Below are positions 1 through 64,000 of a stretch of 64,000 nucleotides of DNA, one piece after another. Made by a program: the position numbers and the translations under genes. The notes under the pieces were generated by a model. That model was given only the letters and a program-made list of their open reading frames with translations. It ran no database searches and was not told the DNA's origin. The DNA comes from Armatimonadota bacterium (GTDB lineage Bacteria; Armatimonadota; UBA5829; DSUL01). Position 1 is the first letter of the stretch. Every line of letters begins with the position of its first letter. Where the stretch lies: contig AP024674.1 in the NCBI GenBank assembly GCA_025998755.1, forward strand, positions 620,001 to 684,000. Direction: 5' to 3'.

Positions 1-470
1 TCGCCGGCGAACAGGCCGTCGCCGTTCGGTGTGGCGTCCCAGCTGATCTTGAGCGGGGTGACCCCCTGAGCCACCAGGCTCAGAGGCCCGACGCCGTTGT
101 TCTCATACTGCCCGAACTGCAGCACCGGTCCTACCGTCTTGATGAGCGCAGTGTTCAGGTTGACGGTGATCCTCCCGATGCTGTCCGCGGGGAGCACAAA
201 GTTCTTGGCGTTGACCCGGTACCAGTAGAAGTAGTCGCCCGGGGCTCCGGCCGCCGTTGCGACGGCGTAGCTGACACCGGCCGTGAAGATGGTGTTGTTG
301 AAGTTGTCCAGTCCCAGCACCACCTGCTCCGGACTGAACATCAGAGCGGCGAAGTCCGCCGCCGTGAACCCGGCCGGAAGTGAGTTGGTCGTCACCTGAC
401 CGGTTGCGGACACGGCCAAAAGCACCGCGGCCACCGCCGACAGCGCAGCGATTCTGAACCCGGTCTTCAT
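1..470 (-). CDS. Secreted protein, paralog of the neighbouring PEP-CTERM protein (C-terminus outside window)
   Basis: The frame is open from the window edge to an ATG at 470-468, preceded by a good ribosome site (GGAGGGAA). The first 24 or so residues form a signal peptide. Conserved blocks shared with the next gene are NSLPAG, VLGLDNFNNT, KTVGPVLQFGQYEN and SWDATPNGDGLFAGE, so the two genes are a tandem duplication. The end that would carry a PEP-CTERM sorting tail lies beyond position 1 and cannot be seen. Family knowledge: such proteins are exported and sorted by an exosortase, often to the outer surface or exopolysaccharide. The molecular role is unknown. Confidence 0.85.
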   Translation of the reverse strand, partial: MKTGFRIAALSAVAAVLLAVSATGQVTTNSLPAGFTAADFAALMFSPEQVVLGLDNFNNTIFTAGVSYAVATAAGAPGDYFYWYRVNAKNFVLPADSIGRITVNLNTALIKTVGPVLQFGQYENNGVGPLSLVAQGVTPLKISWDATPNGDGLFAG

Positions 471-612
471 AAGCGTTCCCTCCATCCCTTACAGATCTTC
501 AACCGGCGCATCGTTGCCGCCCGGAGCGGAAACACCGCCGGAGGGATCAGTCGCACAGGATCCGTCACGCTTGCAGGATATCCTCTCTACAGAGGCTTTC
601 CCACGTACGCCG

Positions 613-641
613 ACTGTATCTCTTCAGACCACGAATTTCAA
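613..641 (-). promoter_or_regulatory. Sigma-70-like promoter for the gene at 1-470
   Basis: Read on the minus strand there is TTGAAA (641-636), a 17-base spacer and TACAGT (618-613). Transcription would start near 606, leaving a leader of about 135 bases before the ATG at 470. The leader has short inverted repeats but matches no riboswitch class I know. Confidence 0.5.
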
Positions 642-693
642 GGGGGTGGGGCAATAATCAGGTATAAATACCTGCGTTTGTGCAGGGCAAAAA

Positions 694-717
694 GCCTCCG
701 GCCTTCAGGCCGGAGGC
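694..717 (-). terminator. Intrinsic terminator of the PEP-CTERM gene
   Basis: A perfect 10-bp stem (694-703 with 708-717, TTCA loop on the plus strand) is followed on the minus strand by TTTTT. It lies about 57 bases after the stop of the gene at 775-1419. With the promoter above, it accounts for the 471-774 gap between the two paralogs. Confidence 0.85.
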
Positions 718-774
718 TCTGGATTCTCAAGGCAGGCTGCCTGCAAGAGGAGGCAGACTGCACTGGATCAGGAG

Positions 775-1419
775 TTACGCCCTGCGGCGCAAACCTGCGA
801 TCGCGGTCAGTCCCAGACCGGCGAGAACCATCGAGACGGGCTCGGGGGCGGGAGCTACCACGCGAGCGGTACCAACGCCACCGTCAATCAGCTGCATCGA
901 GACAGGAACACCGCCCGGATATGTGCTGACCAGCCACAGGTAAGTGGTCTCTCCGGCGAACAGGCCGTCGCCGTTCGGGGTTGCGTCCCACGACAGCTTC
1001 ACCGGGGTGATGGGGCCGGCCACCAGACTGTTGGGGCCTACTCCACCGTTCTCATACTGCCCGAACTGCAGCACGGGTCCCACCGTCTTGACCAGCGACG
1101 TGTCAAAGTTCACCGTCACCCGGCCGATGCTGTCGCCGGGCAGCGCGAACGACAGAGCCTGCACTTTATAGAAGTAGGCATAGTCGCCCGGACTTGCGGC
1201 GATCGAACCGATTGCATAGCTCACGCTGGCGGTGAACTTGGTGTTGTTGAAGTTGTCCAGACCCAGAACCGTCTGGCTTGGACTCCAGACCAACCCTGCA
1301 AACTCCGCCGGGGTCATCCCGGAGGGCAGAGAGTTGGTCAGGATCTGCGCTCCTGCCGGAACGGCCATCACGACCGCCGCCAGGAGGGCCAGAACCTTTC
1401 CTGCTGCTCGTACTCTCAT
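775..1419 (-). CDS. PEP-CTERM sorting-domain protein
   Basis: The protein has 214 residues. Residues 1-24 form a signal peptide ending AGA. The C-terminus is a canonical PEP-CTERM tail: PEP at 192-194, a hydrophobic segment, then RRR before the last Ala. Known for the family: an exosortase recognises this tail in the membrane and cleaves the protein for surface or matrix delivery. The body (about residues 25-190) resembles no enzyme I recognise and is clearly homologous to the gene at 1-470. The ATG has a strong ribosome site (AAGGAGAGG). No exosortase gene is in this window. Confidence 0.88.
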   Translation of the reverse strand: MRVRAAGKVLALLAAVVMAVPAGAQILTNSLPSGMTPAEFAGLVWSPSQTVLGLDNFNNTKFTASVSYAIGSIAASPGDYAYFYKVQALSFALPGDSIGRVTVNFDTSLVKTVGPVLQFGQYENGGVGPNSLVAGPITPVKLSWDATPNGDGLFAGETTYLWLVSTYPGGVPVSMQLIDGGVGTARVVAPAPEPVSMVLAGLGLTAIAGLRRRA

Positions 1420-1558
1420 GCGGATACCTCTCCTTAGCCTATCAGTCCGTCGTCAGCTATCGCACCGCGAGCGCGCTCTGCTCCTTAGTCTGCTCCTTAG
1501 GTGGAGTGCTGCGCGCCCGTCAGTCTCGTGAAGGGAACCTTTGACCGGAGGTGCCCCC

Positions 1559-1580
1559 TCCGGCGCCCCTCTGCGCCGGA
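1559..1580. repeat. Inverted repeat in the leader of the PEP-CTERM gene
   Basis: An 8-bp perfect stem (1559-1566 with 1573-1580, 6-base loop) lies in the 334-base gap 1420-1753. There is no T-run, so it is probably a leader structure rather than a terminator. The rest of the gap holds only the promoter at 1650-1678 and a short imperfect repeat of ctaaggagcag near 1420-1500. Confidence 0.45.
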
Positions 1581-1649
1581 CAGCTGGCCTTGGGAGGCCG
1601 AAAGCGCTCCCCACTCTTCCATTCACAGGTCACAGGCTACCCGAATCTT

Positions 1650-1678
1650 AGTCTACCAGTGGCGAGGTCTTTTTGCAA
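1650..1678 (-). promoter_or_regulatory. Sigma-70-like promoter for the PEP-CTERM gene
   Basis: On the minus strand: TTGCAA (1678-1673), a 17-base spacer, then TAGACT (1655-1650) preceded by TGG, which forms an extended -10. The predicted leader to the ATG at 1419 is about 220 bases. Confidence 0.5.
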
Positions 1679-1753
1679 CTCATTTTCGAGAAATCAGGTA
1701 TTATTACCGTGCCCGGTCACACAAGCCAAGTACCCCCGGCGGGAAATAACCTG

Positions 1754-2512
1754 TCAATCGTATTTCTCGACGTGAATCCTCTCCGCCGGCGCCCCGATCT
1801 CTTTCAGATACGCCACGGTCGTATCCACCATCTGTGGAGGACCGCACACGTAATAGAGTGCATCCGCCACCGCCTCGGTGGGGATGCACTCTTGCAGCAT
1901 CTGCTTGCTGATGCGGCCCCGGAAGCCATGCCACTCATGACCGTTCACCCGCGTGAGCGTGTGCATCACCCGCAGAGTCTTCAGCTCCTCGTGCAATCCT
2001 TCCAGTTCGTCCCGGTAGATCACGTGATCCCACGTCTTGGAGCTGTAAAGCAGGGTCAGTTCGATGTCCAGATTCAGGTCGCGCGCGTAGCGCACCATGC
2101 ACATCAGCGGAACCACTCCGCTGCCGGCTCCCACCAGCACCAGGCGGTTGCCCATTCCCTGCTTGAAGATAAACTTCCCATATGGCCCCATCATCTGCAG
2201 GGGCATCCCTTCCCATGCGTGGTCGCAGAGATATCGTGACAGACGTCCCTCGTCCATCTTGCGGATGGTGACGTCCACATAGCCCTTGCGCGTTGGCGGA
2301 TTAGCGATGGAGTAGGCGCGGCGGATGCGACGATCTCCCGGAATGTCGCAGGCGATGGTCACGAACTGCCCGGGATCGAAATCGAACGATTCCGGCACCG
2401 GTCCCAGCCGGAAAGTCTTCACTTCCGGGGTCTCTCGGATGATCTTCTGTATGGTCACGTCGAACGATTGAGGCATCGCCAGTTCGGAAGGGTCCCCCTT
2501 TAGTCTGTCCAC
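1754..2512 (-). CDS. FAD/NAD(P)-binding ferredoxin reductase-family oxidoreductase
   Basis: The 252-residue protein has the two-domain layout of ferredoxin-NADP reductases. An FAD-binding barrel carries an R-x-Y-S motif (RAYSIANP). The NAD(P) half has a glycine-rich GAGSGVVPL segment and the C-terminal CGPP. No iron-sulfur or FMN domain is attached. It moves electrons between NAD(P)H and a small carrier or cofactor. It directly follows metH in the same direction. MetH needs a reductive system to rescue oxidised cob(II)alamin, so a role as MetH-reactivating reductase is a reasonable inference, not shown. The first start is GTG at 2512; an ATG at 2476 is an alternative. Confidence 0.8.
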   Translation of the reverse strand: MDRLKGDPSELAMPQSFDVTIQKIIRETPEVKTFRLGPVPESFDFDPGQFVTIACDIPGDRRIRRAYSIANPPTRKGYVDVTIRKMDEGRLSRYLCDHAWEGMPLQMMGPYGKFIFKQGMGNRLVLVGAGSGVVPLMCMVRYARDLNLDIELTLLYSSKTWDHVIYRDELEGLHEELKTLRVMHTLTRVNGHEWHGFRGRISKQMLQECIPTEAVADALYYVCGPPQMVDTTVAYLKEIGAPAERIHVEKYD

Positions 2513-2587
2513 TCCGGTGCGCCTGGCGGAGCGGAATGTAGACTTATTGTAGCGAAATAGTCAGATATACGCCACCCTCTCCGCTGG

Positions 2588-5500
2588 TCAGGGAGAGAAG
2601 TAATGGCCGTCCGGATGGTGAAACACCAGCGCGGAGACGGAGGACTCGGGCTGCATCATGTATCCTTCCGTCAGAACCACCCCGATCTTCCCTTCGGGCC
2701 TCAAGATGCGGAAGAGATCCGCCTGGTGCTCGAGCTGCGGGCAAGCCGGATAGCCGAAACTCAAGCGGATGCCCCGGTAACGCGTCTTGAACAGATCCGC
2801 TTGAGTGAATTCGGGCGGATCCGGGAAACCCCAGTCCGCTCTCATCCGCCGATGCACCCATTCCGCAGTGGCCTCCGCCAGCTCGATGGCCACGGAAGAC
2901 AGGATATGCGAGTCCAGCAGCCGCCCCTCTTCCTTCCAGCGCGCCGCCACCGGCGCCGGATCCGGTCCGGCTGTGGTCACGAACAGTCCCAGGTGGTCCG
3001 CTCCCTGCTCTCTTGGCCGCAGCCAATCCGCAGCGCAGGCGAACGGCTCCTTCTTCTGGCGCGGAAACTGCCAGCGCACCAACTCTTCCCCCGTCCGGGG
3101 ATCGAGTATGACAATGAAGTCTCCCTCGCCATATGCCCGCAGCCACCGCCACAGCGCCCGAGGACGAAGGATCCCCATCCGGGCCGCCTCCTGAATGACC
3201 GCCTCAACCTGGGCCTTCAGTTCCTGCGCCCGAGTATTCTCCGGGTCCTCGAGCGCGCGTGCTGTGTTTTTGAGGCCAAGATACTTGCCGAAGAGCATAA
3301 CGCGGTTCAGCAGAGGAAGCACCTCGTCCAGAGGAATGCCGTGCTGCAGATGCTCGTCCAGATCCGGCGGTTCCGGCACGTCCACTTCGCGCCATCGCCC
3401 GGTGGGCGTTGCGGGTGTTTCTTCTGTATCGGTGACCTCCTCGGAGCCGGTCCGGGCGCGCTGGAGGTCCCGCTCGAGCTCCGCAAGCAGCGCTGGACGC
3501 TCCGCCTCGTCCATCAACCGGTTGGCGATCTGCAGCCCATGCATCGCCTCTCCCGCATAGAATACAGGCCCGGCGTAGTTCGGGGCGATCTTCGTCAGGG
3601 TGAAGTTCTTCGTTAGCGCCGCTCCGCCCACCAGAAGCGGGACGTTAATTCCAGCGTCGCGCAGGTCTTCCGCGGTGACCACCATTTGCTGAGCGCTTCT
3701 CACCAGCAATCCCGAAAGCCCGATGAAATCCGGGTTGTGCTGCCGCGCGGCCTCGATCAGCGTTTCCGGCGGCACTTTGATGCCCAGATTGATGACCTCG
3801 TAGCCGTTGTTGGACAGGATCATGTCCACCAGGTTCTTGCCGATGTCGTGAACATCTCCCTTGACAGTGGCGAGAAGCATCTTCCCCTTGGACGCCGCCG
3901 CAGCGCCCGGTTCCATGAAGCGGCGCAGATAATCCACCGCGAATTTCATGGCCTCGGCGGACTCCAGAACTTCGGCCACGATCATCCGGTTATCCGCGAA
4001 CAGTTTGCCTACCTCATCCATCCCCTTCATCAGCGGGCCGTTGATGATCTCCATCGGGGACATCCGCGTCAAAAGCTCGTCCAGGTCCGCTTGCAGTCCG
4101 GTGCGCCGACCGTCCAGCACAGCGCGGGCCACCCGCTCCTCGGCAGGCAGGCTGGCAAGCTCGTCCTCCCGCTGTGTCACGCGGGCTTCCCTGAAAAACG
4201 CGGCAAACGCGGCCACGGCATCGGGCGTTCGCTCGTAGATCAGATCCAGCGACAGACGGATCTCATCTTCGCTGAGCTGGGCGTAGCGTTTCAGGCCGGC
4301 CGTGTTCACGATGGCCATATCCAATCCGGCTTCCACATTCTCGTGCAGGAAGACCGAGTTCAGAACCTCTCGGCCGGCCGGCGGCAGCCCGAAGCTCACG
4401 TTAGAGATCCCCAGCACCGTGAACGTTCCCGGGAAAAGCTCTTTCAGAGCTCGGACGCCCTCTACGGTCGCCTTGGCGGCTCCGCGGTAGTTGGGGTCGC
4501 CCGTTCCCGCCGGGAACACCAACGGGTCGAAGATGATCTCTCCCGGGTCTATGTCGTATTTCTCCGTCAGCAGATGGTAGGCGCGGCGGGCGATCTCCAC
4601 CTTTCGCTCCAGCGTGACGGCCATCCCTGCTTCGCGGTCCTCGTCTATCAACCCCACCACCAGAGCCGCCCCGTAGAGCCGCGCCATGGGGCAGACCTGC
4701 TCGAACCTTTTCTCACCCTCCTCCAGGTTGATGGAGTTGATGACAGGCTTCCCGCCGATCCTCTGCAGCGCCGCAAGGATGACCTCCGGGTCCGTGGAGT
4801 CTATCATCACCGGCACCCGGACCTTGCGCAGGAGGGGATTCAGGACCATCAGCATATCGTGCTTCTCGTCCCGGTCGGGGTCGGCGGTGCATACGTCCAC
4901 CACGTGGGCACCCCGCGACACTTGCTCCTTGCCGATCTCCGCCGCCGCCTCGTACTCTCCCTCCGCGATGAGCTGACGGAACTTGCGGCTGCCGATGACG
5001 TTGGTGCGTTCCCCCACGAAGATGGGTCGCGTGATGTCGTCCAACAGCAGCGGCTCAGCTCCGGCAAGTGCGGCGCGCACGGCTCTGGGCGCGGGTGTTC
5101 TGGGAGAGTATTCCGCCGCCACGTCGGCGATGGCCCTGATATGCTCTGGCGTGGTTCCGCAGCACCCGCCGGCCAGGTTCAGGAAACCGTGCGACGCCAA
5201 GCGCCGGAATGCGGCCCGGAAGTCCTCGGGCCCCTGGTCATACTTGCCTTCGGTATTCGGCAGTCCGGCGTTCGGAACGCAGGCGACGGGCAGGTGACAC
5301 ACGGACGACAGCGTCCGGATGTGGTCCGTCATCAGGTCCGGTCCGGTGGCGCAGTTCATTCCGATGTAAAGCAGCTCCTGGCCCGCGAGGGTGTAGTAAA
5401 GGGCCTCGATGTTCTGGCCGGCCAGCATTGTGCCGTTCATCTCGATGGTGACTGAAACGGCGATTGGTGCGTCCCTGCCGGCCTCCTTCCGCGCAAGGTC

Positions 5501-6031
5501 CAGACCGATCAGCGCCGCCTTCACATTCACAGTGTCCTGCTGCGTCTCCAGCAGCAGATAGTCCGCCCCGCCCAGAAGCAACCCCAAGGCCTGCTGCCGG
5601 TAGCATTCCACCAGTTCGTCGAAAGTGACCCCGCCGGTCACCGTGATGGCGCGGTTGGTCGGTCCGATGGATCCGGCCACCCATATGGTGTGGTCGGGCC
5701 CGGCAGATTCGATGGCTGTCCGGGCGATCTCTGCTGCGCGACGGTTCACCTCCACCGTCTCGCCTTCCAGACCGTATTCCGCCAGCACAAGGGGCGAGCC
5801 GTTGAAGCTGTTGGTCTCGATGATGCGGGCGCCGGCTTCGATGAACGAGCGATGAACCTGCTCCACAAGATGCGGGGCGAACAGGTTGAGCGATTCATTG
5901 CAGCCGAAGCGCCCCTCGCCTCCGAAATCCCGTGCGGACGGGGCGAGGGCTTCCAGCGAGGTGCCCATAGCTCCATCCAGAACCAGGATGGAGCGGGCAA
6001 GTTGTTCTTTCAGTTCGGTGATTGCGTCCAG
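2588..6031 (-). CDS. metH: Cobalamin-dependent methionine synthase
   Basis: This enzyme transfers the methyl group of 5-methyl-tetrahydrofolate through cobalamin to homocysteine. All four modules are present. Numbering from the first ATG (5968): a homocysteine domain with zinc cysteines (Cys206 in GMNCATGP, Cys269/270 in GGCCGTT), a pterin domain (about 315-560), a cobalamin cap and base-binding domain with DVHDIGKN (His707), and a C-terminal AdoMet activation domain ending with RLSFGYPACP. The conserved LDGAMGT motif starts before that ATG, so translation must begin upstream. A CTG at 6031-6029 gives an N-terminus beginning LDAITELKEQLA and has a GGGAG about 10 bases before it. The exact start is uncertain; the identity is not. 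Confidence 0.93.
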   Translation of the reverse strand: MDAITELKEQLARSILVLDGAMGTSLEALAPSARDFGGEGRFGCNESLNLFAPHLVEQVHRSFIEAGARIIETNSFNGSPLVLAEYGLEGETVEVNRRAAEIARTAIESAGPDHTIWVAGSIGPTNRAITVTGGVTFDELVECYRQQALGLLLGGADYLLLETQQDTVNVKAALIGLDLARKEAGRDAPIAVSVTIEMNGTMLAGQNIEALYYTLAGQELLYIGMNCATGPDLMTDHIRTLSSVCHLPVACVPNAGLPNTEGKYDQGPEDFRAAFRRLASHGFLNLAGGCCGTTPEHIRAIADVAAEYSPRTPAPRAVRAALAGAEPLLLDDITRPIFVGERTNVIGSRKFRQLIAEGEYEAAAEIGKEQVSRGAHVVDVCTADPDRDEKHDMLMVLNPLLRKVRVPVMIDSTDPEVILAALQRIGGKPVINSINLEEGEKRFEQVCPMARLYGAALVVGLIDEDREAGMAVTLERKVEIARRAYHLLTEKYDIDPGEIIFDPLVFPAGTGDPNYRGAAKATVEGVRALKELFPGTFTVLGISNVSFGLPPAGREVLNSVFLHENVEAGLDMAIVNTAGLKRYAQLSEDEIRLSLDLIYERTPDAVAAFAAFFREARVTQREDELASLPAEERVARAVLDGRRTGLQADLDELLTRMSPMEIINGPLMKGMDEVGKLFADNRMIVAEVLESAEAMKFAVDYLRRFMEPGAAAASKGKMLLATVKGDVHDIGKNLVDMILSNNGYEVINLGIKVPPETLIEAARQHNPDFIGLSGLLVRSAQQMVVTAEDLRDAGINVPLLVGGAALTKNFTLTKIAPNYAGPVFYAGEAMHGLQIANRLMDEAERPALLAELERDLQRARTGSEEVTDTEETPATPTGRWREVDVPEPPDLDEHLQHGIPLDEVLPLLNRVMLFGKYLGLKNTARALEDPENTRAQELKAQVEAVIQEAARMGILRPRALWRWLRAYGEGDFIVILDPRTGEELVRWQFPRQKKEPFACAADWLRPREQGADHLGLFVTTAGPDPAPVAARWKEEGRLLDSHILSSVAIELAEATAEWVHRRMRADWGFPDPPEFTQADLFKTRYRGIRLSFGYPACPQLEHQADLFRILRPEGKIGVVLTEGYMMQPESSVSALVFHHPDGHYFSP

Positions 6032-6088
6032 TGCGTTCCTGTCTCCCGATCTTCCCTCACAGGGACGCAGTCCGGTGGGGGTATTGTC

Positions 6089-7912
6089 TCAGCGGAGCGC
6101 CTGCATCACCGCTTCCGCCGTCGCATGGTTGCCGAACGGCGGCATCAGATAGGCTCCCTGAGTTACCTCCTTTGCCTTTGCAAGGAAGTTCTGCGCCGTC
6201 TCGATGCCGTATCTGCGGGCGTCCTCTTCTGCCAGTCCGGCGATGGTCCGCCGGATGTCCTCTGGAATGGAGATGCCCGGTACTTCATTCTGCATGAACT
6301 CCGCGTGACGCGAGCTCCGGAGGGGGAGGATGCCCACCAGAAGCGGCAACCCGTATCGTCCCACGTCCCGGACCGCCACCTCCAGAGTGCGCTCATCGAA
6401 AATGGGCTGCGTATAGACGCACTGAGCTCCCTCCGCCACCTTCCGCGCCAGCCGCTCCCGCTCCAGCTCCTGATCCGGCGCAAGAGGATTGTATGCCACC
6501 GCGATCAGGAAATGTGTCTTCTCTACGATAGTGTTGCCACCGAGATCCTGCCCCTGGTTGAACAGGTTCAGGATCCGCACCAGGCCGATGGAATCCACAT
6601 CGAAGACGGAACTGGCTGTGGGATAGTCTCCGATCTGCGCCGGATCGCCCGTGATGGCCAGAATGTTTCGCAGTCCCAGCGCGTGGCACCCCAGAAGGTC
6701 CGCCTGGATGGCCAGCAGATTCCGGTCGCGGCAGCAAAAATGCATCATTACATCAATCCCCACCCGTTCCTGGATGAGGTGGGAGACGGCCATCGGGTTC
6801 ATTCGCAGCCGCGCGCGGGCGCCATCAGAGATATCGATGCAGTCCGCCCCGGCGTTCTTCAGACTCTGCGCTCCCAGCAGAACCTTGGAGATGTCCGCAC
6901 CCCGTGGCAGGTCCAGTTCCACGGTCACCACGTATTTCAGCCCCAGCTTCTTCGCAAGGCTGGAGCGCTCATCGATCTCAATCTCTTCGCGGGTCGCCTC
7001 GCGCGGAGCTTCCCGGACCGGGGTCACAGAAGCGCCTGCGGGCTTCATCCCCTGCACGGCCTCCGCCACCGCGCGGATGTGCGCCGGAGTTGTTCCGCAA
7101 CAGCCACCAATGATGACAGCTCCGGCCTCCGCCAGCAGACGCCCATAGTGGCCGAAATAGGCGGGCGTCAGGTCATAGTGAATCCGGCCTCCCACCAACT
7201 GCGGCAGGCCGGCGGTGGGCATCGCGCAGATCTTCAAACCGTCCACCGATGCCATCTGGCGCACGATGCCCAGCATCCTCTGAGGTCCCACCGTGCAGTT
7301 GGAGCCGGCCACATCCACACCAAGCTCCCGCAACCGCCCGGCCACCCGGGCTGGCAGCCCTTCCTCCAGGGTCTCACCGTCCTCGATAAAGGTCTTGTGG
7401 GCGATTACCGGGATGCCCGGCGCAATTTCGCGGACCGCCTGAATGGCGAGCTCCAGCTCGTTCATATCCGCGAACGTCTCCAGCAGGAAGACGTCCACGC
7501 CTTCGTCTGCCAGAGCCCAGATCTGTTCCCTCAGCGAGGCGTCCGCGTCTTTACGGGTGATGCGGCCGATGGGTGCAAGCGGCTTTCCCGCAGGTCCAAC
7601 GGCTCCGGCGACCAGAGCTTTGCCGTCTGCGGCCTCGCGGGCCAGCCGGACAGCCGCGCGGTTGATATCCTCGACACGGTCCTCCAGCCCGAACTGCGAA
7701 AGCTTGAAGCGGTTAGCGCCGTAGGTGTTGGTCTCAATGAGCTCCGCTCCGGCGGCGATATACTCCCGGTGGATGGCCAGGACGTCGTCCGGGTGGGTCA
7801 GACAGGCGTAGTCATAGGAGTGCTCAAAAGTGATGCCCCGCTCCGAAAGGAGCGTGCCCATGGCTCCATCGGCAACCAGAATACGGTTTTGCAGACTCTC
7901 CAGAAAGTTCAT
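6089..7912 (-). CDS. Fused homocysteine S-methyltransferase / methylenetetrahydrofolate reductase
   Basis: The 607-residue protein has two parts. The N-terminal 300 residues are a homocysteine methyltransferase domain with zinc ligands in GSNCTVGP and GGCCGTT. The C-terminal half is a MetF-type TIM barrel (5,10-methylene-THF to 5-methyl-THF, flavin-dependent) with the typical GDPAQIGDYP block. This is the architecture of Bacillus YitJ. The ATG at 7912 is chosen because the conserved ILVADGAMGT begins a few residues later; an upstream in-frame ATG would add 27 unconserved residues. It lies 57 bases upstream of metH and supplies its methyl donor, so the two probably form one transcription unit. 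Confidence 0.92.
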   Translation of the reverse strand: MNFLESLQNRILVADGAMGTLLSERGITFEHSYDYACLTHPDDVLAIHREYIAAGAELIETNTYGANRFKLSQFGLEDRVEDINRAAVRLAREAADGKALVAGAVGPAGKPLAPIGRITRKDADASLREQIWALADEGVDVFLLETFADMNELELAIQAVREIAPGIPVIAHKTFIEDGETLEEGLPARVAGRLRELGVDVAGSNCTVGPQRMLGIVRQMASVDGLKICAMPTAGLPQLVGGRIHYDLTPAYFGHYGRLLAEAGAVIIGGCCGTTPAHIRAVAEAVQGMKPAGASVTPVREAPREATREEIEIDERSSLAKKLGLKYVVTVELDLPRGADISKVLLGAQSLKNAGADCIDISDGARARLRMNPMAVSHLIQERVGIDVMMHFCCRDRNLLAIQADLLGCHALGLRNILAITGDPAQIGDYPTASSVFDVDSIGLVRILNLFNQGQDLGGNTIVEKTHFLIAVAYNPLAPDQELERERLARKVAEGAQCVYTQPIFDERTLEVAVRDVGRYGLPLLVGILPLRSSRHAEFMQNEVPGISIPEDIRRTIAGLAEEDARRYGIETAQNFLAKAKEVTQGAYLMPPFGNHATAEAVMQALR

Positions 7913-8031
7913 GGGCGGTGGCGAGCCGGCCTGTAGTCTACGGAGGACCGGCCCTTCACAATCCGTATATCCGATTGCGCGATATGCTCGCAATCACGCC
8001 GAGGGGAAGTTCCGCGAAAGGGCAGTTGCCA

Positions 8032-8061
8032 TAACGGCGGGCACCACCGGGCCCGCCGTTA
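8032..8061 (-). terminator. Strong hairpin after the small basic-protein gene
   Basis: Positions 8032-8042 pair perfectly with 8051-8061 (11 bp, 8-base loop). It sits just after the stop of the minus-strand gene at 8077-8397. There is no good T-run, so termination may be weak or factor-assisted. No SAM or cobalamin riboswitch is visible between here and the fused metF start. Confidence 0.45.
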
Positions 8062-8076
8062 CGGAGAAGGGAAACC

Positions 8077-8397
8077 TCAGGCCTGTCTCCTGCGCCGGCC
8101 CCCGCGCCGCGTGGTCCGCAGGGTGACCTTCGCCGCCTCGTCCCTGTAGACGTCCAGCTGAAGCTTGCGCAGATGGGTTTCGACCTCTTCCCACTTCTTC
8201 GGTGATACTCCATCCGCATCGAGAAGCTTCTTTACCGCCTCCAGCGTCCTGCGCACATTTCCCGCCACTGAATTCACATAAGCATTGATCTTGGTGGAAG
8301 GAGTCGCTTTTTTCTTCTTGATCTCCCTGGCTTTTTGAATGAACTCGCTCAGTTCTGTTGCACTCAGCTGTTCCAGATCGGCAGGATTGATTGGCAC
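8077..8397 (-). CDS. Small basic protein of unknown function
   Basis: The protein has 106 residues and starts at GTG with a strong ribosome site (AAGGAG, 8-base spacing). Residues 1-75 look all-helical, with a lysine cluster (KKKK) near residue 28. The last 15 residues are very arginine-rich (RRGGRRRR). The shape would suit nucleic-acid binding, but I recognise no family and assign no function. It is separated from the met genes by the hairpin above and faces away from the ammonium transporter. Confidence 0.7.
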   Translation of the reverse strand: MPINPADLEQLSATELSEFIQKAREIKKKKATPSTKINAYVNSVAGNVRRTLEAVKKLLDADGVSPKKWEEVETHLRKLQLDVYRDEAAKVTLRTTRRGGRRRRQA

Positions 8398-8530
8398 AAT
8401 CGTATCTCCTTCGAATAATGTGATTGTGTTTTCCAGCCTCCTGAATCTCTGTCTTTAGGCGACAGTGCTCCGTGCATCATTATGACCGCACCTTCACTGA
8501 ACCGCATCACCTTCGCGCCGTCTTTTGGAT

Positions 8531-8559
8531 TTGCTTTCCATCCCGCCTGGAAATAGAAT
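8531..8559 (+). promoter_or_regulatory. Promoter for the ammonium transporter gene
   Basis: TTGCTT (8531-8536), a 17-base spacer, then TAGAAT (8554-8559). It lies in the 300-base divergent gap 8398-8697, about 140 bases before the transporter start. I found no sigma-54 site and nothing else recognisable in the gap. Confidence 0.45.
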
Positions 8560-8697
8560 CTTAACATCGCGGTCACAGAGGTGAAAACGCGCTGGGAGAT
8601 TATGAAAACAGCCCGCGCGCTTCTTCGCCAGGCCGCCGCATTAGGCGGAGGCGCCGTGCGTGGCGATATCAACCTTCAGGAGCGCAAGAGAACGGCG

Positions 8698-10149
8698 ATG
8701 AGCAGACGAGCGAGATACATTGCAGGTTGTGCCGCATTGGCCCTAGGAGGACTAGCGGGCCGTGCGTTCGCGGCTGAAGCGACACCATCGGAGCTTGCGG
8801 CGCAGATCGCGGAGAACAAGGCTATCCTGGACACGGTCTGGGTGATGCTGGCGGCGTTTCTTGTGTTCTGGATGCAGGCCGGCTTCGCCTATGTGGAAAG
8901 CGGCCTCACGCGCGCCAAGAACGCCAACAATATCATGATGAAGAACCTGATGGACTTCTGTATGGGGTCTCTGGCCTATTGGGCCGTCGGGTTCGGAATC
9001 ATGTTCGGGGCAGGCAACGCATTCTTCGGAACCAGCGGGTTCTTCGTCATCGAGTCCAGCGAGAAGACCTTCGAGAGCCTCGCCTGGACCAACGTCCCGC
9101 TGGCGGCCAAGTTCATGTTCCAGCTCGTGTTTGCCGCCACCGCCGCCACCATCGTCTCGGGAGCGATGGCGGAGAGAACCAAGTTCGTCACCTACCTGAT
9201 CTACAGCGTGGTCATTTCGGCGGTGATCTACCCCGTCATCGGTCACTGGATCTGGGGTGGGGGATGGCTGGCGCAGCTCGGCTTCTGGGATTTCGCCGGG
9301 TCCACGGTGGTCCATTCCACCGGCGCGTGGATGGCCCTGGTGGGAGCGGCTCTCCTGGGTCCGCGCCTCGGGAAGTATCGGCCGGACGGTAAGTCTAATG
9401 CGATTCCCGGCCACAGTCTTCCCATGGCTGCTCTGGGGGTCTTCATTCTGTGGCTTGGCTGGTTCGGGTTCAACCCGGGAAGCACCATGGCGGCGGATCC
9501 GTCCATCGCTCATATCGCGATGACCACCAATCTGGCGGCGGCCATCGGTGGCATCCTGGCGATGGCCACCAGCTGGGCTATCTTCAAGAAGCCGGACGTC
9601 TCCATGACGCTCAACGGCGTGCTGGCAGGACTGGTGGCCATAACGGCTCCGTGCGCCTTCGTCAGTCCGCTCAGCGCGGTGATCATCGGCGCGGGAGCGG
9701 GGATACTGGTGGTCCTTGCCGTCCTGTTCTTCGACAAGGTCCACCTGGATGATCCCGTCGGCGCTGTATCCGTCCACGGAGTCTGTGGAGCTTACGGAAC
9801 CTTGATGCTCGGACTGTTCGCGCAGGACAAGTTTGTTCCAGACACCACAGGCAACGGACTGCTGTTTGGCGGTGGGCTGACCCTCCTGAAGGCTCAGTTT
9901 ATTGGAGTCGTTTCGGTGTTCGCGTTCGCAGTGGTGGCTGGACTACTTCTGTTCGGCATCCTGAAGGCCACGATCGGCCTGAGAGTCACGGAGTCGGAGG
10001 AGATCGAAGGGCTGGACATCGGCGAGCACGGCAACCTTGCCTACCCGGACTTCGAAATGGGAGAGCCGCATTCAGCAGGGGCTGGCGCCTCGACGCTTTC
10101 AGGTCTCAAGACCGCGGCGGGTGCTCCCACTCCGCAACCTGCGGACTGA
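8698..10149 (+). CDS. amtB: Ammonium transporter, AmtB/Mep/Rh family
   Basis: The protein has 483 residues from the ATG at 8698. An N-terminal signal-like segment (to about residue 25) is followed by eleven membrane helices typical of Amt channels. Recognisable family blocks are FWMQAGFAYVESGL, ARAKNAN-like RAKNANNIMMKN, STVVHSTGA and GWFGFNPGS. The protein conducts ammonium/ammonia across the inner membrane. A cytoplasmic tail after LRVTESEEIEGLD matches the region where GlnK/PII usually docks, but no glnK/glnB gene is adjacent. An ATG at 8581 in the same frame would add 39 non-conserved residues before the signal segment and is rejected. Confidence 0.93.
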   Translation: MSRRARYIAGCAALALGGLAGRAFAAEATPSELAAQIAENKAILDTVWVMLAAFLVFWMQAGFAYVESGLTRAKNANNIMMKNLMDFCMGSLAYWAVGFGIMFGAGNAFFGTSGFFVIESSEKTFESLAWTNVPLAAKFMFQLVFAATAATIVSGAMAERTKFVTYLIYSVVISAVIYPVIGHWIWGGGWLAQLGFWDFAGSTVVHSTGAWMALVGAALLGPRLGKYRPDGKSNAIPGHSLPMAALGVFILWLGWFGFNPGSTMAADPSIAHIAMTTNLAAAIGGILAMATSWAIFKKPDVSMTLNGVLAGLVAITAPCAFVSPLSAVIIGAGAGILVVLAVLFFDKVHLDDPVGAVSVHGVCGAYGTLMLGLFAQDKFVPDTTGNGLLFGGGLTLLKAQFIGVVSVFAFAVVAGLLLFGILKATIGLRVTESEEIEGLDIGEHGNLAYPDFEMGEPHSAGAGASTLSGLKTAAGAPTPQPAD

Positions 10150-10197
10150 AGTTGTTCGGCAACGTGTGACGTCCCTCGAAGCAGGCAGCAGCAAAAA

Positions 10198-10225
10198 GCG
10201 GCCGCGGGAACCTCCCCGCGGCCGC
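10198..10225 (-). terminator. Intrinsic terminator between amtB and the unknown gene at 10283-10561
   Basis: An 11-bp GC stem (10198-10208 with 10215-10225) is followed on the minus strand by TTTTT. It best serves the minus-strand gene but may stop amtB transcripts too. Confidence 0.75.
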
Positions 10226-10282
10226 TAGCTCGTTCACCACGCTGCACAGCGTCCCATCATCGATGCCAGCTGAAAGCTCCAT

Positions 10283-10561
10283 TCAAGAGGAAAGCGTGAC
10301 CTGCTCCCGTAGGTGCCTGGCCTCCGGCGTGTTGGCCACCGTGGCCTGGCTATGTGAGATGGTGGTCCAGTCCAGGGAAGGAAGCGGCGCGATGATGCAG
10401 CGGCCGTCCTCCATCTCACGGGCGAAAAGCCTGCTGCGCGCCGGACCCCACCAGACGCAGCTGGTGTGATCCAGCCATTGCCAAAGTTTGAAGCCCTCTT
10501 TCTGTAGAAACTCGTATGCTGACCGGCGATCCGGAAATTCCATTCTCTCGGAAATCTGCAT
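10283..10561 (-). CDS. Small protein of unknown function
   Basis: The protein has 92 residues. The ATG at 10561-10559 has a GAGGAG site 7 bases away, which decides it over an upstream in-frame ATG at 10636. It is tryptophan-rich in the middle (LWQWLDHTSCVWWGP). There is no signal peptide or membrane segment. No family is recognised. It lies downstream of the deaminase gene in the same direction and may be cotranscribed with it. Confidence 0.6.
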   Translation of the reverse strand: MQISERMEFPDRRSAYEFLQKEGFKLWQWLDHTSCVWWGPARSRLFAREMEDGRCIIAPLPSLDWTTISHSQATVANTPEARHLREQVTLSS

Positions 10562-10640
10562 GGTCTTCTCCTCGACGCGGCTCGTTATCAATCTCTCAGG
10601 GAAAGCAACGCTTTCGCCGCGGAAAGGGGTTCCCACCCGG

Positions 10641-11186
10641 CTAACCGAAGAAGAGGATATCCGTCTTCACCGTCCATTCACGGGGATCCACAGAGGTCAG
10701 CGAGCCGTCCTTGCAGCGGTAGACCACGCGCTCGATGCCGCTGTTGAGGATCATCCGGGCGCAGAGTTGGCAAGGCGAGGCGTGGGCAAAGGGCAACTCC
10801 TCCCAGCTCGCCTCCAGCTCCTTGAGGGGATATCCCTGCTCGTCAAAGCCCACCAGCTCTTCCTTGTCACGGCCGGCGATGTACAGGGTGGCGCCGGTCA
10901 TCTCTTCCATGCTGGCGGAGATGATGGCGTTCATTTCGGCGTGAGAGGAGCGGCACGCCAGATAGCCGCCGCGCTGGCCATCCACCCCCTTCGCCACGCG
11001 TATTCTTCGGCACCAGCCAGCCTGAAGGGAATCTTCCACTCCGCGTGGAGCACCGTTGAACCCCGTTGCGACGATGCGGTCGTTCTTGACGATAACCGCT
11101 CCGTAGCTACGCCTCAGGCAGGTGGACCGGCGAGCAACGGAATCTGCGATATCTATATAGTAGGTATCCCTGTCTGGTTTGCGCAT
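10641..11186 (-). CDS. dCMP deaminase family protein
   Basis: The 181-residue zinc deaminase has HAE (in SSHAEMNAI, zinc ligand and catalytic Glu) and a PCQLC pair. It converts dCMP to dUMP for thymidylate synthesis, or a related cytidine substrate. The ATG at 11186 has a GAGGGG site, and the first conserved residues (DTYYIDIADSVARRS) follow at once; an earlier in-frame ATG is rejected. It resembles ComEB/Dctd-like proteins. Exact substrate preference cannot be read from the sequence. Confidence 0.85.
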   Translation of the reverse strand: MRKPDRDTYYIDIADSVARRSTCLRRSYGAVIVKNDRIVATGFNGAPRGVEDSLQAGWCRRIRVAKGVDGQRGGYLACRSSHAEMNAIISASMEEMTGATLYIAGRDKEELVGFDEQGYPLKELEASWEELPFAHASPCQLCARMILNSGIERVVYRCKDGSLTSVDPREWTVKTDILFFG

Positions 11187-11390
11187 AATACCCCTCGTGG
11201 AATACTTCCTGCGGTGTCTGCCCGGAATCCTGCTGTTGAGTGTGAAACGCTCTGTTCCGTCCCAATATGACATAATCCGGCCGCCCGCGCGAAGTGCTCA
11301 GACCTGCTGCGGGAGCGCAAAAAGCGGGCCGCTATACCGGGATGAGTGCGGGCCTCGGCGCGGAACAAAGAATCTGGGGAAGGCGTCAGT

Positions 11391-12251
11391 ATGAGTGAAA
11401 CCGCCCTGCGTCTTACGGGAAAGACCCGGGTGCTTGCAGTGTTCGGCTGTCCTGTGGAGCATAGCCTTTCGCCGGCCATGCACAATGCGGCGATCCGGGC
11501 TTTGGGGCTGGACCTGGTATACGTGCCGTTCCGCGTGGAGCGGGACCGCCTTCGAGAGGCGGTCGCGGGGGTCCGCGCGTTGGGGTTTCTGGGGGTAAAT
11601 CTGACGATCCCCTTGAAAGAGCAGGCGGTGACGCTGGTCGATGGCCTGTCGCCTGGAGCGGCCAGAGTGGGATCCGTAAATACCCTTTGGTGGAAGGATG
11701 GTTCCCTGATGGGAGAGTCCACGGATGGTCCCGGGTTCATAAGCTCGCTGGAGGAGGCGGGCGGGCTGCCGGACACGGCGCTGGTGCTCGGGGCTGGAGG
11801 TTCCGGAAGGGCCATCTGTTTCGCTCTGGCGGAACGTGCGGTGAGAATCATCCTGGCCAACAGAACGCCGGAGCGTGCCCGGAAACTGGCGGAGGAACTC
11901 GGGGACGCGCAGGTGCGGGTCATACCGATGGATGCGGAAGCTCTGCGGGGAGCCTGCCGCGAAGCGGATCTGGTGGTGAACTGCACTTCAGTGGGAATGT
12001 CGCCGAATATTGGGGTTAGCCCGCTTCCGCCGGACACACTTCGGGCAGGGCAGACCGTCTATGATCTGGTCTATAACCCGCTGGAGACGCGGTTGCTGGC
12101 GGATGCCAGGGCCGCAGGGGCTCGTGCCATCAATGGAGTCAGGATGCTGGTGCATCAGGGAGCATACTCCTTCCGGCTGTGGACGGGGGTGGAGCCGCCG
12201 CTGGACGTGATGGAAGCGGCGGTGATAGAGGGCCTTGAAAAGGGAGCGTAG
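11391..12251 (+). CDS. aroE: Shikimate dehydrogenase
   Basis: The 286-residue enzyme reduces 3-dehydroshikimate with NADPH. The N-terminal substrate domain has SLSPAMHN and the lysine of NLTIPLKE. The nucleotide domain has GAGGSGRA and NRTPERA, which fits an NADPH site. The end has the usual HQGAYSFRLWTG. The ATG at 11391 has GGGGAAGG upstream. Other shikimate genes (aroC, aroK, aroB) lie 30 kb away, on the far side of the pilus locus. Confidence 0.95.
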   Translation: MSETALRLTGKTRVLAVFGCPVEHSLSPAMHNAAIRALGLDLVYVPFRVERDRLREAVAGVRALGFLGVNLTIPLKEQAVTLVDGLSPGAARVGSVNTLWWKDGSLMGESTDGPGFISSLEEAGGLPDTALVLGAGGSGRAICFALAERAVRIILANRTPERARKLAEELGDAQVRVIPMDAEALRGACREADLVVNCTSVGMSPNIGVSPLPPDTLRAGQTVYDLVYNPLETRLLADARAAGARAINGVRMLVHQGAYSFRLWTGVEPPLDVMEAAVIEGLEKGA

Positions 12252-12309
12252 GTTTGTTTCGGGGAGGTCCCGGTCCGGCTTCCCGCGGGGGCGTGGGACG
12301 GAACCCGTA

Positions 12310-12318
12310 TGGTATAAT
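12310..12318 (+). promoter_or_regulatory. Extended -10 promoter before pilB
   Basis: TGGTATAAT (12310-12318) is a perfect extended -10 with no convincing -35. Transcription would start near 12325, about 75 bases before pilB. It is the best candidate start for the pilBTCD part of the locus. Confidence 0.5.
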
Positions 12319-12398
12319 CCTTCAGTTGCCGGGCTTGACGCCGGGACTTCGACAGCCGGCACTACGGACAGGCCGGTCTGAGAGGTAATGAGCATATT

Positions 12399-14240
12399 AT
12401 GGTAATGACTCGCAAGGATCTTGGAGATATCCTTCTCTCCAAGGGGGCCATCACGGAGCAGCAGCTACAGCAGGCCCGTGAAGCTGCGCGAGCCACCCGG
12501 GGAGCGGACCTGGGCCGCATCCTTGTGGATCTGGAGATGGCCAGCGAGGCCGAGGTGGCGGAGGCGCGCGCGGAGGAGCGCGGCATCCCGTTTGTCAGCC
12601 TCGCCAATACCCGGATCGATCCGAGCGCAGTCAACATCATTCCCGAGCGGCTCGCGAAGCGGCACAATGTGGTTCCCTTCGGCAAGATGGGGAACCAGCT
12701 GCTCATCGCGATGGCGGACCCTGACGATATTGTCGCCATGGACGATCTCCGGACGGCGGCGAAGGGTCTGCAGATCAAGCCGTTCATCGCCGCGCCGGAG
12801 GATATAACCAACGCCCTGACCAGGGCTTACGGCGGCGGAAACGGAGCCGAGGCTCCCGGCGGGGGCGGGGAGTCCGCAGCCGTTGTCCCGGCTCCGGGCT
12901 CCACCCAGCTCTCGGGTACAGCCTCAATCCGTGAGGCAATCGCCCAGTACGGGGGCGAGCAGGATGTGGCGGGCGAAGATGAAGACGCGGACGCGCTGGC
13001 CAAGCAGTCCGAAGAGGCGCCCATCATCAAGATCGCGCACTCCATCATTCTGCAGGCCATCAAGGACGGTGCAAGCGATATCCACGTGGAGCCCGAGCGG
13101 CGCGGAGTGCGCGTCCGCTACCGCGTGGACGGCGTGCTCCACGAGACGATGACCGTCCCGAAGTATATCCAGGCGCCGCTTATCTCGCGCCTGAAGATCA
13201 TGGCCAACATGAATATCGCGGAGCGGCGCATTCCTCAGGACGGAGCCATCCCCATCCGCGCGGACGGCAAGGATTACGACCTGCGCGTGAGCTGTCTTCC
13301 CACCATCTACGGTGAGAAGATCGTCATGCGCATCCTGGACAAGACGAACGTTCTCATCGGTCTGGCCAAGCTGGGCTTCCTGCCTCACACTCAGGCAAGG
13401 GTCGAGGAGCTGATCAGCCAGCCGAACGGCATGTTCCTGACCACGGGGCCGACCGGTAGCGGAAAGACCACCACGCAGTATTCTGTTCTCCACAAGATCA
13501 ACTCGGTGGACCGCAACATCATCACCATCGAGGACCCGGTGGAGTATCAGCTGGACGGCATCTCGCAGGTGCAGGTGCACAAGAAGGCGGGGTTGACTTT
13601 TGCCTCTGCTTTGCGCGCTTTCCTGCGCCAGGACCCGGACATCATCATGGTTGGCGAGATGCGCGACCTGGAGACGGCGGAGATTGCCATCGAGGCGGCT
13701 CTGACCGGCCACCTGGTCCTTTCCACACTCCACACTAACGACGCCCCTTCGGCGGTCACCCGTATGGTGGATATGGGTGTGGAGCCCTACCTGATCTCTG
13801 CAACGGTCATCGGATGTCTTGCCCAGCGACTGGCCCGGCGGATCTGCCCGAAATGCCGCGAGTCCTATGAGGTAGACGTCGAGGATCTGCGCAGGTTTGG
13901 ATACCATCCCGAGAACCATGCGGAGATGGTGCGCATTCTGGGAGAAGAGAAGGCCGAGGAACTGCGCGGCGTCCGCAAAGTTACGCTGTGGCGGGGCGCC
14001 GGGTGCGATAACTGCCGGCAGAGCGGGTTCCGTGGACGCCTTGGCATCTACTCATTGATGGAAGTCAACGACGAGATACAGGATCTCATCGTCCGCCGCG
14101 CTCCGCTCAGCGACCTTAGAGAGGCGGCCAAGGCGAACGGGATGCTGGAACTCCGCGAAGACGGCCTGGTGAAGGTTCTGGAGGGGATCACCACCGCCGA
14201 AGAAGTTATGAGGGTCGTGTTCACGGCCGGCGTTTCCTGA
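12399..14240 (+). CDS. pilB: Type IV pilus extension ATPase
   Basis: The protein has 613 residues. Residues 5-140 are a MshEN-type N-domain with two LG-x2-L-type repeats (DLGDILLSKGAITEQQL and DLGRILVDLEMASEAEV). A glycine-rich linker follows at 144-165. The GspE/PilB ATPase has Walker A GPTGSGKTT at 348-356, ITIEDPVEYQL, GEMRDLET and TLHTNDAP. A tetracysteine zinc loop (CPKC, CDNC) marks it as an extension rather than retraction motor. It hexamerises at the inner membrane and drives pilin assembly. It is the first gene of the pilus run. An ATG two codons later (12405) is an alternative start. Confidence 0.95.
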   Translation: MVMTRKDLGDILLSKGAITEQQLQQAREAARATRGADLGRILVDLEMASEAEVAEARAEERGIPFVSLANTRIDPSAVNIIPERLAKRHNVVPFGKMGNQLLIAMADPDDIVAMDDLRTAAKGLQIKPFIAAPEDITNALTRAYGGGNGAEAPGGGGESAAVVPAPGSTQLSGTASIREAIAQYGGEQDVAGEDEDADALAKQSEEAPIIKIAHSIILQAIKDGASDIHVEPERRGVRVRYRVDGVLHETMTVPKYIQAPLISRLKIMANMNIAERRIPQDGAIPIRADGKDYDLRVSCLPTIYGEKIVMRILDKTNVLIGLAKLGFLPHTQARVEELISQPNGMFLTTGPTGSGKTTTQYSVLHKINSVDRNIITIEDPVEYQLDGISQVQVHKKAGLTFASALRAFLRQDPDIIMVGEMRDLETAEIAIEAALTGHLVLSTLHTNDAPSAVTRMVDMGVEPYLISATVIGCLAQRLARRICPKCRESYEVDVEDLRRFGYHPENHAEMVRILGEEKAEELRGVRKVTLWRGAGCDNCRQSGFRGRLGIYSLMEVNDEIQDLIVRRAPLSDLREAAKANGMLELREDGLVKVLEGITTAEEVMRVVFTAGVS

Positions 14241-14252
14241 GATTACACCGGG

Positions 14253-14274
14253 CGCCGCTCCTTCGGGAGCGGCG
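14253..14274 (+). terminator. UUCG-capped hairpin between pilB and pilT
   Basis: A 9-bp stem (14253-14261 with 14266-14274) closed by TTCG is followed by GCTCTTTG. It resembles a weak terminator or an mRNA stabiliser in the 73-base gap. Confidence 0.5.
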
Positions 14275-14313
14275 GCTCTTTGAGCGGCATCACTTTCCGG
14301 GAGGAGGAATCCC

Positions 14314-15501
14314 TTGTCAGGCGCAACCGGAACGGTCAGCGAGGAGATGAAAGCTGCTGCATCGCAGCAGCAGCGCGGCAACGTTCAGAAGATCGAGGAT
14401 ACACACGTAGACGAGCTCCTGCGGGCGATGGTGGCGCGCGGGGCCAGCGACCTTCATCTCTGCGTGGGAGTCCCGCCCATTGTCCGTGTGGACGGGCAAC
14501 TCCAACCTTTGCCGTTCACGAAGCTTACCCCTCCCGAGTCCCAGCGGATCGTCTACGACATTCTGACAGACGAACAGATCCGCCGGTTCGAGGAGGATCT
14601 GGAGCTGGACTGCTCGTACTCGGTGCGGGATCTGTCGCGTTTCCGTCTGAATGTCTACCGGGACAAGGGCGCGGTGGCGTCTGCGTTCCGGACCATCCCG
14701 GTGCGCATCCCCACGCTGAAAGATCTGGGACTTCCCCGCGTGCTGGAGACCCTGACGCGCAAGCCACGGGGGCTCATTCTGGTGACCGGGCCGACGGGGT
14801 CCGGGAAATCCACCACTCTTGCGGCGATGATCGGGCAGATCAACTCGGAGCAGAGCCTGCACATCATCACTATCGAGGATCCTATCGAATATCTGCACGA
14901 GCACAAATACAGCATCATCAACCAGCGCGAGGTGGGAACGGATACCCGGGCGTTCAACAATGCCCTTCGCGCAAGCCTCCGTGAGGATCCGGACGTCATC
15001 CTGGTGGGTGAGATGCGCGATCTGGAGACCATTCAGATCGCCATCACCTGTGCGGAGACCGGTCACCTGGTATTCGCCACACTGCATACCAACAGCGCGG
15101 CCCAGACCGTGGACCGCATGGTGGACGTGTTTCCTCCGGGGCAGCAGGAGCAGATCCGCTTCCAGCTGTCCAATAACCTGGAGGCGGTCATCTGCCAGCA
15201 GCTGCTGCCGCGGCGGGGGATGAAGGGCAGGGTGTGCGCGATGGAGATCATGATCGCCACCCCGGCCATCCGCAACCTCATTCGCGAGGCCAAGAGCCAT
15301 CAGATCCCTTCCGCCATCCAGACGGGTGCGCAGTTCGGAATGCAGACCATGGACCAGCACCTGAGGGATCTGTATCTCCAGGGAATCATTACCTATGACG
15401 ACGCGGTCACCCGAGCGATGAATCCGGACGAGTTGAAGAGGATGATTGAGTCGCCGCAGACGGCGGGACCGGGAGGGGCGCCTGCGGGACGGGGGGCCTG
15501 A
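14314..15501 (+). CDS. pilT: Type IV pilus retraction ATPase
   Basis: The protein has 395 residues and starts at TTG with an excellent site (GGGAGGAGG, about 6 bases away). PilT features are Walker A GPTGSGKST (159-167), IEDPIEYLHEHK, GEMRDLETIQ and the AIRNLIRE block seen in retraction motors. It depolymerises pili and powers twitching and DNA uptake. Its presence next to pilB argues for a retractable type IV pilus rather than a pure type II secretion system. The C-terminus ends in a Gly/Pro-rich tail. Confidence 0.95.
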   Translation: MSGATGTVSEEMKAAASQQQRGNVQKIEDTHVDELLRAMVARGASDLHLCVGVPPIVRVDGQLQPLPFTKLTPPESQRIVYDILTDEQIRRFEEDLELDCSYSVRDLSRFRLNVYRDKGAVASAFRTIPVRIPTLKDLGLPRVLETLTRKPRGLILVTGPTGSGKSTTLAAMIGQINSEQSLHIITIEDPIEYLHEHKYSIINQREVGTDTRAFNNALRASLREDPDVILVGEMRDLETIQIAITCAETGHLVFATLHTNSAAQTVDRMVDVFPPGQQEQIRFQLSNNLEAVICQQLLPRRGMKGRVCAMEIMIATPAIRNLIREAKSHQIPSAIQTGAQFGMQTMDQHLRDLYLQGIITYDDAVTRAMNPDELKRMIESPQTAGPGGAPAGRGA

Positions 15502-15504
15502 TAG

Positions 15505-16752
15505 ATGCCAGCCTTTGAATATACCGTCGAGGATTCTTCCGGCGCTCGCAGGAAAGGCACTTCGGAGGCGGAGAACGAGGATATCCTCCGCAGGCGCCTG
15601 ACCAATCAGGGCCTGCGGGTGCTGGAGGTCAAGCAGACCAAGGCCAAAAAGAAAGCCTCCACCAGCAACGTCAAGATCAAGCTGAACGAGCTTTCAATCT
15701 TCTGCCGCCAGTTCTCCACCATGATTGACGCCGGGGTGTCGCTGGTGCGGTGCCTCAGCGTGCTGCAGGAGCAGACTGTCAATCCCAAGTTCAAGCGGAT
15801 GATAGCGGACATCCAGAGCGAGGTGGAGGCCGGCCAGAGCCTGTCCCGGGCGCTCGCCAAGTACCCGAACACATTCAGCAACCTGTTCATCGGTCTGGTG
15901 AACGCTGGCGAGGTGGGAGGTGTGCTTGAGGAAAGCCTTCAGCGACTCTCCACGTTCCTTGAAAAGGACCAGGAGCTCCGGCGGAAGGTCAAGTCCGCAA
16001 TGACCTATCCGGTCATCGTCATGATCGTGGCCGTGTCCATTGTTATCGGACTGGTCACGTTCATCCTGCCGAAGTTCATGGACCTGTTCAAGGACTTGGG
16101 CGTCACTGAGTTCCCGCTGCCCACCACCATCCTTATGTCCTTCAGCAACTTCCTCACCCAGAAGTGGTACTTTGCGGTGCTGGGGCTGGTCATCTTCATC
16201 GTGGCGTTCCGGGCGTTCGTGAAGACCGATGTGGGCAGGCGGTCCTACGACCGGTTCAAGCTGAAGGCGCCGGTGTTCGGCAAACTGAACCACAAGATCG
16301 CCCTGGCGCGGTTCGCCCGCACACTGGGAACATTGCTTGCCAGCGGAGTTCCCATCCTGTCGGCAATGGAGACTGTGGCGGGCACGGTCTCGAACGAGAT
16401 CATCTCGGAGGCCATCCTCAATGCCCGGGCGCGCATCAGAGAGGGTGACCGCATCGGAGATCCGCTGCAGAAAAGCAAACTGTTCCCGCCGATGGTGGTC
16501 CAGATGATCACCATCGGTGAAGAGTCTGGCGCGCTGGACCCGATGCTTGCGAAGGTCGCAGATTTCTATGAGGCGGAGGTGGACGCGGCTCTGGACAGCC
16601 TGACCTCCGCAATCGAGCCGGTGCTGATCGTGTTCCTGGGGTTCGCGGTCGGCTTCATCGTCATTTCCATCTTCCTGCCGCTGGTCTCGGTGATCACCGC
16701 CCTGTCAGGAGGCGAAGGCGGAGGTGGCGGCGGTGGTGGAGGAGGAGAGTAA
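15505..16752 (+). CDS. pilC: Inner-membrane platform protein PilC/GspF
   Basis: The 415-residue protein has two T2SSF domains (about 70-190 and 275-400), each followed by membrane helices. Typical blocks are FCRQFSTMIDAGVSL and the ARFARTLGTLLASGVPIL counterpart. It anchors the assembly and retraction motors. The start is three bases after the pilT stop. The last 20 or so residues are almost only glycine and glutamate, which is unusual for the family. They are probably disordered and partly explained by overlap with the ribosome site of the next gene. Confidence 0.95.
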   Translation: MPAFEYTVEDSSGARRKGTSEAENEDILRRRLTNQGLRVLEVKQTKAKKKASTSNVKIKLNELSIFCRQFSTMIDAGVSLVRCLSVLQEQTVNPKFKRMIADIQSEVEAGQSLSRALAKYPNTFSNLFIGLVNAGEVGGVLEESLQRLSTFLEKDQELRRKVKSAMTYPVIVMIVAVSIVIGLVTFILPKFMDLFKDLGVTEFPLPTTILMSFSNFLTQKWYFAVLGLVIFIVAFRAFVKTDVGRRSYDRFKLKAPVFGKLNHKIALARFARTLGTLLASGVPILSAMETVAGTVSNEIISEAILNARARIREGDRIGDPLQKSKLFPPMVVQMITIGEESGALDPMLAKVADFYEAEVDAALDSLTSAIEPVLIVFLGFAVGFIVISIFLPLVSVITALSGGEGGGGGGGGGGE

Positions 16753-16755
16753 GTC

Positions 16756-17604
16756 TTGCCCCAGGAGCTCTCCGCGGCGATAGCGTTCGTCTACGGAGCT
16801 GTTGTCGGTAGTTTTCTGAATGTGCTGATATGGCGGCTGCCGAGGGATGAGTCCATCGTGCGGCCGCCTTCGCACTGTCCGTCCTGCGGATATATCCTGA
16901 AGCCGTGGGACAACATTCCCATCATTACCTGGCTGCTGTACCGTGGCCGTTGCCGCAAGTGCTCTGCCCGCATCTCCCCCCGCTATCTGGTGGTGGAGGC
17001 CGGCACGGGCCTGATGTGGGTGGCGCTGTTCTACCGCTTCGGGTGGAGCCTGGAGTTTTTCCAGTATGCTCTGCTGGTGTCCTCCCTCATCGCTGTCTTC
17101 GCCATAGACTTGGAGCACTATATCATCCCGGACCAGCTGTGGATATTCGGGGCGGCTGTGGGGTTCATCGCCGACATTGCGGGGCTGGTGACGGGTCTGC
17201 GCGAGTTCCCGTGGCGGGATCTCCTCTGGTTGCCGATCCCGTTCACAGGAGGAATCGAGCTTCCGTTGCCCCACTCGCTGGTGGGGTTTTTCGCGTACGG
17301 GGCGCTGGTGCTGGTTGTGGGCCTCTTTGGAGAGTCGCTATTCAAGAAGGAGGCGATGGGAGGAGGAGACGTGAAGCTCACAGCCGCCATCGGCGCGAAC
17401 ATTGGAGCCGCATACGGCATCATCTCCTTCTTCCTGGCCGCCGGGATCGGAGCGCTTGCCGGCATCGTGCTGATGGCGCTGGGGCAGAAACGGCGGTTCG
17501 ACGAGATCCCGTTCGGGCCGATGCTGGTCACGGGTGCTGTGGTGATGATCTTTTTTGGGCCGCAGATCGTGGATTGGTGGCTGGGATACGCCGGGCTGCG
17601 CTGA
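16756..17604 (+). CDS. pilD: Prepilin peptidase / N-methyltransferase
   Basis: The protein has 282 residues and a TTG start with GGAGGAGAG just upstream. The cytoplasmic zinc loop has CPSC (41-44) and CRKC (66-69). The two catalytic aspartates of the A24 family are visible: Asp118 in AIDLEHYIIPD and Asp205 in GGGDVKL. There are about eight membrane helices. It cleaves and methylates prepilins such as the four encoded next. An extra 25-residue loop lies around 150-175. Confidence 0.93.
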   Translation: MPQELSAAIAFVYGAVVGSFLNVLIWRLPRDESIVRPPSHCPSCGYILKPWDNIPIITWLLYRGRCRKCSARISPRYLVVEAGTGLMWVALFYRFGWSLEFFQYALLVSSLIAVFAIDLEHYIIPDQLWIFGAAVGFIADIAGLVTGLREFPWRDLLWLPIPFTGGIELPLPHSLVGFFAYGALVLVVGLFGESLFKKEAMGGGDVKLTAAIGANIGAAYGIISFFLAAGIGALAGIVLMALGQKRRFDEIPFGPMLVTGAVVMIFFGPQIVDWWLGYAGLR

Positions 17605-17733
17605 ATGGAACACCACCGGCGGGACGGAAGTCAATGATATAGCCCTGGAGGCGGGCGCTCGGGTGGCCACAGGGGCCAGAGGGCGGGGGTGCGTCGTGCT
17701 TTTCAGGGTGTCTGAAAGGGCAGGAGAGTCCGG

Positions 17734-18474
17734 ATGAGCAAAATCGGCAGGGCTGGGTTCAGCATCATCGAGCTTCTCACGGTAATCGCCATCATCGGCA
17801 TTCTTGCGGCGCTCATCTTCCCGGTCATGGGCTCCGCGCGGAAGAAAGCGCGCGAGACGCAGTGCATCACCAATCTACAGGAGATCCACCGCGCCCTCAA
17901 GCTCTTCAAAAATGACAATGGCCGTTATCCGGCTGTCCTTCTGGGATTCGCGGAGAACGGCGTGCCCGTGGATTCCATCAAGAACGGGACGCTATTTAGC
18001 CGCGAGTACGTCTCCACCGCAAAGGTTTTCTCCTGCCCGGACAACCGTTTTACGGACCCGGCTGCCACGATACCGGATCCCCTGGCAGGGCAGTCGCTCA
18101 TCGGGCTGGACAGACCTGCAGGCGCCCGGCTGTACTCCTACGACAGCTACGACGCGCAGATTCTTGCCTATGCCGGAAATTCTCCTCAGCCGCGCTACAC
18201 GCTCGCCTGGGCCAACACCCCAGCAGATGTGCCGCTGAGCGATCCGAACGCCAAGGAGGATGCCTTCGAGAGACAGCTCAAGTTCCGCAGCCCGCCGGAT
18301 AACACTGTGGTCACCTGGTGTTCGTATCACCGTGGCGGCGACCAGCGTCCGCGCTCTGGGGCGCATGATCTGGTGCTCTTCCTGGACGGGCACGTGGACC
18401 GCATCCCTTCGGACCAGTTGATGCCGGACGGAGCTCCCTGGAACTACCCTTACACAGTGAAGCCCAAGCTCTGA
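17734..18474 (+). CDS. Prepilin-like protein with H-x9-DG-type tail
   Basis: The protein has 246 residues. A class III signal with cleavage G8/F9, Glu13 at mature position 5, and a hydrophobic helix (to about residue 30) make it a PilD substrate. The C-terminal half contains HDLVLFLDGHV, the H-x-DG-type signature common in Planctomycetes/Armatimonadota pseudopilins. It is the only pseudopilin here of near-normal size, so it is the best candidate for a major or tip pilin in this window (inference). The 129-base gap before it holds nothing obvious beyond a ribosome site near the ATG. Confidence 0.88.
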   Translation: MSKIGRAGFSIIELLTVIAIIGILAALIFPVMGSARKKARETQCITNLQEIHRALKLFKNDNGRYPAVLLGFAENGVPVDSIKNGTLFSREYVSTAKVFSCPDNRFTDPAATIPDPLAGQSLIGLDRPAGARLYSYDSYDAQILAYAGNSPQPRYTLAWANTPADVPLSDPNAKEDAFERQLKFRSPPDNTVVTWCSYHRGGDQRPRSGAHDLVLFLDGHVDRIPSDQLMPDGAPWNYPYTVKPKL

Positions 18475-18527
18475 AGCGCCTTTGGCGCCGGAGCTAGGGC
18501 CTGCTGCCGGATCGAAGAAGCGAGCAG

Positions 18528-20141
18528 ATGATCCTGGGACGCCTTCAAAACCGGAGGGGAACCTCCCTCATAGAGATCCTGACCACCCTGGTGATCCTGG
18601 TGATCGGCATCCTCTCGGTGGCCCGCATGTTCTCTGGCGGCTTCGTGGTGATGAAGCGCAGCGAGAACATCACGCTCGCGTCGCGTCTGGCGGAGGGGGA
18701 GTTCGAGAGGCTCAGGGCACGTGCGGTGAACCTGCCGCTGGGCATCACCACTGCCGCCACCCCGCCTCCGGGGACACCCAACGACGCCAGCTCACCCAAT
18801 ATCCGGCAGATCGTGGGTGAGACCGTCCGTATTCCCGCTCCCATCCTGGAGGCCCGGACCACCGGGCGAGTCATCGGCTCGGTGCACGAGCTGCTGTTCG
18901 CGCCCGTCTCGTCCGTGGATTCTGTCTACTCCGCCCGCCTGCAGAGGCGCATTCTGGATTCCGAGGACGCCGACAGCGAACCGTGGCGCTGGCTGCGGCC
19001 CACCCAGTATGCCATAGACTATGAAAGCGCGCGGATCTGTTTCCGCGCCGCCAACTACGAGAGGATCTTCTCCATCACCTATTCCTACTGGATCGAGACG
19101 GAGGACGAGCGCACACTGCGCACGGTGACTGGCGAGAACATTGTGGTGCCTGCCGGGGCGGGCTGGCTGGACATCACGGCCGGGGGCACCCCCGTCCGCA
19201 ATATCGAGGGTTTCGCAGGGCTGGATGACCGCAGCGACCAGGCATCCCGGGCGTTCCGGCGGCTGGATGCCGGAGCGGACTGGTCCACGGACGACCCCTA
19301 CGAATACAAGATCGTGGACAGCCTGACCGGCCGGATCGCCTTCAACCCGCGGGGCTACTCTTACAAAGAGTACACTCCGCAGGGAGTTGTGGACCTGACG
19401 GCTCACGTGGACTACACGGTCTACGACTGGGGGATTATCAGCGAGACCCTGCAGGTGCCGCCTGTTCCGCCCTATCGTCTCCGCACGACGTTGCGGGACA
19501 TCAAGCAGATCGGGGTCACCATCAACGATGACGGATCCCCGTATACGGGTATCACCCCGAATTATCCGGAAGATCTGCTGGTGGTGGATGAGGCCACCGG
19601 TCAGTATATACCGTCCAACGTCCTTCAGGTGGACCACCGCAACGGCATCATCGTGGTACCGGATCAGATCACCATCGGCAACGTCCTGGTGCCCTCTGCA
19701 GGCCGCACTCTGCGGGTGTATTACCGGTGCGAGGGGGACTGGCAGATCCAGTACCGGAAGGCTTATGAGCGCTACACTCCTCAGAACGATAACGACGTCT
19801 CATACCGCGAGTATTTCCACAACCGCGCCGCCGACCGGATCGTGCTGAACAAGAGCGAGGTGGGCAAATCCTTCTCTGTGGACTATGTGTATCTGGAGAA
19901 TGGACGGGAGAGAACGGTCATCGGAGAGGTTGTGCGGGCCATCGCCTCGCCGGATGGCCAGCGGGCCTGGTTGATCCCTTCCAAGGTGCCGGAATATGTG
20001 CGGGCCATCCGCGGCCTCTCGTTCAAGGTGCGCGTGATGTGGAGCGAGACGACCCGCAGGGACAGTGCGGGGCGTCTGGTGCCGAAGTTCCAGTATTACG
20101 ATCTGGACGGTGAGCTGACTCGCCGCCTGGCGGCAGGGTGA
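18528..20141 (+). CDS. Very large PilV/GspI-like pseudopilin
   Basis: The protein has 537 residues. The class III signal is G11/T12 with Glu16 at position 5 (GTSLIEILTTL), followed by a hydrophobic helix. The start of the mature region matches PilV/GspI (EGEFERLRARA). The remaining 450 residues are beta-rich and unlike the usual 120-200-residue minor pilins. Repeated tyrosine-rich strands such as VYYRCEGDWQIQY occur, and the segments around 190-330 and 380-480 look like repeats of each other. It probably contributes to a pilus tip complex with its two neighbours. Confidence 0.82.
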   Translation: MILGRLQNRRGTSLIEILTTLVILVIGILSVARMFSGGFVVMKRSENITLASRLAEGEFERLRARAVNLPLGITTAATPPPGTPNDASSPNIRQIVGETVRIPAPILEARTTGRVIGSVHELLFAPVSSVDSVYSARLQRRILDSEDADSEPWRWLRPTQYAIDYESARICFRAANYERIFSITYSYWIETEDERTLRTVTGENIVVPAGAGWLDITAGGTPVRNIEGFAGLDDRSDQASRAFRRLDAGADWSTDDPYEYKIVDSLTGRIAFNPRGYSYKEYTPQGVVDLTAHVDYTVYDWGIISETLQVPPVPPYRLRTTLRDIKQIGVTINDDGSPYTGITPNYPEDLLVVDEATGQYIPSNVLQVDHRNGIIVVPDQITIGNVLVPSAGRTLRVYYRCEGDWQIQYRKAYERYTPQNDNDVSYREYFHNRAADRIVLNKSEVGKSFSVDYVYLENGRERTVIGEVVRAIASPDGQRAWLIPSKVPEYVRAIRGLSFKVRVMWSETTRRDSAGRLVPKFQYYDLDGELTRRLAAG

Positions 20142-20150
20142 GGGGATGAG

Positions 20151-21869
20151 ATGATCTCCTCTGTCCTGAAATCCTATCATACGGCTGCCCGCGGCCGCAG
20201 GGGCTTCACTCTGATCGAAGTCCTGGTGGTGCTGGCCATCACTGCCATCCTCACCACGCTGCTTGTGACCCCGATGGTCCAGAGCTTCAACATCACGCGG
20301 CGCGCGCAGGCGACTGTGCTTTCCCAGGAGTCCGCACGGCAGGCCCTGGAGCAGCTCACGCGCGAGCTGCAGAGCGCGGTGTTCGTCTATGACAATACGG
20401 GGCAGGCCATCGACATCCCCGTCAAGGGGCGGGTCTTTAAGATTCCTCATGCGCGCGTGGATCTGGTCTTGCCGCGCATGGTTATGCATTGCAACTCCCC
20501 GAATCACCCGGCTGGAGTCCCCCGCGACTACGATCGCGGACGGCTGGCGTGGCCGGAGTGCCCGGCGCAGCACCAGCCGCCGGGCGGCAATGGCGATGTG
20601 GAGGCGCGCATTCTTCACCCCATTGAGCCGGACGGGATGATGGTCCGCTATTTTGTGGGGCTGAAAGACCCGTCGCAGCCTTACAACAATGTCCACGAGG
20701 ATCGCCGGGCGCTCGCCACGGATGTGGAGAACACGTTTGTCCTATACCGGGCCGAGTTCTCCCCTTATGACGAGAACCTCATCGACGATTCCGATGGGCA
20801 GAATGGCCTGCTGCGGGCGGACTTTTTTTACAACCAGAACCGCGCGCCCAACGGTCGTACGTTCTCCGAGAACTGGAGGAGGGTGTCGCATATCGTGGGG
20901 CCGGCCAGCAATCTGGATCTGGTCAGCGTGCAATATGATTCCAACGGCGACCCGGTGAGCGTCTTCAGCTCGGTGCGCTTCGTCCCGAATGCGGTAACCA
21001 ACGATGTCCTGACCCCCACAGACACGGGGCGGCGCGAGTATGGCGAGCCCGACAGCCCGCCGACCGTTTACCGGGCCACGGCCGGTCAGTGGGCTCCAGA
21101 CTACGAAGTGCGTGTGTTCCGGCAAGGAGCCACGGTGGTCTACTTCACAAGGCGTGATCCCGGTAGTGGGCATGTTTACATCTATCGCGCCGGCCGCAAC
21201 GAGCCTGTATTCGACATCACGGCTTGGCAGCAGACGAGGCAGATCGGCCCGGGTAGCCCGGAGTTTATGTTCGATGTGGATCCGAACAAAGGGGAGGTCA
21301 CGTTCGCCTTTCCGAGTGAGGCGCTGACGCAGTACGGCGATGACGTGTTCGACCCCGTCCTGATCAATCAGGCTTACAACGACAGTATGCAAAACCAGGG
21401 GGCAGGAGTCCGCAGTGTCACGCTTAATCGGTTCGCTGGGCTGAAGGCGGACATCCCCGGCGCGCGCATCGTTCCGGGGTCGGAGCGCGTCACGGGACCG
21501 AACTGGGTGGTGGGGCCGGACTATGGAAAGCCCGTGCTTTATAGCCGGGTAGCCTACCTGACAGACGATCCCGGGCCAAATCAGTACCGAATAGACTACG
21601 GGACGGGCACCATATTCTTCTACTCGCTTCCTTCCCCTGCCATGCCGGAGCGGGATATCTCCGGCGGCCCGGCGGCCAGGGTGGAGGTGCGCTTCGATTT
21701 TCAGAACAACCAGGGATTCGATCCTGACTCAGGGGACGTCTTGAGCGTGGATTACACCACGAAGAACGTGATGTCGGTGCAGGTGGGATACCGGCTCTAC
21801 GATGACCGTGGAAAGCTGAGCGTGCTGCAGCTTTCCAGCAATGTCGTGATTCGGAACTTCCACAGGTAG
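20151..21869 (+). CDS. Very large PilW/GspJ-like pseudopilin
   Basis: The protein has 572 residues. The class III signal is G18/F19 with Glu23 at position 5 (GFTLIEVLVVLA). The mature N-terminus resembles PilW/GspJ (ARQALEQLTRELQSAV). The long C-terminal part, over 400 residues, has no domain I recognise. It begins 9 bases after the preceding gene and is followed after one base by the PilX-like gene, giving the order PilV-PilW-PilX of classical minor-pilin operons. Confidence 0.82.
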   Translation: MISSVLKSYHTAARGRRGFTLIEVLVVLAITAILTTLLVTPMVQSFNITRRAQATVLSQESARQALEQLTRELQSAVFVYDNTGQAIDIPVKGRVFKIPHARVDLVLPRMVMHCNSPNHPAGVPRDYDRGRLAWPECPAQHQPPGGNGDVEARILHPIEPDGMMVRYFVGLKDPSQPYNNVHEDRRALATDVENTFVLYRAEFSPYDENLIDDSDGQNGLLRADFFYNQNRAPNGRTFSENWRRVSHIVGPASNLDLVSVQYDSNGDPVSVFSSVRFVPNAVTNDVLTPTDTGRREYGEPDSPPTVYRATAGQWAPDYEVRVFRQGATVVYFTRRDPGSGHVYIYRAGRNEPVFDITAWQQTRQIGPGSPEFMFDVDPNKGEVTFAFPSEALTQYGDDVFDPVLINQAYNDSMQNQGAGVRSVTLNRFAGLKADIPGARIVPGSERVTGPNWVVGPDYGKPVLYSRVAYLTDDPGPNQYRIDYGTGTIFFYSLPSPAMPERDISGGPAARVEVRFDFQNNQGFDPDSGDVLSVDYTTKNVMSVQVGYRLYDDRGKLSVLQLSSNVVIRNFHR

Positions 21870-21870
21870 C

Positions 21871-24429
21871 ATGCGCATCGTGTCACAGAAATTCGAATCG
21901 AGGCCGGCTTTCCGCAGTTTGCGCTCGAACCGCGGCCAGTCGCTGATCATCGCGCTGTCCGTGATGTTCATCGTGATGTTCATCGGCACCATCTTCGTGA
22001 CGCTGGTGACGCGAAATCTCTCCGCGGCGGTACGCTCCGGCGATGTGCTGATCGCCCGCCAGATGGCCGAAGCGGGCATCCGCTACGCGGACAGTATGCT
22101 GACCTACAGCGACGAAGGGGCGGACTGGCGTCCCGAGCCTGCCAATCTGGATCCCGCAGCCAACGCGAAGCATCCGGATATCCAGTGGCTGCAGCCGTAC
22201 GAGCCCACTCCTTCCGCCACCGGCGGTCCTACCGGCGGCTTCAGCAGTTTCACCAGCGGAAACGGCCGGTTTCTCATCCGGGTGAGCTACAATCCCGATC
22301 CCTCGGACCCGATGTCGCGCTACATCAAGATTGAGTCCATCGGGCGTGCGGGGTTTGTGGATTCCAATTTCCAGGGCAGCGGGGTGCCGGATCCTACCAC
22401 CTACGCCAACAGCGGTCCTGTCCGTTTGCGCCACGAGCTCACCGCCTACAAGCCGATCGGCATCACGGACTATGCCCGGTTCGTTACCAACAAGAGCAAG
22501 CGGACAGAGGCTGTATCTCTGGGCAAAGCGTTCGGGCCGAAGCCGCTTGTCTGGGGTGGCACCATCATCGGTCAGGAGCGGACCGGTCCCATCCGTGTGA
22601 ACGGCAACTTGGTCTGGCGGGGCAAGAACGAGGTGTATCTCCGCAGCGTGCAGTCGCAGAATGGAGCCAGGCTGCCAGTGGACCGGGTGGAGGTCGCCGG
22701 AGAGATCTTGGAGTCAGGTCCGGATGCGGAGGTGCTGGTATTCAATAACGGCGTGCTGGAAGGGCGGGCGGAGCCCACGCGCCGGGGCGGTGCCCTGAAC
22801 CCGGATTTCACGACATTCCAGGGGCTTTACCGGGACGGCGTGGACCGTCCGGACGTTGCCGGCTTCGGGCGGGCTGTCAAGCGGCTGGAACCACCGCTGG
22901 TGGATCAGGAGGATCCCTCGTCTGGTGTCTCGCGATACCGCCGCTTGACGCTCTACTCTGGCTTCTCTGCGCGGCTGAACGGCGGCCGGTATGTCAACAG
23001 CGCTCAATACGGCTACGGCGACGGGCTCTACATAGACAACCGCCGCGACGTGCAGCAGGACGGCAGTTCGGTCTTCGGCGGTGCTCAGACTCTGCTGGAT
23101 GAGTGGGTCACGCCCAACAACAGGGGTTCTTGGAAGGGCGCATTCTATGTGCCGCCGGGCGTCGTGATCCGTATCAATCCGGACGAGACGCTCACCATCA
23201 CCCGGACCGATGCCGTGCGCCGGGGACAGAAATACGTCTGGCACACTTACGATGCGGCGTCGAACAATCTGATTCCGCAGCCAGGGTTGGGTCCTACCAT
23301 CACGCTGCCTTATCCACGCAACGGAGTCATCTTCGCGGAGGGCAACATCCGCATTTCCGGAATGGTGGCTGCCGACAGGCAGCTGACGGTGGTCTCGAAC
23401 GAGAACATCTACATCGAGGGCAGCATCCTGAAGCAGGATATGGTCACGTCGGCCATCAGCCTGCTGGCCCGAAAGTATATCGTGGTGAATACCACGCAGT
23501 TCCTGAGCCTGCCTCCGCTGACTTCCGCGCTGTTCGAGTCGGTCCCCGGAGGCGGACGGCCGCCCTACGCCTACCGGGTGACCACCAGTCCGGCTTCCAA
23601 CTTTGTAGCCGACTTCTCGCCGGGATACTGGTACGATCGCAACAGCCTTCGCCAGCCGTCGGCTTACCCGTCATGGGGCGGCGGCCCGGCGCATCTTTTC
23701 ATCCGGCACGCCTCCTCCGGAGCCACCGCCAGCATCAATCTGTTCATCAACGGCGCGGCCTACGATTTCGGCGGGGCCCCGAACTATCTGATGCCCAGTA
23801 CGGAAACGCAGTATGGTCCCATCTTCGAGGGGCAGGTCTTTCCGCTGGACTTCGGTGGGCCGCCCGGCCTGTTCGGCACTGCGGGGCAGTGGAACCGGAT
23901 CGAGATCGGCCTTCACCAGACAGGGCTGGAGCAGTCGCGGGGCGACTACCTTCTGGAGGCGATTGCCGTCGTCCCGATGGACGTGAACATCCAGGCGCTG
24001 TGCTACGCTCAGGAGGGAAGCCTGTTCATCATCCCGGGTCCCTGGTTCAACAGCAACCCGGCCGACAACCCCTCCGCGCCCGCGCGGCCGCCCGAGATCA
24101 AGAATCCTGCGTTCCCGTTCTACGGAGAGCCTCTCGACATCAAGATCACCTTCGACGGGGCAGTGGCCGAGAATCTCCCCGCTCCTCCGGCGCTGGTGGA
24201 CGAGTGGATGCGCCACTGGAGCAACATCCCGGTTCGTTATGGTTCGAGCAACGAGCGCACCGCCCATCCTGAGGACGGAGTGACGTTCGTCTACGATCCG
24301 CAGCTGGGGTTCCCGGTGCGTCCGGATGGCACCCCCATCCGGCGGGATGCGTACGGGCGGGCTCTGCCCGTGACACCGCGGCTTCCCGTGTCGCCGGATC
24401 TGATCTATGTCGGGCGGCTGAGCAGCTGA
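21871..24429 (+). CDS. Very large PilX/GspK-like pseudopilin
   Basis: The protein has 852 residues. The N-terminus has a prepilin-like G22/Q23 followed by SLIIALSVMF. It lacks the usual Glu at mature position 5, as GspK and PilX-type tip subunits often do. MAEAGIRYADSM after the helix fits the PilX N-terminal family. The body is long and beta-rich. Its middle (ITLPYPRNGVIFAEGNIRISG with VVSNENIYIEGSI) resembles the polymer-forming or DUF4900-type segment found in some Gram-negative pilus-associated proteins; this is a tentative match. Confidence 0.8.
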   Translation: MRIVSQKFESRPAFRSLRSNRGQSLIIALSVMFIVMFIGTIFVTLVTRNLSAAVRSGDVLIARQMAEAGIRYADSMLTYSDEGADWRPEPANLDPAANAKHPDIQWLQPYEPTPSATGGPTGGFSSFTSGNGRFLIRVSYNPDPSDPMSRYIKIESIGRAGFVDSNFQGSGVPDPTTYANSGPVRLRHELTAYKPIGITDYARFVTNKSKRTEAVSLGKAFGPKPLVWGGTIIGQERTGPIRVNGNLVWRGKNEVYLRSVQSQNGARLPVDRVEVAGEILESGPDAEVLVFNNGVLEGRAEPTRRGGALNPDFTTFQGLYRDGVDRPDVAGFGRAVKRLEPPLVDQEDPSSGVSRYRRLTLYSGFSARLNGGRYVNSAQYGYGDGLYIDNRRDVQQDGSSVFGGAQTLLDEWVTPNNRGSWKGAFYVPPGVVIRINPDETLTITRTDAVRRGQKYVWHTYDAASNNLIPQPGLGPTITLPYPRNGVIFAEGNIRISGMVAADRQLTVVSNENIYIEGSILKQDMVTSAISLLARKYIVVNTTQFLSLPPLTSALFESVPGGGRPPYAYRVTTSPASNFVADFSPGYWYDRNSLRQPSAYPSWGGGPAHLFIRHASSGATASINLFINGAAYDFGGAPNYLMPSTETQYGPIFEGQVFPLDFGGPPGLFGTAGQWNRIEIGLHQTGLEQSRGDYLLEAIAVVPMDVNIQALCYAQEGSLFIIPGPWFNSNPADNPSAPARPPEIKNPAFPFYGEPLDIKITFDGAVAENLPAPPALVDEWMRHWSNIPVRYGSSNERTAHPEDGVTFVYDPQLGFPVRPDGTPIRRDAYGRALPVTPRLPVSPDLIYVGRLSS

Positions 24430-24567
24430 GCGGGTGAGCCCGGCCGAACAAAGGCGGGCTGGAGGGAGTCATTCCAAGAAGAGGACACAGACGTCCGGTC
24501 CGCTGGACCGGCCGGAACCTGGAGCGACGCGCCGCCGGTTGGGGCGGCCTGGAAATGGCGTGATCCG

Positions 24568-27500
24568 ATGCGTTCTGGCTATCTGAACATACTTCTGGCA
24601 GGCATCGCCGCCGTGCTGTTGGCGGCAGGTGAAGCGCGTCCGGCGTATATCTACTCGGAGAGCCTGCGCGTCATCCGCGTCTGCAACCTGCTGCTCCCGG
24701 GAGTGGACCCCAACAGCGATCCGGCGCAGGGTCCCATCTCGTCCGGTTACCGCTCCCGTCAGTGGAACGCCGGTTTGTTCAGTGTGCTGGAGCAGCGGCT
24801 GGACTTGAAGCCGGCCGGGTGGACCTTCGTGAACCCGCTCGCTCCCGCGGTGGTCACACCCGAGATCGCGGCACGCTATTCCGATACCCCTCTGCCGCTC
24901 ACCGTCGGGCAGGTGGTGACGAAGGACATGCCCTGCTACTGGGATGTAAAGCTGGGCGAGGTGACCCTTTCCCGCCTGCTGCAGTTCGATGTGGTGTATC
25001 TGCACATCCCGGCGGGTGTCAAGGCGGAGCTGACCCCGGACGACCGCGAGCTGCTCCGCAAACTGGTGGATTCCGGGGCGCAGCTCTGGATAGACTGGGG
25101 CGGGGGCGCGGCTAATCCCTTCACAGCCGGGCAGTGCGGTACCGGCTTCTTCCTGGACGACGTGAACTTCCAGCCGCAACCCCGGCAGCCGGCGAACGTC
25201 ATCCACCGTCACCACGCCCTTCTCAGCTATCCCTACTGGCTCAGTCAGCCGGAGATCAATTCCCTGGGGGCAAATCTGAGCGGCGGGGTGGCCTCCGACG
25301 GCAACAATGGGATGCCTTTCCCGGCGGTGTTCGCGCCTGTGGTGTTGAACGGCGGCGGGCTGCCGCAGATTGCTGCGGGGCGCTATGGATCCGGTCATAT
25401 CATTCTGACCGCCAACAACATCGGAGCGAACATTGTGCGGGCGGCCTTCGGCTCCCGGCCGGATCTTGCTTCTCCTGGAGATCTCAAGTTTGCCTATAAC
25501 GTGGTGGCATGGGCCTCCAACTACACCACCACTTACGCCAATGCCGCTCACTCCTCGTCATCCTCGCAGGGCCCGGGCGCGCCGCTGGTGAAGCGCTGGA
25601 GCTTCCCGGTGGGAGGGGCTCCGGGAGCGGCTGCGGTGATCTACAAGGGCGTGGTGTTCCATTCCGGCGGGGACGGTGTGGTTTATGCCCTGGACGGCGT
25701 GCCCCAGCAGGATCTGGACAACGACGGCAATCCGGATGACGGCGTGCCGGACTTTGCAGGGGGCGCGCCGTTCGACCTGCTCTGGTCGGCCAGCGGCGGC
25801 GGGTCCATCTCTGGTCCCACGGTGTTCTCTTGGCCGGGCGGCGGTCCGTTCCAGGCGGGCGTGGACGTGGTCATGGTGATGGACTCCGGGGGCAGGGTGC
25901 TGGCGGCTCCCGCGTTCCCGAGGCCACTGGGCAGCCAGCCGGGCTTCCAGGAGATTATGTCGGTGCCCGGGTGGGGCGGAGGCGCGGTGCCGTCGCCTAC
26001 CTATCACAACGGCATCATATACGCCCTTGGCGGCAACGGATACCTTTACTGTCTGGACCTCTCCACAGGGGACCGGTGGAATATCCCGGGCAATATGACG
26101 ACGCCCTACGGTATCGTCCCGCGGCCTTCCTCGCCCACTGTGGGATGGACCCAGGATATCGGTACCAAAGCGCTGGACCTGATGGCCTACTGGCTGGCGG
26201 GCACCACCGGAGTGACTGTTCAGCCCAGTGACCGCATCTTCTCCGCCATCTTCAGCGTGCGCAATGAGCCGCTCGCCAGGCTGGGCGGCAACATCGTCGC
26301 GACCCGCTATAACAACTCCCGCACCGTGAACGACAGCCCGTTCCGGCTGTGGGCGAAGTTGGGGACCGGCGCCTGCCAGGATCTGACCACGGCGGTGGGA
26401 ACGCCGACGGCCAAGGGGCAGTTTGTCCTTTCCAACCCGCCGACGGGAGTGAACGCGGCCACTCCCGTCTACGGTGATTACCAGATGACGCGGAATATGG
26501 CGCTGGCCACCACCGGGCAGGATCTGTCGCCGCGCAGCATCTATTCCCCGAAACCGGATCCTCAGGCGGGGTCCAACGTCCAGGCGTGGACCACATCAGG
26601 GAGCGCGACCGTTGCGATGGGGCCGGACGGAACCCTGTATGTTCTCGGCGCCCGGAACAACGGGTCTCAGCTGACGGCCGTGCAGGAGTTCGGCCCGCGC
26701 TTCAACCTGCTTCAGAACCGTCAGAGCGTCCCGCAGCATATCGCGGACTGGCATTTCTGGTTCCGCAGCGTCCTGAACACCGCGGACCCGCTGATGACCG
26801 ACCGGTTCTATCCGGCGTTCGACTATACGCTGGATTCGTCTTCCTCAGGCACAGGCATACCGCTGGACAACTTCGAGGCCGTCGGACCGCCGGCTGTGAC
26901 CGATGATGGCGTCTATGTCACGGCTATCGGACGGGACACAGGTGGGGCTCCGGCGGTGGCGCTGTTCGCGTTCGCGCGGAAATGGGAGTTCCGCGTGGAC
27001 CTGCCGCCTGGCGTGGAGTATCGCGACCAGCAGGGGAACCTCCTGCCGGTGCGCATCTGGCAGCCCAATCCCTTCACGGAGCTGGGCACGGTCCGTTCGC
27101 CACGGGAGGAGGCGGCTCTTGTCAGGGACTATGCCATAGACCGTGCGCGCGGCACCATCACCATCAGCAACTTCGACGACCCCAACTTCCTGATGGGTCC
27201 AGAGAAGCGTCCGTTGTTTGCGGGGATTCCCGTCCGCGTATGGGTGGGCGACGTTGAGGTTCCCGCCCAGATGGATCGCTTCAGCAATCTGCGGTGGTAT
27301 TTCGTGGCTTACAGACCGGACACACTTCCGCCGGGAGCGGGGATCTACACGCCCGCCAACCGGGCCACCGGGCGGCCATCGCCTGCCAGCGTGCTGGGCG
27401 AATACGTCTACTTCAGCACGGCGGAAGGGATGATCTATGCCATCCGCGCCGGAGCCACCCCCGACCGCGGTAAGCAGGTGTTCGGGGTGAAGCCGAACTA

Positions 27501-28953
27501 CATGAGCGAGGCCGAGTGGCAGAACAGCACCCGCGATGTTGTCTGGCAAGAGTTGATCGAAGGCGGGGTGCCGCTGACGAATCCCATCGCTGCAGCGGGC
27601 GGGCTGCTGGCGGTATCGGGGGACGCGGGCCTTTACGTGTTCGATTCACCGGGCACCATTATCGCGGACAGCAACCGGATTCTTGAAGTAGATGCGGGCG
27701 CCGGGGCTGTGTGGTCCGTGAATGCCACCACGCAGCTGGGCCTCCACGGGCGGGATCCGGTCACACCCACGGGTATGTCCGTCAAAAAGACCCCGTTCAG
27801 CCGGCCGAGCGTTGTGCGGATGGTGGACTCCAACGACCTGGTGGTGTGCGACACAGGCAACAACCGCATCGTGCGCGTGGACCGGGCCGGGCAGGTGGTG
27901 TGGGAGATCACATCATTCGTGGATCCTTTGCGGCTGCTGCCCTCGGGAGAGCCGCTGAAGCTTGCCTCGCCCACCGACGTCCGCGTCTGGTCCGGTATCC
28001 AGATGGATCCTCTGCTTGGCATCCCGGCGCTGGTCTATCATTACCTGATCGCGGATCGGGACAACTTCCGTGTGCTGGATCTTATTGTCCGGTTCGATAC
28101 CAACGGCCGGCCCCTTCCCGTCTCCAACAGGCCCGAAGACGCCCTGGCTCCCGGACAGCAGCCGCCCACAGTGCTGAACTGGGTCAGCGCCACTCGGTCG
28201 GAGGGACGCCTGTTGCGTTTCGAGACAGCGCAGCTCTTCCCACGGAGCGGGCCCACCGGCACGATGGACGTCTGGGCGGCCGTTTCGAACTATTCGGTGG
28301 AGGACCCGGCCGCGGCGGTCCGTGTGGAGGACGCGAGGGGAGGCGCGGTGGTGCGTCTGGACTACGGAGATCTGACCGTCGGTGCGGACGGCGTCGCGAA
28401 CTGGACATACCGGCCAGGACGCATCTCCTGGGCCACCAATGTATTCACGGATGGCGGTGTCACCCGGCGGATGGCCAATCCCCGCTATTTCGAGCGCTAC
28501 TGGACCGCCGGTGGCGTCAACAGCATCCTTTGCGATGGGGCGGGAGTCTGGGAGTTTACTCAGTCCGGGCCGGACGGCCCGTTCGTGACCGTCTGGCGTC
28601 TGACGACGGACGCATATCAGAACCTGGTCCCTCGCAGGACGGTTGAGGGCGCCGTCCTGACAGGCACCGGTGTGCCGCTTCGCGCCACGTCCGCGAAGGT
28701 TCTCCCGAACGGCCGCATCCTGATCAGCAACTCTTACAGCGGCATCGGCTCCGGCGGAAATGAGTTCCGGGGCGAGGTGTTCGAGGTGGACAACCGGGAC
28801 GACCGCGGCAATCCGCTTCCGGAGCCCACGGGAATCTACTGGAGCGCCCCGGCGGTGGTAAGCTATGAGATCGCGCCGGGTGTGCAGGGTCTTCGACAGG
28901 AAATCCGAGGTAGCTACCTTGTTGAGCAGCCGACGTTCGTTGACCGCAGATAA
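24568..28953 (+). CDS. Giant secreted beta-propeller protein, candidate PilY1-like tip protein
   Basis: The protein has 1461 residues. A signal peptide covers residues 1-27. Residues 30-310 look like a glutamine-amidotransferase-like or DUF4350-like alpha/beta domain (FDVVYLHIPAGVKAELTPDD). Then come PQQ-type propeller blades: GVVFHSGGDGVVYALDG, GIIYALGGNGYLYCLDL and GEYVYFSTAEGMIYAI. An NHL-like blade (NDLVVCDTGNNRIVRVDRAG) lies near 1100. A calcium-loop-like DLDNDGNPD is at 25711-25737. It directly follows PilV/W/X-like genes, the place held by pilY1 in classical operons. I infer a surface or tip role; sequence homology to PilY1 itself is not obvious. Confidence 0.75.
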   Translation: MRSGYLNILLAGIAAVLLAAGEARPAYIYSESLRVIRVCNLLLPGVDPNSDPAQGPISSGYRSRQWNAGLFSVLEQRLDLKPAGWTFVNPLAPAVVTPEIAARYSDTPLPLTVGQVVTKDMPCYWDVKLGEVTLSRLLQFDVVYLHIPAGVKAELTPDDRELLRKLVDSGAQLWIDWGGGAANPFTAGQCGTGFFLDDVNFQPQPRQPANVIHRHHALLSYPYWLSQPEINSLGANLSGGVASDGNNGMPFPAVFAPVVLNGGGLPQIAAGRYGSGHIILTANNIGANIVRAAFGSRPDLASPGDLKFAYNVVAWASNYTTTYANAAHSSSSSQGPGAPLVKRWSFPVGGAPGAAAVIYKGVVFHSGGDGVVYALDGVPQQDLDNDGNPDDGVPDFAGGAPFDLLWSASGGGSISGPTVFSWPGGGPFQAGVDVVMVMDSGGRVLAAPAFPRPLGSQPGFQEIMSVPGWGGGAVPSPTYHNGIIYALGGNGYLYCLDLSTGDRWNIPGNMTTPYGIVPRPSSPTVGWTQDIGTKALDLMAYWLAGTTGVTVQPSDRIFSAIFSVRNEPLARLGGNIVATRYNNSRTVNDSPFRLWAKLGTGACQDLTTAVGTPTAKGQFVLSNPPTGVNAATPVYGDYQMTRNMALATTGQDLSPRSIYSPKPDPQAGSNVQAWTTSGSATVAMGPDGTLYVLGARNNGSQLTAVQEFGPRFNLLQNRQSVPQHIADWHFWFRSVLNTADPLMTDRFYPAFDYTLDSSSSGTGIPLDNFEAVGPPAVTDDGVYVTAIGRDTGGAPAVALFAFARKWEFRVDLPPGVEYRDQQGNLLPVRIWQPNPFTELGTVRSPREEAALVRDYAIDRARGTITISNFDDPNFLMGPEKRPLFAGIPVRVWVGDVEVPAQMDRFSNLRWYFVAYRPDTLPPGAGIYTPANRATGRPSPASVLGEYVYFSTAEGMIYAIRAGATPDRGKQVFGVKPNYMSEAEWQNSTRDVVWQELIEGGVPLTNPIAAAGGLLAVSGDAGLYVFDSPGTIIADSNRILEVDAGAGAVWSVNATTQLGLHGRDPVTPTGMSVKKTPFSRPSVVRMVDSNDLVVCDTGNNRIVRVDRAGQVVWEITSFVDPLRLLPSGEPLKLASPTDVRVWSGIQMDPLLGIPALVYHYLIADRDNFRVLDLIVRFDTNGRPLPVSNRPEDALAPGQQPPTVLNWVSATRSEGRLLRFETAQLFPRSGPTGTMDVWAAVSNYSVEDPAAAVRVEDARGGAVVRLDYGDLTVGADGVANWTYRPGRISWATNVFTDGGVTRRMANPRYFERYWTAGGVNSILCDGAGVWEFTQSGPDGPFVTVWRLTTDAYQNLVPRRTVEGAVLTGTGVPLRATSAKVLPNGRILISNSYSGIGSGGNEFRGEVFEVDNRDDRGNPLPEPTGIYWSAPAVVSYEIAPGVQGLRQEIRGSYLVEQPTFVDRR

Positions 28954-28957
28954 TCCA

Positions 28958-31900
28958 TTGAGCGCTGGAAGAATCCGGAGCATCACCCTGATGACGGCCC
29001 TGACAGGTCTGGCGCTCGTGCTCGCCTGCCAGGGTGTGCTTGCCGAAGACTGGCAGAAGCGGCATCGCGATCCCGCAAACACCGGGTTTGCATACCCGGA
29101 TCCTACCGGGTCTCAAAGCCCGGGTCTGGCGGGGCTGGAACTGGTGTGGACCTACCCCTGGCCGCTGGTTGAAGGCAAATGGATGGAGCAGGTGGTAGAT
29201 GAGGCCGACGAGGCAAAAACGCCGCCGCTCTTCCAGAAGGGGTCCGGCTGGGTGTATTCAGGCACGCTGGCCGAGCCTGCGCCGAATGCCTATGATGAGC
29301 ACTACTATCTCGCCCCGGTGTGGACGCCGGACTCCACCGGCATCCCACAGACGACCGCGCGGTGGAAGCCGGACCTGGACGGCCTGCCCTCGCCTCAGCG
29401 TTACCTGGTGTATGTCTGGTTCCCGTCCTCCACAGCCACGGTTACCAACTCGTCACACGTGACGTACACCATCCGCGAGGCGGACGGCACGATCTCCCGC
29501 GAAACCATCAACCAGGGCTCGGGCGGGCAGTGGGTTCAGCTGGGCTCTCGTTCTTTCCTGCTGGATGACTCCAGCTATATCGAGGTTTCCAACGTCTCCG
29601 AGGCTCGCCAGGAGATCTCTGTGCCTATCCCCGGAGAACCGGACAGCGGATTCGAGTACGTGGACAAGGGCCGGTTCGTGGCGGCGGACGCCATCCGCAT
29701 TGTTCAGGACCTGGGCTCCATCTACAGCTCCCCGGCAGTGTTCTCCGCTTCCGGGCTGCCATATGGAGCCAGCAAGGGGGTGGTGTTCGGTATAGTGGAG
29801 CGGGATCCGTCCGGCCGCAGCGCCGACACAGAGACCGGTGGCGAGGTGACTTGGGGCCGAATCGTCTGCGTGGATGCGGAAGCCGGGCCGGGGCGTCAGG
29901 GCAATCCCTCTAATACCGTGCTGAACCGTCCGCTGTGGGAGTATCCGCGTCCGCCTGCGGATCGCACTTCGCCCATCGAAGGTCCGATCGCGGGCGGTGT
30001 CTTCTCTTCGCCGCTGGTCGTCAATACATCGGCAGGTCGTACGGTGTTTGTGGGGGCGGATGACGGGCAGATCTACGCGCTGAACGCCCTAAACGGGGAG
30101 CTGCGCTGGATGGGACCAGGCAAGACCCTAGATGATAGCTCGCCGGATGTGTCTTCCTCCGGCTTCAGCCCGGTGCCGATCTCAGGCGAAGATTTCTTCG
30201 GACAGGGATATCTGGCGGCTCCTGCCACGCCCGGCGCGGACACGCACTCCATAACTTACGAGTTCAAGGACCTGGACCAGTATTACTACAACGTCTACGC
30301 CTGGATCCCGGCTGTCCGAGCGGATGAGGAGCGTCTGACGGAAGCGCGCTACCGGGTGGAGTCGGATTCCGGTGTGGCAACGGTCCAGGTGAACCAGAAT
30401 GTCTGCGAGCGCGGGGGCGCTCCGGCCTGCGACTGTCTGCCGGGCACCAATGGCGGGCGATGGGTGCGCGTGGGTGGGACGGCGTTCCTGCCGAACAACG
30501 GGGTGATCAAAGTCACCCTCACTTCGCGAGCCACCGGGTCTGCATGCAACCCGTCGAAGACGCGGCAGGTGGTGGCGGATGCTATCCGCCTGATCCCCGA
30601 GCATATCGGTCCCTTCGGATACGCTTCGCCCACAGCGGCATCCCTGGGAGGCACGGTGGATCGCATCTTCGCAGCAAACTCCGCCGGCCGCATCATCGCG
30701 CTGGACGCCGCCGGCTCCGCAGACGGGACCACGCGGATGCGCTGGATCTTCCCTGCTACGAGGCGCTCCAGTGCGGAGATGGATGCGGAATCCCTGGGTG
30801 GGATGGCCGGGACGGTGGCGATCGACGGCAGCCGGCTGTTCTACGGTTCCGTGACGGGTAAAGTCGGCATGCTGGAGGCGATCGGGAGCGCATCCCCGAC
30901 AGTGGGCTGGCAGGGCCTGAAGGCGCAGGACGATACGGAGATCACGGACATCGGCGCGGTCACGGCAAGCCCGATGGTGGACGGGAACTTCGTATATTTC
31001 GCCACCGCACGGGGGCGGCTCTACAAGGTGGAGAAAGCCTCCGGCAAGGTGGCGGACGGTTGGCCCTATCCCACCGCTCCAGGCTGGACACCGCCGCCGG
31101 GAAATCCCACCGCCACGGCGGGAGCGTTCCGCTACAGCTCTCCTGCCAAGGCGATAGTAGGGGGTACGCCCTACGTGGTCATCGGCTCCGCCGACGGCTT
31201 CCTGCACCGGGTGCCGATGAGCGGACCAACCCAGCAGGTCAAGCTTCAGGCTCCGGGCTCCATCTATTCGTCGCCCGCCACAGTCACCAGGGATGGAACC
31301 GTGCCGGAGGCAGCCTACTTTGGCACGCAGACCGGCATCTTCGTGGGTATGTCGCTGGATACGGCTTCACCGCAGGTCTGGGGATGGAACACCCTGGCGG
31401 ATACCGTGTTCTCTTCGCCGGCAGTATCGGACCACTGGGCGTATGTGGGTGGCGATGATGGTCGGATGTATGCGTTCATTAGCCGTGCCAACGGGGGGGC
31501 TGGTTGGCCGATTGGAGACCCAAGCATCCCATCTGAGCCGCCCGGGCAGGAGTACAATGACGACGAGAGTGGCGGAAGCGCCTATTTCGACCTGGAGGTA
31601 GTCAGCCAGGAGGACTACAACGACCCCGAAGGATACTTCGACCGCAGCGGAGTCTACAGCGAAGGGCGCACCAACCGTCACCCACGCGGTACCCCTCCGC
31701 AGGCCTTCGAGTGGGGCGAGACCATCTACGTACTTGCCTGGACTTTCGAGAACCGTAACGCGCGCATCAGCTTCCGGATGCAGAACGTGGGGCAGGGGAG
31801 CGAGGCGGGAGCGCTGCTCACGGCCACGCAGACTGCCAGCGCCCAGTACTCCAAGCAGGTGGAGGTGGACGGCGAGACGGGCACCGTCTACTATGCCAAG

Positions 31901-34900
31901 TTCGCGTGGGTGCTGGATGCCACCAAGCTGATGACGCCGGGAGCGTCCTACACGATTACGGGCCAGCTGCAGACGCAGGGGCAACAGGGACAGAGAGGCC
32001 GGACTCTGACTGCTGCGGTTCCCAAGGATAACGACATAAGCAGTATAGACCCGGCCCGGCGGACAACGCCGCCGCGCCTGTTTACCATCAACAACCCGCT
32101 GGCCATATCCATCCCGTCGCTTGGATTTGTGGGACCGGGGTGGAAGGGCGTGGCAGGCAGGCCGTTCCAGCCGGGGCGGGATGATTATGGCACTCGCTTC
32201 AACGGGATGTATGATGAGAGTGCCGGTGTAGTCCCGGCGAACGCCATACCGGTGCTGCGCTCGGATCCGGCCCGCCACGGCGCCAACAGCCGGCCGGAGT
32301 TGGTCTATCTGGCGGATCGCAGCCTGCTGGGCTACACGCGCCCGAACAATCCTCAGTCGCTAATTAGTAGCCTGAGAGTCGGCCGAAACGAGATGCGCTT
32401 CCCGGGCCCTCCGCTCTTCCAGCTTCCGTGGGAGACCAGCGCAACACCCGGTTTCATCAACAGCAGCAAGTATTATCCGGACATGCCGGCCTCCAGTCTG
32501 GTAGTGACGAAGAAGTTGGACGGTGCGGATCCCACGCGCGGTGCGGCGTCCCTGTTGCCTACCAGCGGACCGGATGCAGGCCCGCCGGATTCACGCTGGG
32601 TTACGCCGGACCCGCTTGAGCTGGTTACGGAAGTTCCTAAATACCAGCCGCCCGGCTCTGCGCCTTACCGTACCCGCGTGCGCGCCTGGGTAGATGCCAA
32701 TGCGCGGGGGACTGTGGCGGGTCAGTTGGACCTTGCGGACGAGCGTGTCACGGGACGCCCCCTGGACGGTTCGGAGGTATACCGCGAGTGGTTCTATGCG
32801 GTGGAGGTGCTTCCGGATTTCAACATGTATGCCGAGGAGCGCACGATTGACATCGGGAAGCGGCCGGTGGGGTTCGGTATTTCGGCTCCGACTAACGCTT
32901 TCATCCCGTTTTCCGGATTCCCGTCCGCGTCGCTGTTCCGGCCGTTCACCATTCGTAACGACGGTAACGTCAATCTGGTGGATCTTCGCATCCTGAATAC
33001 GGTGCAGGCGCCTTGGGTGCCGCCGCAGCTCAGGCATCTGTTCAGCGAGCAGGTCCAGGCGCTGGACTTCAACAACAACGGAGCGCTGGACCCGGGCGAA
33101 GGCTTTGGCCTGTCGGCATTCAACATCGTGTCGTCGCTGGATCCGCAGTATCACGGCGTGGCCCCGAATTCCCTGCCGCTTTCGCTGAATGGGTACAACT
33201 ACGTCCTCTCCAAGCCTCTGGTGGGGGCGCTCGGGCCAACGACGCTGACCCTGCCGGATCAATACCAGTATGAGGCGCTGGTGAATAGCAGTCCCCCGGG
33301 AACAAACATCCCCAAACCCGTGCTCCCGCTCATCTCGGTGCGGGTGCCCATCGGGACGCCGTCCGGGACCTATTCCCAGGTGGTGCCCATTGTGGCGCGG
33401 CGGCCGGACGGGATGAACATCGCTAATCCTGTCACTTCGCCTTCGATGACACTTACGGTGACCGTGCGCGAGGGGCGTCTGACAGGTGGTGTGACGGAGG
33501 GTTCGCTGCCGAACGTGGATGTGCCGGATCCGTCTCAGCCGCGATGGGGCAACGCGCAGCCGGCGGCATACCGGGTCTGGAGCGGTCCTCCGGGGGCGGT
33601 GAATACCGGCCCGCTGGCGCTGGTCTGGACCAGCAACCGCGAGACGAACAGCACACCGGGCCAGCCGTGGCGGATCTTCCGGTCCGTGCTGCAGTTCGAC
33701 CCCAACACCGGCGGCTTCGTCCCGCAGATTCCCTCGGGTGGTCCGGCGCGGTGGTGGACACCGGTGGACGCCGGGACGGCGTGGCCACAACCGGCTCAGC
33801 TTGCGTCGCTCTTTCCGGGTCAGCCGGACGGCCTGCCGGGAACCATTGTGCCAAGCACCGCCAAGTTCACCAGCCCCAGCGTGGGACAGGATATCCTGTC
33901 CGGCGCGACGTGGTTTGTCTTCACGGGGCAGGTGGACAAGACCACAACGCCCGGAGCGCCGGTCCGGACGGAGCATCGGTTGTTCTACGCCCGCGCCGAT
34001 TCTCAGGGACTGCTGGACACCGGCAGCATCCGGACCATTCCCACGCAGGACTACACCACACCCAAACTCTCTCCCCGCATCCTGGTGCGAGGAGCGCGGC
34101 TGTTCGTGTTCTGGCACTCCAGTCTAGGCGGCCAGTACAGGCTGTTCTACACGGTCAACAATAACGCGGGAGCCCCTGACGCCTGGAGTCCGGATACTCA
34201 GCTAGTCATCCCGGCCTCGGTGATTGCGGCGGCAGAGCCAGTGGGGATCTTTCGTCCCGATCTGCGGCGTCCGGATCCGATGAACACAGGTGCGCCGCAA
34301 CTGATGGACTGCGTGGATGTGATCTACAGCGGCATTGTCCGGAGCCGCGGTAACGCCTCGCTGCTGCTGTCGCGCTACCGGGTCTCGGGCAGCTCGCTGT
34401 CCATCCAGCCGCTGGCGCGCGTCTTCAATGAGGAGCTCGTCCGGGATACGGCCTCCATCGGTCTGTATCGCAGTGCGCATCTAGCCTGGCGGCGGCCATC
34501 GGGCCGCGACACTGCGGAGTATCCGGTCATTGCCGTCTGGCGATGGGACCCTGCGGCGAACACGTTTGCCGGGCCGGATATCATAAGCGATGCTCCGCGG
34601 CAGGTGGACGACGAGACCGGGCTGGTGATATACGATACCTCGCGAGTCAGCCAGGCGTTCGCGGATCGGTATGGCCGGGTGGTCCTGGACGCCTCAGCGG
34701 GAACAGTCAAGTTCGAGAAGCCATTGCCTGTTAAGGACCGCGTGGTGGCGGACTACACGCCTCAAACATGGGTCCTGAGCAGCGGGTCACAGGCGGTGAC
34801 AGCTCCGTTCGGGTTTGTGGAGAAGACGTTGCGGCCGCTTCACGATGTGGACCGGAGCGTATTCCCGGCGACGTTCGGCGGGCCGCTGTCCTACGACAGG

Positions 34901-35431
34901 CTGTGGCTGTTCTGGCGGTCGGGGCAGGGCGCCCTTCCGGGGAACGCCATCTTTTACCGCACCATGCGCCTGGGACTGCAGCTCAAGCGTCCCGTGGCGC
35001 TGGAGGCGGACGGAACCCCCACCAGCCTGGTGATCAACGACGGCGGCCGAGGGGCCTACACCGGTCCCTGGGAGTTCGACTGGGCGAACAACCGCATCCT
35101 GTTCACGGAAGAGGCGGAGAACGCCAACATCTGGGTGCAGTATCGCTCCTCAGACGGGAACACCTACATCGAGCCGGAAGGGCGCAGCACGCCGCCGTAT
35201 GCGCCGCTTGGCTGGCTGGTGGAGCGCGGCGACACGGCGATGCCTGTGGACTCGATGGTCAACGAGGGCCAGGTGTTCGCCTTCGCGGACCCGGACGGGT
35301 TGCGCCGGCCGTCGGATCCTCTATACAAGCCGTCGCTCATCTGGGTGTTCTGGACCAGCACCAGAGCCGGGGCGACGGACCTGTATTATCAGACTCTGAG
35401 CCCGCCTTTGCGCGCGGTGACCCGGCAGTAG
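28958..35431 (+). CDS. Giant secreted protein with PQQ propeller, golvesin-like domains and C-terminal repeats
   Basis: The protein has about 2157 residues from a TTG 4 bases after the preceding stop. This start gives a proper signal peptide (basic start, then GLALVLACQGVLA). An ATG at 28865 would overlap the previous gene by 89 bases, and an ATG at 28991 is also possible. Two golvesin-type modules (29395-29712, 30275-30600) are interleaved with PQQ-type blades (VFVGADDGQIYALNALNG, IGSADGFLHRVP, VGGDDGRMYAFI). A 12-residue EF-hand-like loop is at 33064-33099. The last 700 residues carry repeats of the form L-W-V-F-W-x-S ... L-Y-Y (for example at 34099, 34900 and 35334), like a second propeller. 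It is predicted to be exported; the function is unknown. Confidence 0.75.
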   Translation: MSAGRIRSITLMTALTGLALVLACQGVLAEDWQKRHRDPANTGFAYPDPTGSQSPGLAGLELVWTYPWPLVEGKWMEQVVDEADEAKTPPLFQKGSGWVYSGTLAEPAPNAYDEHYYLAPVWTPDSTGIPQTTARWKPDLDGLPSPQRYLVYVWFPSSTATVTNSSHVTYTIREADGTISRETINQGSGGQWVQLGSRSFLLDDSSYIEVSNVSEARQEISVPIPGEPDSGFEYVDKGRFVAADAIRIVQDLGSIYSSPAVFSASGLPYGASKGVVFGIVERDPSGRSADTETGGEVTWGRIVCVDAEAGPGRQGNPSNTVLNRPLWEYPRPPADRTSPIEGPIAGGVFSSPLVVNTSAGRTVFVGADDGQIYALNALNGELRWMGPGKTLDDSSPDVSSSGFSPVPISGEDFFGQGYLAAPATPGADTHSITYEFKDLDQYYYNVYAWIPAVRADEERLTEARYRVESDSGVATVQVNQNVCERGGAPACDCLPGTNGGRWVRVGGTAFLPNNGVIKVTLTSRATGSACNPSKTRQVVADAIRLIPEHIGPFGYASPTAASLGGTVDRIFAANSAGRIIALDAAGSADGTTRMRWIFPATRRSSAEMDAESLGGMAGTVAIDGSRLFYGSVTGKVGMLEAIGSASPTVGWQGLKAQDDTEITDIGAVTASPMVDGNFVYFATARGRLYKVEKASGKVADGWPYPTAPGWTPPPGNPTATAGAFRYSSPAKAIVGGTPYVVIGSADGFLHRVPMSGPTQQVKLQAPGSIYSSPATVTRDGTVPEAAYFGTQTGIFVGMSLDTASPQVWGWNTLADTVFSSPAVSDHWAYVGGDDGRMYAFISRANGGAGWPIGDPSIPSEPPGQEYNDDESGGSAYFDLEVVSQEDYNDPEGYFDRSGVYSEGRTNRHPRGTPPQAFEWGETIYVLAWTFENRNARISFRMQNVGQGSEAGALLTATQTASAQYSKQVEVDGETGTVYYAKFAWVLDATKLMTPGASYTITGQLQTQGQQGQRGRTLTAAVPKDNDISSIDPARRTTPPRLFTINNPLAISIPSLGFVGPGWKGVAGRPFQPGRDDYGTRFNGMYDESAGVVPANAIPVLRSDPARHGANSRPELVYLADRSLLGYTRPNNPQSLISSLRVGRNEMRFPGPPLFQLPWETSATPGFINSSKYYPDMPASSLVVTKKLDGADPTRGAASLLPTSGPDAGPPDSRWVTPDPLELVTEVPKYQPPGSAPYRTRVRAWVDANARGTVAGQLDLADERVTGRPLDGSEVYREWFYAVEVLPDFNMYAEERTIDIGKRPVGFGISAPTNAFIPFSGFPSASLFRPFTIRNDGNVNLVDLRILNTVQAPWVPPQLRHLFSEQVQALDFNNNGALDPGEGFGLSAFNIVSSLDPQYHGVAPNSLPLSLNGYNYVLSKPLVGALGPTTLTLPDQYQYEALVNSSPPGTNIPKPVLPLISVRVPIGTPSGTYSQVVPIVARRPDGMNIANPVTSPSMTLTVTVREGRLTGGVTEGSLPNVDVPDPSQPRWGNAQPAAYRVWSGPPGAVNTGPLALVWTSNRETNSTPGQPWRIFRSVLQFDPNTGGFVPQIPSGGPARWWTPVDAGTAWPQPAQLASLFPGQPDGLPGTIVPSTAKFTSPSVGQDILSGATWFVFTGQVDKTTTPGAPVRTEHRLFYARADSQGLLDTGSIRTIPTQDYTTPKLSPRILVRGARLFVFWHSSLGGQYRLFYTVNNNAGAPDAWSPDTQLVIPASVIAAAEPVGIFRPDLRRPDPMNTGAPQLMDCVDVIYSGIVRSRGNASLLLSRYRVSGSSLSIQPLARVFNEELVRDTASIGLYRSAHLAWRRPSGRDTAEYPVIAVWRWDPAANTFAGPDIISDAPRQVDDETGLVIYDTSRVSQAFADRYGRVVLDASAGTVKFEKPLPVKDRVVADYTPQTWVLSSGSQAVTAPFGFVEKTLRPLHDVDRSVFPATFGGPLSYDRLWLFWRSGQGALPGNAIFYRTMRLGLQLKRPVALEADGTPTSLVINDGGRGAYTGPWEFDWANNRILFTEEAENANIWVQYRSSDGNTYIEPEGRSTPPYAPLGWLVERGDTAMPVDSMVNEGQVFAFADPDGLRRPSDPLYKPSLIWVFWTSTRAGATDLYYQTLSPPLRAVTRQ

Positions 35432-35451
35432 AACAGACCGGGTGAAAAGAA

Positions 35452-35481
35452 GGCCGCCGGCGGGAGGATTTCCGGGCGGCC
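35452..35481 (+). terminator. Hairpin after the giant-protein gene
   Basis: GGCCGCC (35452-35458) pairs with GGCGGCC (35475-35481). There is no T-run. It may mark a weak end of transcription before the new promoter at 35505. Confidence 0.35.
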
Positions 35482-35504
35482 GGGAACAAGAAGGTCAGGG
35501 CGCG

Positions 35505-35533
35505 TTGACAGCGGTCGGGGCGGGTGTTACTAT
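35505..35533 (+). promoter_or_regulatory. Strong sigma-70 promoter of pilMNOPQ
   Basis: A perfect -35 TTGACA (35505-35510), an exact 17-base spacer and TACTAT (35528-35533). The start would be near 35540, about 50 bases before pilM. Confidence 0.75.
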
Positions 35534-35590
35534 CATACCTTGTGCCGGACGACTGGCGCGCCGCAGTGAATCTGACATCAAGGATGGACA

Positions 35591-37048
35591 TTGGCTAAGA
35601 AGCGGAAGGCCGCAGGGCCTGTGATCGGCCTCGATATCGGTTCGCGTTGGATCAAGGCTGTGGAGGTCCGGCCGGGCAAGGCCGGGCCGTCGGTGACCGG
35701 CATTGGTTACGAGCCCACCCCCCAGGGTGCCATCGTTGACGATGTCATCCTGGACACAGCGGCCGTCAGCGAGGCCATCAAGCGCCTGCTGTCCGGCGGC
35801 GGGATCTCTGCCAAGGAGGTCGTCAGCTCCGTGGCAGGGCAGTCCACGGTGGTGGTCCGCATTATCGAAGTCCCCAAAATGACGCGGGAGGAGCTCCGCG
35901 AGACCATGAACTGGGAGGTGGAGCGCCACATTCCCTTCCCCTCCAGCGAGGTGGTCATGGATTTCCAACCGCTGAGCCGGCCATCCCCCAGTGGTGATGA
36001 TCAGACCATGGAGGTATTGCTGGCTGTCTGCCAGGAGGACGTGGTCAAGAAGCACATGGATACGGTGCTGGGGGCGAAGCTAAAACCGGTGGCCATCGAA
36101 GTTGAGCCGCTCGCCCTCCCGCGCTCTCTGGTATACGGGGTTCCGGGGATGGCGGACAGGCGGACTGTCGCTATCGCCGACATCGGTTGGCAGACCACGC
36201 AAGTCTGCATCTACGAGAATCTGGAGCTGGTCTTTCCGCGCAGCATCCCCATCGGGGGCCAGAGTCTGGCGCGGGCTATCTCGGAAGCGCTGACCGTGGA
36301 CGAGGACACGGCGGATCAGATGCTGCGGGAGCAGGGGGCGGTGGATCTTGAGGCGCTGGAAGCGCTTTCAAGGCCGGAACCTGCTCCTGAGGAGGAAACT
36401 CAGATTGGCGGGGCGAGTCCATTCGCGGCTGCCGGTTTCGAGAGTCCGTTTGCCATTCCGGAGCCTTCTGTCGAGGAGCCTCCGGCGGTGGAGGAGCCTG
36501 GGGTGCCTCCGCCCATCGGGTTCGATCTGGGCGACGAGTTCGTTCCTGCAGCCCCGCAGGCGCCGTTCTCGCTGGATGAGCAAGAGGAAGCGCCTCCCCG
36601 AAAAAGCATTTTCGATCTGGATGAACCCATCGAGGGTGAGCAAGAGCCTTCCGAGCCGGTGTTCGATCTGGAGGAGGTGGAGCCGGAGCCTGCAGCAGCG
36701 GAGCCTGCGCTCCAGACCACCGGCGATCGCAGCGCGGCCGTGGGAGCAGCGATTGCCCCGGTGCTGGTGGACCTTGCGTCGGAGTTGAGCAGATCCCTGG
36801 ACTATTATGCTTCCCGGAACCCCGCCCCGGCGGAAGTGCTGCTGCTGTGTGGGGGCGTGGCGAAGCTGCCCGGGCTGGCGGGGTATCTGGAGCAGGCGCT
36901 GGGGATGCCGGTTGTGGTGGCAGACCCCCTGGGGCATTTGAAACTCGCTTCCAAGCGCTATTCGCCAGAATTCCTTGCTGAGATTGCCCCTGTCTTCTCC
37001 ATTTGTGTGGGGCTTGCGTTGCGGGATTTCGTGGGAGGTGAGGCCTGA
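35591..37048 (+). CDS. pilM: Type IV pilus inner-membrane assembly protein PilM, with a long insertion
   Basis: The protein has 485 residues; PilM usually has about 350. The TTG start has AAGGATGG upstream. The actin-like fold is clear: GLDIGSRWIKAVEV at the N-terminus, ADIGWQTTQVCIYEN in the middle and LLCGGVAKLPGL near the end. Residues 261-380 (36371-36730) are an inserted stretch rich in Glu, Pro and Phe with recurring FDL/FSL-acidic motifs, absent from typical PilM. PilM is cytoplasmic and binds the N-terminus of PilN. It heads a pilMNOP(STN)Q run. Confidence 0.93.
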   Translation: MAKKRKAAGPVIGLDIGSRWIKAVEVRPGKAGPSVTGIGYEPTPQGAIVDDVILDTAAVSEAIKRLLSGGGISAKEVVSSVAGQSTVVVRIIEVPKMTREELRETMNWEVERHIPFPSSEVVMDFQPLSRPSPSGDDQTMEVLLAVCQEDVVKKHMDTVLGAKLKPVAIEVEPLALPRSLVYGVPGMADRRTVAIADIGWQTTQVCIYENLELVFPRSIPIGGQSLARAISEALTVDEDTADQMLREQGAVDLEALEALSRPEPAPEEETQIGGASPFAAAGFESPFAIPEPSVEEPPAVEEPGVPPPIGFDLGDEFVPAAPQAPFSLDEQEEAPPRKSIFDLDEPIEGEQEPSEPVFDLEEVEPEPAAAEPALQTTGDRSAAVGAAIAPVLVDLASELSRSLDYYASRNPAPAEVLLLCGGVAKLPGLAGYLEQALGMPVVVADPLGHLKLASKRYSPEFLAEIAPVFSICVGLALRDFVGGEA

Positions 37049-37782
37049 TGCTTTCGATCAACCTCATCCCTCCTTCCTATTTCGAGCGGCAGCGCGTCAG
37101 GCGTCTCCTCCAGCTTTTCGGCGGATTGCTGGCCCTGGTGATCGCCGGAATGCTTGCGGCGATGTTCTTCTTTATCACTCAGACCAACAAAGCCAACGAA
37201 GAGCTCGCGCAGGTGGAGCCGGTCGCTCAGGAGGTTGAGCGCCTAAAGTCGGAAGCGTCCAACCTCCGGAACGAAGTGGGGCCGATCCAGGCGCGGATAA
37301 AGTTCATCGAGGAGACGATGGACTACAACGTGGCCATCATCCCGCTGCTGGAGGAGCTGGCGAAGTACACTTACAAGAAGATCACATACGCACGGGTAGC
37401 GCTTTCCGAGGACCGGGGGACGCTCACCATTGACGGCTGGGCGCCCAGCATCGTAGACGCTGGACGCTATCTGATGAATCTCTACAGGGCGAAGCATCTG
37501 TTCTCCTCGGTGGCGTTCTCCGGCGTTCCGGGCTACCGAACCGGAGCGGCCGGCCAGCAGGCAGGGGGCGGGGATCAGGTCTCTTCGTTCCTTCAGGGCA
37601 CGCAGCTGGGATTCTCGTTCACGGCCACGTGCCGGCTGGTCAAGCCGTTGACCGCCCCGGCTCCGCCAGGTGGGGCAGGGGGCGCAGGCGCGGCGGGCGC
37701 AGCCGGTGGGGCTCCGGGAGCGGCGCCTGTTCCGGGCGCGGGACCGGATGCGTATATACCGCCGCCGCCTCAGCAGCAGTGA
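37048..37782 (+). CDS. pilN: Type IV pilus assembly protein PilN
   Basis: The protein has 244 residues, and the start overlaps the pilM stop (ATGA). The N-terminal INLIPPSYF is the cytoplasmic motif that docks to PilM. One membrane helix covers about 25-46. A coiled coil (50-90) precedes a small alpha/beta domain. The C-terminal 35 residues are a Gly/Ala/Pro tail. It forms the alignment complex with PilO in the periplasm. Confidence 0.92.
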   Translation: MLSINLIPPSYFERQRVRRLLQLFGGLLALVIAGMLAAMFFFITQTNKANEELAQVEPVAQEVERLKSEASNLRNEVGPIQARIKFIEETMDYNVAIIPLLEELAKYTYKKITYARVALSEDRGTLTIDGWAPSIVDAGRYLMNLYRAKHLFSSVAFSGVPGYRTGAAGQQAGGGDQVSSFLQGTQLGFSFTATCRLVKPLTAPAPPGGAGGAGAAGAAGGAPGAAPVPGAGPDAYIPPPPQQQ

Positions 37783-37813
37783 AACGGTCTCGTAAGCGGA
37801 TAGGGCTCAGGGT

Positions 37814-38611
37814 TTGGACAGACTAACCAGAGTTCAAGTCATCGTCATCGGAGTGCTCGTCTGCCTCATTGTAGGGGTGGGCATGTTCTTCCTGCTTGTG
37901 CGGCCCAAGATGGAGCAGTTCAAGGAGGTCAGCGCGAAGCTGGAGGAGCGTAAGGCTGTCGCTGCACAGTTGGATCAGGCCAGGGCGGATCTGGAGAAGG
38001 CCAAGCTGGAGAATCTGCAGGCGCGTCTTGACTACCGGCGTTATGAGGAGACAAAGATGCCAGCTATCTCCTTCAACGACCGAACAGCCGGAATGATCGC
38101 GCTGTGGCGGGAGCGGGCCGAGGTGCTGGGTCCGCTGGTCGAGAAATGGCCGCGACGGTTCGGGGTAGAGCTCCGGAATGACATCAGCGTTCCGGCCGCG
38201 CCAACCAACCCGAATGCGATGACGGCGGACTTGTTGGAGATCCCGCTCGGGCAGATGACCGTCACAGGCTCGTATCAGGCCATCCTGAACCACCTGAGGG
38301 GCTGGAACAAGTTCAACCGCCTGGTCCGGGTGGACCCGCCTACGCTGACCGGACCGAGCCCCACGATGACGGCCACCTATAACTTGACAGTGTTGATCTT
38401 TCCGCGGGGAGGCGTCGGGCCAAATGTGGCTATTGCCGGGGAAGCCACCGCTCAGCCCGGAGCGGGCGGTGCGCCGGGCATGGTGCCGCCTCCGGGAGGT
38501 CCTGGCGTGCCGCCGCCGATGCCTGCCGGGCCGGGGGGCCTGGAAGGGCCGCCGCCACCGGCAGGAGGTGGGACTGCGCCGATGGATGCGCCGCCACCTC
38601 CGGCTCCGTAG
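37814..38611 (+). CDS. pilO: Type IV pilus assembly protein PilO
   Basis: The protein has 265 residues and a TTG start. A short cytoplasmic segment, one membrane helix (about 8-28), a coiled coil (30-75) and a ferredoxin-like periplasmic domain (IPLGQMTVTGSYQAILNHLRG) fit PilO. The last 60 residues are proline/glycine-rich and low-complexity. Its place between pilN and a pilP-like gene supports the call. Confidence 0.88.
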   Translation: MDRLTRVQVIVIGVLVCLIVGVGMFFLLVRPKMEQFKEVSAKLEERKAVAAQLDQARADLEKAKLENLQARLDYRRYEETKMPAISFNDRTAGMIALWRERAEVLGPLVEKWPRRFGVELRNDISVPAAPTNPNAMTADLLEIPLGQMTVTGSYQAILNHLRGWNKFNRLVRVDPPTLTGPSPTMTATYNLTVLIFPRGGVGPNVAIAGEATAQPGAGGAPGMVPPPGGPGVPPPMPAGPGGLEGPPPPAGGGTAPMDAPPPPAP

Positions 38612-38677
38612 GGATTGTTGCACTTGGTTGCTGTGTCGGGTCTTGAGGTATAGGGATAGCGGAACAGGTCGAGCTCA

Positions 38678-39493
38678 ATGGAATCACTGCAGACCTGGTT
38701 GAATGACAGGAAGAATCTGCCCATCGTGGTGGGCGCGCTAGTGGTCGTGCTGCTGGTGGCCATCGTGGTGTGGCGTCTGACCGCTGGCGGCGGGGGAACG
38801 GAAGTTTCCACGGGGGATGTGCCTCCCGCCGCGGATCAGACGGGCATGCCGGAGGGCTTGCCGCCTGGAACACCGGGCGCTCCGGGAACGCCCGCCGCTC
38901 CCGGCACGCCGGGCGCTCCACCAGGCACTGCCGGCACAGACCAGACCGGCGCTGCTCCTGCGAGTGCTCAACCTGCGGGAGATAAGGAACCTCCAATCGA
39001 AGAGGCCCGGGTCGACCCGTTTATGCCCTATTTCGGCCCGAAGCCCAGGCGCACGAAACTCTCATTCACCGCCCAGCTCCCAAAGCCTGAGATCCGGAGG
39101 GTTGCGCCTGTGCAACTGGAACTCACTGTGGAGGAAGAGGAGGAGCGTCAGCCGCCCCGGAGAATGGCCGGCATATTGAAGAACGGCCGGGTCTTCGCGA
39201 TCATAATAGAAGAGAGGGGCGAGACACCGGTCACGACGATCGTCAAGCCTGGGGACATGCTGGGGCAGGACCTGACGGTGGAACGCATCCTGACGGACAA
39301 GGTGATTGTGCGCTCCGAGCGCACGGGGCGGACGATGGAGATACCCAAGTCCGCCGGACGTGTTCAGCCGCGTCAGCCGGCGGCCCCCACGACGCCTCGC
39401 GGACGTCCCGGTGGATTGCCGGGACCGGTCCCAATGCCCCTGCCTGGCGGACCGGGCCCTCTGGAGGCTCCTCCTCCGCCACGCGGGCCGTAG
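38678..39493 (+). CDS. pilP: PilP/GspC-like periplasmic protein
   Basis: The protein has 271 residues. An N-terminal membrane helix (about 14-34) is followed by a long Pro/Gly-rich linker (40-105) and a DPFMPYF motif. A small beta domain follows: MAGILKNGRVFAIIIEE, VKPGDMLGQDLTVERILTDKVIVRS. This is the HR/PilP pattern that links the PilNO complex to the secretin. A proline-rich tail ends the protein. Classical PilP is a lipoprotein; here a membrane helix is used, as in GspC. Confidence 0.8.
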   Translation: MESLQTWLNDRKNLPIVVGALVVVLLVAIVVWRLTAGGGGTEVSTGDVPPAADQTGMPEGLPPGTPGAPGTPAAPGTPGAPPGTAGTDQTGAAPASAQPAGDKEPPIEEARVDPFMPYFGPKPRRTKLSFTAQLPKPEIRRVAPVQLELTVEEEEERQPPRRMAGILKNGRVFAIIIEERGETPVTTIVKPGDMLGQDLTVERILTDKVIVRSERTGRTMEIPKSAGRVQPRQPAAPTTPRGRPGGLPGPVPMPLPGGPGPLEAPPPPRGP

Positions 39494-39661
39494 CGGGAGG
39501 AATGGTGCCCGGGGGTGGAACCCTTCGGACGGCGTATCCGTCCAAGTCATGAGCAGGATAGTGACCTGTGAAGCTGATTGCCCGTGGGGCCAAACAGGCA
39601 CGTGGGTCACCCGAAAACAGGTTGTGTCTAAGGGACTTCCGGAACGGAGGTAGCGATACCA

Positions 39662-40393
39662 ATGAAAAGAATTCTGGTTTCAATCCTGGCGACGGTGCTG
39701 GCGGCCGGCGTGGCTGTAGCGCCCGTGCTTGCCCAGGGAGATGAGGATCCGCGCAATACAAGAGTGACGCTGGAGCTGACGAACACGCCTGTGCGCGCAG
39801 CGATCCAGGCGCTGTTCCGGTTCGTCCCGTTTAACTACACCATCGGGACGAACGTGGACGGGATGATCAGCGTGTCGCTGAAAGATGTTCCGTTCGAGGT
39901 GGCCCTGCGTTCCATCACGCGCATCAATGAACCGAAGCTGGTCTTCCGCCGGGCTGAAGGCAACGTCTATGAGATTGACGTAAAGCCTGAAGTGGATGCA
40001 ACCCTGACGGCTCAGCAGCAGCCGACGGTCGAAGAGGAAGCTCCTGTGCAGCCGCGGAAGATCCCGCAGAAGATCCAGCTGAACTTCGGCCGCGTGGACT
40101 TGATCGGCCAGCTCTTCCCGGGACGCGTCACCATAGTGCGTGACGAGGAGGAGTCCGGTGGATACGGAGGTGGATACGGCGGCTATGGCGGTGGATACGG
40201 CGGCTATGGCGGCTACGGCGGCTTCGGAGGCAGCTACGGTGGCTTTGGCAGCTACGGTGGCTTTGGCAGCTACGGAGGCTACGGCGGCCGGAGCAGCTAC
40301 GGCGGCATTGGCAGCTACGGTGGCTATGGCGGCCGCTCTTACGGTGGCGGATACAGTGGCATCGGTTACGGAGGCCGCATAGGCGGGTTCTAA
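39662..40393 (+). CDS. Exported STN-domain protein with Gly/Tyr-rich tail
   Basis: The protein has 243 residues. A signal peptide ends at AQG near residue 25. Residues 35-105 form a secretin/TonB short N-terminal domain (VTLELTNTPVRAAIQALF, VSLKDVPFEVALRSITR), the same fold found at the start of PilQ. There is no secretin barrel. From about residue 165 to the end the protein is made almost only of Gly, Tyr, Ser and Phe in GGYGG/GSYGG-type repeats. It sits between pilP and pilQ, so a periplasmic role near the secretin is likely (inference). The tail has no known function. Confidence 0.8.
   Translation: MKRILVSILATVLAAGVAVAPVLAQGDEDPRNTRVTLELTNTPVRAAIQALFRFVPFNYTIGTNVDGMISVSLKDVPFEVALRSITRINEPKLVFRRAEGNVYEIDVKPEVDATLTAQQQPTVEEEAPVQPRKIPQKIQLNFGRVDLIGQLFPGRVTIVRDEEESGGYGGGYGGYGGGYGGYGGYGGFGGSYGGFGSYGGFGSYGGYGGRSSYGGIGSYGGYGGRSYGGGYSGIGYGGRIGGF
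40156..40390 (+). repeat. Tandem GGY-type coding repeat
   Basis: A degenerate tandem array of ggctatggc / ggctacggc / ggctttggcagctacggt units encodes the Gly/Tyr tail. It is in frame throughout, with no stop and codon-level variation between units, which points to selection on the protein rather than a fresh slippage event. Confidence 0.85.
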
Positions 40394-40605
40394 CTGTCCC
40401 GCCTGAGCGCCTGGGGAGCTTAGCGGGCGGCACTTATGTTGCGCTCGCCCGAATCTTTTGCTGAGAGTATGCAGCATCAGATCACTCGGGAGTGGCCCGA
40501 GGGAGGATGCTTCGGGTCTCTGGTCGAATAGAGCTGCGGTTGCGGAAGGGGCTCGGGAAGGTCGCCGAACTGCCGGTGAGGAAGTTTCTGGAAGCGTTGC
40601 GTTGC

Positions 40606-40643
40606 GGGGAGACTGCGGACTGGGAGAACAGCCGAGTCTCTCC
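40606..40643 (+). promoter_or_regulatory. Long hairpin just upstream of the pilQ ribosome site
   Basis: Positions 40606-40614 pair with 40635-40643 (one G-T pair), and 40616-40618 extend the stem with 40632-40634. It ends four bases before the GAGGAGG at 40648-40654. It could shield or stabilise the pilQ start. The rest of the 269-base gap 40394-40662 shows nothing I recognise. Confidence 0.45.
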
Positions 40644-40662
40644 GGTTGAGGAGGATGATCTC

Positions 40663-42393
40663 TTGCATCGTAAAGCTGCTTGCGCGATAACGGTGTCTGT
40701 GTGCGTCGCCATCGCGGCCGCCGCATTCACTGTCTGCCCCGCTCCGGCCGCGCGGGCCGCTGCTGCGGCCGGTCAGGTGGAAGCTCGCGAAACGGTCGGC
40801 GCTGGAGGCCTGACCATTGACGTGGCGGATGTTCCGCTCAAGAGCGTGATCCAGCTTCTGGTCCGCGAGAGCGGTGTGAACATCATTATGGCGGGGTCGG
40901 ACAAGATGGATACGCCCATCACAGCCACCCTGCGCAACCTCCCGCTGGAGACCATCCTGGAGAGCATTGTCACCACGGCGGGAGTCCGCTATGTGCGGCG
41001 TCCCGATGGCACTTATCTCATAGGAAGTGATGTGGACCTGTCTGCTGCGGTCCAATCCGCACCGGCCGCTAAGATGGAAGTGCCTGTGACGCCCGCTCCT
41101 CAGCCTGTGGTGGAACCGGCGCCTGCCCCTGCGTCGCGGAAACGCACAGAGGTCATCAAGCTGCAAAACATCAGCCCGAAGGATGCGATGGCGGCCATCG
41201 GAGCCATCACGGCGAGCGACGCATTTGACGACAACCCTGCGCCCCAGTCCTGGGTGCGGCCCGGGAAGTTTCTTCGTGTGGACCGCAACTTCTTGGGTCC
41301 CCAGGCGGACCTGATTGAGTACGACCCGCGGGACCCGGTTATGCACCGTTCCAATCAGCCGGTCATCAATGTCTATCCGGCCGCTCCGACCACGGATTCT
41401 CCCGCTCCCGGCGTAGCGAACCGCTCCTCGGAGCCGGGCGCATCGGTGAATCAGTATGTGCCGCCGCGAAGCACCACTACGCGTCCCACGCAGGCCCCGG
41501 GACAGCCGGGAACGACGGGCACCGGCACGACCGCAACAGGTGACTCCACAGCTCTGCTGGGAGAGAGTATTGACGCCATCTTCGCTTACCCGGAGCAGAA
41601 CGCACTCCTGGTTCGTGGGGAAGATGAGGACATCGAGGACCTGAAGAATCTCATCAGCCTGATCGACATTCCGCCGAGGCAGGTGATCATCAAGGCGGAG
41701 TTTGTGGAGGTCAGCACGTCCGTCACCCAGAGGATGGGCATTGACTGGTTGCTTTCCCGGCCCAACTATACGGTGCAGACCAATTTCCAGCCAGGGGGAA
41801 ACGTTCTGGTGGGCGTCACGACAGGCAACGTGACGGCTACCCTGCGGGCGGAGCTGACCCAGGGCGGAGGCAAGGTGGTGAACGCGCCGATCATTTCCAC
41901 TCTGAACAACCGCCGGGCCTACATCACGGTCTCCCAGGGCGACTGGGTGTTCTCTCCGGTCATCGAGACCACTCAGACCGGAAATATCACCCGGTCCATC
42001 CCGCAGCCCATTCAGTTCGACAGCTCGCTGGAGGTGCTTCCACAGATCAACGGGGACAACTCCATTACTCTGACCCTGCGTCCGCAGATCTCGGACCAGT
42101 CCGGAATATCGCGCAGCCCGGACGGCCAGGAGCTGCCGAAGACCACCACGCAGTTCCTCTCTACCGCGCGGCGAGTTCAGAACGGTGAAACCATCGTGGT
42201 GGGTGGATTCATCAAGAAGAACGACAACAAGAGCGGAACCAAGGTGCCCATTCTGGGAGACCTTCCGCTTATCGGGTCGCTTTTCCGGACGGGCTTCGAC
42301 ATAAAGCAGGATACGGAAACCCTGATATTTATCACCCCCACCATAGTGGAGGAGCGGACGGCGGGCACGGGCATCGGAGTGGTTTCGCCGTAA
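40663..42393 (+). CDS. pilQ: Type IV pilus secretin
   Basis: The protein has 576 residues. The TTG at 40663 is chosen because it has GAGGAGG 8 bases upstream and begins a good signal peptide. The in-frame ATG at 40492 would put 57 odd residues before it. Order: STN domain ([17 protein letters not shown]), a proline-rich linker, an N1/N3-type domain ([21 protein letters not shown]), then the secretin barrel with [27 protein letters not shown] and [15 protein letters not shown]. It forms the outer-membrane pore for the pilus, so the organism very probably has an outer membrane. Confidence 0.95.
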
Positions 42394-42420
42394 GGCCCTT
42401 TGAGGATCTTGTCAGTGCTG

Positions 42421-42450
42421 CGGCGGCCCGGCCAGCGGGCCGCCGTTTTT
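42421..42450 (+). terminator. Intrinsic terminator after pilQ
   Basis: A perfect 10-bp stem (42421-42430 with 42436-42445) is followed by TTTTT. It ends the pilus locus. Confidence 0.92.
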
Positions 42451-42479
42451 CTGCACCGGCAAGCGTGTTTGGCTATACT
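42451..42479 (+). promoter_or_regulatory. Promoter of the aroC run
   Basis: CTGCAC (42451-42456), a 17-base spacer and TATACT (42474-42479) lie directly after the terminator. Transcription would start near 42486, 75 bases before aroC. Confidence 0.45.
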
Positions 42480-42560
42480 GCATTGCGAAGGCGGCCGGTT
42501 GCGGCGCTCCTGTGGGGAACGCTCGACGCTGATGCCGCTACGGGAGGACGGAATACCCGC

Positions 42561-43769
42561 ATGCTTCGTTTTCTCACCGCGGGTGAGTCGCACGGTCAGG
42601 CGCTGACGGCCATTGTGGACGGGGTGCCGGCCGGGCTGGAGTTGACCGCGGAATTCATCAATCATCAGCTCTGGCGCCGCCAGCAGGGCTATGGCCGTGG
42701 CGCCAGGATGAAGATAGAGACTGATACCGCCGAGATCCTTTCGGGTGTGCGATTCGGTCGGACGACCGGCGGCCCCATTGCCCTGATGGTCCGCAACCGG
42801 GACTGGCAGAACTGGCAGGACAAAATGGCAGTCGAGCCCCGCCAGGAGCCGAATACCAGCCGTGTGGTCAGTGTGCCTCGCCCCGGCCATGCCGATCTGG
42901 TGGGCCACATCAAGTATGGGTTCGATGATATGCGCGACGCGTTGGAGCGCTCCAGCGCTCGCGAAACCACAATGCGCGTCGCCGCGGGTTCCGTGGCTCG
43001 CCGCCTGCTTGAAGAAGCAGGTGTCAGAATCTTCAGCCACGTTGTGGGCATCGGCCCGGTGCAGGCCACAGACATTCCGAAGGACTATGCGGAAGTGGCT
43101 CGGCGGGCGGAGGAGAGTCCGGTGCGGTGCGCCGACCCTCGGGCTGCGGAGCGGATGGTCGAGCTCATCGATCGGGTCCGCCAGGACCGGGATACGGTGG
43201 GAGGGGTGTTCGAAGTTGTCGCTCTGGGTGTTCCTGTGGGGCTGGGATCCTATGTCCAATGGGACCGAAAGCTCGATGGGCGGATCGCGATGGCGATGAT
43301 GAGCATTCAGGCGATCAAAGGGGTGGAGATTGGAGACGGCTTCCTGGCGGGGCGGTCGCTCGGTTCGCAGGTGATGGACTCCATTGGTTGGGACGGAAGC
43401 GGATACACCCGCTCCTCGAATCACATGGGTGGCCTTGAGGGTGGAGTCACCAACGGCGAGCCGCTTGTCGTGCGAGTGGCCAAGAAGCCCATCTCCACGT
43501 TGATGCGTCCCCTGCCGAGCGTCAACATCCACACCAAGGAGCCCTCCCCCGCACATGTGGAGCGCTCGGACGTCTGTGCGGTCCCGGCGGCGGCAGTAAT
43601 AGCGGAGGCGATGCTGGCCCTGGTCCTGGCGGATGCGCTGCTGGAGCGCTTCGGGGGAGACAGTATGCCGGACCTTCTCGCCAATATCCAGGCAGTTCAC
43701 GCCCGACATCGCGAGACAGGCCGCAGTGTGTCTCCCGGAGGCCCGGCGCAGGATGCTAGTGAATACTGA
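42561..43769 (+). CDS. aroC: Chorismate synthase
   Basis: The 402-residue enzyme makes chorismate from EPSP with reduced FMN. Family signatures are [18 protein letters not shown] at the start, [14 protein letters not shown], the [15 protein letters not shown] counterpart and [13 protein letters not shown]. The ATG at 42561 is preceded by GGGAGGACGG; an upstream in-frame ATG at 42465 lies before the conserved start and is rejected. Confidence 0.96.
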
Positions 43770-44394
43770 CGAGCAAGGCGGCTGGACGCGCCCCCACGCT
43801 CCTCTGCGTCCATCGCTTGCCACCTTGCCCGTCATCGGTGTGGAGCCTCCGCTCGCGCGTCGGCCTGTCGCGTTGATAGGCTTCATGGGTGTGGGGAAAA
43901 GCGCAGTGGGCAAACGTCTTGCGCGGCTGCTTGGACACGAGTTCGTGGACACGGATCTGATGGTGGAGCAGGCTGCAGGCAAGACGATCGCCGCCATTTT
44001 TGCTGACGAGGGCGAAGAGCGATTCCGCGAGATGGAGACTGCCGCCCTGCGGGAGGCGCTCCAACAACCTGACCGCGTAGTTTCCACCGGGGGAGGCATC
44101 ACCACACGGGAAGAGAACCGCCGCATTCTGGCAGGCTCGGCGGCGGTGGTGCTGCTGACAGCTCGCCCTGAGGTGGTGCTGATGCGTGTGAGGCCCATTG
44201 AGAAGCGTCCGATGCTGGCGGGCTGGCCGGATCCTCTGGAGCGAATCCGTACCCTCATGCAGGAGAGAGCCCCCATCTATTCCGAATATCATTGCCGGTT
44301 TGATACGTCGCACTGCCCCCCCCGGGTGACTGCAGAGAAGATCGCCCGGTGGTACGCTTCGCTGCACGTGGAAGAGAGCGATGCCCGCAGTTGA
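43753..44394 (+). CDS. aroK: Shikimate kinase
   Basis: The protein has 213 residues and overlaps the aroC end by 17 bases. Walker A is [12 protein letters not shown], the substrate Asp is in DTDLMVEQ, and the glycine triplet is in [10 protein letters not shown]. It phosphorylates shikimate. About 35 extra residues precede the conserved core ([12 protein letters not shown]), so the true start may be somewhat later. Confidence 0.93.
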
Positions 44395-45487
44395 TGTCGC
44401 GCTCGGGGAGCGCAGCTATACCATCCAGATTCAGCCGGGTCTCCTGGAGCGCTCTGGAGACTTGCTCGCTGCGCTCTGCAGGTCGCCCCGCGTGGCGGTG
44501 GTGGCGCAGACACGTGTTTGGGACCGCTGGGGCGCGGTGCTGGAAGTCTCCCTTAAGCAAGCAGGACTTGCGCACTCCGTCCATCTGGTGCCAAACGGCG
44601 AGGGGGCCAAGCGGATGGCCTGGATCCAGCGTCTGTATGCCGCCTTCGCAGAGGCGGGAGTGGACCGGCAAAGCACTGTAGCCGCATTCGGAGGCGGGGC
44701 TGTGGGCGATCTGGCCGGTTTCGCCGCGGCCACTTGGCTCAGAGGAGTGGACTTCGTCCAGATCCCGACGACGCTCCTCGCCCAGGTGGATGCCAGCGTC
44801 GGTGGGAAGGTGGGCGTCAATCTGCCGTTTGGTAAGAACCTGGTGGGGGCGTTTTGGCAGCCCAGGGCAGTGCTGATAGACCCGCAGACGCTTCGCACGC
44901 TGCCCCGGCGCGAACTGATGAGCGGCTTGGCCGAGGTGATCAAATACGGCGTCATCCTGGACTCGGAGTTCTTCGAGTGGGTCAATCAAAATCGATCAGC
45001 CATCGTCTCACTTGATTCCGAGGCGTTGACTCACGCGATCCGGCGCTCCTGCGAGCTGAAGGCTTTCGTCGTCCAGTCCGATGAGAGGGAATCCGGGCTG
45101 AGGGCCATCCTGAATTACGGCCACACAATCGGTCACCTCATAGAGCGCGAGGCTGGATACGCGGGCATCCGTCACGGAGAGGCCGTCGCCATCGGGATGG
45201 TGCTGGCGGCGAGGCTCGCTGTTCGTCTGGGGATGCTGGAGGGGGGTGCTGCGGAGCGCATCCGGCAGACCATCCTCTCCTTCGGCCTGCCGGTATCAGT
45301 ACCCCGGAACCTGAATGCGGAAACAATGGTGTCCGGGCTCTCCCTCGACAAGAAGGCACGGGGAGGGCGGGCGCGTTTTGTTCTTCCCGAGTGCATCGGG
45401 CGCGTTGTGGTGACCGAAGCGGTCACGCCGGAGATGGTGCGGGAGGTCATCGTTGAAAGTCAGAAAGAGTCAGCAGGCCATAGCTGA
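44381..45487 (+). CDS. aroB: 3-dehydroquinate synthase
   Basis: The 368-residue NAD- and metal-dependent enzyme makes dehydroquinate from DAHP. Conserved blocks are FGGGAVGDLAGFAAATWLRG, QIPTTLLAQVDASVGGK, GLAEVIKYGVI and NYGHTIGHLIE (metal His). It overlaps aroK by 14 bases. The aroK-aroB pair directly after a pilMNOPQ set is a known proteobacterial arrangement. Confidence 0.96.
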   Translation: MPAVDVALGERSYTIQIQPGLLERSGDLLAALCRSPRVAVVAQTRVWDRWGAVLEVSLKQAGLAHSVHLVPNGEGAKRMAWIQRLYAAFAEAGVDRQSTVAAFGGGAVGDLAGFAAATWLRGVDFVQIPTTLLAQVDASVGGKVGVNLPFGKNLVGAFWQPRAVLIDPQTLRTLPRRELMSGLAEVIKYGVILDSEFFEWVNQNRSAIVSLDSEALTHAIRRSCELKAFVVQSDERESGLRAILNYGHTIGHLIEREAGYAGIRHGEAVAIGMVLAARLAVRLGMLEGGAAERIRQTILSFGLPVSVPRNLNAETMVSGLSLDKKARGGRARFVLPECIGRVVVTEAVTPEMVREVIVESQKESAGHS

Positions 45488-45695
45488 GACGCTTCCGGAT
45501 GCGCTGGCCGTGCTGTGGATGGCCGTGGCTCTTCTGGCCTGGGCGGGCGTGGTGGCGGGCAAGGATCTGCCCGAAGCGTTGTCTGCGGCGGCGGGAGTTT
45601 GTCTCGCATACGGATGGCTGCTCTGGCTGGGCATGGTGGCCGCCGGCATCATCTTAGGGGCCGTCCGCCTGCTGAACCGGGAGAGGAGCCGCTGA
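45453..45695 (+). CDS. Small membrane protein of unknown function
   Basis: The protein has 80 residues. The TTG start lies inside the aroB end (35-base overlap) with GGGAGG just upstream. There are two hydrophobic segments (about 15-36 and 43-70) and a basic end. Its stop overlaps the next start (TGATG), so translation is coupled to the pseudokinase. No family is recognised. Confidence 0.7.
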   Translation: MKVRKSQQAIAETLPDALAVLWMAVALLAWAGVVAGKDLPEALSAAAGVCLAYGWLLWLGMVAAGIILGAVRLLNRERSR

Positions 45696-47440
45696 TGCAG
45701 TCGTTGGTGGGTCAGGTCATCAACTTCCGGTACGAAGTACTGGAGAAGACGGGTGAAGGGGGGCTCTTTACCGTCTACCGCACCCGTGACAGGGTGATGA
45801 ACCGGTTGGCTGCCGTGAAGGTCCTCCGGCCGGATTATGCATCGGACCCGGAGATCTCCCAGCGCATTCTGGAGCGGGCGAAGGCGCTGGTGGCGCTCAG
45901 CCACCCAAATGTCACCCGGGTTTACGAAGCCGCCCGGACGGAGCATTGCGCATATGTTTGCGAGGAGCACGTCCGCGGCATTGACCTGAAAGAGCGCATT
46001 CGCCGTATCGCGCCCTTCACGGCAGCAGCTGCTGTGGATGTGGCCATCGCTGTGGCACAGGCTCTGGATTATCTGCACCGCAACGGGATCGTCCACGGGG
46101 ATCTCCGTCCGCACAAGGTGCTTGTCGGTCCGGAGGGAGAGATAAAGGTGACGGGCGCCGGCCTGGCGTTCGCGTTTGCGGATCAGGAGGAGAAGCGCAC
46201 CCTTGCGCTAATGCGTGCGGCTCATTACGCCGCGCCGGAGACGTTCGAAGGCCGTATGCCCGACGAGCGCTCCGACATCTATTCGCTGGGGATTATCCTA
46301 TTCGAGATGCTTGCGGGAATGGTGCCTTTCACCGGAGACACTCCCATCGCCGTGGCGACCCGCCACGCCCGGGATCCGGTTCCTTCAGTGCGGGATCAGA
46401 ATGCGGCAGTGCCGAGAGCCCTGGAAGGCATCATCCGAAACGCCCTGGCGAAGGATCCGGACGAGCGCTATCAGACCGCGCGTGAGATCCTGGCCGACCT
46501 CCGCAGTGTGCAAGATGCCTTGCGGTTGGGAAAACCGCTCAACTGGTCCCCGCTGGACCCGTCGCGTGCGGCTGCGGTGGTGGATGAGCCTGCGCCGCGC
46601 GAGGAGAGCCTCTGGAAGAGCTTTGCGAAAGCCGCCCTGCTGGTGGTCCTGGTGGCTGCGGTTGTGTTTGGCGGTTTCATGCTGCTGGTGAAGTCCTCTC
46701 CGCCCGACGTCAACGTGCCGGACGTCGTGGGCAAAGACCTGGAGGAGGCGCGCCGGATTCTGTCCGATACGGGGTTGACTCTGACGATCGCCCGGGAAGA
46801 TTTCAATGACCGCTACCCTGCGGGAGCCATCTACTTTCAGGAGCCGCAGGCGGGTCAGCCGGTCAAGAAGAACGCAATCGTAGAGGTATACGTCAGCAAG
46901 GGCAGCAGGAACGTCCGGGTGCCATCCGTGGTTGGAATGAGCGAAGAGAAGGCCCGGGAGATTCTGAACGAAGAAGGGCTGGTGGTGGGGGAGGTCAAGT
47001 ATGATTACTCCTCGTCCATCCCTGCGGGAGATGTGATGCGGCAGGATCCCAGGCCGGGATTGAGTGTCGCCCGTGAGGCAGCGAAAGTGGATCTCACCGT
47101 AAGTCTGGGCCCGCCGCCGGGCCGCCCGGCAGTGCCTCCTCCGCCGGTTGAGGAGACGGCCCCGGATGCGCCCTCCATTACGCCGAGCGAGACTCCGGCG
47201 GCTCCTGCATCGCCCGAGAAGCCCGTAGTGACCCGGCAGCTCAGGATCCGTTTTTCCGTGCCGGAAGGGCCCTCCGTCCGTGTGCAGATCGTGGTGAAGG
47301 ACGATACAGGCGAGTGGGTAGCAGTGGATGACGTGTACCGGGGCGGGTCGCCGGTCTCGGCCACGTTCACCGTGACCGGCAAGTCTGCGGAGATCCGCAC
47401 ACTGATAAACGGCAGGGAGGTGGACAGGCAGGTGCGATGA
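45695..47440 (+). CDS. PASTA-domain Ser/Thr protein kinase homolog, probable pseudokinase
   Basis: The protein has 581 residues. A PknB/PrkC-type kinase domain covers 10-275, a membrane helix 311-332, two PASTA domains about 338-405 and 406-473, and an extracytoplasmic tail follows a Pro-rich linker. Key residues are altered. The ATP Lys42 is present, but HRDLKPxN is H-G-D-L-R-P-H-K (134-141), which loses the magnesium-binding Asn. DFG is G-A-G (154-156), which loses the metal Asp. Catalysis is therefore doubtful. PASTA domains bind muropeptides or peptidoglycan, so it may act as a cell-wall sensor or scaffold. Linkage to rpe recalls the prkC-rsgA-rpe order of Firmicutes. Confidence 0.88.
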   Translation: MQSLVGQVINFRYEVLEKTGEGGLFTVYRTRDRVMNRLAAVKVLRPDYASDPEISQRILERAKALVALSHPNVTRVYEAARTEHCAYVCEEHVRGIDLKERIRRIAPFTAAAAVDVAIAVAQALDYLHRNGIVHGDLRPHKVLVGPEGEIKVTGAGLAFAFADQEEKRTLALMRAAHYAAPETFEGRMPDERSDIYSLGIILFEMLAGMVPFTGDTPIAVATRHARDPVPSVRDQNAAVPRALEGIIRNALAKDPDERYQTAREILADLRSVQDALRLGKPLNWSPLDPSRAAAVVDEPAPREESLWKSFAKAALLVVLVAAVVFGGFMLLVKSSPPDVNVPDVVGKDLEEARRILSDTGLTLTIAREDFNDRYPAGAIYFQEPQAGQPVKKNAIVEVYVSKGSRNVRVPSVVGMSEEKAREILNEEGLVVGEVKYDYSSSIPAGDVMRQDPRPGLSVAREAAKVDLTVSLGPPPGRPAVPPPPVEETAPDAPSITPSETPAAPASPEKPVVTRQLRIRFSVPEGPSVRVQIVVKDDTGEWVAVDDVYRGGSPVSATFTVTGKSAEIRTLINGREVDRQVR

Positions 47441-48126
47441 ACGTAAGGATTGCTCCGTCTCTGCTTTCTGCGGACTTTTCGCGGTTGGGAGAGCACGCGC
47501 TGGAGGCGGTCCGGGCGGGTGCGCAGTGGCTGCACTTCGATATAATGGACGGCCGCTTTGTCCCAAACATTACGTTCGGGCCGATGGTGGTGTCGGCGTT
47601 GCGTCCTCTCACGGATGTTGGGTTCGATACCCACCTCATGATCGTGGAGCCGGAAAGGTATGTCCGTCAGTTCGCGGAGGCGGGCTCAGACCGTATCCTG
47701 GTCCATCCGGAGGTTTGCCCGCATCTGCACAGGGTTCTGCAGCAGATCCGCGATCTGGGCAAGTCTCCGGGAGTTGCCCTGAACCCCTCCACTCCGCTGG
47801 AGAGCATCGAATATGTGCTGGATATGCTGGATTCCATTCTTATCATGACCGTCAACCCGGGGTTTGGCGGGCAGAGCTTCATCAATTCGATGCTCCCCAA
47901 GATCCGCCGGGCGGCCGCGATGATTGAAGAGAGCGGCCGCGCGATAGACCTTGCGGTGGATGGTGGGGTGGCGGAAGACACGATCGCTTCAGTTGTGAAG
48001 GCCGGCGCGCGGTTCCTGGTGGCGGGATCCAGTGTCTTCGGCGGTAATGGAACGGTAGAGGAGAACATGGAGCGGCTCACGCGCAGCATTGCTCTGACTG
48101 CCGGTGATCCCCTGGAGATGTGCTAA
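47437..48126 (+). CDS. rpe: Ribulose-phosphate 3-epimerase
   Basis: The 229-residue TIM barrel interconverts ribulose-5-phosphate and xylulose-5-phosphate. Signatures are IAPSLLSADF, LHFDIMDGRFVPNITFG, MTVNPGFGGQSF and VDGGV. The start overlaps the pseudokinase stop by 4 bases (ATGA). It supplies pentose phosphates, including the ribulose-5-phosphate used by the ribBA product downstream. Confidence 0.96.
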   Translation: MNVRIAPSLLSADFSRLGEHALEAVRAGAQWLHFDIMDGRFVPNITFGPMVVSALRPLTDVGFDTHLMIVEPERYVRQFAEAGSDRILVHPEVCPHLHRVLQQIRDLGKSPGVALNPSTPLESIEYVLDMLDSILIMTVNPGFGGQSFINSMLPKIRRAAAMIEESGRAIDLAVDGGVAEDTIASVVKAGARFLVAGSSVFGGNGTVEENMERLTRSIALTAGDPLEMC

Positions 48127-48482
48127 TGACAGGGGCGCGTGTGGCGCTGCTCGTCTTCTTCTTTGCCATCATCACTTTGATGATGCTAGAGACGGCACGC
48201 CGCCGCAGGCTGTCCTCTCTGGTCCCCGTAGGGCAGTACCGGCTGCGGATGTTCATTGCCACGCTTTTTCTGCTTGAGATCAGCATGATGCTGATCGCAT
48301 CGTTCTGGTTCTCATCGATGGAGCCTCTCTCTCAGGTGCTTTTCCTGGCGGTCTGCATTCTGATCGCCCTCATCATCGTGGTGGCGGCGGTATTTGACCT
48401 CCGGCTGGTAATGGTGAACTACCTCATCGAGCGCCGGAACATCTTCCGCTCCGATGCGGTGAGGCGCAGGGATGGCAGATAG
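48126..48482 (+). CDS. Small membrane protein of unknown function
   Basis: The protein has 118 residues from an ATG overlapping the rpe stop (TAATG). Three hydrophobic segments (about 8-22, 43-62 and 70-95) and a basic C-terminus indicate an inner-membrane protein. Its end overlaps ribD by 11 bases, so it is embedded in the operon. No family is recognised. Confidence 0.72.
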   Translation: MTGARVALLVFFFAIITLMMLETARRRRLSSLVPVGQYRLRMFIATLFLLEISMMLIASFWFSSMEPLSQVLFLAVCILIALIIVVAAVFDLRLVMVNYLIERRNIFRSDAVRRRDGR

Positions 48483-49578
48483 CCGTCCGGATCCCGCAGA
48501 CAGTCGCTGGATGCGCCGCGCCCTTGCTCTGGCACGTCGTGCGCGACCCAGCCCCAATCCTCGTGTCGGAGCGGTGATCGTCCGAGACGGGGAGGTCGTG
48601 GGGGAAGGTTGGCACGTTGCAGCGGGCCAGCCGCATGCCGAGATCAATGCGCTCACTCAGGCAGGCGATGCGGCTCGCGGTGCCACGATGTACGTTACCC
48701 TGGAGCCGTGTTGTCACACCGGTCGCACGGGGCCGTGCGCACAGGCGGTGATCGATGCGGGTATCTCGCGTGTGGTGGCCGGGTGTGCGGATCCGAACCC
48801 TGCGGTTGCCGGGGGCGGGCTGCGGCGTTTGGAGGGTGCAGGGATTGCGGTGGCCTGCGGCGTTGAGGAGGAAGCCGCCAGGGAACTCATTGCGGGTCAC
48901 GAACGATTCTTCCGCTCCAGGCTCCCCTATGTTGTCTGGAAGTACGCCATGACGCTGGACGGACGCATTGCTACCGCGCAGGGACTCTCCCGCTGGATCT
49001 CTGGAGAAGCCTCACGCCGCTTCGTCCACCGGATGCGCAGGGAGAGTGACGCCATTCTGGTAGGGATCGGCACCGTCCTGGCGGACGACCCGCTCTTAAC
49101 CGCGCGTCATGCGGGCTCGTTCCCGCAACCATACCGAGTGGTGGCCGACAGTCGGGCGCGCACGCCGCTGAGTGCCCGGCTTCTCGTTCCGGGAGACGGC
49201 AGGGTCATCATCCTGACTGCGGAGGATGCGCTGCAGGACCGCGTGGAAGCTCTAAAGTCCGCCGGGGCGCACGTCATCTGCGCCGGACAGGGACGCGTGG
49301 ATCTTACCCGGGCTCTGCGGAGTCTGGCGGAGGATTACGGGGTGCGGAGCGTTCTTCTGGAGGGCGGTCCGGCGCTGGCAGCCTCGATGGTGCGGGATGG
49401 CCTCGTCTGCGAGATTGTCTGCTTCGTAGCGGGCAAACTTTTCGGCGAAGGACTGGGTCCTCTGGGTGACATCGGAGTCGTCAGCCCGGATGAGGCCGTT
49501 CAGCCGCGCATCCGCCGGATCCGCCGCTTCGGCGCGGATGTGGCCATCTTCGCAAAGCTGGACACCGCTTGTGTATAA
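48472..49578 (+). CDS. ribD: Bifunctional riboflavin deaminase/reductase
   Basis: The protein has 368 residues. The N-terminal zinc deaminase has PHAEINAL and PCCHTGRTGPC. The C-terminal reductase domain has VVWKYAMTLDGRIAT and LLEGGPALAASM. It performs the second and third steps of riboflavin synthesis. The order ribD-ribE-ribBA-ribH is the classical one. No FMN riboswitch is seen upstream; the gene is embedded in the aro-rpe run. Confidence 0.96.
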   Translation: MADSRPDPADSRWMRRALALARRARPSPNPRVGAVIVRDGEVVGEGWHVAAGQPHAEINALTQAGDAARGATMYVTLEPCCHTGRTGPCAQAVIDAGISRVVAGCADPNPAVAGGGLRRLEGAGIAVACGVEEEAARELIAGHERFFRSRLPYVVWKYAMTLDGRIATAQGLSRWISGEASRRFVHRMRRESDAILVGIGTVLADDPLLTARHAGSFPQPYRVVADSRARTPLSARLLVPGDGRVIILTAEDALQDRVEALKSAGAHVICAGQGRVDLTRALRSLAEDYGVRSVLLEGGPALAASMVRDGLVCEIVCFVAGKLFGEGLGPLGDIGVVSPDEAVQPRIRRIRRFGADVAIFAKLDTACV

Positions 49579-49579
49579 T
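49574..49579 (+). promoter_or_regulatory. Possible internal promoter before ribE
   Basis: A perfect TATAAT at 49574-49579 overlaps the ribD stop, with only a poor -35. It might give ribE-ribBA-ribH extra expression. Confidence 0.3.
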
Positions 49580-49627
49580 CGATTCCAGGAGGCTGTTCTG
49601 TCTTCCCGTTAGGAGCCAGTTCATCCG

Positions 49628-50266
49628 GTGTTCACCGGCATCATCGTTGACGTGGGAACCGTGACGTCCGTCCGGAGCGCACCTTACGGGGTGCGTCTTT
49701 CGGTGCGGGCCACTCGCGACCTGTCTGTGAGGCAGTCCGACAGCGTCAGCGTCAACGGTGTTTGTCTCACGGCGACGGCTGTGGAGGGGGCGTTGTTGCA
49801 TTTTGATTGCGTTCGCGAGACGCTCCAGCGATCCACTCTCCGCAAAGCCGCTCCGGGAGACCGCGTGAACCTGGAGCCGGCCTTGAAGGTGGGGGATCCC
49901 CTGGGCGGGCATTTCGTTCTGGGGCACGTGGATGCCACGGGCCTGGTAGGTAGTGTGGCTGCGGGTCCGGAGGATCGCACGGTAACGGTCAAGGCCGCGC
50001 GCGACTTTATGCGTTTCATCGTGGAGAAGGGCTCCGTCGCCCTTGACGGCATCAGCCTGACAGTGGCGGAAGTGGGGGAAGATTGGTTCAGTGTGAAAGT
50101 CGTCCCATATACGTGGGAGGCCACGAATTTGGCTTCCCGCAGACCGGGAGACGAGGTTAATCTGGAGGCGGACATCCTGGGCAAGTATGTTTTTCGCCTC
50201 ATGCAAGAGGGGCGTTCTTCGGCGGGAGTGACACTGGAGAGCCTGCGTAAGGCGGGATTCGCATGA
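49628..50266 (+). CDS. ribE: Riboflavin synthase, alpha chain
   Basis: The protein has 212 residues and a GTG start giving the canonical MFTGII beginning, with AGGAG upstream. Two lumazine-binding repeats are seen: residues 1-97 with VNGVCLTA, and 98-195 with LDGISLTV. It dismutates two lumazines to riboflavin. Also named ribC in some species. Confidence 0.95.
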   Translation: MFTGIIVDVGTVTSVRSAPYGVRLSVRATRDLSVRQSDSVSVNGVCLTATAVEGALLHFDCVRETLQRSTLRKAAPGDRVNLEPALKVGDPLGGHFVLGHVDATGLVGSVAAGPEDRTVTVKAARDFMRFIVEKGSVALDGISLTVAEVGEDWFSVKVVPYTWEATNLASRRPGDEVNLEADILGKYVFRLMQEGRSSAGVTLESLRKAGFA

Positions 50267-50293
50267 GGCGAGCGCCCGGAATCGGACCTGTGA

Positions 50294-51592
50294 ATGCCTG
50301 ATACCGAGACACAGATCTTCTGCAGCATTGAAGAGGCGCTTGAAGAGCTCCGGCAGGGCCGGATGCTCATCGTGGTGGATGACGAGGACCGCGAAAACGA
50401 GGGCGACTTCGTCATGGCTGCGGAGCATATTACCCCTGAGGCGGTGAACTTCATGGCGAAGCACGGCCGGGGGCTGATCTGCGTTCCCACAACGGCCGAC
50501 CGGCTGCGGGAGCTGGGACTCGGCATGATGGTCGAGGACAATACCTCGAAACTGGGCACACAGTTTGCCGTCTCTGTGGACGCCAGGCGCGGCACCACGA
50601 CGGGCATATCGGCGTTTGACCGGGCTGTCACCATCCGGCTTTTCGCTGACCCGGATGCCCGCCCGGAAGACTTCTGTGTTCCTGGGCATATCTTTCCTCT
50701 CCGGGCGGAGGAGGGTGGGGTGCTGGTGCGCGCTGGACATACGGAGGCCGTAGTGGATATGCTCCGGCTGGCCGGACTGACTCAGGCGGGAGTGCTGTGC
50801 GAGATCCTCAGTGAAGACGGTGGGATGGCGCGGGTGCCGGAGCTTGCGGAGATCGCGCGGCGGCACGGCCTCAAGATGACCACTGTGGCCAGCCTCATCC
50901 GCTACCGCCGCCTCAAAGAGAAGCTGGTCCGCCGGGTGGCCACCGCACACCTTCCCACGCAATGGGGACACTTCATCGCGCATGCCTACGAGGCGGACAT
51001 CGAGGCGAATCCGTATATCGCTCTGGTGATGGGCGATGTAACGAGCGAGGAGCCCGTCCTTGTCCGCATCCACTCCGGCTGTCTGACGGGCGATGCCCTG
51101 CGTTCCCTGCGCTGTGATTGCGGGGATCAACTGGACCTTGCAATGCGGCGCATCGCGGAGGAGGGGCGGGGTGTGCTGCTTTATATTCAGCAGGAGGGGC
51201 GCGGCATCGGGCTGGTCAACAAGCTGAAGGCATACGTGCTCCAGGACCACGGCGCGGATACCGTGGAGGCAAACGAGCTGCTGGGATTTCCGGCGGACAT
51301 CCGGGACTATTCCCTGGGCGCGCAGGTGCTGGAGGATCTGGGACTACGCCGCATAAGGCTGATGACCAACAATCCGGCCAAGTTCGCCGCGCTTGAGGGA
51401 TACGACCTGGAGATCGTGGAGCGCGTGCCACTCATTGCAGGCGAGCGTCCGGAGAGCAGGCGGTATCTGCAGACCAAGCGCACCAAACTGGGGCACCTGC
51501 TGTCGGAGGAGTGCTCCTGCTCAGGTGCTGAGGAGGAAAAAGTCTCCGGAGACAGCGTGGTACGGGACGAGGAGAAGACGTCCATTGGCTGA
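50294..51592 (+). CDS. ribBA: DHBP synthase / GTP cyclohydrolase II fusion
   Basis: The protein has 432 residues. The N-terminal RibB domain has [13 protein letters not shown] and [10 protein letters not shown]. The C-terminal RibA domain has zinc cysteines in [20 protein letters not shown], then QEGRGIGL. It makes the two precursors of lumazine from ribulose-5-phosphate and GTP. The C-terminal 35 residues are an acidic extension overlapping the ribH start. Confidence 0.96.
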
Positions 51593-52049
51593 GATCATCG
51601 AAGGAAGGCTTAATGCGGGCGGGATGCGGTTCGGCATCGTCGCCAGCAGATTCAACGAGTTCATCACGGGCAGGCTTCTGGAGGGAGCGCTGGATGCGCT
51701 CCGCCGGCACGGAGCCGCGGATGAGGGCATCACTATCGCGTGGGTGCCGGGCTCCTATGAGATTCCGCTTGCCGCGCGCAAAATGGCGGCGCGGGACGTG
51801 GATGCCGTCATATGCCTGGGGGCGCTGATTCGCGGCAGCACACCGCACTTTGACTACATCGCCGCCGAAGTGTCCAAGGGGATCGCTCTCGTGGGGCTTG
51901 AGACCGGAAAGCCGGTCATTTTTGGGGTTCTGACGTGCGACACCATCGAACAGGCCGTCGAACGGGCCGGCACGAAAGCCGGCAACAAGGGCGCGGACGC
52001 CGCCGTCGCGGCTATCGAAATGGTGGATCTGCTGAGACAGTTGGGTTGA
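51585..52049 (+). CDS. ribH: 6,7-dimethyl-8-ribityllumazine synthase
   Basis: The protein has 154 residues. The TTG at 51585 is chosen for its GAGGAG site and because the family core ([20 protein letters not shown]) follows directly. [28 protein letters not shown] and [11 protein letters not shown] are conserved. It forms the lumazine synthase capsid or pentamer. It overlaps ribBA by 8 bases. Confidence 0.95.
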
Positions 52050-52062
52050 GGAGCTGACGGGC

Positions 52063-53257
<1,195 letters not shown>

Positions 53258-53286
<29 letters not shown>

Positions 53287-53734
53287 CGCTGGCTTCCACC
53301 AGCCGCCATTCCCGGACGGGGTAGATCAGGAGCCGGCGATGATCCTCGCGTTGGAAACGGAGTGTAGCGGAGGTCTCGAAGTCCGTCGCCGTGCCTCCCT
53401 GGCTGCGGAGCCGGACGCGGGCGCGAACCTCTGCGCTGGCGGAGTCTCCGGTGACGCGGATGGAGGCTACTTCCAGATCTGTGCGGATCTCGTGGATGTC
53501 GCGGAATGCCTGTAGTAGCAGAAGCCGGATCTCCTTCTTGGTGCCGCCCTCTCCCCGATAGTCTTCGGACAGAATGGAGAGAGCCAGCCCCAGATTTTTG
53601 GTGCTGGCGGCCGTACGCGCCCGCTCCAGCAACTCCCGGATCTGCTCTTCGTCTGTGCCGCGGGGGCGAGTGGCGAACCAGCCGGCGGCAAGAGCCGCTG
53701 CTAGGATGGCCGCTACGATGAGAGTCCTCAACAC
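53258..53734 (-). CDS. Membrane-anchored small protein, NTF2-like fold suspected
   Basis: The protein has 158 residues from a GTG with an ideal AAGGAGG site, which decides it over an ATG at 53875. One membrane helix (about 5-23) is followed by a helix-rich start (EEQIRELLERARTAA) and beta strands typical of the NTF2/SnoaL-like fold. No catalytic residues are identified. It diverges from the Clp1-like gene and converges on htrA. Confidence 0.7.
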
Positions 53735-53818
53735 GGGACGTGTCCTCCTTCCGCTTGAGACCGGCGCTATTGTGCGCCTGTGGTCCTGCCTGCGGCAACC
53801 CCGGGGCGAGGCGACTGG

Positions 53819-54934
53819 ATGACCGGTTCTCTTCCGGAGGGGTGGCGCAGGACGATCGAGGAGCTCCGGCAGCAAGGCGGGACAATCCTTGTCCTCGGGG
53901 CCGTGGACGTCGGCAAGACGTCTTTCTGTCTGGCGCTAAGCCTGGCGGCGGTCCTGAGGGGATTGCGGTGCGGCGTGGTGGATGCGGACACCGGTCAATC
54001 GGAGATCGGGCCTCCCACCACGGTGGGGTGCGGCGTGGTTGAGGGGACACCATCTTCCCTGTCTCAGTTGGATCCGCTGAGCCTCTTTTTCGTGGGAAGC
54101 ACGTCTCCGCCCGGACATCTCACGCCGCTCGTCGTCGGAGTGCGGCGTATGGCCGATCGCCTCCGCTCGGAAGGATGCGATTTGACCGTGGTGGATCTCC
54201 CCGGCTTCGTGCAGGGACCGGCCGCCAGGGTGATGGTGGAAGGCGTCATTTCCGCCCTGCGTCCTACAGTCGTTGTTGCCATTCAGGCCCGCGACGAGCT
54301 GGCCCCCCTGCTGGCGGGCGCGCGGGGAATGGATGCTCCTCGGCTGGTGACCCTGGAGCCTGCACCGATGGCCCGCCGGCGCAGCCCCGAGGAGCGCGCC
54401 ACTCGGCGCCGCCTGAAGTTTGCGGAATACTTTGGAAAGTCCAACGTTCTGGCTTTGGACCTGCGCTCATGCGCGCTGGCTGGCTCCAGTCCCTTCGGGG
54501 GGGGGCCCCTGAGGCCGAACCTGCGCCGCTTCATCGAGCGCCGCTCTTCCGCGGAGGTATTGTATGCGGAGCAAGGTGGGGGGAGGATCGTGATTATTAC
54601 AAAGATGCCTTTGGATGGCGCGGCCCGGGCCCGCATTGAGGAGGGCTTGAACGGGCTGGACGTGGTGGCCATCCCGGCGGGCTGGCTTCAAAACCGGCTG
54701 GTGGGCTTGGTAGATGGGACGGGAGAGCATCTGGCGATAGGTATTCTCGAACAGGTGGACCTTTCGACTCTGAAGGCATCGGTTCGCGCGCCGCTGCACA
54801 GCCCTTCCAGCATCAGGCAGGTGATTTTCGGGTCGCTGTGCGTCCGGGCAGATGGGACTGAGCTGGGACCGGCCGGGCAGGCCGAGCTTCGCCTTTTCGA
54901 CAACGGGCCGAGGGAACCAGGGACTGCCCGATGA
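53819..54934 (+). CDS. Clp1/Grc3-family polynucleotide 5'-hydroxyl kinase-like P-loop protein
   Basis: The protein has 371 residues. Walker A is GAVDVGKTS (27-35). The family signature VDADTGQSEIGPPTTVG at 54-70 and a Walker-B-like VVDLPGFVQG follow. In eukaryotes and archaea this family phosphorylates RNA 5'-OH ends (Clp1, Nol9/Grc3). Bacterial members are rare and mostly uncharacterised, so the substrate is unknown. A C-terminal beta-rich domain (about 230-371) matches the extra domain of the family in position. The ATG at 53819 is preferred; one at 53780 is possible. It overlaps the next gene by 4 bases. Confidence 0.83.
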   Translation: MTGSLPEGWRRTIEELRQQGGTILVLGAVDVGKTSFCLALSLAAVLRGLRCGVVDADTGQSEIGPPTTVGCGVVEGTPSSLSQLDPLSLFFVGSTSPPGHLTPLVVGVRRMADRLRSEGCDLTVVDLPGFVQGPAARVMVEGVISALRPTVVVAIQARDELAPLLAGARGMDAPRLVTLEPAPMARRRSPEERATRRRLKFAEYFGKSNVLALDLRSCALAGSSPFGGGPLRPNLRRFIERRSSAEVLYAEQGGGRIVIITKMPLDGAARARIEEGLNGLDVVAIPAGWLQNRLVGLVDGTGEHLAIGILEQVDLSTLKASVRAPLHSPSSIRQVIFGSLCVRADGTELGPAGQAELRLFDNGPREPGTAR

Positions 54935-55587
54935 TCAGATCTCTCACACTGGTGCGTCATGGAGAAAGTCAGTGGAATGCCGTCCGGCTCATCCAGGGAC
55001 ATCTGGACTCGCCTCTTTCGGAGGAAGGTCGCGCTCAGGCGAGGGCGTTGTCCGCCAGGTTCCAGCCGGACGAATATGATTGCGTATTTTCCAGCGACCT
55101 TTCCCGCGCGCTGGAAACGGGGCGGCTGGCTCTCGGAAACGATGCGGAGATCATTTTGGAACCTCGCCTGCGCGAACACTGTTTCGGCCGATGGCAGGGG
55201 CTCTCTCCTGAGGAGGTGCAGCGGCGCTTCCCGGAGGAATGGAGCCGTTACCGGGCAGATCCCCTCTCAGTCCGCCCGGAAGGTGGGGAGTCTGTGACGG
55301 ACCTTCGGGACCGGGTTGCGGGGCTGCTGGATGAGTGGCACGAGCGGCTGGCCGGCGAACGCGTTCTGGTGTTCACGCACGGCGGGGTGGTGCGGGTATC
55401 GGTAATGCTGGCGTTGGGATTGCCATTGTCTCCCTGGGGGAGGTTGAGAGTGCCGAACGCTTCGGTGACATCGCTGGAGTTCCGGCGAGATGGCGCAAGG
55501 CTGCTCTGCTTTGGCAGCGTGGGGCATCTGGAGGCAGTTAAGTTGGTGGCAGGAACTGCTGAGGAGGTGAATGGCGATGCGGGGTAG
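54931..55587 (+). CDS. Histidine phosphatase family protein
   Basis: The protein has 218 residues. The phosphohistidine motif LVRHGESQWN, the second Arg/Glu region (FSSDLSRALETG, REHCFGRWQG) and the late His in VFTHGGVVR mark a phosphoglycerate-mutase-like or CobC-like phosphatase. Substrate unknown. It is translationally coupled to the Clp1-like gene (ATGA), so a shared nucleotide or RNA process is conceivable but unproven. Confidence 0.9.
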   Translation: MIRSLTLVRHGESQWNAVRLIQGHLDSPLSEEGRAQARALSARFQPDEYDCVFSSDLSRALETGRLALGNDAEIILEPRLREHCFGRWQGLSPEEVQRRFPEEWSRYRADPLSVRPEGGESVTDLRDRVAGLLDEWHERLAGERVLVFTHGGVVRVSVMLALGLPLSPWGRLRVPNASVTSLEFRRDGARLLCFGSVGHLEAVKLVAGTAEEVNGDAG

Positions 55588-55879
55588 CCTGCTTCGTCTG
55601 GCAAGTCCGCTCACGTTGGGGCGGGCGCTGCTTTATGCGCCTCGGTTTCTGCGGGTCTTTTTGGGTTTGATGGCCGATCGCCGGGTTCCGGCTATTGCCA
55701 AGCTGATACCGCTGCTGGTGGCCGCTTACTTCCTGTTTCCTCTGGATGTGGACTGGCTTCCGGTGCTGGGTTGGATGGATGATGTCATCGTGTTGCTGGT
55801 CGGCGGTAGGACCTTTGTGCGGTTTTGCCCGGCGGACGTGGTGTCAGAGCATGTGGCGGCTGCATCCGGACGATGGTAG
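55571..55879 (+). CDS. DUF1232-family small membrane protein
   Basis: The protein has 102 residues. PAIAKLIPLLVAAYFLFPLDVDWLPVLGWMDD matches the DUF1232 core (shown over two hydrophobic stretches, about 43-56 and 60-80). The start has GAGGAGGTGA and overlaps the phosphatase end by 17 bases. The family is membrane-associated, function unknown. Confidence 0.85.
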   Translation: MAMRGSLLRLASPLTLGRALLYAPRFLRVFLGLMADRRVPAIAKLIPLLVAAYFLFPLDVDWLPVLGWMDDVIVLLVGGRTFVRFCPADVVSEHVAAASGRW

Positions 55880-55911
55880 CGCGGATATTCTGATGGAGGT
55901 TTGATACAACT

Positions 55912-56313
55912 ATGGCAGATCTTGTGGAAGAAGGATTGTCTCTGAAAGCACGCCTAAGGGGATCGTTTGAGGATGCCATCCACAGAGTGCGCGAGGCGTT
56001 TGCAAGCCAAGGGTTCGGCGTTCTGACCGAAATTGACGTGCAGGACACGTTGAAACAGAAGATCGGAGCCGATTTCCACCGGTATGTCATTCTCGGAACC
56101 TGCAATCCGGGAATAGCGCATCGTGCCCTCTCGGCGGTGCCAGAGGTCGGTCTTCTGTTGCCCTGTAATGTGTGCGTGTACGAGGATGGAGACGAGGTAG
56201 TGGTCTCCGCGCTTAATCCGGAAAAGGCCCTGCAGGCGGTGGGGTCCGAGGAGCTCCGGCCCATGGCTGAAGAGGCCGGTCAGCGCATCCGGAGGGCGAT
56301 GGCCTCAATGTGA
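55912..56313 (+). CDS. DUF302-family protein
   Basis: The protein has 133 residues. The family blocks GFGVLTEIDVQDTLKQKIG, ILGTCNPGIAHRAL and LLPCNVCVYE are present, including the two conserved cysteines. It is cytosolic and predicted to be a small alpha/beta protein of unknown role, often suspected of metal or redox function. It is the last gene of the Clp1-like run. Confidence 0.88.
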   Translation: MADLVEEGLSLKARLRGSFEDAIHRVREAFASQGFGVLTEIDVQDTLKQKIGADFHRYVILGTCNPGIAHRALSAVPEVGLLLPCNVCVYEDGDEVVVSALNPEKALQAVGSEELRPMAEEAGQRIRRAMASM

Positions 56314-56360
56314 TGATCCCGCGCCCGAACGGCCCTTCCGCGGAAAAGGACCGGGCTTGC

Positions 56361-56390
56361 TTGACGCAGTAACGTTCCGGATGTTAGAAT
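56361..56390 (+). promoter_or_regulatory. Promoter of the ilvB leader
   Basis: TTGACG (56361-56366), an 18-base spacer and TAGAAT (56385-56390). Transcription would begin near 56397, giving a 387-base leader before ilvB. Confidence 0.65.
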
Positions 56391-56465
56391 AAGAGCGGAT
56401 GGTGGGTAAGAAACATTGAGTGCGCGTTCAAGCGCCGGATTTTCAGGAGAATCAAGCGACTCTCA

Positions 56466-56540
56466 ATGCAATGCTTTAGACGGGCAGGAATCGGCGTCAC
56501 TGTAGTACGCGCGGCCCGGGAGGGCCGCGGCGTAGGCTAG
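56466..56540 (+). CDS. Possible ilvB leader peptide (24 codons)
   Basis: ATG at 56466, stop TAG at 56538-56540. The peptide includes I-G-V-T-V-V-R-A-A-R, a modest Ile/Val cluster resembling actinobacterial ilv leader peptides in style. The stop is 10 bases before the long hairpin. The nearest AGGAG is 16 bases upstream, too far for a strong site, so translation is uncertain. Confidence 0.3.
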   Translation: MQCFRRAGIGVTVVRAAREGRGVG

Positions 56541-56678
56541 CCGCCCGGCTGGCAGGCATCGTCCTGCGCCGGAGCGGCGAGTCGATGTCCTGCCTTACGA
56601 GAGTTGCAAAAGTCCGACAGCAATCCCTTTCCCTGAAGCCGCAGCAAGGCGCGAAGGGTGCGCAGTAAGAAAGTCAGA

Positions 56679-56711
56679 CCTCTCGTCCTCAGGCAGGACG
56701 AGGGGTTTTTT
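56679..56711 (+). terminator. Attenuator terminator upstream of ilvB
   Basis: An 11-bp stem (56679-56689 with 56695-56705, one G-T pair, CAGGC loop) is followed by six T. It stands 73 bases before the ilvB start and would stop transcription unless the antiterminator forms. Confidence 0.9.
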
Positions 56712-56783
56712 GCATGCGGTTGTGCGCCGCATGGCATTTTCCAGTTATGCTGTAAATCAGTCAGAAAGGGTCCGGAGAAGACA

Positions 56784-58547
56784 TTGGAAAGATCGAAGAA
56801 GTCCCAGATAGAGAAGTATCAGGCCGGTTCCCGCAAGGGATCTCCTTCGCGGGTTCAGGCAGGCCAGAAAGTCAGCGGGGCACGAGCCCTGATGGAGTCC
56901 ATCAAGCTGCACGGCGGCGAGGTGGTTTTCGGGCTGCCGGGCGGAGTGATGCTTCCGGCATACGATGTGTTGTACGACGACGGAGGCATCAGTCACATCT
57001 TGGTGGGCCACGAACAGGGCGGGAGCCATATGGCCGATGGGTTCGCCCGCGCCACCGGGAAGGTTGGCGTGTGTTTCGCCACGTCGGGACCTGGAGCCAC
57101 GAATCTGGTCACGGGGCTGTGTACGGCCCACATGGATTCGGTTCCCGTGGTGGCGGTGACCGGACAGGTCCGAACGACCGTTCTGGGCAAGGATGCCTTC
57201 CAGGAGGCGGACATCACGGGCATCACAATGCCCATCACCAAGCACAACTACTTGGTTAGCGACCCGAACAGCATCCCGCGCATTATCGCCGAGGCGTTCT
57301 ACATCGCACGGACCGGGCGCCCCGGGCCGGTTCTGGTGGACATCCCCATGGACGTGGCCCTGGCACAGATCGAGTATCACCCTGTCACCGAGGTGAAGAT
57401 GCGCTCCTACAACCCGGAGGTGCCTCTGCGGCTGGACAATCTGGACGAGGCTGCGCAGCTGATCGCCGAGGCGAAGCGGGGTGTCATCTACGTGGGACAG
57501 GGAGCCATCATCTCGGGTGCCTGGCGGGAAGTGCGCGAGCTGGCCCGCAAAACTCAATTCCCCACCACCACCACACTGCTCGCCAAGGGGACGATGGACG
57601 AGACCGATCCTCTCTCCCTTGGTATGCTCGGGATGCACGGGACGGCCTATGCGAACTTCGCCATCCGAGACTGCGACCTGCTGATCGCTGTTGGGGCGCG
57701 TTTTGATGACCGCGTCACTGGAAAGGTGGATGCGTGGGCGCCCGGGGCGAAGATCATCCACATCGACATTGACCCGGCGGAGATCGGCAAGATCTACATC
57801 CCGGACGTGGCTCTGAACGGCGACTGCCGGGAGGTTCTGCAGGCCCTGCTGCCGCTGGTGGCGGAGCGCGGTCCGACGGAGTGGAATGAGCAGATAGAGC
57901 GCTGGAAGCAGGAGTTCCCGCTCTGGTATCCGAAGGGTGAGGATCGGGTCTACCCTCAGGCTGTCTGCGAGGAGCTCTGGAACGTGACGAAGGGTGAGGC
58001 CATCGTGACCACCGGCGTGGGGCAGCACCAGATGTGGGCAGCTCAGTTCTACCGCTGCAAGTATCCGAGGACCTTTATCACCAGCGGCGGACTGGGGACC
58101 ATGGGCTACGGCCTACCGGCTGCTATCGGCTGTGCGGTGGGAGTTCCGGACAGGCCCGTCTGGTGTGTGGATGGTGACGGCAGCTTCATCATGACCAGCG
58201 AAGAGTTGATGCCCGCGGTCCAACACCGGATCCCGGTGAAGGTGGCCATTTTGAACAACTTCTGCCTTGGCATGGTTAGGCAGTGGCAGTCGTTGTTCTG
58301 GGATGAGAGGCTGAGCGCCATTGATCTGAGCTACCAGCCGGACTTCGTGAGGCTGGCGGAGGCATACGGTGCGGTGGGGATTCGCGTGACGAAGCCTGAG
58401 GAGATCCGTCCGGCCATAGAGAAGGCAAACGAGATCAACGATCGGCCCGTTGTGGTCGACTTCCACGTGGTCAAGGATGAGAACGTGCTTCCGATGATCC
58501 CGTCCGGTCAGACAATCGAGCAGATGATGGTCGAGAAGCCGCGCTGA
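56784..58547 (+). CDS. ilvB: Acetolactate synthase, large subunit
   Basis: The protein has 587 residues. The TTG at 56784 (GGAG 6 bases away) is chosen because the in-frame ATG at 56658 lies before and across the terminator. ThDP enzyme signatures are FGLPGGVMLPAYD, the catalytic Glu in GHEQGGSHMADG, SGPGATNLVTG, GDGSFIMTSEE and LNNFCLGMVRQWQ. It condenses pyruvate (valine/leucine route) or pyruvate plus 2-oxobutyrate (isoleucine route). About 45 polar residues precede the core. Confidence 0.96.
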   Translation: MERSKKSQIEKYQAGSRKGSPSRVQAGQKVSGARALMESIKLHGGEVVFGLPGGVMLPAYDVLYDDGGISHILVGHEQGGSHMADGFARATGKVGVCFATSGPGATNLVTGLCTAHMDSVPVVAVTGQVRTTVLGKDAFQEADITGITMPITKHNYLVSDPNSIPRIIAEAFYIARTGRPGPVLVDIPMDVALAQIEYHPVTEVKMRSYNPEVPLRLDNLDEAAQLIAEAKRGVIYVGQGAIISGAWREVRELARKTQFPTTTTLLAKGTMDETDPLSLGMLGMHGTAYANFAIRDCDLLIAVGARFDDRVTGKVDAWAPGAKIIHIDIDPAEIGKIYIPDVALNGDCREVLQALLPLVAERGPTEWNEQIERWKQEFPLWYPKGEDRVYPQAVCEELWNVTKGEAIVTTGVGQHQMWAAQFYRCKYPRTFITSGGLGTMGYGLPAAIGCAVGVPDRPVWCVDGDGSFIMTSEELMPAVQHRIPVKVAILNNFCLGMVRQWQSLFWDERLSAIDLSYQPDFVRLAEAYGAVGIRVTKPEEIRPAIEKANEINDRPVVVDFHVVKDENVLPMIPSGQTIEQMMVEKPR

Positions 58548-58563
58548 AAGGAGCCTCTCAGAT

Positions 58564-59097
58564 ATGCCAGTGACGAAATCCAGTCCGCAGCAGAATGTGG
58601 GCATGCAGCACACCATTACCGTGCTTGTGGAGAACAAGCCGGGCGTCTTGACCCGCGTGGCCGGACTGTTTGCCAGACGCGGATATAATATCGAGTCGCT
58701 AGCCGTGAGCATCACCGAGGATCCCACGGTCTCGCGTATGACCGTGGTGGCCAGCGGAGACGCTCAGGCGCTGGATCAGATCAACAAACAGCTTGCCAAG
58801 CTGATTGATGTGATCCACGTGGCGGACTATACGGACATGCCCATGGTGGAGCGCGAGCTGGCGCTCATAAAGGTGAATGCGGATACGTCCGTCCGCGGCG
58901 AGGTGATGCAGCTTGTGGACATCTTCCGCGCGAAGATCATTGACATCAGCGACAAGACGTTCACCATCGAGGTGACGGGCGGGGTGGAGAAGATCAACGC
59001 GTTCGAGAAGATGCTGGAGCCCTACGGCATTCGGGAGATGGTCCGCACGGGACGCATCGCGCTGGTCAGGGGAGCGAGGACTGCGGCCCAGACCTGA
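58564..59097 (+). CDS. ilvN: Acetolactate synthase, small regulatory subunit
   Basis: The protein has 177 residues. An N-terminal ACT domain (HTITVLVENKPGVLTRVAGLFARRGYNIESL) binds valine for feedback control. A C-terminal ALS_ss_C domain (about 95-170) follows. AAGGAG sits 9 bases before the ATG. It pairs with the ilvB product. Also named ilvH. Confidence 0.96.
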   Translation: MPVTKSSPQQNVGMQHTITVLVENKPGVLTRVAGLFARRGYNIESLAVSITEDPTVSRMTVVASGDAQALDQINKQLAKLIDVIHVADYTDMPMVERELALIKVNADTSVRGEVMQLVDIFRAKIIDISDKTFTIEVTGGVEKINAFEKMLEPYGIREMVRTGRIALVRGARTAAQT

Positions 59098-60225
<1,128 letters not shown>

Positions 60226-60253
60226 CGCCTCTCTCAGGCGCATTTCTGCATGT

Positions 60254-60284
60254 GGGGCCGGGGCTCTGATGCTCCGGCCCCTTT
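60254..60284 (+). terminator. Intrinsic terminator after ilvC
   Basis: An 8-bp GGGGCCGG/CCGGCCCC stem (60254-60261 with 60274-60281), extended by three inner pairs, is followed by TTT. It separates ilvBNC from the leuA leader. Confidence 0.75.
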
Positions 60285-60326
60285 CTGATATTGCTGTCCC
60301 TGCGCTGCAGACCGTGACGGATGCTG

Positions 60327-60355
60327 TTGCACATCCGGCTAACATGTGGTACAAG
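60327..60355 (+). promoter_or_regulatory. Candidate promoter of the leuA leader
   Basis: TTGCAC (60327-60332), a 17-base spacer and TACAAG (60350-60355) with a TGG extended -10. The start would be near 60362. Confidence 0.4.
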
Positions 60356-60371
60356 AACAGTAACTGCGATG

Positions 60372-60488
60372 ATGCGCCAGAGGAATGTGACTGTTCACAC
60401 GCTTTCAATGGAGTGCGGCTTCGGGCCGGACTCAACTTCCGCACGCATTCTGGCTGGCATCATTATCCTCATCCTCGCGCTTATCTAG
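60372..60488 (+). CDS. leuA leader peptide rich in Ile and Leu
   Basis: A 38-codon frame opens with ATG at 60372 (or ATG at 60408, 26 codons) and stops at TAG 60486-60488. Its last 13 residues are I-L-A-G-I-I-I-L-I-L-A-L-I: six Ile and four Leu immediately before the stop. This is the hallmark of a branched-chain amino acid leader peptide that senses charged tRNA through ribosome stalling. No strong ribosome site is visible. From the candidate promoter the 60372 start would be nearly leaderless. The actual start codon is uncertain; the codon run is directly visible. Confidence 0.75.
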   Translation: MRQRNVTVHTLSMECGFGPDSTSARILAGIIILILALI

Positions 60489-60578
60489 CCTGCGGTCCCT
60501 TCGTCACGCTGGGGTCGCGGGCTGGCCGAATGGCCACGGACTGAGCAGGCCGGCGGTCCCGGCGGGGTCTGCTCTTTT
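60489..60578 (+). promoter_or_regulatory. leuA attenuator: antiterminator and terminator
   Basis: CCTGCGGTCC (60489-60498), right after the leader stop, pairs with 60538-60549 (GGAC and GCAGG, 9 bp), forming an antiterminator. The alternative is a terminator: GAGCAG (60543-60548) with CTGCTC (60569-60574), extended by GCCGG/CCGGC (60549-60553 with 60559-60563), then TTTT (60575-60578). The two share 60543-60549. A ribosome at the stop codon would cover 60489-60498 and favour termination. A ribosome stalled in the Ile/Leu run would leave it free and allow read-through to leuA. This, the peptide and the promoter account for the 60226-60697 gap. Confidence 0.75.
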
Positions 60579-60697
60579 ATCTTCCACCTGAAATGGCCGC
60601 AAAGGGAGTCCACGTGTACGGCGGCGGGCAGCCGGGGCCTATCAGGACTTCCTGAGGATGATTGAAGACCGGAATTCTGGAGACGCGAGGACTAACA

Positions 60698-62251
60698 ATG
60701 CAGGACAACGGCAATCGGGTCATCATTTTCGATACCACGTTGAGGGACGGCGAGCAGTCCCCAGGCGCAAGCATGAACATCGAGGAGAAGCTGGAGGCTG
60801 CGCGCCAGCTCGCCCGACTGAACGTGGATGTCATTGAGGCGGGGTTTCCCATCGCCAGCGAAGGGGATTTCGAAGCGGTGCGGCAGGTTGCCCGCGAGAT
60901 TCGCGGCGGACCGGCCATCGCGGGTCTGGCAAGAGCAGTGGACGCTGACATAGACCGGGCGGCCGAGGCGCTGAAAGAGGCGGAACGTCCCCGCATTCAC
61001 ACGTTCATCGCCACTTCTGATGTTCATTTGCAGCACAAACTGCGCATGACGCGGGAGCAGGTGCTGGAGCGCGCTGTGGAGGCTGTCCGGCGCGCGCGAA
61101 ACTACTGCGACGACGTTGAGTTCTCCCCGGAGGACGCCGCCCGATCAGACATAGACTTCCTGTGCAGGGTGGTGGAGGCGGTTATTGACGCGGGTGCGGG
61201 CACGGTAAATATCCCCGATACCGTCGGATACTCCACTCCGGCGGAATTCGGAGCCATGATCCGCACTTTGAAGGAGCGGGTTCCGAACATTGATCGCGCG
61301 GTCATCAGCGTTCACTGCCACAACGATCTGGGTCTGGCTGTGGCGAACTCCTTGTCCGCGCTGCAGAACGGCGCCCGGCAGGTGGAGTGTACTATCAACG
61401 GTATCGGCGAGCGCGCAGGAAACGCCGCGCTGGAGGAGATCGTGATGGCGTTGGAGACCCGGAAGGATGTGTTCGGGCTCACGACGGGCATCAATACGCG
61501 CGAGATCCTGCGCACCAGTCGGTTGATTTCCGAACTGACGGGCATCGTGGTGCAGCCGAACAAGGCGGTGGTGGGCGCCAACGCTTTCGCGCACGAGGCG
61601 GGCATCCACCAGCACGGCATCCTGATGAACCGTGAGACCTACGAGATCATGTCCCCGGAGTCTGTGGGGATGCGCGAGTCGAAGCTGGTGCTGGGCAAGC
61701 ATTCGGGGCGGCACGCATTCGCACAGCGTCTGAAGCAGATGGGTTACGAGCTCTCAAAGGAGGAGCTGGACCGCTCCTTTGCCCGCTTCAAGGAGCTGGC
61801 GGACAAGAAGAAAGAGATCTTCGATGAGGATCTGGAGGCCATCGTCTCGGACGAGATCCACACCATCCCGGAGACATACCGGGTGGAGTATCTCAACGTG
61901 ATGAGCAGCCTGGACGGCATCCCGACAGCCACCATCCGCCTGCGGAGGGGCGAGGAGGTGCGCCAGCACGCCGGGATCGGGGTCGGATGTGTGGATGCCG
62001 TCTACAAGACCATAGACGCAATGATCGACGAGCAGCACAATCTGGCGGACTATGTAGTTCGGGCTGTAACGGGTGGCACGGACGCCATCGCGGACGTCAT
62101 GGTGAAGGTCTCGGACGGGACCAATATCTACACCGGACGGGCTGCGAGCCTGGACATCGTTCAGTCGAGCGCGCGCGCCTATATCCAGGCTATCAACAAG
62201 CTGGTATACCATCAGAGCAAGCGGAAAGGCGGCCAGCTCGCGACACCCTGA
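60698..62251 (+). CDS. leuA: 2-isopropylmalate synthase
   Basis: The protein has 517 residues. The catalytic start is [17 protein letters not shown]; metal His are in [26 protein letters not shown] and the C-terminal regulatory domain (about 390-510) for leucine feedback are present. The ATG at 60698 has GAGG 7 bases upstream. It is the first committed step of leucine synthesis and lies behind the attenuator above. Confidence 0.96.
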
Positions 62252-62286
62252 AGGGCCGGTAGGCGGCCGGAGGCCGGGATCAGGAT

Positions 62287-63927
62287 ATGAATAGATCAGA
62301 CTCTGAAACGCGTTATGTGGAGATATTCGATACCACACTGAGGGATGGGTCCCAGGCGGAGGGGATCTCTTTCTCGGTGGAAGATAAACTGCGGATCGCG
62401 CAAAAGCTCGACACGCTGGGGGTGGCTTATATCGAGGGTGGTTGGCCGGTCTCCAACGATAAAGACCGGGAGTTCTTCCGCCGGGCGCGCGAGATGCAGT
62501 GGCACAATGCCCTGATCACGGCCTTCGGCAGCACCCGCCGAGGGGGGATCTCCTGCGAGGAGGACGCCAACCTCCGGGCGCTTGTCGAGAGCGGGGCCCC
62601 GGCTGTGGCCATCTTCGGAAAGAGCTGGGATCTGCACGTCACGGAAGCCCTGCGCGTGCCCCTGGAAGAGAACCTGCGGATGATCGAGGAGTCCGTCGCC
62701 TATCTGGTGAGGGCTGGGCAGCAGGTCATCTACGACGCGGAGCACTTCTTCGACGGCTACAAGGCGAACCCGGAGTATGCGCTTCAGACCCTGGAAGCGG
62801 CAAAACGGGGAGGAGCGCAGATCCTGGTGCTGTGCGACACGAATGGCGGATCTCTTCCCACGGAGGTCGCCAGGATCGTGGGGGTGGTGCTGGAGCGGCT
62901 GCAGCATCCTGTGGGAATCCACGCCCATAACGACTCCGGATGTGGAGTGGCTAACTCAATCGCCGCGGTGGAGGCCGGGGCGTCTCAGGTGCACGGGACC
63001 ATCAACGGGTATGGTGAGCGCTGCGGCAATGCGAACCTGTGCTCGGTCATACCGACACTGGAGCTCAAAATGGGGATCCAGTGCCTGCCGGACGGAAGTC
63101 TGCAGCACCTGACCAATGTTTCTCGCTTCGTTGACGAGATCGCCAACGTCGTCCCGGATGACCGCCAGCCGTATGTGGGCAAGTCTGCCTTCGCGCATAA
63201 GGGAGGCATTCACGTGGATGCCATCCTCAAGCACGAGCGCACATACGAGCACATCCGGCCGGAGTTGGTTGGCAACGAGCGGCGGGTGCTGATCAGCGAA
63301 CTGTCCGGAGCCTCCAATGTGGTGGCCAAGGCTCAGAAGCACGGTCTGGATCTGACCAAAGGTTCCCCGGAGGCGCGCGCGGTGCTGCATGACATAGTGC
63401 GGCTGGAGAACGAGGGGTACTCATTCGAAAGCGCGGAAGGTTCGTTTGAGCTGCTTCTGAAGAAGCATACCGGTGGTTACCGCAAGCTGTTCGACCTGTT
63501 GAGCTTCCGGGTGATCATTGAGAAGCGCCATCCAGATGAGGAGCCGATCACCGAAGCCACCCTGAAGATCCGGGTAGGGGACGAGGTGCGCCATACGGTG
63601 GGCGAGGGGGATGGACCGGTGCACGCGCTGGACACCGCCTTGCGCAAAGCGCTGCTGGTCTTCTACCCGGACCTGGATGAGATCAAACTGACCGACTTCA
63701 AGGTGCGCGTCATCAACAGTGGGGCTGGCACGGCGGCCAAGGTGCGGACGGTCATAGACTCTCAGGACACGGAAGGCCGGATGTGGAGCACTGTGGGGGT
63801 CTCGACCAACCTGATCGAGGCCAGCTGGCAGGCTCTGGTGGACAGTGTGGAATACGGGTTGCTGCGCCAGCTGGACGAGGGCACTGCGGAGCAGCGCTCC
63901 GTGTCCGTGGCGCGCTCACTTCAATAG
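62287..63927 (+). CDS. cimA: (R)-citramalate synthase
   Basis: The 546-residue protein is a LeuA-family enzyme of the CimA type: [33 protein letters not shown], the HAHNDSGCGVANS metal site and GYGERCGNANL. CimA condenses acetyl-CoA and pyruvate, giving isoleucine precursors without threonine deaminase. The C-terminal third is the regulatory domain, probably isoleucine-sensing. The start is 35 bases after leuA. Confidence 0.93.
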   Translation: MNRSDSETRYVEIFDTTLRDGSQAEGISFSVEDKLRIAQKLDTLGVAYIEGGWPVSNDKDREFFRRAREMQWHNALITAFGSTRRGGISCEEDANLRALVESGAPAVAIFGKSWDLHVTEALRVPLEENLRMIEESVAYLVRAGQQVIYDAEHFFDGYKANPEYALQTLEAAKRGGAQILVLCDTNGGSLPTEVARIVGVVLERLQHPVGIHAHNDSGCGVANSIAAVEAGASQVHGTINGYGERCGNANLCSVIPTLELKMGIQCLPDGSLQHLTNVSRFVDEIANVVPDDRQPYVGKSAFAHKGGIHVDAILKHERTYEHIRPELVGNERRVLISELSGASNVVAKAQKHGLDLTKGSPEARAVLHDIVRLENEGYSFESAEGSFELLLKKHTGGYRKLFDLLSFRVIIEKRHPDEEPITEATLKIRVGDEVRHTVGEGDGPVHALDTALRKALLVFYPDLDEIKLTDFKVRVINSGAGTAAKVRTVIDSQDTEGRMWSTVGVSTNLIEASWQALVDSVEYGLLRQLDEGTAEQRSVSVARSLQ

Positions 63928-63944
63928 CGGAAAGTCCTCAGACC

Positions 63945-64000
63945 GTGCCTCTGTTCAGTGAGAATGATCTGCTGCTGAGAATGCCACGCGATAGCGGGCG
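63945..64000 (+). CDS. Possible start of a further gene (cut by window end)
   Basis: A GTG at 63945 opens a frame through the window end (M-P-L-F-S-E-N-D...). No clear ribosome site precedes it and only 18 codons are visible, so the call is weak. Confidence 0.2.
   Translation, partial: MPLFSENDLLLRMPRDSG

Follow-up and report, generated by a model that had tools for sequence, protein, structure and literature searches.

A probable ribosome-mediated transcription attenuator upstream of leuA in a member of the Armatimonadota

The region upstream of leuA in the Armatimonadota genome studied here raises the question of whether a short reading frame ending in isoleucine and leucine codons serves as the sensor of a transcription attenuator or has another role. 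The stretch analyzed (the window) comprises 64 kb, namely positions 620001-684000 of a one-contig 3.29-Mb genome (G000), and contains an ilv/leu cluster in the order ilvB, ilvN, ilvC, a 472-base gap, leuA, and cimA. The ilvB product, ilvN, ilvC, leuA, and cimA were named by NCBIfam models above their cut-offs (Table 1). The nearest named LeuA matches, at 62%-68%, belong to Nitrospinae, Armatimonadota, and other groups. We consider the leuA region to be a ribosome-mediated transcription attenuator, with a probability of roughly 0.83. The basis for this reading is the frame, the codon run, the structures, conservation, and a switch in an equilibrium model; from these we infer transcription start, translation of the leader, ribosome stalling, termination, and co-transcription of cimA.

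Table 1. Features of the leuA leader region and the genes that follow it (window coordinates).
Feature	Position	Strand	Evidence
Intrinsic-terminator-like hairpin 3' of ilvC, preceding the candidate leuA leader promoter	60254-60281	+	Consensus scan, 11 pairs + TTTCT
Candidate sigma-70-type promoter, TTGCAC-17-TACAAG	60327-60355	+	Hexamers and spacing compared with relatives
Leader peptide frame, MMRQRNVTVHTLSMECGFGPDSTSARILAGIIILILALI then stop, 34-40 codons	60369-60488	+	Open reading frame reading; intact in G001
Last control codons, CTT ATC (Leu-Ile)	60480-60485	+	Identical in 4/4 family genomes
Segment 1, 5' arm of hairpin 1:2, GCCTGCGGTCCC	60488-60499	+	Folding; compensatory changes in G002/G003
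Predicted antiterminator 2:3, GCTGGGGTCGC (60508-60518) with GCGGTCCCGGC (60553-60563)	60508-60563	+	Duplex energy, masking model
Segment 2, 3' arm of hairpin 1:2, GGGGTCGCGGGC	60511-60522	+	100% of pairs kept among three genera
Small hairpin GGCC-GAAT-GGCC, then ACGG	60524-60535	+	Pairs invariant in three genera
Intrinsic terminator 3:4 and U-tract	60543-60578	+	Consensus scan, folding
leuA (2-isopropylmalate synthase)	60698-62251	+	NCBIfam NF002086 / TIGR00973 above cut-off
cimA (citramalate synthase), directly 3' of leuA, ~35 bases apart	62287-63927	+	TIGR00977 above cut-off

The leader frame, with in-frame starts at ATG 60369, ATG 60372, or GTG 60387, ends at TAG 60486-60488, and 10 of its last 13 residues (ILAGIIILILALI) are isoleucine or leucine. 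When stop codons were counted in all six frames of the 64-kb window, keeping the 13 codons before the stop open, at least 10 Ile/Leu in these 13 codons preceded just one of 1,774 stop codons, that of the leuA leader, and none of the 49,425 found in 20 mononucleotide shuffles. The run that an earlier note on this DNA had pointed out is therefore the sole one of its kind in the window. At the sequence level, the leuA leader thus carries a frame with a codon run for the operon's own amino acid. Toward its end, the run uses leucine codons (CTC, CTC, and CTT) that avoid CTG, the dominant leucine codon of the cluster genes (CTG 68%, CTC 11%, CTT 9%).

The 17-base spacing and similar hexamers of the candidate promoter recur at the leuA leaders of two relatives, the congener G001 (TTGCGC-17-TAGAAG) and G003 (TTGCGA-17-TACAAG), the latter a genome in which leuA does not adjoin ilvC. 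The site in the window fails a strict consensus scan for promoters, and the leader of a third relative, G002, lies ~25 bases after ilvC without such a promoter. The start codon and the promoter of the leader are uncertain, and the 5' end of the leader RNA would lie near 60362.

Downstream of the run, the stop codon of the leader overlaps the first base of segment 1, and GCCGGCGGTCCC in the 5' half of the terminator (segment 3) repeats segment 1 with 11/12 bases matching, which allows segment 2 to pair with either. The terminator itself, which the earlier note had placed correctly, consists of the arms GAGCAGGCC (60543-60551) and GGTCTGCTC (60566-60574) followed by TTTT (60575-60578), and it lies 120 bases upstream of leuA; in both the window and G001, an intrinsic terminator separates the leader from the structural gene. 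With dinucleotide shuffles of the region downstream of the stop as pairing controls, the 2:3 duplex reached -26.7 kcal/mol versus a shuffle mean of -19.4, and 23 of 2,000 shuffles were at least as good. The small GGCC hairpin remains folded within the predicted antiterminator. Ribosome-mediated attenuation, as first proposed for this locus, appears right in kind, but the folding suggests that the antiterminator is probably formed by segment 2, the 3' arm of the hairpin, rather than by the segment directly after the stop.

Equilibrium folding of the leader of the window genus, with all RNA 5' of the leading edge of the ribosome masked, yielded an exclusive antiterminator that depends on ribosome position. 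The terminator had a probability of ~0.9 while the first free base was at most +9 from CTT (segment 1 free), the antiterminator reached 0.65-0.98 with the first free base at +12 to +27 (segment 1 masked), and the terminator was regained once segment 2 was masked as well. The leading edge of a ribosome lies ~12-14 bases beyond the A-site codon. According to the model, a stall at CTT, a stall at ATC, or a ribosome still on TAG would all give the ON state; a ribosome on TAG masks segment 1 too, and the OFF state would consequently need fast release.

In the mechanism we propose, the leader peptide would be translated while the polymerase makes the hairpins. With ample Leu-tRNA and Ile-tRNA, the ribosome would reach TAG and leave, hairpins 1:2 and 3:4 would form, and transcription would stop at ~60578. 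If charged Leu- or Ile-tRNA were scarce, the ribosome would pause on CTT-ATC and cover segment 1, leaving segment 2 to pair with the 5' half of the terminator (2:3); no terminator would then form, and leuA, probably together with cimA, would be transcribed. The leader would control cimA as well only on condition that both genes share a transcript. The Ile/Leu codons farther 5' may slow the ribosome and raise sensitivity.

Conservation was assessed among four genomes of the family, namely the source genome, its congener G001, and members of two other genera, G002 and G003. In G001, the 142 bases from 60438 to 60579, which span the run through the U-tract, show no difference, while identity is 78% in the preceding intergenic sequence, 91% in the 3' part, and 92% in leuA; at rates of 91%-92% identity, 142 identical bases have a probability of 10^-5 to 10^-6. 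The leader frame of G001 differs at three amino acids and contains no indel. Upstream of leuA, G002 and G003 retain a core of ~70 bases, comprising CTYGCSCTTATC, the 12-bp hairpin, and GGCCnnnnGGCCACGG. All pairs of hairpin 1:2 are standard in the three genera, both partners having been replaced in 3 of the 12 pairs, and pairing falls to 29%-49% when the partner is slid by one to three columns as a control. Covariation of this hairpin was matched by 30 of 500 shuffles, a modest statistic owing to the small number of genomes (four, two of them nearly identical in the leader), and the GGCC hairpin, with invariant pairs in three genera, provides no covariation evidence. Pairings 2:3 and 3:4 are invariant in the congener and unalignable in G002 and G003.

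The output side of the leader differs among genera. The frame and run are intact in the congener, but where the window has the leader TAG, G002 reads TTG and G003 reads CAG, which leaves their frames open through the hairpins (VTHQ...RLLGLVGLILALILPAAHCHGLQAGHLATAPF in G002 and MDYR...LSLELTLALIQPAR... in G003). The run consists mostly of leucine in these two genera, the long isoleucine run being specific to the window genus. A joint response to isoleucine and leucine, also part of the original proposal, is consistent with the CTT-ATC pair shared across the family; its isoleucine part would rest, as far as the sequence goes, on one conserved codon and the genus-specific run. Family sequences no longer align 3' of GGCCACGG; the terminator of G002 is weak, and G003 is without a U-tract. 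A 2:3 switch was sought in G002 and G003 and not found (775 of 1,000 and 139 of 1,000 shuffles, respectively, were as good), and the 2:3 switch and terminator were seen only in the window genus. The stretch between the leader and leuA of G003 (locus L084) contains a pair of strong hairpins that exclude each other, GCCTCTAGACC...GGTCTGGAGGC and CTAGTTCCC...GGGAACTAG; no U-tract accompanies them, and the former overlaps the leader stop codon.

A second candidate attenuator was observed at 56466-56716, upstream of ilvB. Its upstream open reading frame (uORF) at 56466-56540 encodes MQCFRRAGIGVTVVRAAREGRGVG, with counterparts MLSGRLIGISIISGGALLLSLVVVG in G002 and MQSGRLLNLRVIVAGAAFAGRVAG in G003, each followed by a stop. 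These uORFs have 24-25 codons and are enriched in Val/Ile/Leu, and two helices, CTAGCCGC..GCGGCGAG and GGCAGG..CCTGCC, interleave, the first of them containing the stop codon. A CGAGAG element in this leader is complementary to CTCTCG of the terminator, a TTTTTT terminator that lies downstream of the uORF and is conserved in all four family genomes. No match to Rfam was found for the ilvB leader.

Beyond the family, we detected no comparable leuA leader among 291 genomes of the phylum. A covariance model of the core (R1) gave strong matches in this set only at the four family loci, all upstream of leuA; other matches in pattern and R1 searches of these genomes were at chance level, those in G208 and G221 lying in unrelated sequence. 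Loci of the class outside the family yielded no Ile/Leu leader upstream of leuA, with the AT-rich L105 giving chance-level matches only. Applied to other phyla, the Ile/Leu scan upstream of leuA recovered, in Syntrophaceae/Deltaproteobacteria, Leu-rich leaders accompanied by clear terminators, demonstrating that it is able to see classical leuA attenuators. Four of these loci (L024, L032, L041, and L076) encode Leu-rich leader peptides before leuA, for example LLSLLGLALLCLL, and share an attenuator-like arrangement, TTTTTAGG...CCTAAAGGCCATGGGC...GGCCTTTTT. At L091, L093, L094, L095, L097, L098, L100, and L102, which belong to members of the class, reading by eye indicated a gene encoding a protein of ~150 residues that contains Cys, directly 5' of leuA in place of ilvC. 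No known RNA family was found in the window at Rfam gathering scores, permissive Rfam scans of the leuA leader, the ilvB leader, and the G002 leaders returned chance-level matches only, and the T-box covariance model, which detected its positive controls, had no match in the window or in the four family genomes.

Enterobacterial leuL and ilvL leaders combine runs of Leu/Ile codons with exclusive 1:2, 2:3, and 3:4 hairpins and a U-tailed terminator. The leuA leader described here likewise has a codon run, exclusive hairpins, and a U-tailed terminator, but it is without sequence relation to any Rfam leader, its last control codons lie just 5' of segment 1 with the stop at the first base of that segment, and its stop position and terminator differ between genera. 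The ilv-leu operon of Staphylococcus aureus, as portrayed in PMC5794164, has a Leu-rich attenuator peptide and likewise represents branched-chain attenuation outside Proteobacteria and Actinobacteria; it belongs to another phylum, and the likeness is one of description. The actinobacterial LEU element also places a Leu-rich frame before leuA, but it is reported to form a pseudoknot that pairs the Leu codons with the Shine-Dalgarno box of leuA (PMC1262725), whereas an intrinsic terminator is found here. Pairing of the run with the leuA start region in the window amounted to -21.5 kcal/mol in scattered, gapped pairs, a value obtained without a control. Similarly, the ilvB-II and ilvB-OMG motifs have a branched-chain-rich uORF before a branched-chain gene, but they precede ilvB (PMC10272879), and the leuA and ilvB leaders described here match no Rfam model. 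According to a paper from 2010, the leader peptides known up to that time were confined to Proteobacteria and Actinobacteria, groups that the paper extended by Firmicutes (PMC2965389). A search of one paper library for leader peptides and attenuation in Armatimonadota found no paper.

Other explanations of the locus account for parts of this evidence. An RNA that binds a protein or a small molecule, in the manner of a riboswitch and comparable to the LEU element, in which the Leu/Ile codons matter little, would agree with the better conservation of the hairpin and GGCC-hairpin core relative to the terminator or stop, with the missing U-tract in G003, and with the report that Leu-codon mutants of the LEU element did not fit classical attenuation (PMC1262725). 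We regard it as unlikely, given that no Rfam match and no T-box in the four family genomes were found, that conservation falls on codons and stems and not on a loop pocket, and that masking in the model produces a clean switch whose codons stand exactly at the conserved distance. The frame might instead encode a small functional membrane peptide, its hairpins merely terminating or processing the RNA, since the C-terminus ILAGIIILILALI is hydrophobic and resembles a transmembrane helix, and the G002 peptide is also fairly hydrophobic. Yet peptide sequence and length vary strongly between genera, where the stop is lost, while CTYGCSCTTATC and the hairpin are kept; conservation is at the RNA level and extends beyond the stop codon to the U-tract; and the leader stands upstream of leuA in all four family genomes, making a membrane peptide very unlikely. 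Decay of the leader, with the run a relic and leuA constitutive or expressed from another promoter, would fit the loss of the terminator and 2:3 switch outside the genus, but it is even harder to reconcile with 142 identical bases in two congeneric species whose leuA genes are 92% identical.

Within the attenuator reading, the antiterminator could in principle be built from the segment directly after the stop and the 5' arm of the terminator, as the earlier note had it. The GCCTGC/GCAGGC complementarity on which that version drew does exist, but at -19.0 kcal/mol it was equaled or exceeded by 701 of 2,000 shuffles, the segment is the 5' arm of the 12-bp hairpin kept by compensatory changes, and a stalled ribosome would cover it; we have rejected this segment as the antiterminator and hold that version to be barely credible. 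A further possibility, which we put forward tentatively and think rather doubtful, is a lineage-specific attenuator with CTT-ATC, hairpin 1:2, and the GGCC hairpin as the sensor and a genus-dependent output, a separate leader controlling ilvB. The window genus might, with similarly slender odds, respond by terminating transcription, and genera in which the stop codon and U-tract are missing might act through translation or Rho.

The ribosome-mediated transcription attenuator that we favor is a known kind of device (a leu/ilv attenuator), newly found upstream of leuA in a poorly studied lineage. The leuA attenuator and the ilvB leader, along with the failure to detect a T-box in the four family genomes, suggest that branched-chain amino acids are sensed via translating ribosomes in this family. 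The leuA leader adds a short gene that would go unnoticed in routine annotation, and similar devices could turn up in poorly annotated phyla upstream of leuA and ilvB.
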